Positions 1-42,545 of a stretch of 42,545 nucleotides of DNA are shown in pieces. Position 1 is the stretch's first letter. Each line of letters begins with the position of its first letter. The notes beneath the pieces were generated by a model that was not told the DNA's origin, searched no databases, and saw only the letters and a program-made list of their open reading frames with translations. Made by a program: the position numbers and the translations under genes. This DNA comes from a virus: the IMG/VR virus record IMGVR_UViG_3300027573_000062, positions 1 through 42,545 of that record; one strand, written 5' to 3'.

Positions 1-9
1 CAGACGATC
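1..9. repeat. 9-bp end overlap, left copy
   Basis: CAGACGATC here equals the last nine bases (42537-42545). Merging them keeps the primase/helicase in frame. Too short to be a functional terminal repeat; best read as a contig closure overlap. Confidence 0.75.
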
Positions 10-302
10 ATTGGCTCGCCGGGCGCCCACGTCATCTGCTCAACTGGCCGGTTGCGGTCGAGCCACTTGCTGGCCTTGAGGCGTTTCTGTCCGTGCGCGC
101 CGAAGACTGGATGGCCGTCGTCATCCACTTCGGGCACGCCGGGTAATCGGGCGTCGACACTCGCCATCGGCCACAGCTCGCGCGTCGGCGCGAACAGATA
201 GGCATGCGCGGGCATGTAGGCATAGAAGTCGTCGAAGTCGACGGCGCCGGCTGGCGGCGGGACGTGCGTGAGTGGTTTGGCGCGAACGCGCTCTGAACTC
301 AC
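1..302 (-). CDS. Primase/helicase (DUF5906-like), N-terminal part; continues at the other end of the window
   Basis: This is the first ~100 residues of a phage replication protein whose remainder lies at 41483-42545. Visible family features are an FYAYMP motif (residues 26-31), PTRELWP (39-45) and the WLDRNRPVEQMTWAPGEP stretch (80-97), which I recognise from the DUF5906 / phage primase-helicase family. Reading runs off position 1 in frame and, after merging the 9-bp end overlap, continues as IVCDRLVADAGW into the distal part. I chose GTG at 302 because an in-frame stop lies just upstream and the conserved region starts soon after. No Shine-Dalgarno (SD) sequence precedes this GTG. It overlaps the stop of a 9-codon reading frame as GTGA, so coupling is likely. 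Confidence 0.88.
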   Translation of the reverse strand, partial: MSSERVRAKPLTHVPPPAGAVDFDDFYAYMPAHAYLFAPTRELWPMASVDARLPGVPEVDDDGHPVFGAHGQKRLKASKWLDRNRPVEQMTWAPGEPMIV

Positions 303-328
303 GCGGACGTTACGAGACGATCAACCAT
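299..328 (-). CDS. Possible 9-codon leader peptide coupled to the primase/helicase
   Basis: ATG at 328 is preceded by AGGGG with a 6-base spacer (335-339), the best ribosome binding site in this region. It encodes MVDRLVTSA and stops at TGA 299-301, which overlaps the GTG of the primase/helicase as GTGA. The arrangement suggests a leader peptide that delivers ribosomes to a GTG start lacking its own SD. Alternatively a one-base difference once joined the two frames, or a frameshift joins them now. The peptide is too short for homology, so its being translated is an inference. Confidence 0.35.
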   Translation of the reverse strand: MVDRLVTSA

Positions 329-471
329 CGCGCACCCCTAACGGTGAAAAGGCGTCGGGCCAGCACGCGAGTTAGGTCGCATGCCGCGCAGTGAGCGAGG
401 GCCGGCCAGCCCCGCCCGACCGAGTGAAATTCTACCACGCTGTCTCGTGGCTCGTGCAGTTTACGCCTCCG
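303..471 (-). promoter_or_regulatory. Untranslated stretch upstream of the primase/helicase, with -10-like box and dyad
   Basis: This 169-base gap between two leftward genes is unusually long for this genome. On the minus strand it has a -10-like TAGAAT (434-429), immediately preceded by a dyad with CCACG/CGTGG arms (435-439 and 446-450). I see no convincing -35. The rest is very GC-rich and contains GGCCGGCC. A promoter or operator for the primase/helicase is plausible but not proven. Except for the short leader at its end I see no gene. Confidence 0.25.
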
Positions 472-717
472 TCACGAGTGCGGCAAGCCCCAACGTATGC
501 GCACGGTGCGCTCTAAACCGCTACGGGTAGTAGCTTCGCGCGGCTTGGGCTGCGCGACGACGGCATCGACCAGTTGCGTGATGAACGCATGCTCGGCGCG
601 GTCGAGGAACGCGAGCACCTGGCGCCGATGCGCCATCGTCCAGCGGTCACGATGACTCAGGCGATCGGCCAGTGCGTGGCAGTCGCGGGCGAGGAGGCGG
701 AGGGCGTGGGCGGTCAT
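472..717 (-). CDS. Small hypothetical early protein, 81 aa
   Basis: Unrecognised. The ATG at 717 overlaps the upstream stop as ATGA, which fixes this start over longer in-frame options. The protein begins MTAHALRLLARD, is rich in Arg, His and Ala, and is predicted mostly helical (an HRRQVLAFLDRAEHAF helix in the middle). There is no membrane segment or metal-binding motif. It is the last gene before the primase/helicase in the early leftward operon. Confidence 0.6.
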   Translation of the reverse strand: MTAHALRLLARDCHALADRLSHRDRWTMAHRRQVLAFLDRAEHAFITQLVDAVVAQPKPREATTRSGLERTVRIRWGLPHS

Positions 718-1061
718 TCGCACACCTCGCGCGCGTCGTGCTTCGGCCAGCACTCCTCGCAGAAGTCGCCGCCACATTCGTGGCAATGAACGAAGGCGCC
801 GAATCTCGTCTCGCAGTTCCAACCGTCGCACTTGCGAATCAGGTTTATGCCGATACCCCACGATGTCCGCAAAACGTGGCGAACCATTTGGCCTGATTCG
901 TCACGGTCGGTGAAACAGCCCTTATTCGGCTTGTGGTCTGATTTGCCGAACGTCTGACACGCCAATCGCCACGCCGCCATCTCCGTAGGTGAGCAGCACT
1001 CCGGGTCTGGATCGAAGTCGCGCGGGTCTTCAACGCACGGGTATCCATAGATTGGTTCCAT
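714..1061 (-). CDS. Hypothetical protein with C-terminal cysteine cluster, 115 aa
   Basis: Unrecognised. The acidic N-terminal half begins MEPIYGYPCVEDPRDFDPDPE. The C-terminal third carries CDGWNC, CHECGG and CEEC, consistent with a treble-clef or double zinc ribbon. ATG 1061 lies two bases after the stop of the VRR-NUC gene, with GGAGG about 11 bases upstream. A GTG at 1085 is an alternative. The 3' end overlaps the next gene by ATGA. A nucleic-acid or protein-binding zinc module is the most that can be inferred. Confidence 0.65.
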   Translation of the reverse strand: MEPIYGYPCVEDPRDFDPDPECCSPTEMAAWRLACQTFGKSDHKPNKGCFTDRDESGQMVRHVLRTSWGIGINLIRKCDGWNCETRFGAFVHCHECGGDFCEECWPKHDAREVCE

Positions 1062-1063
1062 GC

Positions 1064-1471
1064 TCACGGCTGCCTCCCCCGCCACGTCGCCAGCACCGTC
1101 TCGAGCTCCGCGACACTGCGCACGACGCCCTGGACCGCGCCGGCCGTTTCGAGCGCCGTCAGGATGCGCCGCTGGTCCTCGGACACGCGTCCATCGTGGC
1201 GCTTCGCTTCAATGCCGACGAACAGCGCGACCCGCGTGCCGACCATGTCTGGCGTGACGACAACCGGCATCCAGCCGATCGTGTCGGGCATGCCGTTGTG
1301 CAGGCCGTAGCTGACGACGCGGCCGAAGCGTTGACACGTCTTGCAGTCCTTCTGCGCGATGCGCTCGACGCCGCGGGGGTTGCGGAAGAGGATCGCGCCC
1401 CACTCGCTCGCGCACTTCAGGAGCAGGTTCACGAGGGCGGATTCGGAGATGGGCTTGAACGCGGTTTTCAT
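1064..1471 (-). CDS. VRR-NUC domain nuclease, 135 aa
   Basis: Single-domain VRR-NUC protein of the PD-(D/E)XK nuclease superfamily, which phages use for branched-DNA or junction cleavage. Family features visible are Glu10 in SESALV, FRNPRGV (29-35), GLHNGMPDTIGW with Asp63, and the E-x-K pair in GIEAK (Glu88, Lys90), followed by the RVSEDQRRILTALE helix. Length matches stand-alone phage VRR-NUC proteins. ATG 1471 has a purine-rich AGAGGGGGAAG just upstream. The insertion KDCKTCQRFG adds a CxxC. Its place beside two helicases and the primase/helicase suggests resolving replication or recombination intermediates. Confidence 0.85.
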   Translation of the reverse strand: MKTAFKPISESALVNLLLKCASEWGAILFRNPRGVERIAQKDCKTCQRFGRVVSYGLHNGMPDTIGWMPVVVTPDMVGTRVALFVGIEAKRHDGRVSEDQRRILTALETAGAVQGVVRSVAELETVLATWRGRQP

Positions 1472-1499
1472 CGCTTCCCCCTCTTGCGCGGGATGCTGG

Positions 1500-1874
1500 T
1501 CAACGGCTCACGCTAATTGTCGCGTGCGGCGCGTTTTCGCATGCAGCTAGATACGCCTCTACGAATTGCACGAGCCCGTCATACGAGCCCCATTGGTTCT
1601 CAGGGTTGAACTGCTTGAATCGCTCAGGATCGGCGCGCAATAGGTCAAGTCCAGCGCGTAATGGTGCAACCAAATCTCGCGCCCGCGTGACGCTAATTTC
1701 GTCAGGTCGCCATAGGTGTTCGTAGATTCCAGCCTCTGCGGCCATCTTACTGAGATTGTGCGTCACGTTGCCGTCGTAAAAGCAATCGCGGCGCTGTTTG
1801 GTGTGCTCGTGGCCGCAATCACAAATACACGAGATTTCGGTCGGAGGCCCATAGAGATAGACATCAAGGCTCAT
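1500..1874 (-). CDS. Conserved phage hypothetical protein (MSLDVYL family), 124 aa
   Basis: I recognise this as a widespread phage protein of unknown function. It begins MSLDVYLYGPP, has a CICDCGHEH metal-binding-like cluster, then NVTHNLSKMAAEAGIYEHLWRP and a LVAPLRAGLDLLRADPERF helix, and ends with FVEAYLAAC and ISVSR. ATG 1874 follows GGAAGAG at good spacing; a longer in-frame start at 1916 has no such support. It probably opens a second translation unit within the early block because ~215 bases precede it without a clear gene. Confidence 0.75.
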   Translation of the reverse strand: MSLDVYLYGPPTEISCICDCGHEHTKQRRDCFYDGNVTHNLSKMAAEAGIYEHLWRPDEISVTRARDLVAPLRAGLDLLRADPERFKQFNPENQWGSYDGLVQFVEAYLAACENAPHATISVSR

Positions 1875-1919
1875 CGTCTCTTCCCATTGCGCGGTCGCGG
1901 TGGATGCGCTACCCAATGC

Positions 1920-2042
1920 TCAGCTTGCAAGCATTATTTTCGGTCCTAGCACAAAATAATAGGACACGCGCGTCAATCGTCCGCAGGCCGTTTGCCGCAA
2001 CTGCTGATAATTCCCACAATCGCACACGCGATTAAACCGCAT
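1920..2042 (-). CDS. Doubtful 40-aa reading frame between the helicase and the MSLDVYL protein
   Basis: This frame would encode MRFNRVCDCGNYQQLRQTACG and about 20 further residues. It contains one CxC pair like the small zinc proteins nearby and has GGGG five bases before the ATG. It fills most of the only gap in this part of the early block (1875-2088). The DNA is more AT-rich than its surroundings and includes a dyad (1943-1965), so a regulatory role for this stretch is equally possible. Confidence 0.25.
   Translation of the reverse strand: MRFNRVCDCGNYQQLRQTACGRLTRVSYYFVLGPKIMLAS
1943..1965. promoter_or_regulatory. Dyad upstream of the MSLDVYL gene
   Basis: GTCCTA (1943-1948) and TAGGAC (1960-1965) form a perfect 6-bp inverted repeat with an AT-rich 11-base centre. 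A second perfect palindrome, GCTTGCAAGC, lies at 1923-1932. On the minus strand TTGACG lies just upstream, but no -10 sits at a proper distance. An operator or weak intrinsic hairpin is possible. Confidence 0.3.
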
Positions 2043-2088
2043 TAGCGCCCCGTGGTGAGGCGCAGTCCGCGAGCCCGCAGGCAAACCC

Positions 2089-3495
2089 CTACCAGCCGTC
2101 GTCCGTCGCAACCTGCGCGAAATCGACCTTCTGCGGTTCCTCGCGTCTCGCCGTCCACCGATGCCACGCCCAGCCCGGCGCATACCCCATGATTTTCCCC
2201 AAATTCTGCCAGTCCAGCAGGGTGCGGCACAGTAGGGCCCGGTCAGCGACCGTCGCCCGCAGCGCCGACAACTCCGTCTCAGCGAGCTCGCCAGCGACTT
2301 GGACAACCTTCCGCTCCTTCACCGGATACGCCGCCTGGCAGTAGGGGCAGACCTTGCGCGCGGCTGAGGCGACGGCAAAACACGCAGCACATCGCTTGAT
2401 GGGTTGCGGCCGTTCGCCCGGCGCCTTGACGATGCCGTCGAGCGTCCACTGTCGAGGATCATCGGGGAGGCCGTGACGCGTATAGTTCCCGACGTGGTCG
2501 AATATTTTCACATGCGTTTTGCCGTCAGCCACGCGCAATCCTCGGCCGCATTGCTGCAAGTAGAGCGACAGACTGGCCGTAGGTCGCAGGCTGAACACGG
2601 CATCAACCGATGGCACGTCCAAGCCCTCACCAAAAAGATCCACGCTGCAGACAACGCGAAGCGCACCATCTCTGAATCCTTTCATGCTTGCGGCGCGTTC
2701 AGCGCTTGGCGTCTCGCCGTCGACGTGCTGCGCGGCGATGCCGGCGGCGGTGAACGCGTCGGCGATGGCCTGCGAGCTGGCGAGGGACCAGGCGAAGACG
2801 AGCGCGCGGCCGGACTCGGCATGCTTCCGGTAGGTGCCGACCGCATCGCCCACGACAGTGGACCGCGCCAGCGTCTCGGACACTTCCTTGCGGTTGTAGT
2901 CCCCGGCGACCTTATGCAACTTGCTGGCATCGAACTGCGCGGGCGCGTAGAGCCGATACGGCGCGAGCCAGCCGGCGGCGATGAGGTCAGCAGTGGACGG
3001 CCCGCACAGCAGCGCGTCGAAGAACGGACGGAGGCCGCGGCCGTCGAGCCGACTTGGAGTCGCAGTGAGCCCGATATGCACGGCGTTCGGCAGCGCTGCG
3101 GCGATAGCCGACCACGATGCCGACGCAATGTGGTGCGCCTCGTCCCACACGATCAAGTTAGGCGCGCGGACCTTGCCGATGCGCTTGCGCAGCGACCCGA
3201 CCGCGCACACTTGCACTGGCGCCGCCGAATCGCTCGGATACCCGGCCGCGATGATGCCGACGTGCAGGTCAGCGGCTTCGACGAACGTGCGGACGGCCTG
3301 GTCGAGCAGTTCCTTGCGGTGGACGACGAACCACGCGCGCTTGCCTCGAGCGGCGGCACCCGCGAGCATCGACGCGACGAGCACGGTCTTGCCGCTGCCG
3401 GTCGGCGCCTGCACGAGCACGCGTCGCGCGCCCTGGCGGATCGTCGCGCGGGTCTGGGCGATGAGGTCGGTCTGATACGGGCGGAGTTCAAGCAT
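2089..3495 (-). CDS. Superfamily 2 DEAH-type helicase with C-terminal zinc ribbon, 468 aa
   Basis: A type III restriction/SSL2-like SF2 helicase. Motifs in order: Q-like LRPYQ (4-8), Walker A APTGSGKT (30-37), DEAHH (118-122), TATP (144-147), and motif VI QQCGRGLR (314-321). A C-terminal zinc ribbon follows (Cys369, Cys372, Cys383, Cys386). ATG 3495 overlaps the upstream stop by 8 bases, and the protein begins MLELRPYQTDL exactly where the family begins. A longer frame upstream is a shadow of the preceding gene. It likely unwinds or remodels DNA during replication or recombination. It is the second helicase of the operon. Confidence 0.93.
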   Translation of the reverse strand: MLELRPYQTDLIAQTRATIRQGARRVLVQAPTGSGKTVLVASMLAGAAARGKRAWFVVHRKELLDQAVRTFVEAADLHVGIIAAGYPSDSAAPVQVCAVGSLRKRIGKVRAPNLIVWDEAHHIASASWSAIAAALPNAVHIGLTATPSRLDGRGLRPFFDALLCGPSTADLIAAGWLAPYRLYAPAQFDASKLHKVAGDYNRKEVSETLARSTVVGDAVGTYRKHAESGRALVFAWSLASSQAIADAFTAAGIAAQHVDGETPSAERAASMKGFRDGALRVVCSVDLFGEGLDVPSVDAVFSLRPTASLSLYLQQCGRGLRVADGKTHVKIFDHVGNYTRHGLPDDPRQWTLDGIVKAPGERPQPIKRCAACFAVASAARKVCPYCQAAYPVKERKVVQVAGELAETELSALRATVADRALLCRTLLDWQNLGKIMGYAPGWAWHRWTARREEPQKVDFAQVATDDGW

Positions 3496-3640
3496 TAGCA
3501 GGCTTGGCTGCGCACGCCGGACACGGCGACTCCGGCTGATCGCGCCGCACGTAGTAGATGACCACGGAATGACCCTTCGCACAGACACGCACCAGCGTGT
3601 TCGTGATGCGCTCGTATTCGGACGGCGTCTGCGCGCTCAT
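3488..3640 (-). CDS. 50-aa zinc-finger-like protein
   Basis: Begins MSAQTPSEYERI. It contains a C-x-x-GH element (VCAKGH) in the middle and a CPAC near the end, giving a possible C-H-C-C metal site. The start is fixed by a 4-base ATGA overlap with the stop of the DUF550 gene, and its own end overlaps the helicase start by 8 bases. Tight coupling with both neighbours supports translation. Function unknown; a DNA or RNA-binding adaptor is possible. Confidence 0.65.
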   Translation of the reverse strand: MSAQTPSEYERITNTLVRVCAKGHSVVIYYVRRDQPESPCPACAAKPANA

Positions 3641-3942
3641 CGAATGTGCTCGATCGCCTTGTCGGGAGCGACCGTGCGCCAGTCCGGCCATGCGCGCGAT
3701 TCGTTCTTCGTCTGCTTCGCCACGAGCGCCGCCGTGATTTCCTCGGGCTCGTAGCCGACACGCCACGCGCCGTCAAGAGCCAGGATGATGACATCGATCC
3801 ACTCGCTCAGGTCGTAGGGATCGGCCTTGATCTCTTTCAGCTCTTTGCGAATGTGATCGATGATGCCGTCGGTGCGCGTGCCTGGGCCGAATGTGCGTTG
3901 CGAGAACGCGCGTTGGCGTTCCAGATGCTCTGTAAGATTCAT
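3637..3942 (-). CDS. DUF550 (MazG-like) dNTP pyrophosphohydrolase, 101 aa
   Basis: I recognise the DUF550 family: TEHLERQRAFSQRTFGPG at the N terminus, IDHIRKELKEI with Glu34 and Glu37, LSEWIDVIILALDGAWR with Glu47 and Asp50, then RAWPDWRTVAPDKAIEH. The Glu/Asp residues form the all-alpha NTP pyrophosphatase metal site. Characterised members hydrolyse dATP and dGTP (MazZ of 2-aminoadenine phages). No PurZ or DatZ homologue is present here, so a plain nucleotide-pool role is safer. ATG 3942 overlaps the upstream stop as ATGA and is preceded by AGGTGAAGG. Confidence 0.88.
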   Translation of the reverse strand: MNLTEHLERQRAFSQRTFGPGTRTDGIIDHIRKELKEIKADPYDLSEWIDVIILALDGAWRVGYEPEEITAALVAKQTKNESRAWPDWRTVAPDKAIEHIR

Positions 3943-4112
3943 GCCTTCACCTGATACCGCGCCGTCCACCCGCACGCCTGACAGGTGACGCGCACGAACG
4001 TGACGTTATCGACCTTGCCGAGATCCTTCGACGCGCACGAGGGGCAGATGCGCGGGATGGCGTCAGGCGTTGAGACGATCGGGGCGTCAGCGGGCGACTT
4101 CGGTTTCGCCAT
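3939..4112 (-). CDS. 57-aa zinc-ribbon protein
   Basis: A basic N-terminal tail (MAKPKSPADAP) is followed by CPSC and CQACGW separated by about 20 residues, a classic zinc ribbon with DNVTFVRVTC between. ATG 4112 has a strong GGAGG six to seven bases upstream and lies inside the 3' end of the methyltransferase gene (26-bp overlap). Length and form match transcription-factor-like or nucleic-acid-binding phage mini-proteins; the target is unknown. Confidence 0.75.
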   Translation of the reverse strand: MAKPKSPADAPIVSTPDAIPRICPSCASKDLGKVDNVTFVRVTCQACGWTARYQVKA

Positions 4113-5067
4113 CGGACGCCTCCGCAAAGAGCGGCGCCTGTTCGCGGTCGCGTTCAATGACGGCCGCGCCGACGTTCTTCAGCGCCTGCCGATAGTAGGA
4201 CGGCTTCAGCTCCACGCCGATACCCTTGCGTCCATTCAGCAGCGCCCCGTAAATTTCCGATCCAACGCCCATGAACGGCGTGAGCACCGTCTCGCCGGGA
4301 TTCGACCGCATGATGACAACACGTTCGATGACGTCGAGCTGCAGCGGATGGACGTGCTTCTCGTCGTCCGGGTCACGGCCCTCCTCGAAAGGCACCACGC
4401 GATCGATGCGGATATCGTCCCAGAACGACGAGGCGTATTGCCGCCAGATCCAATGCGAGTAGCGGTTCTCGGTCTGCTTGCCCTGCCAACCGCGATAGCC
4501 GCACAAGTCTTCGGGAATCTTGCGCTCGCCAGCGTAGGAGAGCAGTCCTTCGGGATGCGCAATCGGCACTGGATTCGCGCCACGCTTGCGAAACAGCAGC
4601 AAGTAGTCCGCGCCAGCGACGTCGCACAGCGACGAGTCCTCCACAATCTGCCGATGCGCGAGCCCCTTCGCCATCGTCCGCATCCGCACGCCGAGCGGCT
4701 CTTTCCAGATCGCGTGCCGCGCGATGTAGTGCATGCCGAAGCGCTCGTGCAGTTTGATGATTTCCCCCGGCAGGTCGTAGAGCACACCGTTGCCGGTCGG
4801 CACGTCCATGCAGTGAACCGCCGTCAGGCGCCCCGGCATCGTGACGCGCACGATCTGCTCCACGAGGAACGCGTAGTGCTCAAGAAACTCGTCGCGCGAC
4901 CGGCAGTTGCTCATGTCGCGTTCGCTGGACGAGTAGTGGTAGAGCCCGCAGAACGGCGGCGAATAGACCGACAAGTGGATCGATTCGTCGGTCAGCGTCG
5001 GGAGCACTTCGCAGCAGTCGCCCCGATAGAGCGTGTAGAGGTCAGTCGTGTCCGTTGGTTGTAGCAC
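4087..5067 (-). CDS. Orphan beta-class DNA methyltransferase, 326 aa
   Basis: S-adenosylmethionine-dependent amino-methyltransferase (N6-adenine or N4-cytosine). The catalytic motif IV SPPF (36-39) precedes the cofactor motif I FMGVGS (265-270) with a GIGVEL strand after it, the motif order of the beta class. HPLQLDVIERVV (240-251) fits motif X. There is no partner endonuclease, so it is an orphan enzyme that could protect phage DNA from restriction or regulate it. The start is GTG 5067, preceded by AGGAG, overlapping the helicase 3' end by 26 bases. Recognition site cannot be read from the sequence. Confidence 0.92.
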   Translation of the reverse strand: MLQPTDTTDLYTLYRGDCCEVLPTLTDESIHLSVYSPPFCGLYHYSSSERDMSNCRSRDEFLEHYAFLVEQIVRVTMPGRLTAVHCMDVPTGNGVLYDLPGEIIKLHERFGMHYIARHAIWKEPLGVRMRTMAKGLAHRQIVEDSSLCDVAGADYLLLFRKRGANPVPIAHPEGLLSYAGERKIPEDLCGYRGWQGKQTENRYSHWIWRQYASSFWDDIRIDRVVPFEEGRDPDDEKHVHPLQLDVIERVVIMRSNPGETVLTPFMGVGSEIYGALLNGRKGIGVELKPSYYRQALKNVGAAVIERDREQAPLFAEASDGETEVAR

Positions 5068-6400
5068 GTTTCATCTCCTCGGCCATGAAGGCGAACATTT
5101 TGTCGGCGGCGGCGGCCTTGCGCTGAAGGTTGCCGAGCACATCGGCCTCGCCCTGTGTCGTGATGACGCTGACGTTGACGTCGCGCGTCTGTCCGTAGCG
5201 CCAGCAGCGGCGCACGGCCTGGTAATACTGCTCGTAGGAATGCGACGGAAACATGCTCAGGTTCGCGCAGTGCTGCCAGTTGAGCCCGAACGCGCCGATC
5301 TTCGGCTTGGTAATCAACACCCGCAGCGAGCCCGCCGTGAACGCGTCGAAGAGTTCCAACTTCTGCTCATCGCTCTGCGTGCCGCTGACCTGATTCGAGC
5401 CGTCGATGAGGTGCTCCAGCAGGTCGGCCTCGTCGTTGAGGTGACACCACGCGACAAACTTGTCGGCGCCCTGCGCGATGGCCTCCACCGCTTCACAGCG
5501 CTCCTGAATCGTGGAGCGGCGCTCGAGGCGCTGTTCCGGCAGCGTTTTCGCAGCGGTCACGAACAGATGCCCCGGCATCGGTCGTGACGCTTCGACCGTG
5601 ATGACGCGTTCGTTCAGCGCCGGCAACCGCAAGCGGTCGTCCGCGAACGGGCCGACGTCGGACGGCTTGCGCGCCGCGCGTGCCCAGCCGCACATCCACT
5701 GCCAGAACGGGCGTTCGGCGTGCGGCTTGAAACGCCACTTCGCTCCGTGCGACAGCGGCGCGAGAGAGGATTCGTCGTTCTTGAAAAACCGCGTCAGCAT
5801 ATCGACGTGCCCGAGCTCGCCGAGCGCCTCGGAAGACGTGCCGAGTTCGACGTAGTCGTTCGGAGCGGCCGTGGCCGTGCAGAGCAGACGATACGGCAAC
5901 AGGCGCATGAACTCGGTGACGGTGGCTTTCGTCACGCCGTCGAAGTTTTTCAAGATGCTGGACTCGTCGCAGACCGCGCCCGCGTAACGAGACGAGTCAA
6001 ACAGGTGTAGCCGTTCGTAGTTCGTCACGATGATGCGCGCGTCGTCGGTATGCTTGCCGGTGGAACTGCGCTCGCACGGAATGCCGAACTTCGCGGCCTC
6101 GCGCACGGTCTGCGACGAGGCCGCGAGCGGCGCGACGATGAGCACGGGCCGGTTCGTGTGCTGGATGACGTTCTGTGACCAGACGAGCTGCATCGGCGTC
6201 TTGCCCATGCCGCAATCGCAGAACAGCGCGCCGCGTCCCTTGCGCGTGGACCAGTCCACGAGATGCGCTTGGAAGTCCATCAGGAAATCCGGCATCCAGA
6301 GCGGCGCGAAGCCGTGCAGGCCGCCTAGTTGGCGCTTGGATTCGAGGAACGCGGCGTAGCTACTCACCGAACACGCCCCTTGCCAACCGTTCGCGTTCAT
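5042..6400 (-). CDS. SNF2-like superfamily 2 helicase/translocase, 452 aa
   Basis: Motifs: LWMPDFLMDFQ (34-44), Walker A GMGKT (64-68), a DESS box in place of DEAH (145-148), TATAAP (175-180), and motif VI QAVRRCWRYGQ (394-404). I recognise the phage DEAD/DEAH helicase usually found next to a DNA methyltransferase, as here. ATG 6400 has AGGAG seven bases upstream but overlaps the previous gene by 41 bases. GTG 6367 is a good alternative, because family similarity begins around SSYAAFLESK and it overlaps the previous stop by 8 bases. Likely an ATP-driven DNA translocase aiding replication or recombination. Confidence 0.92.
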   Translation of the reverse strand: MNANGWQGACSVSSYAAFLESKRQLGGLHGFAPLWMPDFLMDFQAHLVDWSTRKGRGALFCDCGMGKTPMQLVWSQNVIQHTNRPVLIVAPLAASSQTVREAAKFGIPCERSSTGKHTDDARIIVTNYERLHLFDSSRYAGAVCDESSILKNFDGVTKATVTEFMRLLPYRLLCTATAAPNDYVELGTSSEALGELGHVDMLTRFFKNDESSLAPLSHGAKWRFKPHAERPFWQWMCGWARAARKPSDVGPFADDRLRLPALNERVITVEASRPMPGHLFVTAAKTLPEQRLERRSTIQERCEAVEAIAQGADKFVAWCHLNDEADLLEHLIDGSNQVSGTQSDEQKLELFDAFTAGSLRVLITKPKIGAFGLNWQHCANLSMFPSHSYEQYYQAVRRCWRYGQTRDVNVSVITTQGEADVLGNLQRKAAAADKMFAFMAEEMKRATTNGHD

Positions 6401-6545
6401 CCCGATGCTCCTGTAACTGCTCCCGCTGCCGCGCGATCGTGCGTCCGGCTTCGTGGAGCAGCTCCTGCGAGACGCTGAGCATGAGGCGGTAGAGGGCGCG
6501 TTCGCGTTCGCACTGGGCGAGGAGGGCGATGGTGTCGGCGATCAT
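6360..6545 (-). CDS. 61-aa coiled-coil-like protein
   Basis: Begins MIADTIALLAQCERERALYR and continues as a nearly uninterrupted, strongly charged helix (RQREQLQEHRDERERL) suited to a coiled coil. The ATG at 6545 overlaps the upstream stop as ATGA. Unrecognised; possibly an accessory factor of the adjacent helicase. Confidence 0.6.
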   Translation of the reverse strand: MIADTIALLAQCERERALYRLMLSVSQELLHEAGRTIARQREQLQEHRDERERLARGVFGE

Positions 6546-6880
6546 CGCTCCACTCCTTCGCCATAGAGCAGCTTGCGCGCACGCTGCCACGGTTCCATCG
6601 AATGCGCGCAGTTACGATGACCAGCGCACCCGTCCGACGCGTATATGATGTCGCGCAGGATGTCCATCGCGTCTAGATATGGGCGCATGACTTCGGCGCT
6701 CTCGTTGGTGAATTCCGGCACGTAGTTCTCGGAAACATCGATGCGCGAGACCGGCCGCAGTCGGACGGTTCGGCGCAATTCGTCCATTAGTTGGCGCGCT
6801 TCGCACTCGCGCCGCATGCGCTTTACGTCCAGCGCGGCAATCGCTTCGGCGCTCGGCCCGCCGTCGTTCGTGTGCGTCAT
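6542..6880 (-). CDS. First gene of the leftward early operon, hypothetical, 112 aa
   Basis: Unrecognised. It begins MTHTNDGGPSAEAIAALD, has a basic helix (VKRMRRECEARQLMDELRR), a central VSENYVPEFTNESAEV, and a His/Cys-containing CAGHRNCAH near the end. ATG 6880 has no SD; a consensus -35 (TTGACA, 6916-6911) lies upstream, so a nearly leaderless transcript is likely. As first early gene it may act against host functions, but nothing in the sequence shows this. Confidence 0.65.
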   Translation of the reverse strand: MTHTNDGGPSAEAIAALDVKRMRRECEARQLMDELRRTVRLRPVSRIDVSENYVPEFTNESAEVMRPYLDAMDILRDIIYASDGCAGHRNCAHSMEPWQRARKLLYGEGVER

Positions 6881-6884
6881 GCGC

Positions 6885-6914
6885 TTGACTCTGGCACACC
6901 AAAGCGGTTATTGT
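6885..6914 (+). promoter_or_regulatory. Rightward promoter, leaderless type
   Basis: TTGACT (6885-6890) and TATTGT (6909-6914) are spaced 18 bp; TTATTG gives 17. Six bases separate TATTGT from the ATG at 6921, and there is no SD. This TANNNT-N6-ATG layout is the known signature of leaderless transcripts. It overlaps the divergent leftward promoter. Confidence 0.55.
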
Positions 6915-6916
6915 CA
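6888..6916 (-). promoter_or_regulatory. Leftward early promoter, probably giving a near-leaderless mRNA
   Basis: TTGACA at 6916-6911 is a perfect -35. At 17-bp spacing lies CAGAGT (6893-6888), a weak -10 retaining only the A and final T. The ATG of the first leftward gene follows seven bases later, so transcription would start at or next to the ATG. It interleaves with the rightward promoter. Confidence 0.45.
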
Positions 6917-6920
6917 ACTC

Positions 6921-7058
6921 ATGAAAAACACACACGCCGCCGCGCTTGGGCGCAAGGGCGGGCAGGTCCGAAGCGCCGCGAAGCTGGCCGCCGTGCGCCG
7001 CAACCTCGAAAAAGCCCGGAAAACACGCTGGAAACCGGCCAGAAAAAAGATTGCGTGA
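6921..7058 (+). CDS. 45-aa basic protein with LGRKGG motif
   Basis: Begins MKNTHAAALGRKGGQVRSAA; about a third of residues are Lys or Arg, concentrated in the C-terminal KARKTRWKPARKK. I recognise the AAxLGRKGGxVxSxAK pattern from many short phage proteins of unknown role; DNA or RNA binding is likely from charge alone. The ATG sits six bases after a -10 box and without SD, so translation is expected from a leaderless mRNA. Confidence 0.65.
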   Translation: MKNTHAAALGRKGGQVRSAAKLAAVRRNLEKARKTRWKPARKKIA

Positions 7059-7064
7059 TTTGTG

Positions 7065-7094
7065 TTGACAGACACAAACCGCTTACTGTAGTCT
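7065..7094 (+). promoter_or_regulatory. Second rightward promoter, leaderless type
   Basis: TTGACA (7065-7070), 18-bp spacer, TAGTCT (7089-7094), then six bases to the ATG at 7101 and no SD. The spacing from -10 to ATG is identical to that of the promoter at 6885-6914. It would drive the run of tiny genes that follows. Confidence 0.5.
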
Positions 7095-7100
7095 TGACGC

Positions 7101-7409
7101 ATGGACATCAGCGACCTTCCAGCCGGTTACTTCGCAGGTGGCGACGTCATCGCGTGCCAGCGGTGCGGCAACCGCGTGCTGGACGGCGCGTGCCTGACGT
7201 GTGGCGCAGAGCCGGAAGGCATTGAAGTGGAACGCATCGTGCCGACCGTGCTCACATCCGAGCAGTTGGAATGGGCTGCGGCCGGTCTGGTGCCGACGCG
7301 TACGATCTCACTGGCTGAGTTTCGCGCGCAGTTTCCGGCGAAGGACGACGACGACCGCTGGCTCTGGCATCGGATGCAGGCGGAGTTTCGCGCGTGGGGG
7401 ACGAAATGA
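7101..7409 (+). CDS. Zinc-ribbon protein, 102 aa
   Basis: CQRCGNRVLDGACLTCG near the N terminus gives a compact CxxC-CxxC ribbon. The rest is acidic, with a TSEQLEWAAAGLVPTRTISLAEF helix-turn region and a DDDDRWLWHRMQ element. It starts at an ATG placed six bases behind a -10 box, and ends with an ATGA overlap to the next gene. Unknown function. Confidence 0.7.
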   Translation: MDISDLPAGYFAGGDVIACQRCGNRVLDGACLTCGAEPEGIEVERIVPTVLTSEQLEWAAAGLVPTRTISLAEFRAQFPAKDDDDRWLWHRMQAEFRAWGTK

Positions 7410-7615
7410 GCGCAACGTATCTGATCCAGACCGTCGAATACGGCGAGCTACGCAAGGCTGCCGACTCCATCAAGGATGCGCGCAAGTGGGCCAAGACTGC
7501 GCTCGGTGTTGGCCCGAAGCAGGTATCGCGCGAGATGACGTATCGGCGCTGCGAGTGGTGCGGCTCGTCTCGTTCGCTGTGCGACTGCCATCCGCCGCGA
7601 TGGAGGGCTCGATGA
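7406..7615 (+). CDS. 69-aa protein with C-terminal cysteine cluster
   Basis: Begins MSATYLIQTVEYGELRKAAD, with a helix rich in Lys and Ala, then CEWCGSSRSLCDCH near the end, a likely metal site. The start is set by the 4-base ATGA overlap with the previous gene. The stop overlaps the next ATG by two bases in the form CGATGA. Unrecognised. Confidence 0.65.
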   Translation: MSATYLIQTVEYGELRKAADSIKDARKWAKTALGVGPKQVSREMTYRRCEWCGSSRSLCDCHPPRWRAR

Positions 7616-7725
7616 GCGCGAAGCCCTGGCCGTGCTTCATCTGCGAGAAGCGCTACGCCGAACTTGAGCAAGCCGAGCGGTGCGAACAGAAGCACGCCGA
7701 GAAGGCCGCGAAGGGGACGAAGTGA
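7612..7725 (+). CDS. 37-aa zinc-finger-like mini-protein
   Basis: MSAKPWPCFICEKRYAELEQ then CEQKH: a C-x2-C-x16-C-x3-H pattern typical of a single zinc finger. GGAGG lies five bases before the ATG, and the start overlaps the upstream stop as ATGA. Very short but with full translation signals. Function unknown. Confidence 0.6.
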   Translation: MSAKPWPCFICEKRYAELEQAERCEQKHAEKAAKGTK

Positions 7726-7904
7726 GCGCCGACCGCCTCGCCGCCATCGTCCTCCGCATGCGCTTGCACCTTGAAGATGTCGCCGATGCGATGATGTCGC
7801 CCGCGCACTCGGCGCGCGATGCGAAACTGATCGGCACGAGCGCCGGTTCGATCCGCGAGTGGCTGAACGAGCTGGAAGCGATTGCCAACGAAGGAGACAG
7901 GTAG
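7722..7904 (+). CDS. 60-aa helical protein
   Basis: The GTG at 7722 overlaps the previous stop as GTGA. Sequence VSADRLAAIVLRMRLHLEDV is followed by GTSAGSIREWLNELEAIANE; both halves are amphipathic helices. No recognisable motif. Confidence 0.55.
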   Translation: MSADRLAAIVLRMRLHLEDVADAMMSPAHSARDAKLIGTSAGSIREWLNELEAIANEGDR

Positions 7905-8066
7905 ATGAGCACGCCGATTCTTATCAAGTTCTACGTCGGCGACGACATCATCGCGCGTGTCATAGTGGAACTGTCGATGATGGCGAGCACAACGGCAGCG
8001 TTCCTGAGCGCCCGCCACGCGGCCGGTAAGCCGATGGGCTGTGCGATTGCGGAGCGGGTGCGATGA
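7905..8066 (+). CDS. 53-aa hypothetical protein
   Basis: MSTPILIKFYVGDDIIARVI, then a Met/Ala-rich middle and MGCAIAERVR at the end. The ATG follows the previous stop directly and has AAGGAG about nine bases upstream. The stop overlaps the next ATG as ATGA. Unrecognised. Confidence 0.55.
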   Translation: MSTPILIKFYVGDDIIARVIVELSMMASTTAAFLSARHAAGKPMGCAIAERVR

Positions 8067-8143
8067 GCCACGAACTGTTCGCCGCGTTGATGGTCGTCTT
8101 CGCGGTGCTGGCGGGGTTGCTGGCGTGGAAGGTGGGACGATGA
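8063..8143 (+). CDS. 26-aa single-span membrane peptide
   Basis: MSHELFAALMVVFAVLAGLL followed by AWKVGR: a single hydrophobic helix with a short positive tail, so N-out/C-in insertion is likely. Both ends overlap neighbours as ATGA and a purine-rich GGAGCGGG precedes it, which argues for real translation despite the size. Candidates are a small membrane-active regulator or superinfection-related peptide; nothing distinguishes these. Confidence 0.5.
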   Translation: MSHELFAALMVVFAVLAGLLAWKVGR

Positions 8144-8310
8144 GCCACGAGGAAGCGCTGAAAGAGGTCGCCAAGATTCTGCTTCAGGCCATCGAAGACG
8201 ACCATCCGCTGACGGCGCGAGAAGCTAAGGACTACGAAGCGCTGTTGGCTAACGCGCTGATGCAAGCCTACAACCTCGGCAAACGGGCAATCATGGAGGT
8301 AATTCGATGA
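8140..8310 (+). CDS. 56-aa helical protein
   Basis: MSHEEALKEVAKILLQAIED and TAREAKDYEALLANALMQAY form two charged helices. It shares MSHE with the preceding membrane peptide, perhaps only through repeated start contexts. ATGA overlaps at both ends. Unrecognised. Confidence 0.55.
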   Translation: MSHEEALKEVAKILLQAIEDDHPLTAREAKDYEALLANALMQAYNLGKRAIMEVIR

Positions 8311-8495
8311 CCTGGCCCAACGACGGCCCGCCGTGCCCGCCGCGCGACATCGCAGATCGTCTCGACCGCATCGTGCGCAAGACGCGGCGCCCGACGCTGC
8401 TGGTGGCCGTGAAGGACGACCGCGGGCGCACGGTGGCGACGGTGCCGGTGGAGCAGCGGAGGCCGAGTGGCCCGTGGGACCGCAACGGCTCGTGA
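8307..8495 (+). CDS. 62-aa basic hypothetical protein
   Basis: MTWPNDGPPCPPRDIADRLD followed by a VRKTRRPTLLVAVKDDRGRT beta-like segment. The start overlaps the upstream stop as ATGA, and a GTGA overlap at its own stop could start a further 33-codon frame (8492-8593) with no SD. Last of the coupled tiny-gene run. Function unknown. Confidence 0.5.
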   Translation: MTWPNDGPPCPPRDIADRLDRIVRKTRRPTLLVAVKDDRGRTVATVPVEQRRPSGPWDRNGS

Positions 8496-8707
8496 CGCAG
8501 GCGCACGTCTCCCGAGGATCGCTCCGCTACTCAAGGACGGAGGACGCGGCGCATATCGCGCCGAGAGGAGACGTGGGACGTGCGCCGGTGTGACGGAGGT
8601 GTCGCCATGTAGCCGAACCTCGAGCCATTCAACGTCGGTGGCGATTATTGACTGGGATGCCGTTGGGACGTGACAGGCCGGAGAGACGGCCCTGATTTGG
8701 AGGACAG
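8496..8707 (+). other. Non-coding structured gap; candidate regulatory RNA
   Basis: No convincing gene in these 212 bases. CACGTCTCC (8504-8512) pairs perfectly with GGAGACGTG (8567-8575), while GCGCACGT (8501-8508) pairs perfectly with ACGTGCGC (8578-8585). The left arm is shared, so the two pairings compete. A smaller GGCGC/GCGCC hairpin lies between them. Near the 3' end GGCCG/CGGCC forms a further hairpin just before the SD GGAGG of the next gene. An RNA switch, attenuator or processing site is possible. Confidence 0.35.
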
Positions 8708-8962
8708 ATGCCGAAGAGTGCGAAGGATGAGTTGATTGCGCGGATTGATGCGGATCTCGCGCAGGTGCATGCCGTGGCGAACTACGTCGGATCGGACGGA
8801 TCGTCTGCGTTGTCGGCGCGGATCGACGCTGACGTGGCGCGACTCGCTTCGATGCGCGACTACGTGACCGCGCAGGTGCCAAAGGCAGCGGCGACCGAAC
8901 CGAAGAAGCGCGGGCGCAAGCCGAAGCGCGGCCTGCCGGACACGCCGAGCAACGGGGACTGA
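8708..8962 (+). CDS. 84-aa protein with AT-hook-like tail
   Basis: MPKSAKDELIARIDADLAQV then a second ARIDADVARL repeat, suggesting a duplicated helix, and a C-terminal KKRGRKPKRG with the RGRK core of an AT-hook. GGAGG precedes the ATG in the sequence GGAGGACAG, the same nine bases used by the next gene. Likely DNA-binding and possibly dimeric. Confidence 0.65.
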   Translation: MPKSAKDELIARIDADLAQVHAVANYVGSDGSSALSARIDADVARLASMRDYVTAQVPKAAATEPKKRGRKPKRGLPDTPSNGD

Positions 8963-8972
8963 AGGAGGACAG

Positions 8973-9200
8973 ATGGCTTACGAAGCGGAAGGCTACTCGG
9001 ACGCGCCAGCCTTAATCGGAGGCGGAAACTATCTCAACGCGGCGAAACAGGCTGGCGTGCCGTCTCTGAAGCTGCGACTCGACCGCGCAGTGAAGGACGC
9101 CGAATCGGCACTGGCCGAAGCGAAGCGCGCCCGCGAGATTCTCGACGCGCATCCCGAACTGGAAGAACTGCTGAACATCATGCAGCGCGGAAGGTTCTAG
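8973..9200 (+). CDS. 75-aa helical hypothetical protein
   Basis: MAYEAEGYSDAPALIGGGNY followed by LRLDRAVKDAESALAEAKRA, a long charged helix, and a C-terminal PELEELLNIM. SD GGAGGACAG is identical to that of the preceding gene. Unrecognised; the helix could dimerise. Confidence 0.6.
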   Translation: MAYEAEGYSDAPALIGGGNYLNAAKQAGVPSLKLRLDRAVKDAESALAEAKRAREILDAHPELEELLNIMQRGRF

Positions 9201-9236
9201 ACTCCGGCGCGACCGTGACGCGCTCCTTCTCGTGAA

Positions 9237-9271
9237 GGCCCGCCGCGAGCGGAGATAGTGCGGGCCGTTTT
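9237..9271 (+). terminator. Factor-independent terminator candidate
   Basis: GGCCCGC (9237-9243) and GCGGGCC (9260-9266) form a perfect 7-bp GC stem with a 16-base loop, followed by GTTTTG. The T-run is short, so termination may be partial. It separates the tiny-gene run from the recombination module. Confidence 0.5.
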
Positions 9272-9294
9272 GATGTCTCATGGAGGGACAACGC

Positions 9295-10158
9295 ATGGAA
9301 CCAGGCATCTACCAGATCGACGCCACAACTTACCACGCCGACGCGCTCGGCTGCGACACGCCGCCGATGCTCTCAGCGTCCATCGCGAGCATCCTGCTAC
9401 GCCAGAGTCCGATGCACGCGCACGCCGCGCACCCGAGACTCGGCGGATTCCCGCCGGAGGAATCCGAAACCTTCGACCTCGGCACGGCCGCGCACGCGAT
9501 GATTCTGGAAGGCACCACCGACCGCTACGCCATCATCGAAGCGAACGACTGGCGCACCAACGCCGCGAAGGCCGCCCGCGACGAGGCCCGCGCGAACGGC
9601 AAGACGCCCATCCTGGCGAAGCACGCCGACCGCATGCGCCTCATGGCGAATATGGTACGCAAGCAGGTGCAGGCGCACACCGACGAGCCCGTGCCGCTCG
9701 AGTTCGGCAAGCCCGAACAGACGCTCGTGTGGTGTGACCAAGGCGTCTGGTGCAAAGCGCGCGTGGACTGGTTGCACGACGACTTGCGCACGATTGACGA
9801 TCTCAAAACCGGCGCCGTCAGCGCGAAGCCGGACGCGTGGACGAAGACAATCTACGGCCGTGGCGGCGATCTGCAGGCGGCGTTCTACCTGCGCGGACTG
9901 AAGGCCATCACGGGCTACGATGCCGCGTTCCGCTGGATCGTCGCAGAGAACACGTATCCGTTCGCGGCGTCGGTGATTGCGCTCTCGCCGGAAGGTCTCG
10001 CGGAAGCTGGCGAACGCGTCGAGCAGGCGATCCGGCTGTGGGGCCAGTGCCTCGCCAGCGACGCATGGCCCGGCTACCCGACACGGACCTGCTACATCGA
10101 CCCGCCCGCGTGGGCGCTCATGCAGCATCTGGAAGCCGCAGAACAGGAGGCCGTGTAA
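9295..10158 (+). CDS. RecE-like PD-(D/E)XK exonuclease, 287 aa
   Basis: I recognise the DUF3799/RecE C-terminal type nuclease. Features: GTAAH (63-67), Glu141, KARVDW with Asp158, DDLKTG with Asp169 and Lys171, and Gln194 in LQAAFYL, the last being the conserved Gln of lambda-exonuclease/RecB-like folds. It would digest duplex ends to give 3' single strands for recombination. ATG 9295 follows GGAGGG at good spacing; the ATG at 9280 lies inside that SD region. Coupled to the ATPase by TAATG. Confidence 0.87.
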   Translation: MEPGIYQIDATTYHADALGCDTPPMLSASIASILLRQSPMHAHAAHPRLGGFPPEESETFDLGTAAHAMILEGTTDRYAIIEANDWRTNAAKAARDEARANGKTPILAKHADRMRLMANMVRKQVQAHTDEPVPLEFGKPEQTLVWCDQGVWCKARVDWLHDDLRTIDDLKTGAVSAKPDAWTKTIYGRGGDLQAAFYLRGLKAITGYDAAFRWIVAENTYPFAASVIALSPEGLAEAGERVEQAIRLWGQCLASDAWPGYPTRTCYIDPPAWALMQHLEAAEQEAV

Positions 10159-11126
10159 TGCCGTTCACGTTCCGACCAGCGAAGCGCGAAGCCGTGGGCC
10201 TACTCATCGGACTGGCCGGAGCGTCAGGTTCAGGAAAAACATTCTCGGCGCTCCGACTTGCGAAAGGACTCGCCGGCAATAAGCCGTTCTGCCTCATCGA
10301 CACCGAGGCCGGTCGCGCGAAGCACTACGCGGATCAGTTCGCCTTCGACCACGGCGACTTGCACGCGCCGTTCTCGCCAGCCGCCTACGCTGAAGCGATC
10401 GGCGCGGCCGACGCGGCCGGGTATCCAGTCATCGTCGTGGACTCCGCGAGCCACGAACACGCCGGAGACGGCGGCATCCTTGACATGCAGGAATCCGAGT
10501 TGACCCGCATGGCCGGCGACGACTGGAAGAAACGCGAAGCCGTCAAGATGGCGTCGTGGGTCAAGCCGAAGATGGAGCACAAGCGGATGGTGCAGAAACT
10601 CCTACAGGTCCGCGCGCACCTGATTCTCTGCTTCCGGGCAGAGGCAAAGATAGAGATGGTCAAGGTGGACGGCAAGATGGTCGTCCAGCCGAAGCAGACA
10701 CTGACCTCGCTGGACGGTTGGATTCCGATCTGCGAGAAGTCGCTGCCGTTTGAGCTTACCGCGTCGTTCCTGCTCGTTCCCAACGAGCCCGGCGTGCCGC
10801 GTCCTATCAAGTTGCAAGAGCAACATCGGCCGTTCTTTCCGGCTGGACGCGAAATCACGGAGGCATCCGGAGTGTCGCTGGCGCTCTGGGCTGCTGGCGT
10901 GGACATCTCAGGAAAGACCTACATCGGACAGTGCGAGACGATTGTGTCGTTCAAGAAAGGCGCGCTTGTCGTGAACGAAGTCACGATCGACGGCCAGAAG
11001 TTTTCGACCGTTGATGCCACGCTCGCCGACAGCGCGAAGACGCTTGAAGGCCAACGCGTCAAGGTTAACTACACGCCGACGGCTAAGGGCGGCATGATGC
11101 TGAAGTCTATTGAGGCGGCAGCATGA
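10158..11126 (+). CDS. AAA (RecA-fold) ATPase, recombination partner, 322 aa
   Basis: Walker A GASGSGKT (21-28), Walker B VIVVDS (91-96). A C-terminal ~80 residues look like an OB-type domain (TLEGQRVKVNYTPTAKGG). It matches the phage AAA ATPase usually encoded beside a RecE-like exonuclease, where it likely acts in place of a RecT/Erf/Sak annealase (Sak4-like in position). The start overlaps the exonuclease stop as TAATG with GGAGG upstream. The exact biochemical role is inferred from position. Confidence 0.85.
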   Translation: MPFTFRPAKREAVGLLIGLAGASGSGKTFSALRLAKGLAGNKPFCLIDTEAGRAKHYADQFAFDHGDLHAPFSPAAYAEAIGAADAAGYPVIVVDSASHEHAGDGGILDMQESELTRMAGDDWKKREAVKMASWVKPKMEHKRMVQKLLQVRAHLILCFRAEAKIEMVKVDGKMVVQPKQTLTSLDGWIPICEKSLPFELTASFLLVPNEPGVPRPIKLQEQHRPFFPAGREITEASGVSLALWAAGVDISGKTYIGQCETIVSFKKGALVVNEVTIDGQKFSTVDATLADSAKTLEGQRVKVNYTPTAKGGMMLKSIEAAA

Positions 11127-11692
11127 TCGTCGTCTACATCGACACCGAAACCGGCGGCGTGCAACCGCACCATCCGACGATCCAACTCGCCGCCGTCGCG
11201 ATGGACGGAGATACCGAAGTCGGCGCGTTCGAGCAGCGCATCGCGTTCAACGAAGCCGACTGCGATCCGGAAGCGTTGCGCCTGAACCACTACACGCGCG
11301 AGGCATGGGCCGATGCCGTGTCGCCGGCCGTTACGGCGGCTCGCTTCGCCGCCTGGCTGCGCCCGTTCCAGTCCGTCACGCTGACGTCGAAGCGCACGGG
11401 CCAGCCGTATACGGTCGCGAGGCTGGCCGGCTACAACGCGGTCTCCTTCGACGTGCCGCGCCTGCGCGAGATGTTCGCTGGCCAGTTCTTCCCGTGCGAA
11501 TATTTGACGCGCGACGTGCTGCAACGCGCGCTGTTCTACTTCGATGAGCATCCGCACGGGCCGCAGCCGGCGAACTTCAAACTGGCGACGGTCTGCGCGA
11601 TGTTCGGCATCGACACAGACGGCGCGCATGGGGCGCTCGCCGACGCGCGGATGTGCGCGCGGTTGTATCGGGTAATGGTAGAGGCCGCATGA
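11123..11692 (+). CDS. DnaQ-like DEDDh 3'-5' exonuclease, 189 aa
   Basis: ExoI DTET (Asp7, Glu9), ExoII region AGYNAVSFD with Asp110, ExoIII HGALADAR with His169 and Asp174: the complete DEDDh set. The length is that of a stand-alone exonuclease domain without a polymerase. The start overlaps the ATPase stop as ATGA, so the three genes form a coupled DNA-end processing module. It may trim ends or proofread with host polymerase. An eight-codon frame overlaps its stop by ATGA, probably without function. Confidence 0.9.
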   Translation: MIVVYIDTETGGVQPHHPTIQLAAVAMDGDTEVGAFEQRIAFNEADCDPEALRLNHYTREAWADAVSPAVTAARFAAWLRPFQSVTLTSKRTGQPYTVARLAGYNAVSFDVPRLREMFAGQFFPCEYLTRDVLQRALFYFDEHPHGPQPANFKLATVCAMFGIDTDGAHGALADARMCARLYRVMVEAA

Positions 11693-11718
11693 TGGCCCAG
11701 CGAAAGGCAGCGTAGACG

Positions 11719-12360
11719 ATGGCAGAACAGCAGTCGGATCCCTCCGCGGTCCCAGGCGGGAGGCAGGCGCAGGACTTACTCGCGGATCTGCGCGAGCTCG
11801 AAAGCGACTGCGAGAAGAACCGGCCGGAAGAATACGGCGACGGCTCGTGGTCCGCGTGGGCTGCGGACATCGCACGGCAAGCAATCACGGCGCTGTCGTC
11901 CTCCCTCGCGCCCGGCATCCCCGTGGAGCAAGCAGCGCGCGAGGCGCTTGGATTGTTCGCGCCAGGCTCCCACGACGGGCTGTGGGGACGCATCAAGGCG
12001 TTCATTGTCAACGGCGCACCGACGCGCGACGAGGGTATCGCCATTGCGCGGCAGATAACGGAGTGGCAGTGCCGCGTCGATGACGCCCTGATCGCCTCGG
12101 CGTCCGCACAGGGGGCCGCGTCGGTACCCCTTGAACACGATGAGCGTGAGCGCCTACACGCCATCATCGCGGACTGCAACTCGTTGATCGACCCAGAGCG
12201 CGATCCTGAACTGTCGGCGCGGATCGATGCCGTGTTGATGCCATGCGACCACGCCGGACACTGCGTCTCCCCGCCCGCCCCGCAGTGGAGGCCGATCGAG
12301 AGCGCCGCATTTCCCGATCCTCCCCCCTCGGACGCCCCCGAGAAAGGGAGCCAGCTATGA
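11719..12360 (+). CDS. Hypothetical protein, 213 aa
   Basis: Unrecognised. Begins MAEQQSDPSAVPGGRQAQDL, with a helical LADLRELESDCEKNRPEEYG segment, a middle segment with DGSWSAWAADIARQAITALS, and a proline-rich tail (SPPAPQWRPIESAAFPDPPP) ending SDAPEKGSQL. The tail is nearly repeated in the next protein because of a DNA duplication. No metal site except a lone CDHAGHC. ATGA overlap with the next gene. Confidence 0.6.
   Translation: MAEQQSDPSAVPGGRQAQDLLADLRELESDCEKNRPEEYGDGSWSAWAADIARQAITALSSSLAPGIPVEQAAREALGLFAPGSHDGLWGRIKAFIVNGAPTRDEGIAIARQITEWQCRVDDALIASASAQGAASVPLEHDERERLHAIIADCNSLIDPERDPELSARIDAVLMPCDHAGHCVSPPAPQWRPIESAAFPDPPPSDAPEKGSQL
12326..12351 (+). repeat. Direct repeat copy 1 (gene-end/RBS cassette)
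   Basis: CCTCGGACGCCCCCGAGAAA followed by GGGAGC. The segment encodes the (S)DAPEKGS protein tail and also contains the SD of the next gene. Copy 2 lies at 12487-12515 and differs mainly by a 3-base in-frame insertion. Confidence 0.7.
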
Positions 12361-12521
12361 GATTACTGACGAAGTTTCTAGCGTGGCTCATCGGCTACTA
12401 CTACGACGAATGCCCGGTATGCGGTCGCTACATCGCCATTCTATCGAACGGACAGATCGTCAATTGGTGCAGCCGTAAACGGCACGCCTCGGACGCCCCC
12501 GCAGAGAAAGGGAGCAAGTGA
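12357..12521 (+). CDS. 54-aa protein with membrane-like N terminus and zinc knuckle
   Basis: MRLLTKFLAWLIGYYYDECP: a short hydrophobic helix, then CPVCGRYIAILSNGQIVNWC, a CxxC plus a later Cys. It ends ASDAPAEKGSK, almost the tail of the preceding protein. The start overlaps the upstream stop as ATGA with AAAGGGAG ahead. Possibly membrane-anchored. Function unknown. Confidence 0.6.
   Translation: MRLLTKFLAWLIGYYYDECPVCGRYIAILSNGQIVNWCSRKRHASDAPAEKGSK
12487..12515 (+). repeat. Direct repeat copy 2 (gene-end/RBS cassette)
   Basis: CCTCGGACGCCCCCGCAGAG followed by AAAGGGAGC; the same module as 12326-12351 with three extra bases. Again it ends one gene and supplies the SD for the next. Confidence 0.7.
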
Positions 12522-12709
12522 TGGTCAGGAAGCCGCGACGAATCAGGAAGATGCTACGCGGGCGCTATTCGTCCGACGGAGAGTGGACACCGATGCGGGA
12601 CACGCCCACTTGGAGGCGTCTACGGCGCAGGTATTTGAATTGGGGCCGTGCTCGGCTGAGATCATGCACAGGAGCGAATTATGGAAATGAATCTAAATGC
12701 GTTTGTTGA
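12521..12709 (+). CDS. 62-aa very basic protein
   Basis: MVRKPRRIRKMLRGRYSSDG and later TWRRLRRRYLNWGRARLRSC: highly Arg-rich, so nucleic-acid binding is likely from charge alone. ATG 12521 overlaps the upstream stop as TGATG with AAAGGGAG seven bases ahead. The last 29 bases overlap the next gene. Unrecognised. Confidence 0.5.
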   Translation: MVRKPRRIRKMLRGRYSSDGEWTPMRDTPTWRRLRRRYLNWGRARLRSCTGANYGNESKCVC

Positions 12710-12881
12710 GATCGGTGCTGTTTATGAGCACCCGAACAAGTTCTATTACCGTGTTCTCCACGTAGCTCAGGATGACGCTGGCGGGAACCACGTAGTCCAT
12801 CAAGGTCTACACGACGGTAGAATCTGGGTCCGAACGGTAGACAACTTCGTCGAACGCTTCGAGCGGAAAGCGAGGTTCTGA
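12681..12881 (+). CDS. 66-aa hypothetical protein
   Basis: MEMNLNAFVEIGAVYEHPNK, with beta-strand-like FYYRVLHVAQDD and NHVVHQGLHDGRIWVRTVDN segments, ending in a basic helix. AGGAG with eight-base spacing precedes the ATG. The region is less GC-rich than its surroundings. The form resembles a small SH3-like or beta-barrel phage protein. No assignment. Confidence 0.6.
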   Translation: MEMNLNAFVEIGAVYEHPNKFYYRVLHVAQDDAGGNHVVHQGLHDGRIWVRTVDNFVERFERKARF

Positions 12882-12885
12882 ACCT

Positions 12886-13590
12886 ATGACCCCCTCTGAT
12901 CCCTCTCTCTCGGACAGGGCACAGGAGATCCGCGCCCGGTGGCAACGGGTCTACGATCGACACGATCCAGACTCCGAGTTACATCACACGGCGCGCGAGA
13001 TGTTGTGGCTCCTCGATCAACTCCGGGCCGCGCAGGAGCAGATCGCTGCCTTAACGCCGTCTGACGTGACCGCCGACGAATGCGCGCTTGCCGTGTTCGT
13101 GTTGCGCCAGATTCGTCGTGGTCAGTCCTATGACGCTCAGGCTGGCATCTGGTGGGATTCAGCATCCAAGCCAGGAGTGCTGGCGACTGCCGAAGCCCGC
13201 ATCGCTGAACTGGAATCCGCCCTCAGTGCGCAGGCGTCCTCCGGAGCCACGGTGACGACGAGGACCGAATCCTGGGCTGTGAGTGTCGAGCGCAACGGTG
13301 AGCAGGTTGTCACCCTCAGTAATCGCGGCATCTCAGGCCGTGACCTGAGCGCAGCGGACGAACACGTCATCCGCGAAGCCGCGCGCCACCTACTCAGCTT
13401 CATCGGTGACGCCCAGCCCTCCTCATCCTTCCCCGCGCGCACGCCGGACGTTGACTCGGCGCAAGTTCGCGTCCAGTGCCGCAAGTGCGCCGCGTTCACG
13501 TTCGTGCGCGAAGGCTACTCTCTGGACGCCATTGCTGGATGGTGCTTCGACACAGACAACGGCTGGCGTTGTCCAGCCTGCTCTGACTAG
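12886..13590 (+). CDS. Hypothetical protein with C-terminal zinc ribbon, 234 aa
   Basis: The N-terminal third is helical (RAQEIRARWQRVYDRHDPDS and WLLDQLRAAQEQIAAL), the middle includes an ARIAELESALSAQ coiled coil, and the C terminus has CRKC and CPAC about 30 residues apart, a zinc ribbon. Last rightward gene: its TAG abuts the stop of the first leftward gene with no base between. Unknown function. Confidence 0.65.
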   Translation: MTPSDPSLSDRAQEIRARWQRVYDRHDPDSELHHTAREMLWLLDQLRAAQEQIAALTPSDVTADECALAVFVLRQIRRGQSYDAQAGIWWDSASKPGVLATAEARIAELESALSAQASSGATVTTRTESWAVSVERNGEQVVTLSNRGISGRDLSAADEHVIREAARHLLSFIGDAQPSSSFPARTPDVDSAQVRVQCRKCAAFTFVREGYSLDAIAGWCFDTDNGWRCPACSD

Positions 13591-13896
13591 CTACTTCTTC
13601 GCGTCCCGCACGATGTTCGCCACCTTGACGACCGTATCGATCGCATGGTCGGCAGCATCGGCCACTTCGACCGGATCGAGCTCCACCTGCCCGGTCGCGT
13701 TCGCCGCAGCGACGGCGGCTTCGGTCACGCCAAGGACGTGCGCTTTCTTATCCGCGCCGTCCTTGAACAGTTCCTCGGCCGACGTGATGCCGCTGACGAT
13801 GACCGGCACGAGCGGAATCAGTTTCTCGCCGCCCTTGACGTTGACAAGCACGATCGGCGCAAGCAGCGACACGAGGGCTTTCCAGTCGAACTTCAT
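13591..13896 (-). CDS. Small phage protein with one hydrophobic segment, 101 aa
   Basis: Begins MKFDWKALVSLLAPIVLVNV, a hydrophobic stretch, then KLIPLVPVIVSGITSAEELF and alanine-rich helices ending DTVVKVANIVRDAKK. The family is familiar from phages but without known function. ATG 13896 has GGGAGAGAG just upstream. A GTG at 13968, overlapping the previous stop as GTGA, would add 24 residues. Last gene of the late operon, so expression should be late. A membrane role in lysis or assembly is possible. Confidence 0.6.
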   Translation of the reverse strand: MKFDWKALVSLLAPIVLVNVKGGEKLIPLVPVIVSGITSAEELFKDGADKKAHVLGVTEAAVAAANATGQVELDPVEVADAADHAIDTVVKVANIVRDAKK

Positions 13897-13964
13897 ACTC
13901 TCTCCCATGAACGCGATCCAGCGCGTTCGTTCATTGGTCCAGGCGGTGACGGCGTCCATGTCGA

Positions 13965-15119
13965 TCACCGCGCAATTTCCACCAGTTGAATGCGCGACCC
14001 ATCGTGCCGTGCCGTGCGCTCAGCTATGACGCCCACAGGTGCCCATCCGCCGCCCCACACGACAGCAGGATCCAGAATCTGTCCCGGCTTTTCGGGATCG
14101 GGCCTGATGCCGATCAGCGCCGTCCATCCGCGATTGCCAACGATGAACGAATAGCAGCGCACGACGGCGTCGAAGTTCGCCGCAGAGACAGGCGATCCCT
14201 CCCACCCGGCATTGATGAACGTTAGGCGCTCGGCCGTGGGTATCGCACGACCGCCATCGACATATCCCTGCGCGCACACCCTCTGATTCGGACGCAACGT
14301 GCGCCCGTTCAGCCCGTCCTCGCTGTGAAACACGCCGCCGACTTCAAAGCCACGGCACAGCAGTCCGAGCGTCCAGAAGAACGTCGGATCAGCTTCGCGC
14401 CGGCCTGGGTCGTTCTGCTCGTCTGCCCCGATCGGCTCGCCGCTCATGGCGGCTTTGTCGGTGTCGTCCGCGATCGCGCGAATCTCGCGCACGCGGCGCA
14501 CCTGATCCCAGAATGGCCGTCCTCGGTCCAAGTGACCATCGTTGAACTGCCCGCCATCGGTCGGATACGTGCCCTCCGGCGTCGGCTCGTCGGTCCAGAC
14601 GGGTGCCCCGAGCGTCCACGTCACGCTGGTAGGTATGACGCGCTGGCACGTCTCGAGGAAGCGCGGCACGTCGTTGACGAGTTCAGACTGCGAGCTGTGG
14701 CCGATCTCGTTCGCGCCTTCCAGGATGGCGTTGGCGTGCTCTGCGCACGTCTGCGCGACGGCCGAGAGGTGCGCCTCCACGTCGTAGCCGCCGCCAGTGC
14801 AGGCGCAGACGTAGACGTAGAGGCCGCGTTGCGCCGCTTCGGACAGCATCGTCGGCAGGATGGCGCGGGCCATCTCTGGCGTCTGGTTGACTTGGCCGAG
14901 GTGGCCGCAGAACACGCGGAAGCCGTTGAAGCCGAGGGCGCGCGTTTCGTCCATGAAGTCAGCGCGTTCGGCGGCAGACTTGACGCAGAGATAGAGACCG
15001 GATTTGAACACGGGACGGAAGGTGCCGGCGTCGTTGACATACCAGCGGCCGTCGATGCGGACGCGACCGGCAACAGCGGAGCCGCCGAAGTAGGGGCGGA
15101 TTTGGGGATAGGGGCTCAT
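13965..15119 (-). CDS. Putative glycoside hydrolase-like (TIM-barrel) virion or tail protein, 384 aa
   Basis: Features fit a clan GH-A-like barrel. An NGFRVF strand at about 65-70 is followed by EGANEIGHSS with the Asn-Glu pair at 137-138 (typical acid/base after strand 4) and MSGEPIG with Glu228 (position of the nucleophile). The N terminus (YFGGSAVAGRVRIDGRWYVN) looks like the start of a carbohydrate-active barrel. It could degrade host surface glycans. The catalytic pair is inferred from pattern only. ATG 15119 overlaps the upstream stop as ATGA. Confidence 0.6.
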   Translation of the reverse strand: MSPYPQIRPYFGGSAVAGRVRIDGRWYVNDAGTFRPVFKSGLYLCVKSAAERADFMDETRALGFNGFRVFCGHLGQVNQTPEMARAILPTMLSEAAQRGLYVYVCACTGGGYDVEAHLSAVAQTCAEHANAILEGANEIGHSSQSELVNDVPRFLETCQRVIPTSVTWTLGAPVWTDEPTPEGTYPTDGGQFNDGHLDRGRPFWDQVRRVREIRAIADDTDKAAMSGEPIGADEQNDPGRREADPTFFWTLGLLCRGFEVGGVFHSEDGLNGRTLRPNQRVCAQGYVDGGRAIPTAERLTFINAGWEGSPVSAANFDAVVRCYSFIVGNRGWTALIGIRPDPEKPGQILDPAVVWGGGWAPVGVIAERTARHDGSRIQLVEIAR

Positions 15120-15325
15120 CGCTTCGGATCCTGATACCACTCATCCCTCTGATTGACTAGCACGCGCTTCCATAATGCCGTGGCGTCGTTGGGATACCAG
15201 ATCACCCAATGCGTCATACGCCACGATGCGCGCCAAGACAGACCAGCGCAACGATAGCGCCAGATCAGAAACGGCCAGCGCATCGCTCGCTTCCAGCGTG
15301 GACGGACGCGGATGCCTATACTCAC
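15116..15325 (-). CDS. 69-aa Trp/Arg-rich protein, paralogue of the 87-aa protein at 40410-40673
   Basis: Starts at GTG 15325 in a GTGA overlap: VSIGIRVRPRWKRAMRWPFL, then YRCAGLSWRASWRM. The pattern RVRPxWKRxxRWP...YRxxGLxW is shared with the protein at 40410-40673. The hydrophobic, Trp-rich patch flanked by Arg suggests peripheral membrane binding. Both neighbours overlap it by 4 bases. Function unknown. Confidence 0.6.
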   Translation of the reverse strand: MSIGIRVRPRWKRAMRWPFLIWRYRCAGLSWRASWRMTHWVIWYPNDATALWKRVLVNQRDEWYQDPKR

Positions 15326-16482
15326 GACTGCCTCACCCACGTCAACCCCGCCGCCTGCCACTTGCGTCCGTTGTCCGCGCCCTGCGTCGTGTATTCGACC
15401 ACGGCCTGCACGATGCCGGACGGCCACTGGCCGAACGTCCACAACTCGTAGTTGCCGGGCTCGCGATCCGTGCCGTAATACTGTGCGCAAACGTTGCCGG
15501 TCGGTGTGTGCGCGGTCGCGTCGGCGCCGAGGCACAGCGTTATGTGAGCAACGGGGCGCACGGTGCAGCGACCATCAGGCTGCGGCGTGGCTTCCAGCAA
15601 GTCGGCATCGGTCAGCGTCTGGACGTTGAACGACACGACACCGGCATTAGAACATGACAGCACGCGGTCGCCGGGTCCGATCAACCATCCACGTTCGGTC
15701 TGCATGGGCACTCCTGTAATCGGCGGTATCGGGGGCTCCGTGGGCGGCGGTTGCGTCGGTGGCGGATCCACCGGAGGAGGATCGATGGGCGGCGGTTCCG
15801 TCGGAGGCTTGGGAACGACGACGGCCGGCAGCGCCTGCAGCTCCGCGAGCGTGGCGTAGGTGATTGTTGTCAGCGCGTTGCGCGGGTCGATGACGGTGAT
15901 GGCGAAGTCGTTGCCGACGCGCTTGGCGACGATGCAGCGGAGCTCACCGTCTGCGCGCAGCGCCTGAAACGACAGCCGCAGCAACCCGCGTTCCGGCGTC
16001 CAGACCACCGCGCCCTCGTCCGGCTTGCCGCCCTGCCCGATCGCGATGTCCGACCACTCCGTCCACTCGTAGAGCCCGCGCGCAGGGTCAGCGTAGGACG
16101 CCACGCACGGCATCAGCGTGCCGTCCGGCTTGCCGTAGCGCCAACCGCCGGTCTCCTGATACTCGGACTGAGTCTTGACCCAGTCCAACGCGTTGAAGGC
16201 GTTGAAGACGGCGGCGTGCGGTCCCCACGCGATGGCCTTGTCGTGCCACGCGACGTCGTAGAACCACACTCGGTCGCCTTGGTGCCCCTGCCCGCCGATC
16301 TGTCCGTAGACGTTCACGTCGAGATACATCAGCGAGGCGCCAGGCGACGGCGGCACAATGCCGGATCCGGTCTGCACGCCCACGCCCGGCAGCGTCACCG
16401 CCCACGGGCCGTTGTTCGGCCACGCGGCGCCGTAGCCCCAGACGCCGGAGGAGGGGTTCCAGTGGATGGTGCGCTGGTTCAT
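15322..16482 (-). CDS. Hypothetical virion-associated protein with proline-rich linker, 386 aa
   Basis: The N-terminal domain (about 1-220) contains many Trp/Tyr and Gly residues, such as NPSSGVWGYGAAWPNNGPW and VWFYDVAWHDK, a concanavalin-like beta pattern. A linker of about 30 residues made of repeated PPP(I/V)DPPP and PPTEPP units separates it from a C-terminal domain with several Cys. Architecture resembles a binding module joined by a flexible linker, as in carbohydrate-binding proteins. It sits beside the glycosidase-like gene. No firm family match. Confidence 0.6.
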   Translation of the reverse strand: MNQRTIHWNPSSGVWGYGAAWPNNGPWAVTLPGVGVQTGSGIVPPSPGASLMYLDVNVYGQIGGQGHQGDRVWFYDVAWHDKAIAWGPHAAVFNAFNALDWVKTQSEYQETGGWRYGKPDGTLMPCVASYADPARGLYEWTEWSDIAIGQGGKPDEGAVVWTPERGLLRLSFQALRADGELRCIVAKRVGNDFAITVIDPRNALTTITYATLAELQALPAVVVPKPPTEPPPIDPPPVDPPPTQPPPTEPPIPPITGVPMQTERGWLIGPGDRVLSCSNAGVVSFNVQTLTDADLLEATPQPDGRCTVRPVAHITLCLGADATAHTPTGNVCAQYYGTDREPGNYELWTFGQWPSGIVQAVVEYTTQGADNGRKWQAAGLTWVRQS

Positions 16483-16643
16483 CGCGGACGCCTTGACCAG
16501 TCGAGCATCTCAGGCCACGGATGCCCGCAATGCATCCAGTCGCTGCAGCCGCACATGATGACTCGCCCCGATGGCGGCTCGCGCGCGTTGAGGATTAGGG
16601 CCAAGATGGTTTGCCAGGATCGATCGTCCCGCGACAGGTTCAT
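16479..16643 (-). CDS. 54-aa protein with CGC/CGH cluster
   Basis: MNLSRDDRSWQTILALILNA followed by CGCSDWMHCGHPWPEMLDW; the Cys/His cluster could bind zinc. Start and stop both overlap neighbours as ATGA. Unrecognised. Confidence 0.5.
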   Translation of the reverse strand: MNLSRDDRSWQTILALILNAREPPSGRVIMCGCSDWMHCGHPWPEMLDWSRRPR

Positions 16644-16846
16644 GACTTCAACTCGTAGATGTCGTTTCCGGCCACAGCGTAGGTAGTGCTCAGGCGTCTC
16701 ATAGCGGCCCGCAAACGCGGTATTTCGTTGTTGGCGGTTCGGCGCAGCCACTCCGACACGCTCAGCCCTGCTCGTTTCGCCGCCCGCTGAATCGCGCGCT
16801 TCTCTTTCGCGGTGACGAGGAACTGGATGACGATTCTCGGTTTCAT
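16640..16846 (-). CDS. Ribbon-helix-helix DNA-binding protein, 68 aa
   Basis: PRIVIQFLVTAKEKRAIQRA and KRAGLSVSEWLRRTANNEIP match the beta strand-helix-helix pattern of RHH proteins, especially the (A)GLSVSEWLRR signature found in plasmid mobilisation accessory proteins and phage regulators. ATG 16846 is preceded by GAAGG. It lies between lysozyme and virion genes, so it may feed back on late transcription, or bind another site; its operator is unknown. Confidence 0.75.
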   Translation of the reverse strand: MKPRIVIQFLVTAKEKRAIQRAAKRAGLSVSEWLRRTANNEIPRLRAAMRRLSTTYAVAGNDIYELKS

Positions 16847-16864
16847 GACGCCTTCATGATACCA

Positions 16865-17293
16865 CTACCGCCACGTTCCCGTCCGAATCATCCCGGCGAC
16901 TTCGACCGCCCGTTGTCCGACCTGCCGCGCCCACTTGCTGTCCAGAAACTCAGCCGACGCACGGGTGTAGTCCTCGGCCGCCATCGCCCGTAGTGCGCGC
17001 TGGAATCCGAGCAGCCGCACCATGCCGAGGTTGAACGCCATGTTCACGAGCGCCGCCTGCCGCACCGAATCGAGCCCATCGAACCACGGCAGCGTGCGCC
17101 TCAGGTCGGACTCGGCTCGGGCCATGTCGTTCGCCAGCAACACGTCCGATTCGTCGTGGCTGATGCCGACGTCGTCCAGATTGCGACCGACGCCAATCGT
17201 GAGCTTTCCGACCGTATCGCGGTAGGGTTTCAAGCGCAAGCCTTCATGCCGACGAAGCTGAGAGACGAGTGCGAACGTGTCGGCGTCGGTCAC
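16865..17293 (-). CDS. T4-type lysozyme endolysin (GH24), 142 aa
   Basis: Cleaves peptidoglycan between N-acetylmuramic acid and N-acetylglucosamine. RRHEGLRLKPYRDTVGKLTIGVG carries the triad Glu17, Asp26, Thr32, corresponding to E11, D20, T26 of T4 lysozyme. NMAFNLGMVRLLGFQRALRA is the familiar C-terminal half. Length is close to T4 lysozyme. There is no signal peptide, so a holin is needed. The start is GTG 17293 in a GTGA overlap, with AAGGA ahead. Confidence 0.93.
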   Translation of the reverse strand: MTDADTFALVSQLRRHEGLRLKPYRDTVGKLTIGVGRNLDDVGISHDESDVLLANDMARAESDLRRTLPWFDGLDSVRQAALVNMAFNLGMVRLLGFQRALRAMAAEDYTRASAEFLDSKWARQVGQRAVEVAGMIRTGTWR

Positions 17294-17592
17294 GGATTAT
17301 CCTTAAGCCGTTCGCGTTCCCATTCGTCGTGTGTCTTGAGCAGTGACAGCGTGGCTTCGCTCTTTTCCGCGAGCAGATCCGTGCGCTGATCCGCCGACGC
17401 GCGCCCTTCGGCTTGACCGACCGCGAGATTCTCTTTCGCCGTCGAACGGAGCAACTCGTCCATGCGGCTGTTGATCTGCAAATGCACCGTGGCGAGTTTC
17501 TGATTCCCGCGAATCGTGGCCCATGCTGAGATGATTCCGGGGACCGCCGAGATCGCGCCGACGATGATGGCGACGACAGCGGCTTCGCTCAT
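17290..17592 (-). CDS. Membrane-anchored coiled-coil protein, spanin- or holin-like, 100 aa
   Basis: One N-terminal transmembrane segment (AAVVAIIVGAISAVPGIISA) is followed by a charged helical region with likely coiled coil (LLAEKSEATLSLLKTHDEWE). This topology fits an inner-membrane spanin or a class III-type holin. Directly upstream of the lysozyme, overlapping as GTGA. The lysis role is inferred from topology and position. Confidence 0.6.
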   Translation of the reverse strand: MSEAAVVAIIVGAISAVPGIISAWATIRGNQKLATVHLQINSRMDELLRSTAKENLAVGQAEGRASADQRTDLLAEKSEATLSLLKTHDEWERERLKDNP

Positions 17593-17762
17593 GGCCGTAG
17601 CGCGAGTCGGTCGATGCGCGCTTCGTGGTCCTTGATCGTGTCGTCCACGCGATCTAGTCGGCTGATGATTTTGCCGAGGTAGAACGCCGACCAGAAAATC
17701 GCGGTAGCGACGGTGGACCCGAGTCCGATGATAGCGAGGACGAGTTGCGGCGACACGGTCAT
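17589..17762 (-). CDS. 57-aa single-span membrane protein with C-terminal coiled coil
   Basis: TVSPQLVLAIIGLGSTVATA starts a transmembrane helix, followed by ISRLDRVDDTIKDHEARIDR, a heptad-like helix. This resembles haemolysin XhlA or holin-like proteins. ATG 17762 overlaps the upstream stop as ATGA. Part of the lysis cassette. Confidence 0.6.
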   Translation of the reverse strand: MTVSPQLVLAIIGLGSTVATAIFWSAFYLGKIISRLDRVDDTIKDHEARIDRLALRP

Positions 17763-17878
17763 CGCTTCCCCTTGTAAAACAACGCGACAGCCACCACGGC
17801 CACGGCGACCGTTACGAGCACCGACACGGCAAAGATGCCCATGTCGGACAGATCGATCGGAAACAGGATGCGCAGCAT
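17759..17878 (-). CDS. 39-aa single-span membrane peptide
   Basis: MLRILFPIDLSDMGIFAVSV leading into VLVTVAVAVVAVALFYKGKR: one strong hydrophobic helix and a basic C terminus. The start overlaps the upstream stop as TGATG and the stop overlaps the next ATG as ATGA. Probably part of lysis control, but no family is recognised. Confidence 0.55.
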   Translation of the reverse strand: MLRILFPIDLSDMGIFAVSVLVTVAVAVVAVALFYKGKR

Positions 17879-18042
17879 CACGCGTTCGGATTCGGCGGCG
17901 GCGGGTCATACCAGCAGCCGAGCACCCACCACATCGGATCGTCGTCGTCGAGCGTGTAGCACCACGGGTGCCAGTTCGTCAACGCCACCGCGAGCGCGAA
18001 CGCACATACAGCCACGCCGAAGCCTGCAAGCAGTCGTCTCAT
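17878..18042 (-). CDS. 54-aa exported or membrane-anchored protein
   Basis: MRRLLAGFGVAVCAFALAVA is a positively charged then hydrophobic N terminus like a signal peptide or anchor. An acidic, Trp-rich short domain follows (DDDDPMWWVLGCW), with a proline-rich end. An outer-membrane spanin partner is one option, although there is no clean lipobox. ATGA overlap with the holin-like gene. Confidence 0.5.
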   Translation of the reverse strand: MRRLLAGFGVAVCAFALAVALTNWHPWCYTLDDDDPMWWVLGCWYDPPPPNPNA

Positions 18043-18233
18043 TGCACCCTCAGCACGCCAGGCCCCACGCCGAAGAACGTGGCCACCAGCCAGAGCACGA
18101 TCAGGCAGACGAGCCCGACGTAGATGATCGTGGCGATGTTGTCGGGGATGCCGATCGCCTTGCACAGTTGCGGCACGGCCCAGATGACGAGCGCGATCAG
18201 AATCAGCACGCCGAAGAGAGCGAGTAGGCTCAT
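18039..18233 (-). CDS. Holin-like protein with two membrane helices, 64 aa
   Basis: Two hydrophobic helices, SLLALFGVLILIALVIWAV and TIIYVGLVCLIVLWLVATF, are joined by a short loop (CKAIGIPDN), the class II holin topology. Length suits a holin. It lies a few genes upstream of the lysozyme. This is the best holin candidate in the cassette. Confidence 0.65.
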   Translation of the reverse strand: MSLLALFGVLILIALVIWAVPQLCKAIGIPDNIATIIYVGLVCLIVLWLVATFFGVGPGVLRVQ

Positions 18234-18433
18234 GAGCGCTTGCCGAGTGCGGCCGTGATGTTGACGTTGGAGTCTGCAGACGACAGCGTAAGGCTGTCGT
18301 ATTCCTCGTCACTGGTCGGCATCATCATGAGCACCTGAATCGCCAACTGCGCCGCCTGCGGTTCGTGGTTGCCAGTCTTCAGCGCCTCCGAAATCACTTC
18401 TCTCGCCTGTTCGCGTAGTTGTCTCTGTGTCAT
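18230..18433 (-). CDS. 67-aa hypothetical protein at the head of the lysis cassette
   Basis: MTQRQLREQAREVISEALKT, helical, then QAAQLAIQVLMMMPTSDEEY. AAAGG five bases before ATG 18433 and ATGA overlap with the holin-like gene. Unrecognised. Confidence 0.55.
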   Translation of the reverse strand: MTQRQLREQAREVISEALKTGNHEPQAAQLAIQVLMMMPTSDEEYDSLTLSSADSNVNITAALGKRS

Positions 18434-18442
18434 GGTTGCCTT

Positions 18443-19273
18443 TCAGGTCTTGATGATAAACGACAAGCTCACGAATGGAGGATTGGCCGTCCCCGTGTTC
18501 CCCGTGCCGCTGGACGAGCTCGTCACGGTCTGATCGCCCGTCGGCTGATACGAGCTCGAGAACTGCCCGGTGCCGGTCGATTCGCCCGTGTTCAGCGTGC
18601 CGTCCGTCGAAGGCGCGTTGAGCGTGGCGCCCCATCCGGCGCGCGGCACGGCGGTCGTGTGTGTGTGCGCTGGTCCGGTGTGGAGGTGGTCGATCAGGCC
18701 GCCCGTGCCGCCGAGCGTGGAGCCCGTGCCGCTGGCCGACGTGCCGAGCGGGAACTTCCCGCGCATATCAGGCAGGCCGAACGTCGTCATGCCGTCGCCG
18801 ACGCCGAACGTTGTGCTGATGACCGCGAACAGCGCCGCGTAGGTCGTGCGCGAGACGAGCGCGCCCTCGCACAGTAGAAACCCCGTCGGCGCCGATGCTG
18901 CGCCGTAGGGGATGATGCCGCCCGTTGGCACGGCCGTCACCGACGGATCGGGAATCGTCGGGTCCACCATCGGCAGCAGGTTGTCCACGCTGTAGTTCTG
19001 CTGCTCGACGTCGTTTTCGTCGGTCACGTAGAGCTTGATGTCCACGCCAGCCGCGACGTAGATGCCGCCCGGCGCGCCGACGTTGGTGACGAAGAACCCG
19101 GACGCGTTTGTCAGCACTGGATTCGTGTTCGCGGCCGACAATTCCGTATCGCTGTAGGTCGTCAGCGGCGTCGTGGTGCCTGGCTCGTAGGTCGTGAACT
19201 TCCAGCCGGACGCGGGGTTGCCGTCGGCGTCCCAGACGCGCGGCGGGATCGGGACGGGGTAGCCTTGGGGCAT
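18443..19273 (-). CDS. Phage tail-collar domain protein, 276 aa
   Basis: A tail-collar domain (PF07484 type) spans about 118-177: GGIIPYGAASAPTGFLLCEG, then LFAVISTTFGVGDGMTTFGL and PDMRGKFPLG. The Ser/Gly/Thr-rich C-terminal region ends NPPFVSLSFIIKT, typical for these short fibres. The N-terminal 100 residues form a beta domain. It is likely a receptor-binding or fibre-tip protein of the virion. The preceding stop lies inside the AAAGGCGTCTAAGAC leader. Confidence 0.88.
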   Translation of the reverse strand: MPQGYPVPIPPRVWDADGNPASGWKFTTYEPGTTTPLTTYSDTELSAANTNPVLTNASGFFVTNVGAPGGIYVAAGVDIKLYVTDENDVEQQNYSVDNLLPMVDPTIPDPSVTAVPTGGIIPYGAASAPTGFLLCEGALVSRTTYAALFAVISTTFGVGDGMTTFGLPDMRGKFPLGTSASGTGSTLGGTGGLIDHLHTGPAHTHTTAVPRAGWGATLNAPSTDGTLNTGESTGTGQFSSSYQPTGDQTVTSSSSGTGNTGTANPPFVSLSFIIKT

Positions 19274-19276
19274 GTC

Positions 19277-19471
19277 TTAGACGCCTTTCGCCAAAACAGC
19301 TTTCGCGGATTCGATTATGACCTTGACCCTATGATGCCAATCGCAATGATCTGTTTTGGCTTCGGCTAGAGCGGATTCAGAACGTGCAGATATCGGATGG
19401 CCGCAAGACATTAGGACTTGTCTTCCCCCACCGTCGTGCCATGACACATGGGCTCGCGCTTTAGCCGTCAT
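19277..19471 (-). CDS. 64-aa protein with His/Cys cluster
   Basis: MTAKARAHVSWHDGGGRQVL, then SCGHPISARSESALAEAKTD, CDWHH and a basic helix. CGH...CDWHH could bind zinc. The ATG overlaps the preceding stop as ATGA with AAGAGG upstream. The DNA is less GC-rich than adjacent genes, suggesting recent gain. Unrecognised. Confidence 0.55.
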   Translation of the reverse strand: MTAKARAHVSWHDGGGRQVLMSCGHPISARSESALAEAKTDHCDWHHRVKVIIESAKAVLAKGV

Positions 19472-20706
19472 CGTTTCCTCTTCGCAATCTTCCCGAGCGC
19501 CGCCATGAGTTTCAACCGCGTCTGCGGGTGCATGTTCTTCGCTCGCGTCACGTCGTCCATGACTTCGGCGATGCTGTGCCCGCTGGCCGCGAGTTCATTC
19601 GCGGCCTGCTCGATTTCCGCTTTCGTCACGCGCGCCATCGGCTGGCCGGTATACGCACGCGTCGATGCCGGGAAATCCTCGATCGACAGCGGCGCGGATG
19701 CAGCCCTTGCGGCTGGCGGCTCGCGCAGGAAGTAGCCTTTCGGCCCCATCGTGGCGTCGGCCTTCGGCTTCGGCGGCTTCGCCAGCGGATGCGCGGCCGG
19801 CAGTTCCGCCTTCGCGGGCTTCGGCTTCGGCGCGGTCGTGCGCGGCGTGTAGCCGGGCATCAAGTCGGGCTGCGGCGGCGTCGTGATGCGGGCGGGCGGT
19901 GGCGTTGGCGTTGGCTGCGCGACCTCGTCCAGCATGGCGGCGATGTCGGCTTCGGCGGAACGGGCAGCGGCAGGGACGACTCGGCCGCCCGCGTTCGCTG
20001 ACGGAGGCTCGGCCCGCTTCCCGAGCACGTCTTCGAGCACTTCGGCCAGCCGTCCGGCCGCCCGGACGCCGCGCACGACGCCACTCACACCAGGAATCAG
20101 CTCCGCGCCCGCCAGCGCGAGCGGCCCGGCCGCCTTGACTCCGGCCTTCACGCCGCGCCCCGTCGCGCCAGCCGCCCGCCCAGCCAGCGGAACGGCCTTC
20201 CCAACGAACGGCGCGCCCGTGAGCGCCAGCGCCTCGCCTACGCCCTCGTAGTCGCCCGCGCCGATCTTCTCGCCGGCCTGCGCGGCAGCAGGGCCGACGA
20301 GCGGCAGCACGCCTGCTGTTGTGTGCCCGATCGCCTCCGACACAGTCGGCGCGGCTGCCGCCTTGCGGAACTGCTCAATCTGCGCCCCGCCGATGCCGCG
20401 CAAGTCCTCCATGAGCGGTGACTCGCGCGGGTCACGGAGCGGATGGAGCAGCGGTTCGACGGTGCCGTGGTAGGCGAGCGCCGCCGCCCCCTTCGCGCCG
20501 CCGTAGAGCGCCTTCGCGCCGCCGGAGACGATGTCGGCGAGCTTGGCGGGCCAGCCGCGCGACTGAGCAGGCGGGGCGAAGTCCTCGGCGGAGACGGGCC
20601 GCGTCGGCAGCTCGGCGCGTGGCTTCGGCGCGTTGCTGGCGAACCAGTCGTCAGCCGAAGAGGCCGACGAGGTAGACGGCGCGTTGTCCGAGAACCAGTC
20701 CGGCAT
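19468..20706 (-). CDS. Putative internal virion/ejection protein with DWF repeats, 412 aa
   Basis: It begins MPDWFSDNAPSTSSASSADD and repeats DWFASNAPKP, the DWF-x-x-NAP motif common at the N terminus of podophage internal proteins. The rest is Ala/Gly/Pro-rich with amphipathic helices (SGGAKALYGGAKGAAALAYH) and long disordered proline segments. Such proteins are packaged in the head and ejected with DNA. No enzyme motif. Starts at TGATG on the preceding stop. Confidence 0.65.
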   Translation of the reverse strand: MPDWFSDNAPSTSSASSADDWFASNAPKPRAELPTRPVSAEDFAPPAQSRGWPAKLADIVSGGAKALYGGAKGAAALAYHGTVEPLLHPLRDPRESPLMEDLRGIGGAQIEQFRKAAAAPTVSEAIGHTTAGVLPLVGPAAAQAGEKIGAGDYEGVGEALALTGAPFVGKAVPLAGRAAGATGRGVKAGVKAAGPLALAGAELIPGVSGVVRGVRAAGRLAEVLEDVLGKRAEPPSANAGGRVVPAAARSAEADIAAMLDEVAQPTPTPPPARITTPPQPDLMPGYTPRTTAPKPKPAKAELPAAHPLAKPPKPKADATMGPKGYFLREPPAARAASAPLSIEDFPASTRAYTGQPMARVTKAEIEQAANELAASGHSIAEVMDDVTRAKNMHPQTRLKLMAALGKIAKRKR

Positions 20707-21956
20707 CACTGCACGCGCTTCGCGCCTTTGGCGACGTAGTGCTCGGCCTGGTCCGCTGGCACTTCGCGCGTGGTGCCGTCAGGTGCGCGCAGTTTCACCA
20801 TGCCGCCACCGCTCGGGCCAGTCGCGCCGCCGAAAATCATCTCGTGCGGGATCTCGTAACGGTCGGCCGTCGCTTCCAGTCGCTTGCGCGCCCGCTCCGG
20901 CGCGTCCTGCGTGTTCTGCTTGAACTGCTCGGCCGTCTTGACCATCTGCTCCAAGTCGGCTTTCGGCACGCCCGCGCCGCCGCGCGCGAGCTTCTCGATG
21001 TAACCCTGCATCCGACCCATGAGTCCGATACCCTGCGACGACCGCGCGTATTCGGACTCGCGCACGACCGACTCTGGGTCGAGCATCTTCTGAAACGTGA
21101 CAAGCACGGCCTGTGACGCCCCGTTCGGATCGGCATCGAAACGGTCAAGACCGGTCTTCATGATTTGGAACTGGCGGTCCATCTCTTTGTTCGTCGTGTT
21201 CGCCTTCGTCCAGTCGGCCGACATCTTGTTGATCAGCGCCGCTTCCGACGTCTGCGTCAACGGCTTGCGCGTGCGCGTGGCGGCTTCCGCGATGCGCTCG
21301 GCCACGGGTGCATGGCGTTCGGCTTCCGTCTGCTGACGTTCGGCAAGTTCCTGCGCGCGATCCCGCTGCTCGAGCGGCGCCAGCGCCGCATCGACGGCCG
21401 GCGCCATCGACCCCGGCATCCGCTGCAGCAGTTTCTGTCGCTGACTGAGCGGATGCGCTGACGGCAGGTTCCGCATCGTGTAGCGTGGCTCGCCGTTCGC
21501 GCCCGTGCTGCCCAGCGTCACTGGTTCTTCGACGGCCGGCTGCGCGACCGAGTCCATGACGTGCTGCTGATACGCGCCCTGCGCATCCGCCACGGCCGCA
21601 TCGCGCTGCTGGTCCACGGCCCGCTTGATGGCGATCTGCCGCGCGGCGTTCGCGTCGGTGAAGCCGGCGAGCCCGACGTTGCCCGCGATGCCAGCGCGGT
21701 CCGTTGCCGTCAGCCTCCCGCCGCCTTCAGTCGGCATGTCGTAGCGGCCGATGTCGCCGAGGTCGGCGCGGAAGCCCATCCCAGCGCCGCGCGCGGCTTG
21801 TTCCTGATCGTGCAGTGCGCCGAAGAACGTATCCCAGCCCGGATCGCCCGTGACGGCGAGCGAACCGAGCGGCATCTCGCCTTCGAGCGAGCGACCGACT
21901 CGGCGGGCGCGTTCGCGTTCGCGCGTGGCGAAGTTGCGGGCTGTGGCGTTGCTCAT
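20706..21956 (-). CDS. Putative internal virion protein, 416 aa
   Basis: Largely helical and Gln/Ala/Glu-rich. Segments LINKMSADWTKANTTNKEMD and FDADPNGASQAVLVTFQKML, followed by SVVRESEYARSSQGIG, match a conserved phage structural protein found beside ejection proteins. It ends in a short beta module with VKLRAPDGTTREVPADQAEH. The ATG overlaps the preceding stop as ATGA. Structural function inferred from position and composition. Confidence 0.65.
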   Translation of the reverse strand: MSNATARNFATRERERARRVGRSLEGEMPLGSLAVTGDPGWDTFFGALHDQEQAARGAGMGFRADLGDIGRYDMPTEGGGRLTATDRAGIAGNVGLAGFTDANAARQIAIKRAVDQQRDAAVADAQGAYQQHVMDSVAQPAVEEPVTLGSTGANGEPRYTMRNLPSAHPLSQRQKLLQRMPGSMAPAVDAALAPLEQRDRAQELAERQQTEAERHAPVAERIAEAATRTRKPLTQTSEAALINKMSADWTKANTTNKEMDRQFQIMKTGLDRFDADPNGASQAVLVTFQKMLDPESVVRESEYARSSQGIGLMGRMQGYIEKLARGGAGVPKADLEQMVKTAEQFKQNTQDAPERARKRLEATADRYEIPHEMIFGGATGPSGGGMVKLRAPDGTTREVPADQAEHYVAKGAKRVQ

Positions 21957-22135
21957 GATTCAGCCTTGGCGATGGCCGCCCGCGCGGCTATGACTTCAGC
22001 ATCAGTATCCGGATCCCATCGGTAGCATCCAGCTTCGCCGACGAGTTGGACATACCTGTCCGTCAACGCCCTCAGCGCAGTCAGCAGTTCAGCCATGAGA
22101 ACAATGTCGGCGCTCTGTTGCGTGGCTGTGCTCAC
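21953..22135 (-). CDS. 60-aa helical protein
   Basis: GTG 22135 in a GTGA overlap begins VSTATQQSADIVLMAELLTA, continuing LRALTDRYVQLVGEAGC. Mostly one long helix. A virion or assembly accessory by location; unrecognised. Confidence 0.55.
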   Translation of the reverse strand: MSTATQQSADIVLMAELLTALRALTDRYVQLVGEAGCYRWDPDTDAEVIAARAAIAKAES

Positions 22136-23334
22136 TGTCCGGCCCCCCGATATGTGCGCCGTCCGATGGTCCCAAGATCCGCGCGCGTCGTAGGCTGCAT
22201 CGCCGCTTCCGCCTGCTGCTGTCGCAGCGCCGCGACCATCTTCGCGTATTCAGATGCGGCGTAGGGGTTCTCCGCGCCCGCGCTCGTGGACACGGACGGC
22301 CCGGACGGCTGCGCGTAGGCGGTCGGCGCGGCGTTCTGTCGCGCGCGTTCGGCCTGATCGGCGTCGAAGCGCGACCATCCAAGCCCCGCGTCAGTGTTCG
22401 CGCGAAACGCGTCAAGGCTGCCGCGATACTGGTCCATGCCCTGGCCCCAGTTCTGCTGGTTCGTGTCGCGGTTGGTCGTGTAAGTGCCGAGCGAGCGATT
22501 GAAGGCGTTCTGGAAGTCCCCCGCCGCGATCCCGGCGGCGTCGCGCTGAAGGTTCTTGACCGTCCCGGTGTTCAGCAGTGTTCCGCGCGCCGCCGCCGAC
22601 CGTTCGCGCGTCTTACGCGCTTCGTCGAGCAGATACTGGTAGTCCGGACTGTGCTCGAAGTTCGCGGCGCTCGGCGCGGTGAAGTCGCCGTATGGCTTGG
22701 GCGTCGGCGCGGCGCCGGTGAACTGGCGGCCGGTTGTGGAGTAGTTGCTGGATGCCGATCCTGTCCCAGTGCTACCGCCGCTCGCCGACACGCCGCCGCC
22801 ACCGCCGCTCGGAAAGTAGGAATACGCCGCATCACGGATCGCCTGCTCGCGCGAGAAGCCGGGCATGTAGGCGCCGTTCGGGTTGCCGCCCGCCTGTTCG
22901 TTGCGCGTCACGAAGTCTCGCGCGAGACCGAGGATCCGCTGCTGTTCGGCCGGATCCGATACGACATTGCCCCAGTTGATGCCGTATTCGCCGATGTTCT
23001 GCGTCGGACCAGCACCGCCTGGCGGTCGCGCCTCCCGCGTCAGAATCTCGCCGCGCGAGTTGTATTCCGGCGCGGCGGTCTGCGTCGTGACCTGTCCCGG
23101 CTCCTGATACCCGGGCGGCATCACCTCTGCCCCGAGCTCGCTGCCGACGTTCATGCCTGGCAGCGGCGCCTTGAGCGGATCCTGCACCGTCTGTCCGGTC
23201 TGCGGCGGCACGAACGGGCCGGTCGGCGCCGTAATCGCGCCGACAGGATTCAGCGATCCGAGCGGCTTCTTGTCCGGCGGCATCACGGTCGCGCCGACGC
23301 CGGCCGGAGCCTGTGGGCGACGGAGCGTCGCCAT
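22132..23334 (-). CDS. Putative DNA transfer/ejection protein, 400 aa
   Basis: A proline/glycine-rich N-terminal half is followed by a Gly/Ser linker and a helical domain (SPDYQYLLDEARKTRERSAA, ARGTLLNTGTVKNLQRDAAG, DFQNAFNRSLGTYTTNRDTN). I recognise the last pattern from podophage DNA-ejection proteins. ATG 23334 coincides with the preceding stop as TAATG. Probably inside the virion, acting at infection. Confidence 0.7.
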   Translation of the reverse strand: MATLRRPQAPAGVGATVMPPDKKPLGSLNPVGAITAPTGPFVPPQTGQTVQDPLKAPLPGMNVGSELGAEVMPPGYQEPGQVTTQTAAPEYNSRGEILTREARPPGGAGPTQNIGEYGINWGNVVSDPAEQQRILGLARDFVTRNEQAGGNPNGAYMPGFSREQAIRDAAYSYFPSGGGGGVSASGGSTGTGSASSNYSTTGRQFTGAAPTPKPYGDFTAPSAANFEHSPDYQYLLDEARKTRERSAAARGTLLNTGTVKNLQRDAAGIAAGDFQNAFNRSLGTYTTNRDTNQQNWGQGMDQYRGSLDAFRANTDAGLGWSRFDADQAERARQNAAPTAYAQPSGPSVSTSAGAENPYAASEYAKMVAALRQQQAEAAMQPTTRADLGTIGRRTYRGAGQ

Positions 23335-23474
23335 TACGAGTCTGCCTTCGGCGCGGCTTCGAGTTCCTTGATGCGCTCGTGGAGTGCTTCGTTCTCGGCC
23401 TGCAAGCGCAGGATCGTGAGCGTCTGCGCACCGAGGGTGTCTTGCACGAGATGCTCGAGGGTTTTTGCGGGCAT
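23334..23474 (-). CDS. 46-aa coiled-coil protein
   Basis: MPAKTLEHLVQDTLGAQTLT continues with ILRLQAENEALHERIKELEA, a clear leucine-zipper-like heptad pattern. Both ends overlap neighbours as TAATG. Possibly an assembly adaptor or a multimerising accessory of the ejection proteins. Confidence 0.6.
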   Translation of the reverse strand: MPAKTLEHLVQDTLGAQTLTILRLQAENEALHERIKELEAAPKADS

Positions 23475-23812
23475 TACTGCACCCCTGCCATGATGTCCCA
23501 GTCGGTGGCGAGCTGGGATTCGATCGCCGCGTCGGTCGCAGCCGTGACCGCCGCATCGGCCGCGAAGTCGAACGTCGTATCCGCTCCGATCAGATTCGTC
23601 CGCTCCACCAGCCACGGCGAAATCTGCACAGCCGTCGTGGCGAGATTCGGCAGCACCGTCACGCGCGCGAACGTCTCGCGCTGTTCGTGGTCGGGCGTCG
23701 CCGGACTCTCCGCGATGACCTGAAACGCCACAACGGCGAGGGCGGCGCGGACGCGCGCGTGGAAGCTTGGTTCGGTTGCGAGTTTCTGCTGCGTGTAGGA
23801 CGTGTTCGCCAT
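23474..23812 (-). CDS. Small structural-region protein, 112 aa
   Basis: MANTSYTQQKLATEPSFHAR, then RAALAVVAFQVIAE, FARVTVLPNLATTAVQISPW and an Ala-rich C terminus. I recognise the general type as a phage virion-associated protein, but not its function. GGAG nine bases upstream of ATG 23812. Confidence 0.55.
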   Translation of the reverse strand: MANTSYTQQKLATEPSFHARVRAALAVVAFQVIAESPATPDHEQRETFARVTVLPNLATTAVQISPWLVERTNLIGADTTFDFAADAAVTAATDAAIESQLATDWDIMAGVQ

Positions 23813-23854
23813 GATGACTGTCTCCGGTTGCCGCCGTTAGATTACCACGCCTGT

Positions 23855-24355
23855 CTAGGTGACAGACCCGCGAATGATGGCGAAGCGCAGCACCAGCGCC
23901 TCGCCCAGACTCCCCGCCGTATTGTTCCGCAGCGTCACCCGGAACGAGCCCGCCGCTGGCGTGTTCGGCATGACGGTATAGGCGCCGATGGTGCCACCGC
24001 TGCTGTGGTTCATGACCACGACGTCCGTCGCCGCCATCTGGTTGTTCGTGACCGTAAACGAGACGATCGCGCCGGCCGCAAGTGCCGCGTTGTGTGTCGT
24101 GATGGTGCCGGAGAGCTTGTGGAGCACGACCGTTGTCGCCTTGTTCGTCGCCTGGACGACCGACCCGCCCGCGCCGACGCCGTAGCCGACACCCGGACCG
24201 CCCATGCAGATCAGCCCACCGATCCATGATGCGCCGTTGAACCGGAAGGCGTTTTTCGTGTCCGTCTCGTAGAACGTGAAGCCGATCGGCACGTTCGTCG
24301 GCTTGGTGTCCGAGGATAGGCCCGAAATCAGTTGTCCGGAGTAGTTCAGCGCCAT
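23855..24355 (-). CDS. Beta-rich virion protein, 166 aa
   Basis: The C-terminal ~110 residues (GGSVVQATNKATTVVLHKLS, IVSFTVTNNQMAATDVVVMN, GSFRVTLRNNTAGSLGEALV) form a beta-sandwich module that I recognise from many phage tail and decoration proteins. The N terminus includes GFTFYETDTKNAFRFNGASW, typical of fibre-attached modules. The start overlaps the fibre stop as TGATG. Likely bound to the fibre or tail. Confidence 0.65.
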   Translation of the reverse strand: MALNYSGQLISGLSSDTKPTNVPIGFTFYETDTKNAFRFNGASWIGGLICMGGPGVGYGVGAGGSVVQATNKATTVVLHKLSGTITTHNAALAAGAIVSFTVTNNQMAATDVVVMNHSSGGTIGAYTVMPNTPAAGSFRVTLRNNTAGSLGEALVLRFAIIRGSVT

Positions 24356-27150
24356 CACGCGACCTGCACGATTGAGCCTTCAACGTTGTAAGTGACGGTC
24401 GTATACGTGCCCGCCGCTTGCGTGCGCAGCGTGATCGACGTCGCTGACTTGCACCGGATGTGCATCGGCACGCCTTCGTAGGGACCGGCCCCGGTCACGT
24501 TCGTGATCGCCGTGACGAGCACGCCCGAGAGTTGCGAGAACGTGATCGTGAGGACGCGCGCCGCGTTTGTCTCGTCGGTGTAGGCGCACTCGGCCGTGAA
24601 GCTGTGCGCGGTGCTCGTCGTGACGTTGATATTCATCGAGACGACGAACGTGCCGTCTGCCGCGCCGACCGTGTAGGCCGCCACCGATGCGACCGCCGCC
24701 GTCTGCGCCGTCGAACGCGCTGACCCGTAGATCGCCGGATGCCCCCAGCCCGCCGTCACGATGCTGTTGTAGGTCGTGTTCTTGCCGCCGAGCTCCAGCG
24801 TCCCGCCGAGGTAGTTTCGTGCGCCGGTATCGACCTGATAGATGCCGTAGGCTTGATTCGTCTGCGTCCCGGCCGTCACGTCCCCGATGTAGAGCCCGTA
24901 GGTGTTCGTGATCGTGCCGAGATTAATCAGGTCGATAACGCGCAGACCATAGGCGCTCGTCGCCGTGACGCTGGCATGGTTGACTTCGGCGCTCACCCGC
25001 GCGCCGATAATCGTCGTGACTGTGCCGCTCGTCGCACCGTCCGACTTCGCGTTGAAACTGCCGCCGACAAGGTCCGTGGCGAGTCCTGAGGCCGTAGCGA
25101 TACGCGCAGATCCGGAGTAGGCAACGAGCACGTTTCCAGAGTGCGTATTGCTGGATTCGACAATAGCTTCGATGCCGCCAGCGCGTCCAAATTCCTGGTT
25201 CCCTGCAAAGCGAAGCTGGAACAACATCCAATTGACAGGGTTATTGTTGCCGTTGGTATTGTTCGTGATCGTAACGTTGCCGGAGAATCCGGCGTTGCCC
25301 TTGATGTAGGAAAATGCCGTCACGCTCGGCAGCGTCACGTCCTTACCGAACCCGAACGAGCTGTCGTCGCGGATAGCGAACGTGTCGGTTCCGCCAGAGT
25401 CCTCTGTCAGCAGCGACACCGTTGACAGCGTCGTGCCTGCGCCCTTGATATGCAGCCGTGCCGCGAGAGATGCGTTCGCGCCGAGCCCGAGGAAGTTCGC
25501 GCTGTCATCCCAGAAGAAATTCGCATTGTCCTGCGAGTAGACGCCTGACGCGCCTGCGAACACGACCGACCCAGCCGTCAGCGCGGTGCCGGTCCCGGTG
25601 CCACCGCGCGCGACCGAGAGCGTGCCGGTCCACCCGAGCGTCATCGACGTCGCCGCGAGCAGCGCGGTCGTAGGACTGCCGCCGAGCGTCAGCGTGACGT
25701 TCGTGTCGTCAACGCGCGTGAGCGCTTGGCCGTTCTCGAGGAATGCAAACGTCTTGCGCGTCGGACCAGTGGTCATCGTCGCGTAATACGCGTCGGTCAG
25801 AAACTCGATCGCGCCCGCTTCTGGAGCCGTGAGCAGTGGTCCAGATGTGAGCTTCAGCGGTGCCGTGCCGGCAGCCGTCGTGCCGGCCTTGATGTGCGCG
25901 AAGGCCGTTGGTGACGTCGTGCCGACTCCGAGTCGTCCAATCGAGTCAATGCGGACGCGTTCAACGAGCGAGCCTAAGCCGCCCAGCGGCATCGTCAGGA
26001 ACTGGATATAGCCGGAGATGTCGGTGGCGACGACATCCTCTACGACCATGCCTATTTCAGCGACGGAATAACGGGAAGTTCCGTTATACGCCTCCGATCC
26101 CCACAGTCCAATCAACATGCCAGCCGAAACAATCGTTGGCGCGCTGAGCGTGCCGCCAGACCTGACGCTGCGCAAATAGAGGCCCGGTAGATGGAAGTTC
26201 ACCGACGACGCCGCAACGCCCTGCAGCGTGCCAGAAGCCGCGCCCGTGAGCAGCGCGACAACAGCGCCTGGAAGCAATGAGGCGTCCGGTGCGTCCCCTC
26301 CGTCATTGACGTGTAACGGGCGTTTAGGGGTTGGTGTGCCGATGCCGAGTTTATTGTTGGTGTCGTCCCAGAATAGGTTGGCGTTATCCTGCCCGTAGGT
26401 ATCGGTCGCGCTGGCGAACACGACTGAACCGGCCGTGACGGCGTTCGGGAGCTTCAGCGTCGACCACAGCGGTGCCGTCGCCACACCGCCTGAGCGCAGA
26501 TACGACCCGACCGCGACGTCTGCGAGCGTGGCGAGTTGCGTGGCGCTCACCGCGTAGAGCAAGTCGCCTATGACGAAGCCGGTCGGCAACCCCGCCATCG
26601 ACAGCACGCCGCCGCTGAGCGACAAGCCGCCTGCGACTTCGATTTCCTCGGCATCGCCTTCGCCGTCCGTCGTGCGTCCGAGCAGCCGTGGCGACGACAT
26701 CGTAATGCGCGTGAACGGCAGTTGCGGGATCTGGTCGGGGTCAAGCGGACCGATGATGGACCCGGAATCGACGAGCGGCGCCTGTTCAATGCGGCGCTTG
26801 GCCTCCATCAGCCACTTCGGCGCGCCGTAGATGTCCAGCGTGTAGTCAGCCGTGACCGGCACGCGCGGCATGAGTTGCGTCGAAGGATTGCTGTAGGTGT
26901 AGAGTCCGACACCCGTGCCGACGCCAGCGACGATGACATCGACGGCGCCGACGTTGTGCGATGGCGTCACGGCCGTGATGCGCGTGTTGCTCACGACAAC
27001 GAAGGACGTCGCCGCGCCGCCACCGAACGTCACGCCGCCAGTCGCAAAGTCGAAGCCGAAGCCGGTAATCGTGACGGCGGTGCCGCCCGCGATGGTGCCA
27101 CCGCTCGGGGTGACGCGGGTCACGCTGGTGAAGGTGTAAGTGTCGCTCAT
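24355..27150 (-). CDS. Tail fibre with N-terminal IPT/TIG domain, 931 aa
   Basis: An IPT/TIG immunoglobulin-like domain occupies about 10-92 (TPSGGTIAGGTAVTITGFGF). A linker with IPQLPFTRITMSSPRLLGRT leads into long beta-rich fibre repeats, including two copies of a TAGSVVFA...QDNAN(L/F)FWDD module (about 236-264 and 522-550). LGVGTTSPTAFAHI and IEFLTDAYYATMTTGPTR are familiar fibre stalk elements. It ends with a beta C-terminal domain. Largest protein of the window and probable receptor-binding fibre. ATGA overlap at its start. Confidence 0.85.
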   Translation of the reverse strand: MSDTYTFTSVTRVTPSGGTIAGGTAVTITGFGFDFATGGVTFGGGAATSFVVVSNTRITAVTPSHNVGAVDVIVAGVGTGVGLYTYSNPSTQLMPRVPVTADYTLDIYGAPKWLMEAKRRIEQAPLVDSGSIIGPLDPDQIPQLPFTRITMSSPRLLGRTTDGEGDAEEIEVAGGLSLSGGVLSMAGLPTGFVIGDLLYAVSATQLATLADVAVGSYLRSGGVATAPLWSTLKLPNAVTAGSVVFASATDTYGQDNANLFWDDTNNKLGIGTPTPKRPLHVNDGGDAPDASLLPGAVVALLTGAASGTLQGVAASSVNFHLPGLYLRSVRSGGTLSAPTIVSAGMLIGLWGSEAYNGTSRYSVAEIGMVVEDVVATDISGYIQFLTMPLGGLGSLVERVRIDSIGRLGVGTTSPTAFAHIKAGTTAAGTAPLKLTSGPLLTAPEAGAIEFLTDAYYATMTTGPTRKTFAFLENGQALTRVDDTNVTLTLGGSPTTALLAATSMTLGWTGTLSVARGGTGTGTALTAGSVVFAGASGVYSQDNANFFWDDSANFLGLGANASLAARLHIKGAGTTLSTVSLLTEDSGGTDTFAIRDDSSFGFGKDVTLPSVTAFSYIKGNAGFSGNVTITNNTNGNNNPVNWMLFQLRFAGNQEFGRAGGIEAIVESSNTHSGNVLVAYSGSARIATASGLATDLVGGSFNAKSDGATSGTVTTIIGARVSAEVNHASVTATSAYGLRVIDLINLGTITNTYGLYIGDVTAGTQTNQAYGIYQVDTGARNYLGGTLELGGKNTTYNSIVTAGWGHPAIYGSARSTAQTAAVASVAAYTVGAADGTFVVSMNINVTTSTAHSFTAECAYTDETNAARVLTITFSQLSGVLVTAITNVTGAGPYEGVPMHIRCKSATSITLRTQAAGTYTTVTYNVEGSIVQVA
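25503..25587 (-). repeat. Internal fibre repeat, copy B
   Basis: About 85 bases, roughly 70% identical to 26361-26445. Encodes LTAGSVVFAGASGVYSQDNA followed by NFFWDD. Confidence 0.65.
26361..26445 (-). repeat. Internal fibre repeat, copy A
   Basis: Partner of 25503-25587. Encodes VTAGSVVFASATDTYGQDNA followed by NLFWDD. Suggests growth of the fibre by duplication. Confidence 0.65.
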
Positions 27151-27515
27151 GGCCGTGTGCTAAAATATGCGCAACCGCACGGCTCGGTTAGCCGAACAAA
27201 CAAGAGAGGCTCAAGATGAAGGCTGTATTTTCTATCCCTGGCCCGGACAACTCCCTCAATTCCCCATCTTTCGATTTCACGATCTGTTTCAATGGCTTGC
27301 CGGGAAAGGTCGTAATTGAAATAGATCGCGTTGACTACCAGGGTTTCTCTGGCAGCAGCGATAGTCCAATTACTGACACGACTCGAAGGACAGTCAACGT
27401 CTGCCGTTCCGTTATTGAATCCAGTAACGTAAGGGCCATTGCCAGCGCTATGCTGAGTGCCGCGACAGAATCCAAGCGTTAGTTCAAGATTGGTGACGGT
27501 GTCGTTGGCTCTCAT
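27147..27515 (-). CDS. Possible late-operon protein, 122 aa (competes with the rightward frame at 27216-27482)
   Basis: Begins MRANDTVTNLELTLGFCRGT. It overlaps both neighbours as ATGA, which fits the packing of the late operon and is its main support. Composition is mixed and no family is recognised; the C terminus LTEPCGCAYFSTRP is unusual. It lies in a ~50% GC island. Its codons coincide with those of the opposite-strand frame, so codon bias cannot decide between them. Confidence 0.4.
   Translation of the reverse strand: MRANDTVTNLELTLGFCRGTQHSAGNGPYVTGFNNGTADVDCPSSRVSNWTIAAARETLVVNAIYFNYDLSRQAIETDREIERWGIEGVVRARDRKYSLHLEPLLFVRLTEPCGCAYFSTRP
27158..27166 (+). promoter_or_regulatory. Extended -10 promoter facing against the late operon
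   Basis: TGC followed by TAAAAT is a good extended -10. The region 17 bp upstream (AAGTGT) is a poor -35, as is often seen with extended -10 promoters. Transcription would begin near 27173 and run antisense to the late genes, toward the rightward frame at 27216. Confidence 0.4.
27216..27482 (+). CDS. Possible moron gene, antisense to the late operon, 88 aa
   Basis: MKAVFSIPGPDNSLNSPSFD, with strand-like GKVVIEIDRVDYQGF and a helical C terminus. It has GAGAGG six bases before the ATG and an extended -10 box about 50 bases upstream, so it has complete expression signals of its own. Low GC compared with flanks and insertion between two genes fit a moron. No family is recognised. A leftward frame over the same bases is the alternative, and both might be used. 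Confidence 0.45.
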   Translation: MKAVFSIPGPDNSLNSPSFDFTICFNGLPGKVVIEIDRVDYQGFSGSSDSPITDTTRRTVNVCRSVIESSNVRAIASAMLSAATESKR

Positions 27516-28216
27516 GTCACCGTCACCGTCACCTGTCCGACCGCGTGCGCGGGCGTGACGACCGTGGCTGACGTATCCGACGCGACGACGAGCCCAGTGC
27601 CTGCCGTGTCTCCGAACAGCGCGGCCGTCTTGCCCGTGAATCCCGTCCCGGTCAGCGTCACGACCGTGCCGCCCGCCTTGTCTCCGTGCGTGGGGGTCAC
27701 GTCGGTAACGACGGCGCCGCTCGGCGTATAGACGAAGTCGATGCTGAGGACGCTGATCGTGTAGCCGAACGTCACGCCGTTTTCGATGCTGCCGCCGACG
27801 CCGAACACGCTCCACGGATACGTCGGAAGGTTCTCCATGAGATCGCCGCCCGGAGGACCGGACGTGAAGTTCAACGTCGCATCCCACGCGCCGGAACTGG
27901 ACCACGACGCGCCTTCGGCCTGCGTGTGCGTTTCATCGAAGCCGCTCAGGTCGTAGAGCGTGCCGGGACCGACCGTGGAATACGTGCCAGCATGCGCGAA
28001 GTTGACGATTGCGCTCGTGATCGTGCCTTCGATACTACCGAGCGTCGAGAGGTCAAACGGGCTCACCGCATCATCAGGCAGCAACGCGATGCTGCCACCG
28101 CTCGTCTGTGACCCTGTCCCGACCATAGAATCCGCGGGCGACCAGGCAACTGTTGTGAACGTATTCCCAAGCCACGTCACGCCAGAGGCCGCGAACGGAA
28201 ACGAAATCGTCGCCAC
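27512..28216 (-). CDS. Virion protein with C-terminal IPT/TIG domain, 234 aa
   Basis: A beta-rich N-terminal domain (about 1-160; ISFPFAASGVTWLGNTFTTV) is followed by an IPT/TIG module (VTDVTPTHGDKAGGTVVTLT, then GTGFTGKTAALF). It resembles the IPT domain that begins the fibre downstream. Start is GTG 28216 directly after the gp10-like stop TAG. Probably a tail or fibre-base component. Confidence 0.7.
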   Translation of the reverse strand: MATISFPFAASGVTWLGNTFTTVAWSPADSMVGTGSQTSGGSIALLPDDAVSPFDLSTLGSIEGTITSAIVNFAHAGTYSTVGPGTLYDLSGFDETHTQAEGASWSSSGAWDATLNFTSGPPGGDLMENLPTYPWSVFGVGGSIENGVTFGYTISVLSIDFVYTPSGAVVTDVTPTHGDKAGGTVVTLTGTGFTGKTAALFGDTAGTGLVVASDTSATVVTPAHAVGQVTVTVT

Positions 28217-29647
28217 CTACGACGTCCCCACTTCCAGCTCGAGATACGCATCAACGAGCCGCCACGGTATCGGATCGCTGACCGACACCTCGAACACGCG
28301 ATCGCGCGCCGATCCGAGCCGCCGCCACGCCACACGCTGCGCATACGCGCCGATCGGCCCCGCCGACGCGTTGAGTACGTTGCTCCACGTCTGCCCGCCA
28401 TCGTTGGACCAGCGCAGCATCGCCAACGGGTCCGAGCCCTGGCCGCTCGAGAGTCCGAGCCCGACTTCCATGTGGAGCTGGAACCAGCTATACGTCGCGC
28501 GCTTCAGCTCCTTGACGAGATGCGGCGCGCGGCGCACGCGCCGAAGTCCGCTGACGCCGTCCGTGTGCGTCGCGAACGCCTGCGACATCTCGTAGATCAT
28601 CCCGCTCACGCGATCGCCGACTAGATGCTTGCCGAATGCGTAGGTGTGGCCCCAGACATCGATCGCGCCACCGTCCGATCCTGTGCGCTCGTGCCACAGA
28701 CCACTCGTGAGATCGAAGACCCATGTCGCGCCAGCCGTGGGAAACGACAGCACGTAGAACTGATGCCCCTGCTCGTCGTAGCTCGTGGACCCTTCGGCGT
28801 CGAGCACGGTCGAGTAACTTCGGATCGCGTATTCGACGGCGTGCGTCGAGATGCGCTGCGCGGTGTAGCCGTTGCCGTAGCGGACCGAGAGATCATGCGC
28901 GAGCCATGCGGGCGAACCGTTCACGAGCGCGGGCGACTCCGGGGCGGCCGTGCCGTAGGGGATCGCCACGGACGGATTCGGAATGAACACGAACCCTGCC
29001 GCAGCCGACGAGTCTGACGCCGCCGCGTTGTAATACACCGACGTGGACGCCGAACCGAACAGCCAGATTTCTTTCGGACGCGCGAGCATCTTGACCCACT
29101 TGTCGGGCGTGTCGTTGCGCTGAGCGGCTTCGTCGTAGACCAGCCCGTTGACAATCTCCGACTGATAGATCGTGCTCGTGTTAGGGTCCAGTGAAACGAA
29201 AAACCCGTCCTGGTAAACGACGTCCGACGACGCCTGATCCGCGATCGCCGTCAACGTGTTCGTGAGCACGTCGAAGCAATACAGCGTCGAGTCGCTGCTC
29301 ATCGCAATCTGATGCCCAGCGTCGCCGTTGCTGGCGAACGACACGAGTTGATTGTTCAGATTCGACAGGCCCGTCGCGCGCAGGATCGCTGTGTTGATCG
29401 ACGTGACTTCGTAGAGGTTCTCACCACCGACGGCGAACGTCGCGCCGTTGATCGTGAACGCGCCACGATACGGCGCTTCGGGCAGTTCGACGTATTCATC
29501 GAAGCCCGGCGCGGGCTCGTAGACGTATTCGGCCGGGCCAGTGCCAGATTCGACCTTGACGGGATACCAGTTGACGACCTGATCGTAGGCTGCGAGCTTA
29601 TCCGGCAGCGTGTAGCTGGGTCCGATGAAACCTGGGTAGCGGGCCAT
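28217..29647 (-). CDS. P22 gp10-like packaged-DNA stabilisation / tail hub protein, 476 aa
   Basis: It begins MARYPGFIGPSYTLPDKLAA and has the conserved elements of this family: VNWYPVKVESG, KEIWLFGSASTSVYYN, AQRISTHAVEYAIRSYSTV, FYVLSFPTAGATWVFDLTSG, WHERTG, HTYAFGKHLVGDR and WRRLGSARDRVFEVSVSDP. In P22 the homologue forms the tail hub that plugs the portal after packaging. Position next to the gp4-like gene supports the call. Confidence 0.9.
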   Translation of the reverse strand: MARYPGFIGPSYTLPDKLAAYDQVVNWYPVKVESGTGPAEYVYEPAPGFDEYVELPEAPYRGAFTINGATFAVGGENLYEVTSINTAILRATGLSNLNNQLVSFASNGDAGHQIAMSSDSTLYCFDVLTNTLTAIADQASSDVVYQDGFFVSLDPNTSTIYQSEIVNGLVYDEAAQRNDTPDKWVKMLARPKEIWLFGSASTSVYYNAAASDSSAAAGFVFIPNPSVAIPYGTAAPESPALVNGSPAWLAHDLSVRYGNGYTAQRISTHAVEYAIRSYSTVLDAEGSTSYDEQGHQFYVLSFPTAGATWVFDLTSGLWHERTGSDGGAIDVWGHTYAFGKHLVGDRVSGMIYEMSQAFATHTDGVSGLRRVRRAPHLVKELKRATYSWFQLHMEVGLGLSSGQGSDPLAMLRWSNDGGQTWSNVLNASAGPIGAYAQRVAWRRLGSARDRVFEVSVSDPIPWRLVDAYLELEVGTS

Positions 29648-29650
29648 GCA

Positions 29651-30013
29651 TCACTGGCAGGCCACGAGCACGACGCTGATGGACCCGCCCGCTCCGGTCA
29701 CGGCGGTATTGATGCGTGCGCGCACCTGCGCATACGCGCCCACGGTCAGGTGCGTAGCCTTCTGCTTGCCGCCCGTCACGTCGGTGGCGTTGATCGCGCT
29801 GCCAATGATCGACCACGTCCCGCCGTAGGTCTCGTAACCATGCGCCGGATCTGGCGCCGACTCTTCAAACGTGACCGCGCCAGCATCGAGCGTGCCGTAG
29901 CCGATAAGGTAGAACGTGAGGTTTGGAAACCCTTGCACGTCCACGCCGATGCTGGTCGTTTCGTCGGCCGTCTGCTGGTTGAGTAACAGCACTCTGATGG
30001 GACCGCGCGTCAT
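29651..30013 (-). CDS. Small virion protein between gp4-like and gp10-like genes, 120 aa
   Basis: MTRGPIRVLLLNQQTADETT, then FPNLTFYLIGYGTLDAGAVT and a C-terminal beta segment GGSISVVLVACQ. All-beta prediction. GGAG precedes ATG 30013. Position suggests a head-tail joining or decoration component; I do not recognise the family. Confidence 0.6.
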   Translation of the reverse strand: MTRGPIRVLLLNQQTADETTSIGVDVQGFPNLTFYLIGYGTLDAGAVTFEESAPDPAHGYETYGGTWSIIGSAINATDVTGGKQKATHLTVGAYAQVRARINTAVTGAGGSISVVLVACQ

Positions 30014-30021
30014 GTCTGCTC

Positions 30022-30999
30022 CTACCCGTTCGTCCCGGTGCCGGTGATGATGTTGTAGAACCCGGACGGATCGTGTGTCAGCGCCGGATCCGTCGGCATG
30101 TCCACGAGCTTGACGTTACCGCGCTTGAAGTTCGCCAGCGACGACAGCGCCATCCGCTCGACAATGTCGCTGGGAATCTTCCCGTAGTCCGGCGCGCGGC
30201 GAATCGCCAAGTTGTAGATGATCGCTTCGTCCAGCCCGTTCGGGAGCTGATACTGCGTCGTCAGATTCGGAAACTCAGACAACTGCTGCGGCCTGTAGAT
30301 CACGAGCCCGTTCGTCGCCACATTGGGGATCGGCCACAGGTTGATCGTGCCGAGACCTCCCGCATAGGTCGGGTTGTAGTAGACGTTTGTGAACTGCGCC
30401 GACCGCAACGACTTGATGCGGATGTTCTGCCACGCATCGTCGGTGATGACCGCGCGTGGCACCTCCACGACGTCGTTGTCCTCCGATTCGAACGCGGCCG
30501 TGATCGTGCCCGTGGCCGGAGTCGTGGGTGTGCCGCCAAACCGATACGTGAACGTCGAAGCGCCAGTGACCGTGATCGGGAACGTGCCGTTGTAGGCGTC
30601 AGGCGAGGCGCCAGCAATCGTGACGTTCTGCCCCGTGCTGCCGCCGTGACTCGTCATCGTTGCCGTCACCACGGACCCGACAGACGCCAGGGACGCGACC
30701 GCGGATGGCGTCCCTTGACTGTTCAGCAGAATCGCGGCGCCGGACAACGACGGCGGCCTCGACGTGTCGAAGTCACCGCCGGGTCCGATGGTGTAGACGC
30801 CGATGTCGCTCGTGAGCGAGAACACTTCGCGTGCGATGACCGGGATCGTGAGCGGTTGCAGCGACCACGACCCGATCATCGTGTTCAGATCGTCCAGCGC
30901 ATCCTGAGAGTCCGCGGGGCCGATCGATTCGCCCGGCGCGAACGCCTCGATTTTGCCGAACATCCGACGAATCAGTGTCCCAGCGGAGACGAGGGCCAC
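30022..30999 (-). CDS. P22 gp4-like tail accessory/head completion protein with inserted beta domain, 325 aa
   Basis: N-terminal helices (SQDALDDLNTMIGSWSLQPL), IGPGGDFDTSRPPSL and the C-terminal LPNGLDEAIIYNLAIRRAPD match the gp4-like family, which forms the first ring below the portal. Residues about 98-170 are an insertion of an Ig-like module (VTIAGASPDAYNGTFPITVT, then FTYRFGGTPTTPATGT). The start is GTG 30999 after AAGGA. P22 gp4 also has muramidase activity, which cannot be inferred here. Confidence 0.82.
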   Translation of the reverse strand: MALVSAGTLIRRMFGKIEAFAPGESIGPADSQDALDDLNTMIGSWSLQPLTIPVIAREVFSLTSDIGVYTIGPGGDFDTSRPPSLSGAAILLNSQGTPSAVASLASVGSVVTATMTSHGGSTGQNVTIAGASPDAYNGTFPITVTGASTFTYRFGGTPTTPATGTITAAFESEDNDVVEVPRAVITDDAWQNIRIKSLRSAQFTNVYYNPTYAGGLGTINLWPIPNVATNGLVIYRPQQLSEFPNLTTQYQLPNGLDEAIIYNLAIRRAPDYGKIPSDIVERMALSSLANFKRGNVKLVDMPTDPALTHDPSGFYNIITGTGTNG

Positions 31000-31005
31000 G
31001 AATCC

Positions 31006-32004
31006 TTAGCTCGGGTTGACCGCGATGCCGCTCGTCGCTGCCGCGCCGGTCAGGCCGTCGATGTAGCTGTTCGCCAGCCCGTTGGTATCGCCGTAGTCCG
31101 TGACGCCCACCAGCACCGACCGATTGAACAGCAGCATGCCGCCAGGCGAGGCTGTCGTGAAACTGGCAAGCACGGTCATCACGGTGGAGGTGGACTTGAT
31201 CGCGTTGATGAACAGGCACTCTTCGAACGTATTGTGCCGGTCCACGCAGCCATTGCCGGTGCCGAGAATGCCGAGCGGCGTGGCCGCCGACGTCATCAGC
31301 GGAAAGTGGCACCGACGAAACACGTTGCGCGTCGTCGCAGCTGTGAGTTCCAACGTCGCGTTGGCCGCGGAACGCGTCACCGTATCGACGCCGATGACGC
31401 AATCTTCGAACAGGTTCTCGCCTGATCCGGCCAGTCCGATCTTCAGCGTGCGCGACCCGGCGTCAGCGGCACTTTCGGCGTCGGCGAGCCCGGCGATCTG
31501 GCAGTTCTGGAAGTAGTTGCGCGACCCGGTCAGCAGCATCCCGATCTGGTTCGTGGTGCCGGTGCCGAAGCCCATGAACCACGCGATGTTCTGGAAGATG
31601 CAGCCGTTGCCGCTGATCGTGAAAAACGGCGTATACGCCGTGGTTCCCGACGTGACCGCGATACGCGCCCGCTGCGAGTAGAGCACGGGCGAGCACACGC
31701 CGACGAGATGCAACGCATCCTTCGCCCACGTGAGCGTCGCACTCACGCGAGCCGTTCCGCCCGTCGCCCCGTTCCCGACGAGAACGATGATGTCGTTCTT
31801 GCCGCTCCGGCCAGCGCCGTAGGCCGCCGGCAGCGACTGATACGGGCTCGCCGCGCTGCCGTCCTGCGTGTTGGTGTTCGTTCGTGAGGGATCGCAGTAG
31901 ATGACGTTGCCCAGCGACATCCCGGCAACCACCGACCCGAAATTCGCGTTGATGTCGGCGATGTTCTTTGCTGTGAATACGCCGCCACCAAGAATCGTTC
32001 GCAT
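31006..32004 (-). CDS. Beta-helix-like virion protein, 332 aa
   Basis: MRTILGGGVFTAKNIADINA, then SPYQSLPAAYGAGRSGKNDI, TISGNGCIFQNIAWFMGFGT, NYFQNCQIAG, NLFEDCVIGV and NVFRRCHFPL: repeated short strands of the N-x-F-x-x-C type, a right-handed beta-helix pattern. GAGAGG before ATG 32004. Such proteins occur next to coat genes in podophages; function in the virion is unknown. Confidence 0.7.
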   Translation of the reverse strand: MRTILGGGVFTAKNIADINANFGSVVAGMSLGNVIYCDPSRTNTNTQDGSAASPYQSLPAAYGAGRSGKNDIIVLVGNGATGGTARVSATLTWAKDALHLVGVCSPVLYSQRARIAVTSGTTAYTPFFTISGNGCIFQNIAWFMGFGTGTTNQIGMLLTGSRNYFQNCQIAGLADAESAADAGSRTLKIGLAGSGENLFEDCVIGVDTVTRSAANATLELTAATTRNVFRRCHFPLMTSAATPLGILGTGNGCVDRHNTFEECLFINAIKSTSTVMTVLASFTTASPGGMLLFNRSVLVGVTDYGDTNGLANSYIDGLTGAAATSGIAVNPS

Positions 32005-32067
32005 TGTTTCCTCTCAGACACCCCGCGATGTGCGCGGGAGACACCCCGTTGCCGGGAGACACGAGAG

Positions 32068-32328
32068 TTACTTCTTCTTCGCCGACTTGCGTGACTTCGG
32101 CTCGCTGGCCGGTTCTTCGGTTGATGGTGCCGGTTCCTCTGTCGCTGGAGACGGTTCGGGCTCAGACGCGGCGCCAACGTCCGGCAGTTCCGCACGCGCC
32201 TTCGCCTCGTCCGTGACCCACCCCTCCGCGATCTTCGCCGACAGGTCATCCAGCGTATCCGCGACGACCCAGTCCACGACCACTGCGCCGGACTCGTCGC
32301 GCCGCGCCTTGTAGACCATCGCGCTCAT
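32068..32328 (-). CDS. 86-aa protein with disordered acidic/basic tail
   Basis: A small folded start (MSAMVYKARRDESGAVVVDW, LDDLSAKIAEGWV) is followed by a Pro/Glu/Ser-rich tail (EPSPATEEPAPSTEEP) and a final SRKSAKKK. Overlaps the preceding gene by ATGA. Location with head genes suggests a virion or assembly accessory. Confidence 0.6.
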   Translation of the reverse strand: MSAMVYKARRDESGAVVVDWVVADTLDDLSAKIAEGWVTDEAKARAELPDVGAASEPEPSPATEEPAPSTEEPASEPKSRKSAKKK

Positions 32329-32768
32329 CGCTTGGCGCCCTTCATGTGGTCCGGCCGATCGTTCTTCTCCGGAATCACAGGCAGGTGCTGAATCGTCGCG
32401 TCATCGACTCGCACAGCCTCCGCGCGAGCCTGTTCTCCCATCCGCTGGTCGGTTACGGCGCGGTTCGCCGCGAGCTCGGCGAGTTCAAACTCCTGCTTCT
32501 CGAGCGCCGCGAGCGCCGCGCCCTTGCCTCCGTGGACGAAGCCGCAGCGTTCCAGCCGCTCCCGGTCGCGATCATCGGCCGCTTCCGACGCCTCGTAAGT
32601 CACCTCGCCGCTGTCCTTCGCACGCGTCGGCTTGTAGAGCATCGACGGATACTCACGGAACTGATACGGCCGTCCTGGCGGCCCATACTGCGAGTGCAAG
32701 CCTTCGTGCTTGCGCATCTCCTTCGCGTAGGCCGTGTCCTGTCCGACGTGGATGTGGTGCGAGAGCAT
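32325..32768 (-). CDS. Head-region hypothetical protein, 147 aa
   Basis: MLSHHIHVGQDTAYAKEMRK, then GRPYQFREYPSMLYKPTRAK and a helical LAALEKQEFELAELAANRAV segment. AGGAG before ATG 32768. The EYPSMLYKPT element recurs in head-region proteins of podophages in my knowledge, without known function. Confidence 0.65.
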   Translation of the reverse strand: MLSHHIHVGQDTAYAKEMRKHEGLHSQYGPPGRPYQFREYPSMLYKPTRAKDSGEVTYEASEAADDRDRERLERCGFVHGGKGAALAALEKQEFELAELAANRAVTDQRMGEQARAEAVRVDDATIQHLPVIPEKNDRPDHMKGAKR

Positions 32769-32821
32769 GCGCGGTCTCCTGAAACGCGGCCGGGCTCAGG
32801 CGGAGGCCCGGCCGCTCGTGG

Positions 32822-33460
32822 TTACGAGTAGGTCACGGTCACGTTCGTGAGCGTCCCCGCCGCCACCGACGGGAAGATGCACCAGAACTCGTTGATAGCC
32901 ATCAGCGCCACGACCTGCTTCCCGCCGGCCGCAAACGTGATCGCCGTGTCGAAGTTCGATCCGGCGTTGTTCAGCGCCGTCGCCGGAGCAACGGTATGCG
33001 CCGCCGATCCGTTGCTGACGATGATGAGCAGCGAACCGTCCAGATCCTTGCCAGGAGCCGCCAGCGTCATCGCCAGCGCGTTCGTGCCGTTGATGACCGC
33101 GACCGCGTCGTTCCCGGCCGTCGGCAGCGTGATGGCCCCAGCCGCCGAGTAGCTGAGCAGCGTGCGCGCCCGACCCGCGATCGGCGTCGTGACCGCGAGC
33201 TGCGGATCCGGGTTGACCGTATCGGTGGACTGCCACGCAATGACGTTTGCCCCGGACGGGTGCGCCTGCGAGACGGTGCCGCCCTGTGCGCGCACCACGG
33301 GCACGTTGACGCCGTTGCCGGCGACGGTGTAGCTGCCAACGATCAGCATCTCTTCCTGATCGACTTTCAGGCGCAGACCAGCGGCGAGGCTGGTCGATGC
33401 CGCGACGACAATCTTCGTCGCGTTGATGGCGCACGCCGAGGCGAGAGTGGTCTTGACCAT
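32822..33460 (-). CDS. Putative head decoration/structural protein, 212 aa
   Basis: MVKTTLASACAINATKIVVA, LRLKVDQEEMLIVGSYTVAG and GTVSQAHPSGANVIAWQST are typical of small beta-barrel virion proteins downstream of coat genes. The C-terminal half (AMTLAAPGKDLDGSLLIIVS, then FAAGGKQVVALMAINEFW) is another beta module. ATG 33460 is chosen because GGAG precedes it, inside the coat gene 3' end. The coat stop lies just 5 bases upstream. Confidence 0.7.
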   Translation of the reverse strand: MVKTTLASACAINATKIVVAASTSLAAGLRLKVDQEEMLIVGSYTVAGNGVNVPVVRAQGGTVSQAHPSGANVIAWQSTDTVNPDPQLAVTTPIAGRARTLLSYSAAGAITLPTAGNDAVAVINGTNALAMTLAAPGKDLDGSLLIIVSNGSAAHTVAPATALNNAGSNFDTAITFAAGGKQVVALMAINEFWCIFPSVAAGTLTNVTVTYS

Positions 33461-33465
33461 AGCCG

Positions 33466-34686
33466 TTAGCTCCACGCCCGCAGGGCGAATCCGGGGATGA
33501 TGACGCCCGTGCCGCTGAGCGAGTCGATGCGGCGCGGGAGCTGGTCCGTGGACGCCTGATACTGCTCCACGTAGCGCATCGAAATGCGCGCCTCGGGGTC
33601 CGAAATCGTCTTCGCGTTGGCGCCGGGCAGGTTGTCCGGCAGCGACACCATCGCCAGCGCGAACGCGTCCGGCTGGAAGACCATCGACTGCCGCGACCGC
33701 GTCGCCGTCATGGTGGCTCCGACCGATCCAGTCGCGCCGAGGAAGTTCAACGCGGCGTTGTCCGCAGGCAGGTTCGTCACCGTCTGCAACTGCCCGGACG
33801 CAATGAGCGACGGCGAGAACGACAGCGTCGCCGTGGACGAGCCCGCCACGTCTGCCGTCAGCGTGAACTGCTGCAGGACGCCCTGATCGACGTAGCTGAC
33901 CGGGTTCACGCCGTAGACGCCATCGATCGTGAACACGTCGCCTTCGACCAGTGCGTAGGTGCCCATGCCGTCGATCGCCAGCGTCGATCCCGATTGCGAT
34001 CCGCCAGCGACGGCCGGCGTGGACGCGGTGAACGTCCCCGTCGTGTGCGTCGCCATGTTCGGGTCGTAATACCAGTCATCGATCCCGAGCGCCTGCTCCG
34101 CGAACTTTGAGTCGCGGAACGCCTTGTCGATGACCGACCGCGGACCAAACAGCGCGAGGTTCGGGTTCGTGATCGCCGACTGCGTGAACGTGTCCGTGAC
34201 GGCGCACAGTTCCTCCGGCACGCCCATCGCCCGCAGGAGCGCGACGCCGTTCGTCCACGTCAGATTGTTCGACAGCGGCACGCCTGGCTGGCCGATGCTG
34301 TTGTAAATCTGCTTGTAGGTCTCGATGGCGGCCGTCGTGTCCGTCTTGTTCGTCATCGAGTAGGCCATCGGCTTGGTATACCGCTTCTGGACCTCCTCGA
34401 CGCGCAACGCGCTGTCCGCGCTCGACCACTCGCAGGCCGTCTGCCACTGATGGTTGATGCTCAGCGGCACGGTCTGGTTCAGGATCGACTGGATGATCAT
34501 GCCCTGGCCTTCGTAGGTCACGAAGCGCTGCGGGATGCGGACCTGAATCGTGTCCCCGAGCTTCGTGGCGTGCGCGGACCACTCTTTCTGCCACTGCCGA
34601 TCGAACTTGCCGACGAACTTGATGCTGTTCTTCCAATACATGGCGACGTCTTTGGTCACCCAGCTTGGAGTAATGAATGTGTTCAA
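33466..34686 (-). CDS. P22-type major coat protein, 406 aa, TTG start
   Basis: The N-terminal NTFITPSWVTKDVAMYWKNS and KLGDTIQVRIPQRFVTYEGQ fit the P22 coat family (HK97 fold with inserted domain), as do EEVQKRYTKP, an EARISMRYVEQYQAS helix near the end and IIPGFALRAWS. Position after the scaffold and portal agrees. No ATG exists at the expected start: TTG 34686 is preceded by GGAGG with a 6-base spacer. The next ATG would remove 15 conserved residues. Confidence 0.85.
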   Translation of the reverse strand: MNTFITPSWVTKDVAMYWKNSIKFVGKFDRQWQKEWSAHATKLGDTIQVRIPQRFVTYEGQGMIIQSILNQTVPLSINHQWQTACEWSSADSALRVEEVQKRYTKPMAYSMTNKTDTTAAIETYKQIYNSIGQPGVPLSNNLTWTNGVALLRAMGVPEELCAVTDTFTQSAITNPNLALFGPRSVIDKAFRDSKFAEQALGIDDWYYDPNMATHTTGTFTASTPAVAGGSQSGSTLAIDGMGTYALVEGDVFTIDGVYGVNPVSYVDQGVLQQFTLTADVAGSSTATLSFSPSLIASGQLQTVTNLPADNAALNFLGATGSVGATMTATRSRQSMVFQPDAFALAMVSLPDNLPGANAKTISDPEARISMRYVEQYQASTDQLPRRIDSLSGTGVIIPGFALRAWS

Positions 34687-34719
34687 GGCCGACCTCCGGC
34701 CTGCGCTCTGCTCGACGAA

Positions 34720-35805
34720 CTATCGCCGACGCGGACTGTAGTGCTTCTCGTGCGAAGCAATCGACATGTCATCGTCGGTCGGTGGCGTATCGGGCGCGGC
34801 AATCGAGCCCGTTCGCACCGGATTCGGCGGACGAGGCGCGGGAGGTGGAGCCAACGCAAGGGCCGATCCGGTCGGTGCGGCCGCAGTGCGCGTGGATGGA
34901 GACGGAGTCGGAGAGCGTTGCTCAGCAACGACGGAACGGAGATAGCGAGCCGTGGTCGATACGGTCGTCTTGAACGCGGGATGGTCCGGCGTGATCGGTG
35001 CGCCGGTCGCATCTGTCATCGTGTCGGCGTCCAGCGCAGCGAGATCCTCGGGATGCTTCGCCAGCCAATACGCGGCGCGCGGCCCGACTTCCATGATCGC
35101 GCGTTCGATGGCAAGCGAGCACGAGACGCCCGTCGTCACGGCTTCGAAGTCGGGGAAGTCCTTCACGACGGCCGGAATCTCAGCGCGATAGCGAGAGACG
35201 CTTTCCTGAGCGGCCTGCGCTTCGGCGTCAGCGGCGTCCTGTGCGCGCTCGGCCTTGCGCAGCACGGCGTAGTTCCACTGCCCCCAGGCGTTCTGGTAGG
35301 CATACCAGTCCTTGTCCTCGTTGCCCTTGACCGTGACCCACTCGTCGTAGGTCGGAAACGTCTCCGGCAGCGGCGCGGCGACGGCGCGGCGCGGCGCGGC
35401 AACAGGCGCGGGCTTCGCAGGTTCAGCCGCCGGAGGCGCGGCGAACCGCTCGAGCAGTTCCGCCCGGCGCCGTAGGTTGAACACTCGGTCGGACTCGCCG
35501 TCCTTGCGCGCGATGTCCGCGCCGAGTTTTGCCTCGGCGGCCTTGATGCGCTGCGTGTGCTCGCTGATGAGCGGCACGTCATCGGCGTCGGCGCGCTGGC
35601 TCGCGGCGCGGTGACGGGGCTTGAAGCGGCCCGTGTCGTCGCGCGTGTCGTCGTCAGCAGCAGGCTCGCGCTGCGCGTCGGGACTGTAGGTGGCTTCGTG
35701 GTCGGAGAGCGAGTCGGATTCGACCGGAGGCGCGTCAACGGCAGGAGCGCCAGATCCGGCCGCATCGGCCACGTCGTAGAGCGGGAGGGCGAGACGCCAG
35801 ATCAT
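34720..35805 (-). CDS. Scaffold protein, 361 aa
   Basis: Highly charged and mostly disordered or helical: DDDTRDDTGRFKPRHRAAS, KAAEAKLGADIARKDGESDR, then a QNAWGQWNYAVLRKAERAQD helix and proline-rich segments, ending DMSIASHEKHYSPRRR. This composition, with the position between portal and coat, is that of a P22-like scaffold. ATG 35805 has only a weak GGGTGA; a -10-like TATACT (35824-35819) lies 13 bases upstream, so an internal promoter is possible. Confidence 0.8.
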   Translation of the reverse strand: MIWRLALPLYDVADAAGSGAPAVDAPPVESDSLSDHEATYSPDAQREPAADDDTRDDTGRFKPRHRAASQRADADDVPLISEHTQRIKAAEAKLGADIARKDGESDRVFNLRRRAELLERFAAPPAAEPAKPAPVAAPRRAVAAPLPETFPTYDEWVTVKGNEDKDWYAYQNAWGQWNYAVLRKAERAQDAADAEAQAAQESVSRYRAEIPAVVKDFPDFEAVTTGVSCSLAIERAIMEVGPRAAYWLAKHPEDLAALDADTMTDATGAPITPDHPAFKTTVSTTARYLRSVVAEQRSPTPSPSTRTAAAPTGSALALAPPPAPRPPNPVRTGSIAAPDTPPTDDDMSIASHEKHYSPRRR

Positions 35806-35833
35806 GTGTTCACCCGGCAGTATACGCGATGTG

Positions 35834-38245
35834 TCAAGCGTTCCCCTGTGCGGCGCTCTCCGCCGCCGCGGCTTCCGCCGCCTCCCGCGCCGCTTCCGCT
35901 TCCGCCGACTCGTGCGCGAACTGCTCGCCACGCGCCTCTCGCGCCGCATCCCGGTCAGCCGCCTTCGACGCCTCGCCAACGGCCGCCATGCCGACTTCGT
36001 GCTCGCGCCCGGCGGCGTCAAACTCCGCAACCTGCGCCGCGCCCATGCGCGCCTGCCACGCGTCGTATTCGCGCTGCATCGCGGCGCCGCGCAGCTTCAG
36101 CTCTTCGATTTCCAACTGTGTCGCGGCCTTCAGTTTCTCGATTTCCAGCTTCGACGCTGCGTCAATCTTCGCCTTCTCGATCGACGCGGCGAGTTCTCTG
36201 TTCTTCCGCTCGGTTTCGGCCTGCTCTTTCGCGGCCTCGCCGTCGATCTGCTGCTGCAACTGCTGCGCAACCTGCGTGACCTGCGCGAGCTGCTCTTTCG
36301 ACTGCTGCAACTCGGCCTGCACTTGCGGCGGGATCTCCGCGCCCTGCTGTTTCGAGGCAATCTGCGCGAGAATCTTCGGATCGAGCATCACCTTCGTGCG
36401 GTCGGCCATCTCGTCGTGACCCGGACCGTCCAGATTCTTGAAATACAAGTCGCCAAACCACGTCATGAGCGTCGGATTCTGAGAGATCAGCTCGCCAACG
36501 GTGGACGCCTCCTGCTCGCGCCGGAAGTCGAAGTTCTTCGTGATTTTGATCCCGACGTTGAACTTCGCATCCTTCGTGAGCGTGTATTTCTTCGCGTTCT
36601 GATCGTTCTCGGGTGCCAGCACGGGCCGAGTGCCCTGCATGACCATCGGCTGGTGAAGCAAGAGTGTCTCCGGCTCGCCTTGCCCGTTGAGAATACGCGC
36701 GATGCGCCCCGGCCGTCCGTAGATGGGATACAGCAGATTGTTGACGATCTGCCCCTCGTAGCGCATCGAGCGCATGAGGTTGTCCATGTAGTTCGACGTG
36801 CCTTGCGCCGCCTGCTCGCGCAGCAGGTTCGCGTGCTTCGCGCTCTTGACCGAGGCGTCCGTCTCGCCGAGCGCGGTTTTGCTCACGAGCGACGTGGACT
36901 GCAAGGCTTCGTCGAAGAGACCGATCGCCTGAGCAACCGGACCGATCGCCGGGTCTCTCGGAACAGAGAACGGCGGCGGCGCCATATTGCCTTCGATGTC
37001 TTTTTGCTTGTAGGGCAATTTCGGCAACGTGCGCGTGGCCGCCGCGATATACCACTGCTCGTAGCCTTCGTCCTGCCCTTCGGCCATCATAAGAGACGGG
37101 ATCGGCGTCAGTCCGATCAGCTCGATCATCTTCGACACCATGACGTTGAAGCCCTGCCCCGGCTCGCGCATCGGGCGCACCATGCCCTCGGCACGGCGCT
37201 CGTCGTCGTAGGGTTGCAGTTCTTCGCCGAGCACCTTCACGATCGGCATGTCGGGACCAGGCCAGTCGGTCTCCTCGAGCACGTCGTCATCCGAGCCGTC
37301 GATCTTCGCCCACTTGATCTGCTTCTCGACCACCTCGCGCTCGTCCACAACAGGCGCGCCGTCAGGTAGTTCATCGTCCCAGAACAGCGTGCCGTCTGCG
37401 AGCGTGCAGAGCGTCCGCGTCACGCGCTCCGTGTAGAAGTAATCGACCACGCGGATGAACCGCGTGTCGTCGTCGCCGCGGAACCAATCGGGCTGGTCGT
37501 CGCCGAGTTGCCGCCACGCGCCGTCGTTGTCGGCCGTGTCAATGAGCGCATTCTTTTTGCCGTTGCGCCGCGGGTTCTCGGCCTTGTAGCGTGCCCACGG
37601 CATGTCGGTGGCGAGAAACTCCCACTCTGCGTCAGAACCGTCCGGCTGCTCGTGCGCCGGGTCCAGCGACACGCACGCCTGGTTGTAGATGCGGTGGACG
37701 TAGATTTCCTGATCGTTGGTCTTGCCGGGCACGTAGCGCGTCATGACCATGTAGTAGCCGCGCCCGGCAATCGTTGCGCGCGCAAACGCCCACGTCCGCG
37801 CGTCGGCCGCCTGTGACTCGCGTTGAATGCGGCGCACGAGCCCTTCGCGCAGCTTGATTTCTGTTTCGTCGATCGGTCCGGTCAGATCGCCGAAGTCGTC
37901 AGCGGGGACGATCTCGATGCCGATGTCGCTGCCGCGCTCCTGGTTGAGCACTTCGCGCACGGGCTGGCGCGTCTTGTTGATGGTGATGCAGGGGCGCGCA
38001 GGGACGGGCGGCATGCCGTTGTTCGCGTTCTGGCCGGCACGTGACGCCTTGACGTCCTCAGGCCACTGCTCGCCGGCGTAGAACCGCAGGTCTTGCAGTT
38101 CGCGGTCGCGCTGCTTCGACTCGGCGGATTGGGACTGCTTGAAACGATCGCGCGCGAGTTGGAGGAAACGCGCAGTCTGGGCCGCCGATCGCGTGCGCTT
38201 GCTGTGGAGCGCGACGGGCCGTTCGGTCTCTGGCGTGTCGGCCAT
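35834..38245 (-). CDS. P22-like portal protein, 803 aa
   Basis: Conserved portal segments are present: RFYAGEQWPEDV, PARPCITINKTRQPVREVLN, EREVVEKQIKWAKI, GMVRPMREPGQGFNVMVSKM, LPKLPYKQKDIEGNMAPPPF and NYMDNLMRSMRYEGQIVNNL. The C-terminal ~200 residues are a long charged helix or barrel (QQLQQQIDGEAAKEQAETER), comparable with the P22 portal barrel. ATG 38245 overlaps the preceding stop as TGATG. It forms the dodecameric DNA channel. Confidence 0.93.
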   Translation of the reverse strand: MADTPETERPVALHSKRTRSAAQTARFLQLARDRFKQSQSAESKQRDRELQDLRFYAGEQWPEDVKASRAGQNANNGMPPVPARPCITINKTRQPVREVLNQERGSDIGIEIVPADDFGDLTGPIDETEIKLREGLVRRIQRESQAADARTWAFARATIAGRGYYMVMTRYVPGKTNDQEIYVHRIYNQACVSLDPAHEQPDGSDAEWEFLATDMPWARYKAENPRRNGKKNALIDTADNDGAWRQLGDDQPDWFRGDDDTRFIRVVDYFYTERVTRTLCTLADGTLFWDDELPDGAPVVDEREVVEKQIKWAKIDGSDDDVLEETDWPGPDMPIVKVLGEELQPYDDERRAEGMVRPMREPGQGFNVMVSKMIELIGLTPIPSLMMAEGQDEGYEQWYIAAATRTLPKLPYKQKDIEGNMAPPPFSVPRDPAIGPVAQAIGLFDEALQSTSLVSKTALGETDASVKSAKHANLLREQAAQGTSNYMDNLMRSMRYEGQIVNNLLYPIYGRPGRIARILNGQGEPETLLLHQPMVMQGTRPVLAPENDQNAKKYTLTKDAKFNVGIKITKNFDFRREQEASTVGELISQNPTLMTWFGDLYFKNLDGPGHDEMADRTKVMLDPKILAQIASKQQGAEIPPQVQAELQQSKEQLAQVTQVAQQLQQQIDGEAAKEQAETERKNRELAASIEKAKIDAASKLEIEKLKAATQLEIEELKLRGAAMQREYDAWQARMGAAQVAEFDAAGREHEVGMAAVGEASKAADRDAAREARGEQFAHESAEAEAAREAAEAAAAESAAQGNA

Positions 38246-38484
38246 CAGTAGGGACTCGTGCTGCAGCCGTAATCCTCGCACGTCGTCGCGCCTGCGCCGG
38301 GCACGCACAGGCAGCCGCAGCCCCACGGACAGTCGCACGCCGAGCGCAAGTCGCCACCTTCAGACTGGCAGATATCCAGACAGGTCGAGCCGCACTCGCC
38401 GTTCGCGCACGCGCCGCTGGACGAGAACAGCGTGGACCAGATGACGAGGGCAATGAACACGACGCGCGCCACAATCCGAATCAT
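38245..38484 (-). CDS. Secreted 11-cysteine mini-protein, 79 aa
   Basis: A signal-peptide-like start (MIRIVARVVFIALVIWSTLF, SSSGACA) is followed by a ~50-residue region with 11 Cys: CGSTCLDICQ, CDCPWGCGCLC, TTCEDYGC. ATG 38484 overlaps the preceding stop as ATGA, with GGAAG upstream; the stop overlaps the portal start as TGATG. Disulphide-rich exported proteins are rare in phages. It could act in the periplasm or outside, or bind metal. No family recognised. Confidence 0.65.
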   Translation of the reverse strand: MIRIVARVVFIALVIWSTLFSSSGACANGECGSTCLDICQSEGGDLRSACDCPWGCGCLCVPGAGATTCEDYGCSTSPY

Positions 38485-38597
38485 CGCTTCCAACTCGCAA
38501 TCTCGCGCCAGTCCTCACGCCGAGCGCGCACGAGGCGCTGCCGCGCGATCCCTCCGATGACGGCGAGCACAAGCACGGCGATGATGGCGATTACCAT
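38481..38597 (-). CDS. 38-aa single-span membrane peptide
   Basis: MVIAIIAVLVLAVIGGIARQ, one hydrophobic helix, then a strongly basic tail (RLVRARREDWREIASWKR). ATG 38597 overlaps the previous stop by 7 bases, and the stop overlaps the next ATG as ATGA. Unrecognised; placed between terminase and portal with the Cys-rich exported protein. Confidence 0.55.
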   Translation of the reverse strand: MVIAIIAVLVLAVIGGIARQRLVRARREDWREIASWKR

Positions 38598-38896
38598 CCG
38601 AACAGCCACCGCACCCGCTGCCAGAACGTCAGCGCGCGAAACTCGCGCAGCGCGTCCGAGTGGTTGCCTATCGACATCCAGATCGCCGGCTTCTCGTCAT
38701 CGACCCACAGGCGTCGCGTCGCTTCGACGGCTTCCATGCGCGCGAAGAGTTGCGAGATGAGACCCGCGAGGTATTCGTCGGCGCCGGAGAACACCTCGTT
38801 CTCATCGGGACGATAGTGCAGCCGAAGCGCTTCGAGCGTGGCGACCATGTGCTGCCGCTCCTGCTCGCGCTCGCCTGCCGACTGCGTCGTGGTCAT
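38591..38896 (-). CDS. Small protein ending in a Trp/Arg-rich helix, 101 aa
   Basis: Begins MTTTQSAGEREQERQHMVAT, has a helical EYLAGLISQLFARMEAVEAT core and ends FWQRVRWLFGW, an amphipathic membrane-binding-like tail. The start is uncertain: ATG 38896 has no SD but a TACACT box 8 bases upstream, and ATG 38914 is an alternative. Next to the terminase. Unknown function. Confidence 0.55.
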   Translation of the reverse strand: MTTTQSAGEREQERQHMVATLEALRLHYRPDENEVFSGADEYLAGLISQLFARMEAVEATRRLWVDDEKPAIWMSIGNHSDALREFRALTFWQRVRWLFGW

Positions 38897-38919
38897 GCGC
38901 GCCGAGTGTAGCATGTCCG

Positions 38920-40413
38920 TCAACCTGCCCACGACATGTCCCCGCGTAGCACAGGCCCCGTCGCCGTGCGCGGCTGACGCGGCACGGCCACCGCCTGGGC
39001 GAACGTCAAACAGAACGCGTCCGCGTCATCCGGGCTCGTCTCGCCGCGCGCCTGGATGTCGGCTTTCGACTCGATGACGAGCTTCCCGCTGTTGTTTAAG
39101 TGGTAGCCCGGCAGGCACAACTGCTCCGCGAGCTTCTCGTCGTTCGGCAACGCGCCAAGCTGTAGCCATTCCTTCGTCTTCGCCCACATGTAGGCCCGCA
39201 TGTTCAACTGGTGCGCGTCCGGACTCGCGCCGCCGAAGTTGATTTCGTAGACGTTCGTGAAGCCGAGCGAGCGCAGCCGCACCACGATCGCCGCGCCGAA
39301 TGCCGAATCGACGAACATCGCCGCTAACCTATGGCCCGCGCGCTGGTCACGCAGTAGCTCCGAGCAGATGCCGATGCGCTGCGAGCGGTCAGGGTCATGC
39401 TCGCCAGGGATGCGGATCGGCTCGCGCACGTTCCCGTTCAGCCCCTGCCGGAACCGGATGACGTTCCATGCCTTGCCGCCGCCGGAGACGTCGAAGCCGG
39501 CGATGATCGGCTCGTCTGATAGCGCAGCCTGCGCGCGGGCGCGGGCGGCCACGACACGGGCCTTGTCGATGTATTGCAGCTCGCTCGCCGACGGCGGGTA
39601 GCCGAGCACGCGCACGCGCACCATGTCGGACTCGAGCCCGTAGTCCTGAATCCAGCGATCGAGCAGCGCCTTGTTCGTGAAGCGCGACGTGCGGCTGTCG
39701 ACGCGGCGTGTGTTCCATCGCGCGGACTCGCTGCCGAACGCGACCTTGTAGAACTGACCCGTATTGCGCACGGGCTGACCCCAGACGAACCACATCGGCT
39801 CGCCGTCCGAGAGGCCGCCGCTCGCCGTCTCCCAGATTTTATCGGGAACCTCGGACGCCTCGTCGAATAGATACCAGCTCGTGCTGGTGCGCGCGTGCTG
39901 GCCGGCGAACGACTGCGCGTTTTCTTCCTTGCACGTCTGCGCGCCGACCTTCCACGTCGAAGGAAACGACTTGTGAAAGATCGCACGGCTCTGCACCTCG
40001 AACCAGTGCGCCGTGAGGCAGAGCGACGTCCAGTAGCGAATCGCCGCCCAGGTGCGCGTTTCGAGCTGCGTGGCTGTGCCCGCGGTCACGGTGCCCTGGC
40101 TGTGCGGACGCGTGCTGAGAATCCAGTTCGTGATCCAGCCGCCCATCGCGGATTTGCCCGTGCCGTGGCCGCTTGTTTCGGCCATCTGGATCGGCATCAC
40201 GGGGTTGACCCCGTCGAAGCCGCGCGCTTGCACCTCCGTGCCGAGCGCCGTGAGGAATTCGCGCTGGTTCTCGTCGGGTCCGGTCTCGTGCTCGAGCGGG
40301 CCCGGCTCTCCCCACGGGTAGCACGCGATCACGAAGCCGAGCGGATCGTCGTAGAACTGGCTGACGAAGTCGGCGAGGGAGGCGTCGGGGGAGGAGGAGA
40401 CGGGTTGGGTCAT
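38920..40413 (-). CDS. terL: Terminase large subunit, 497 aa
   Basis: The DNA-packaging motor. ATPase: Walker A GHGTGKS (82-88), Walker B WYLFDEAS with Asp184 and Glu185. Nuclease: Asp308 in AGFDVSGGG, Asp369 in FVDSAFG and the SPDDADAF cluster (462-465), consistent with the RNase H-like three-aspartate site. Length is normal. ATG 40413 overlaps the upstream stop as ATGA; earlier in-frame starts lie in the previous gene. Cuts and pumps concatemeric DNA through the portal. Confidence 0.95.
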   Translation of the reverse strand: MTQPVSSSPDASLADFVSQFYDDPLGFVIACYPWGEPGPLEHETGPDENQREFLTALGTEVQARGFDGVNPVMPIQMAETSGHGTGKSAMGGWITNWILSTRPHSQGTVTAGTATQLETRTWAAIRYWTSLCLTAHWFEVQSRAIFHKSFPSTWKVGAQTCKEENAQSFAGQHARTSTSWYLFDEASEVPDKIWETASGGLSDGEPMWFVWGQPVRNTGQFYKVAFGSESARWNTRRVDSRTSRFTNKALLDRWIQDYGLESDMVRVRVLGYPPSASELQYIDKARVVAARARAQAALSDEPIIAGFDVSGGGKAWNVIRFRQGLNGNVREPIRIPGEHDPDRSQRIGICSELLRDQRAGHRLAAMFVDSAFGAAIVVRLRSLGFTNVYEINFGGASPDAHQLNMRAYMWAKTKEWLQLGALPNDEKLAEQLCLPGYHLNNSGKLVIESKADIQARGETSPDDADAFCLTFAQAVAVPRQPRTATGPVLRGDMSWAG

Positions 40414-40673
40414 CGCGTCGGGTATCGCAGCGTCAGCGTCAGCGTAGCCATGCGTGCGCACACAGACCACGCAAGCCCGTGCCGTCGATAGTTGCGTACC
40501 ATCAGCGGCCATCGTAGGACGCGCTTCCAGAGCGGGCGCACGCGAACGCTCGCGATGAACTCGGCGACGGGGTCACGTTGCCATTCGTAGCCGCATTCCA
40601 AGCACTGCCATGGTTCTGTGATGCCGTTACAGCGCGGGCAGTGTGTGTGAACCGTGCAGTCGCAGCGCGTCAT
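40410..40673 (-). CDS. 87-aa zinc-ribbon plus Trp/Arg-rich protein
   Basis: The N-terminal CDCTVHTHCPRCNG and CLECGYEW form a zinc ribbon. A C-terminal RVRPLWKRVLRWPLMVRNYR and HGLAW segment is paralogous to the 69-aa protein at 15116-15325. ATGA overlaps at both ends. It may link nucleic acid and membrane or a protein partner. Unknown function. Confidence 0.65.
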   Translation of the reverse strand: MTRCDCTVHTHCPRCNGITEPWQCLECGYEWQRDPVAEFIASVRVRPLWKRVLRWPLMVRNYRRHGLAWSVCARMATLTLTLRYPTR

Positions 40674-40891
40674 ACCGCCCCGCCTCCAGGCACGTCGGCG
40701 CCGATGTCGGGCGGCTGCGCTAGCCGCGCGTGACTGTATTGCGAGAATAACATCGCCACGTTACCGCGCAAAACTCGTTCGCACAACTCTCGTTCGTCTG
40801 CGCTCGCTTCTCGGAAGTCGTAACCGTTCTCGCTGACGGTAACGCGTCCGTTGACATCACGGTAGTAGTGCTTGCGTGTTGCGCACTCCAT
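40670..40891 (-). CDS. 73-aa hypothetical protein
   Basis: MECATRKHYYRDVNGRVTVS, then FREASADERELCERVLRGNV and a Pro/Gly-rich end. ATG 40891 overlaps the terminase small subunit stop as TGATG; a GTG three bases earlier is possible. Unrecognised. Confidence 0.55.
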   Translation of the reverse strand: MECATRKHYYRDVNGRVTVSENGYDFREASADERELCERVLRGNVAMLFSQYSHARLAQPPDIGADVPGGGAV

Positions 40892-41310
40892 CACTGTCCC
40901 TCCCTCTTCCGCTTCGCCAGCCGGTCCCGCGCCGCCGTGAGCCGCTCAGTCACCGCCAGCTCGCCCGACAGCTTCAGCTCCTGCGGCTGCTCCGCCGGCT
41001 TGTCGAGTAGTCGATTCATCAGGTCCGTAAACGCCTGGACGCTGGGGTCTTTCTCCCAGACTTCAATCGCGTTCAGCGACTGGTCAACCGTGTCGATGTC
41101 CTTCACGCGCTCGAAGCGGCCCGACTCCTTGTCCCGATACACCAGGTAAGACAGGCCGCGAGCGTGGGAGATTTGCGCGGCGATCATGCTCGGCATCTCG
41201 GGCCCGAGAATATCGCGCGCTTTCTGACGGAGCGCAATCTTGTCGGCCGTGAGGTAGTTCGGGTGCCCCTTCTTCGCGCCAGCACCTGGGCGCTTTCCAC
41301 CGCGTGGCAT
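40891..41310 (-). CDS. Putative terminase small subunit, 139 aa
   Basis: The basic N terminus MPRGGKRPGAGAKKGHPNYL has the GGxRxGAGxK motif common in phage small terminases. Helices follow (ADKIALRQKARDILGPEMPS) and a coiled C terminus (AVTERLTAARDRLAKRKREG). It is first in the late operon, two genes before the large subunit. It would bind packaging-initiation DNA. No SD precedes ATG 41310; a TATGAT box lies 11 bases upstream. Confidence 0.7.
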   Translation of the reverse strand: MPRGGKRPGAGAKKGHPNYLTADKIALRQKARDILGPEMPSMIAAQISHARGLSYLVYRDKESGRFERVKDIDTVDQSLNAIEVWEKDPSVQAFTDLMNRLLDKPAEQPQELKLSGELAVTERLTAARDRLAKRKREGQ

Positions 41311-41321
41311 ATGGTCAACAA

Positions 41322-41327
41322 ATCATA
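41322..41327 (-). promoter_or_regulatory. -10-like box for the late operon
   Basis: TATGAT on the minus strand, 11 bases before the terminase small subunit ATG, which lacks an SD. No -35 at a correct distance is visible. A transcript would have a leader of only a few bases. Confidence 0.3.
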
Positions 41328-41352
41328 CGCCGGGCGTCAACCCATCCGGTCC

Positions 41353-41492
41353 AAATCAGTGACATCGGTGAAGTCAGTGATCGCAGATCCGCACTATAAA
41401 TTCTCTCTCGCGCGCGCATGTTTCGTGAACACTGACTTTATTGATTTATAGCGGGGATCTAGAATCATTGACTTCTCTGATTTCACCGATTA
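41353..41492. repeat. Large imperfect palindrome with iteron-like repeats; candidate origin or control region
   Basis: Arms of 49 bases (41353-41401 and 41444-41492) pair with 38 matches around a centre at 41422.5. Copies of AARTCAGTGA occur at 41353-41362 and 41371-41380 on plus, and at 41429-41438, 41465-41474 and 41474-41483 on minus, the last three with one or two mismatches. ATCGGTGAA occurs once per arm or once with one mismatch. Each arm also carries a TATAAA box 18 bp after an AAGTCA. The region is AT-richer than the genome and next to the primase/helicase gene. A replication origin or a promoter/operator region is inferred. Confidence 0.6.
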
Positions 41493-42545
41493 ACGAGGGA
41501 TTGGACGGACGCGAACCGCGCAGGCATCGGGAGCGATTCTTTCGCGTAAACCACACAGCGTCTACCACTTACGACCCATAGACCGTCTTTCGCGTGAGGG
41601 CTACGGACAGCGACGTAGCCGACCGTTTCGAGACGGTGCGGGATGAGTCGGCTGTTCTTGCGGTCGGTGAGCCAGTCGGCGAACGCCTTGGGCGTGGGCG
41701 ATTCGGCAATGAGGGCGACGGTGAGCGCGTCGGGTTCGCCATGCGTGGATACGGCGTCGGCTATCTCGGCGTCTTCGGGCGTGCGTGACGCGTCCACGAT
41801 GGCCCAGAATGCGGCCGTCTTCGCCGGCGGCGCCTTCGGGTTCCACTCCTCGATGTCGTGCGCCTGGAGCCACGCAGCGACGTGCGCAGTGCCGCCGGAC
41901 GCGAACCACGCATAGAGCGCTGTGAAGTAGTCCGCGTCGAAGTCGTCTTGCGTCAGCTCGGACCACGCGACGTAGTGCCGGCGATCGTCGGCGGGGAGGT
42001 AGAGCCCGTTGGTTTTGTGGTTCGTCGTGATGATGACGCCGACGATGTTCTGGATGGGATACTCGCGGAGGTTCTTCTCGTCGACGCGGATGACGTCGGG
42101 CGGTGCGGCCGTGTAAAGCTTGCAGCGTTCATAGAACGCGTAGCGATCGATTTCGCCGAGGTCGCGGGCCTCGCTGATGCGGAGGATGACGGATTTCGTG
42201 AAGGCGTTGAAGCGGCCGACGAGCGCCGGCGCGGGAATGTCGCCCATGTTCCACGGACCGATCGCCGCGGACACAGGCTCGAGAATCGTATCCTTGCCGA
42301 TACCCGGCTTGCCGCCGAGCACGAGCGCGTGATTGATTTTCTCTTGAGGATGTTGGACACGCTGCGCAAGCCAACGCAGAATGTGCTCGGCGTCGCCTGG
42401 GTAGACCGTGCGGACGTGATCGACCCACGGCTGCGCGAGTGCGGGGTTGCCACCGACGAGCACGGGCGGTCGATAGAGATTGAAACACCGCGAGCCGGGA
42501 CGCTCCACCCATCCGGCATCGGCGACGAGTCGATCGCAGACGATC
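41483..42545 (-). CDS. Primase/helicase (DUF5906-like), ATPase part; begins at the other end of the window
   Basis: Distal ~350 residues of the protein that begins at 302. Walker A GGKPGIGKDT lies at about 175-184 of the joined protein. The helicase core continues with RFNAFTKSVILRISEARDLG, YTAAPPDVIRVDEKNLREY and GVIITTNHKTNGLYLPADDR, then RHYVAWSELT and a C-terminal AIPHRLE-type helix. This is the SF3-like ATPase domain of DUF5906 proteins. Stop TGA lies at 41483-41485, inside the palindrome. Likely the replicative helicase/primase. Confidence 0.93.
   Translation of the reverse strand, partial: IVCDRLVADAGWVERPGSRCFNLYRPPVLVGGNPALAQPWVDHVRTVYPGDAEHILRWLAQRVQHPQEKINHALVLGGKPGIGKDTILEPVSAAIGPWNMGDIPAPALVGRFNAFTKSVILRISEARDLGEIDRYAFYERCKLYTAAPPDVIRVDEKNLREYPIQNIVGVIITTNHKTNGLYLPADDRRHYVAWSELTQDDFDADYFTALYAWFASGGTAHVAAWLQAHDIEEWNPKAPPAKTAAFWAIVDASRTPEDAEIADAVSTHGEPDALTVALIAESPTPKAFADWLTDRKNSRLIPHRLETVGYVAVRSPHAKDGLWVVSGRRCVVYAKESLPMPARFASVQSLVNR
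42537..42545. repeat. 9-bp end overlap, right copy
   Basis: Same CAGACGATC as positions 1-9; see the left copy. Confidence 0.75.

Follow-up and report, generated by a model that had tools for sequence, protein, structure and literature searches.

The locus raises the question of what an element of mirrored short repeats does between the replication gene and the terminase genes of a phage. The window, meaning the whole stretch of DNA that was analysed, was IMG/VR virus record IMGVR_UViG_3300027573_000062, taken whole at 42,545 bp. The same 9 bp (CAGACGATC) are found at both record ends (window 1-9 and 42537-42545) and the helicase gene crosses the join as one 457-codon frame; on these two grounds the contig was taken to be a complete closed circle, which it very probably is despite the short overlap. 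The record contains P22-like portal and coat genes and a large terminase gene. A PICI is a satellite without capsid or portal genes of its own, and the record was therefore classed as a phage, not a PICI. The terS-position gene gave no Pfam or PHROGs match. Coordinates of the features are collected in Table 1.

Table 1. Features of the putative origin region and adjoining genes (window positions)
Feature	Position	Strand	Remarks
DUF5906 (SF3/D5-like) helicase, 3' part of gene, putative initiator	41483..42545	-	continues at 1-302 across 9-bp overlap
5' part of the same putative initiator gene	1..302	-	GTG at 302
Predicted C-terminal winged-helix domain, proposed iteron reader	41531..41779	-	block mean pLDDT 63-92, mostly above 78
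Putative origin: inverted iteron arrays around AT-rich core	41353..41492	.	repeat pairing, AT content
First arm (gene direction): tandem iterons TCGGTGAAA, TCAGAGAAG, TCAATGATT, 9-bp spacing	41463..41489	-	overlaps helicase stop codon
Second arm, inverted: tandem iterons TCAGTGACA, TCGGTGAAG, TCAGTGATC, 9-bp spacing	41356..41382	+	
Two more degenerate iterons within core: TCAATAAAG, TCAGTGTTC	41427..41444	-	
Core between arrays, likely melting region	41383..41462	.	both CTATAAAT boxes (41394-41401 +, 41444-41451 -)
Core element ACATGCGCGCGC	41410..41421	-	common to L003, L014, L019
terS-position gene, next after helicase/origin region	40891..41310	-	small terminase by position only
Large terminase, after terS-position gene	38920-40512		

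The initial annotation had described a palindrome centred on 41422.5, at least five inward-pointing copies of AARTCAGTGA and, in each arm, a TATAAA box 18 bp after an AAGTCA, all beside the replication gene and overlapping its stop; each of these observations held. Between the arms (41353-41401 and 41444-41492), 38 of 49 positions are paired across the centre; no arm pair in the genome does better, and the next best at that spacing reaches 26. Sixty genomes simulated from a first-order Markov model and scanned at 41 spacings gave a mean maximum of 29.5 and a highest value of 32. The 42-nt centre of the repeat is not palindromic. AARTCAGTGA is present in five inward-pointing copies, exact at 41353 (+) and 41371 (+) and with one mismatch at 41474 (-), 41465 (-) and 41429 (-); elsewhere in the genome there is a single one-mismatch copy, at 24441. 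Both AAGTCA-N18-TATAAA boxes are present and the pattern has no further match in the genome.

The arms also carry a 9-bp period that had not been named earlier. Identity at a lag of 9 was 14/21 and 13/21 in the two arms, and other lags from 5 to 12 gave at most 7 matches. Because of this period the iteron unit is better written TCRGTGAWR, in three tandem copies per arm. Simply counting iterons with mismatches allowed gave, as a test on its own, p 0.04 for the window; this test is too weak for the locus, whose iterons are degenerate and whose context is GC-rich.

The arrangement was compared with the rep-ori of SaPIs and other PICIs, in which the origin lies directly 3' of rep, two iteron sets flank an AT-rich region and the C-terminal domain of Rep recognises them (PMC7581432, PMC6092414). 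The inverted arms, with three tandem 9-mers each, lie immediately 3' of the putative initiator gene, the first arm overlapping the stop codon of the DUF5906 helicase, and they coincide with the AT maximum: of all 140-bp segments in the closed genome, the one beginning at 41353 is richest in AT (57% AT vs 35%). The helicase itself was modelled with AlphaFold (353 residues, 11-sequence alignment, mean pLDDT 71.8). The C-terminal unit, in the better-predicted part of the model, shows the typical winged-helix order, helices first and then a strand-turn-strand. Best matches in Foldseek were the C-terminal region of NrS-1 phage polymerase, PriRep1 on dsDNA (7pds), SaPI5 Rep (7ola) and poxvirus D5-type helicases, with TM-scores of 0.4-0.56 and large rmsd, so that the likeness is at fold level only. 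The DUF5906 assignment, the predicted winged helix and these structural matches together describe an SF3/D5-like helicase with a C-terminal DNA-binding domain, as in a PICI-type rep-ori.

Relatives sharing the downstream genes were represented by three contigs: L003 (terS-position gene 89% and TerL 97% identical to those of the window), L019 (terS-position gene 81%) and L014 (TerL 80%). Just before the terS-position gene each has the same layout: repeats at a spacing of 8-9 bp, then AT-rich DNA that includes ACAYGCGCGC, then the repeats in inverted orientation. The iterons differ, being GGTCCATAC in L003, ACGTCCAAT in L019 and GTWGCCCWT in L014, and the window iteron profile found no cluster in any of the three. 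The replication gene differs from that of the window in both contigs that retain one: L019 has a D5/Pox_D5-type helicase (Pfam Pox_D5 above cut-off, C-terminal RFX DNA-binding domain below cut-off) and L014 a VapE-type helicase. The L003 contig stops short of its replication gene. Conservation of the repeats in close relatives, on which the initial annotation had staked its reading, was thus found for layout and position; the repeat sequence is not conserved and changes in step with the initiator.

Immediately ahead of the terS-position gene and near its start codon there is also a conserved TTGAC...TATGAT block (window 41300-41345, L003 100-140, L019 2010-2050) and no obvious ribosome-binding site. 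This block could act as the promoter of a transcript nearly without leader.

Relatives sharing the helicase were sought separately. Searches with the initiator alone found no close relatives in the viral contigs and genomes covered; DUF5906 loci were reached by an alignment-based search with a three-sequence alignment as query. This gave DUF5906 helicases at 12 loci, with 46-56% identity over the joined protein, and within the stretches examined of these loci the terS-position gene and large terminase of the window had no match. Inverted short repeats occur within about 300 bp of the helicase stop in 11 of the 12, including GGTCGTGAA in L107, L108, L110 and L111, TCGGTGATG in L112, the 10-bp GAGGGGTGAT in L113 and CAGGGACAT in L116. 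L109 (53% identical helicase, 100-kb contig) has tRNA-like genes after the helicase and no iterons there (5123-5480); either its origin must lie elsewhere or the helicase is not an initiator in that contig. Around the gene in cultured phages with distant homologues (∼30% identical), no iterons were seen by eye.

In both L118 (score 123; shuffle mean 42.6, and 0/200 shuffles reached the observed value) and L112 (67.6, p 0.005), the best cluster of the window iteron profile lies directly after the helicase stop. Within the window's own family, what may point to a match between iterons and C-terminal domain is that these two loci share its iterons. Since the clusters occur in L118 and L112 and in none of L003, L014 and L019, the iterons go with the helicase and not with the terminase genes.

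A wider survey was made of VapE-type helicases. Eighty loci were fetched and 72 distinct regions were scored, comprising 70 VapE regions, the window and L019. The mean inverted-repeat score was 8.97 for the 72 regions, versus 3.47 after shuffling and 3.72 for 133 control segments taken from these loci; the window scores only 4 in this exact-match test because its iterons are degenerate. The histogram of tandem spacings peaks at 9 bp (55 runs), the next value being 16 runs at 12 bp. For 36 distinct VapE-type loci, iteron similarity, measured by shared repeated 6-mers, correlated with C-terminal domain similarity at r 0.63 and with helicase core similarity at r 0.45. The partial correlation of iterons with the C-terminal domain given the core was 0.54 (Mantel p 0.0005, by a label permutation that leaves some phylogenetic dependence) and the converse was negative. 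Co-variation was tested in the VapE group because distinct members of the window's family were too few. From this co-variation we infer that the predicted winged helix of the window's helicase would likewise read its iterons.

By eye, the layout was also seen in the cultured Marinobacter phage PS3, Pseudomonas phage vB_Pae_U5, a Staphylococcus triavirus and Bordetella phage BPP-1. In BPP-1 (L152), 9-bp inverted repeats (TTTGCCTCG, two copies) lie at about 26.6 kb, near the stem-loop origin proposed for its near-twin BIP-1, and that stem-loop may really be an iteron pair. In the triavirus (L155), GATGCAACA-type repeats in both orientations follow the VirE/VapE gene, which suggests the same origin type in these Staphylococcus phages.

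The central element ACAYGCGCGC is distributed differently from the iterons. It is common to phages with three helicase types, namely the window, L003, L014, L019 and the VapE relatives L021-L027 and L031, a pattern that would fit a core tied to the phage lineage or host, with exchange limited to the arms. A TATA tract near this element is common to the same set of origins, with their differing iterons and helicases (window 41410-41421). As a universal part of such origins the element was rejected, being present in 2/57 regions of the other VapE clade and in 2/26 control segments.

On the anatomy and position of the repeat, its recurrence beside homologous and analogous helicases and the co-variation in VapE relatives, 41353-41492 is very likely the replication origin of this phage, read by the C-terminal winged helix of the helicase, with gene and iterons forming one exchangeable cassette. 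The winged-helix domain of the DUF5906 helicase encoded upstream would bind the two inward-facing 9-bp iteron arrays. Two ring helicases, as two hexamers, would probably assemble head to head on the AT-rich core, the mirrored arrays setting the rings to face each other over it. Melting of the core and loading of the rings would then give bidirectional, theta-type replication, and the helicase gene and its iterons would move together between genomes.

Cumulative GC skew, which the initial annotation had proposed as a further sign of an origin, did not bear this out. The closed genome reaches its minimum at 41591, 169 bp away from the centre; the amplitude does not exceed chance (p 0.27), however, and only 36% of bootstraps place the minimum within 1 kb. 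In four other phages with this layout the skew gave no consistent signal. GC skew was therefore rejected as an uninformative origin test.

The region could instead be a late-operon control region, with operator or activator sites in the iterons and -10 elements in the TATAAA boxes, one of which would serve the terminase operon. The region does lie directly upstream of the terS-position gene and the large terminase, AAGTCA-N18-TATAAA is mirrored, and several relatives retain the TATA tract next to ACAYGCGCGC. However, no sigma-70 promoter pair (-35/-10 hexamers, 16-18 nt spacing) was detected in 41250-41560, and in L003, L014 and L019 a TATA-rich tract is kept only on the first-arm side, the second-arm box being missing. 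An exact search of viral contigs for the window's promoter-like box gave no match. Iterons moreover recur after the helicase despite other downstream genes, for example in L118 and L112, and their sequence differs between phages whose downstream gene is still 81-89% identical. A control region in place of an origin is accordingly improbable. Of the earlier interpretation, the iteron origin beside the replication gene is strongly supported by comparison with relatives, as a putative origin, and the convergent transcripts from mirrored promoters were not upheld. A control-region role could coexist with an origin, and a promoter inside the core, activating the origin or serving late genes, is possible as an addition.

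Two further readings are weaker alternatives to the origin reading. The functional form might be a cruciform or hairpin, an idea put forward for pRN1 and Bordetella phage BIP-1, and not an array of duplex sites; pRN1 cannot replicate without a 100-nt stem-loop located 3' of its replication gene (PMC4234260), and a single strand of the present region folds at -22.3 kcal/mol (z -3.1). Inverted iteron arrays necessarily resemble a stem-loop, however, and a hairpin accounts neither for the unvarying 9-bp spacing of the tandem units nor for the way iterons co-vary with the winged helix, which makes it very unlikely. Headful packaging in P22-like phages starts at a pac site, but that this is such a site, recognised by the small terminase, is scarcely credible despite the P22-like gene set (portal, coat) and the adjoining terS-position gene, since a near-identical terS-position gene (89%) stands beside quite different arms in L003 and iterons occur where that gene has no match.

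Read as an origin, the element is of a kind already known, the PICI-type rep-ori (Ubeda 2007 as described in PMC7581432; PMC6092414), with which it shares an origin immediately 3' of an initiator helicase gene and, probably, a C-terminal domain that sets specificity. It differs in belonging to a complete P22-like phage with a DUF5906 helicase and 9-bp tandem units, the comparison being one of layout and not of iteron sequence. pRN1 and the origin proposed for BIP-1/BPP-1 likewise have an inverted-repeat element of ∼100 nt 3' of a primase/SF3-helicase/winged-helix gene, its sequence diverging between relatives while the architecture is constant, but in pRN1 and BIP-1 it was described as a stem-loop without iterons (PMC4234260). 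At the putative origin of SCCmec Cch2, short repeats lie just downstream of a D5-type helicase gene and are bound in vitro by the C-terminal domain of Cch2; there, in contrast, three 5-nt direct repeats were enough for binding and deletion of the inverted repeats had no effect (PMC7581432). The alpha protein of satellite phage P4 is also a helicase whose C-terminal winged helix binds origin repeats (PMC4234260); it is fused to a bacterial (Toprim) primase, and is likened here by protein and not by ori layout.

A 2018 study held the rep-ori organisation to be unique to phage-parasitic islands, with no other known replicon having it (PMC6092414). The many full-size phages with this layout, cultured ones among them, run against that statement. 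No description of the phage instance or of its breadth was found in the open papers searched. Whether inverted 9-bp iterons 3' of a D5, VapE or DUF5906 helicase form an origin general in tailed phages, with initiator and arms swapping between close relatives and the AT-rich ACAYGCGCGC core staying with the lineage, we regard as evenly balanced.

Origins are unmapped in most phages, and the rule that inward-facing 9-bp repeats directly 3' of a D5, VapE or DUF5906 helicase mark the origin would predict it from sequence. The pairing of iteron and winged helix can be tested directly, and a recognition code could be built on it. If such a two-layer origin is general, phage replicons would have readable incompatibility types.
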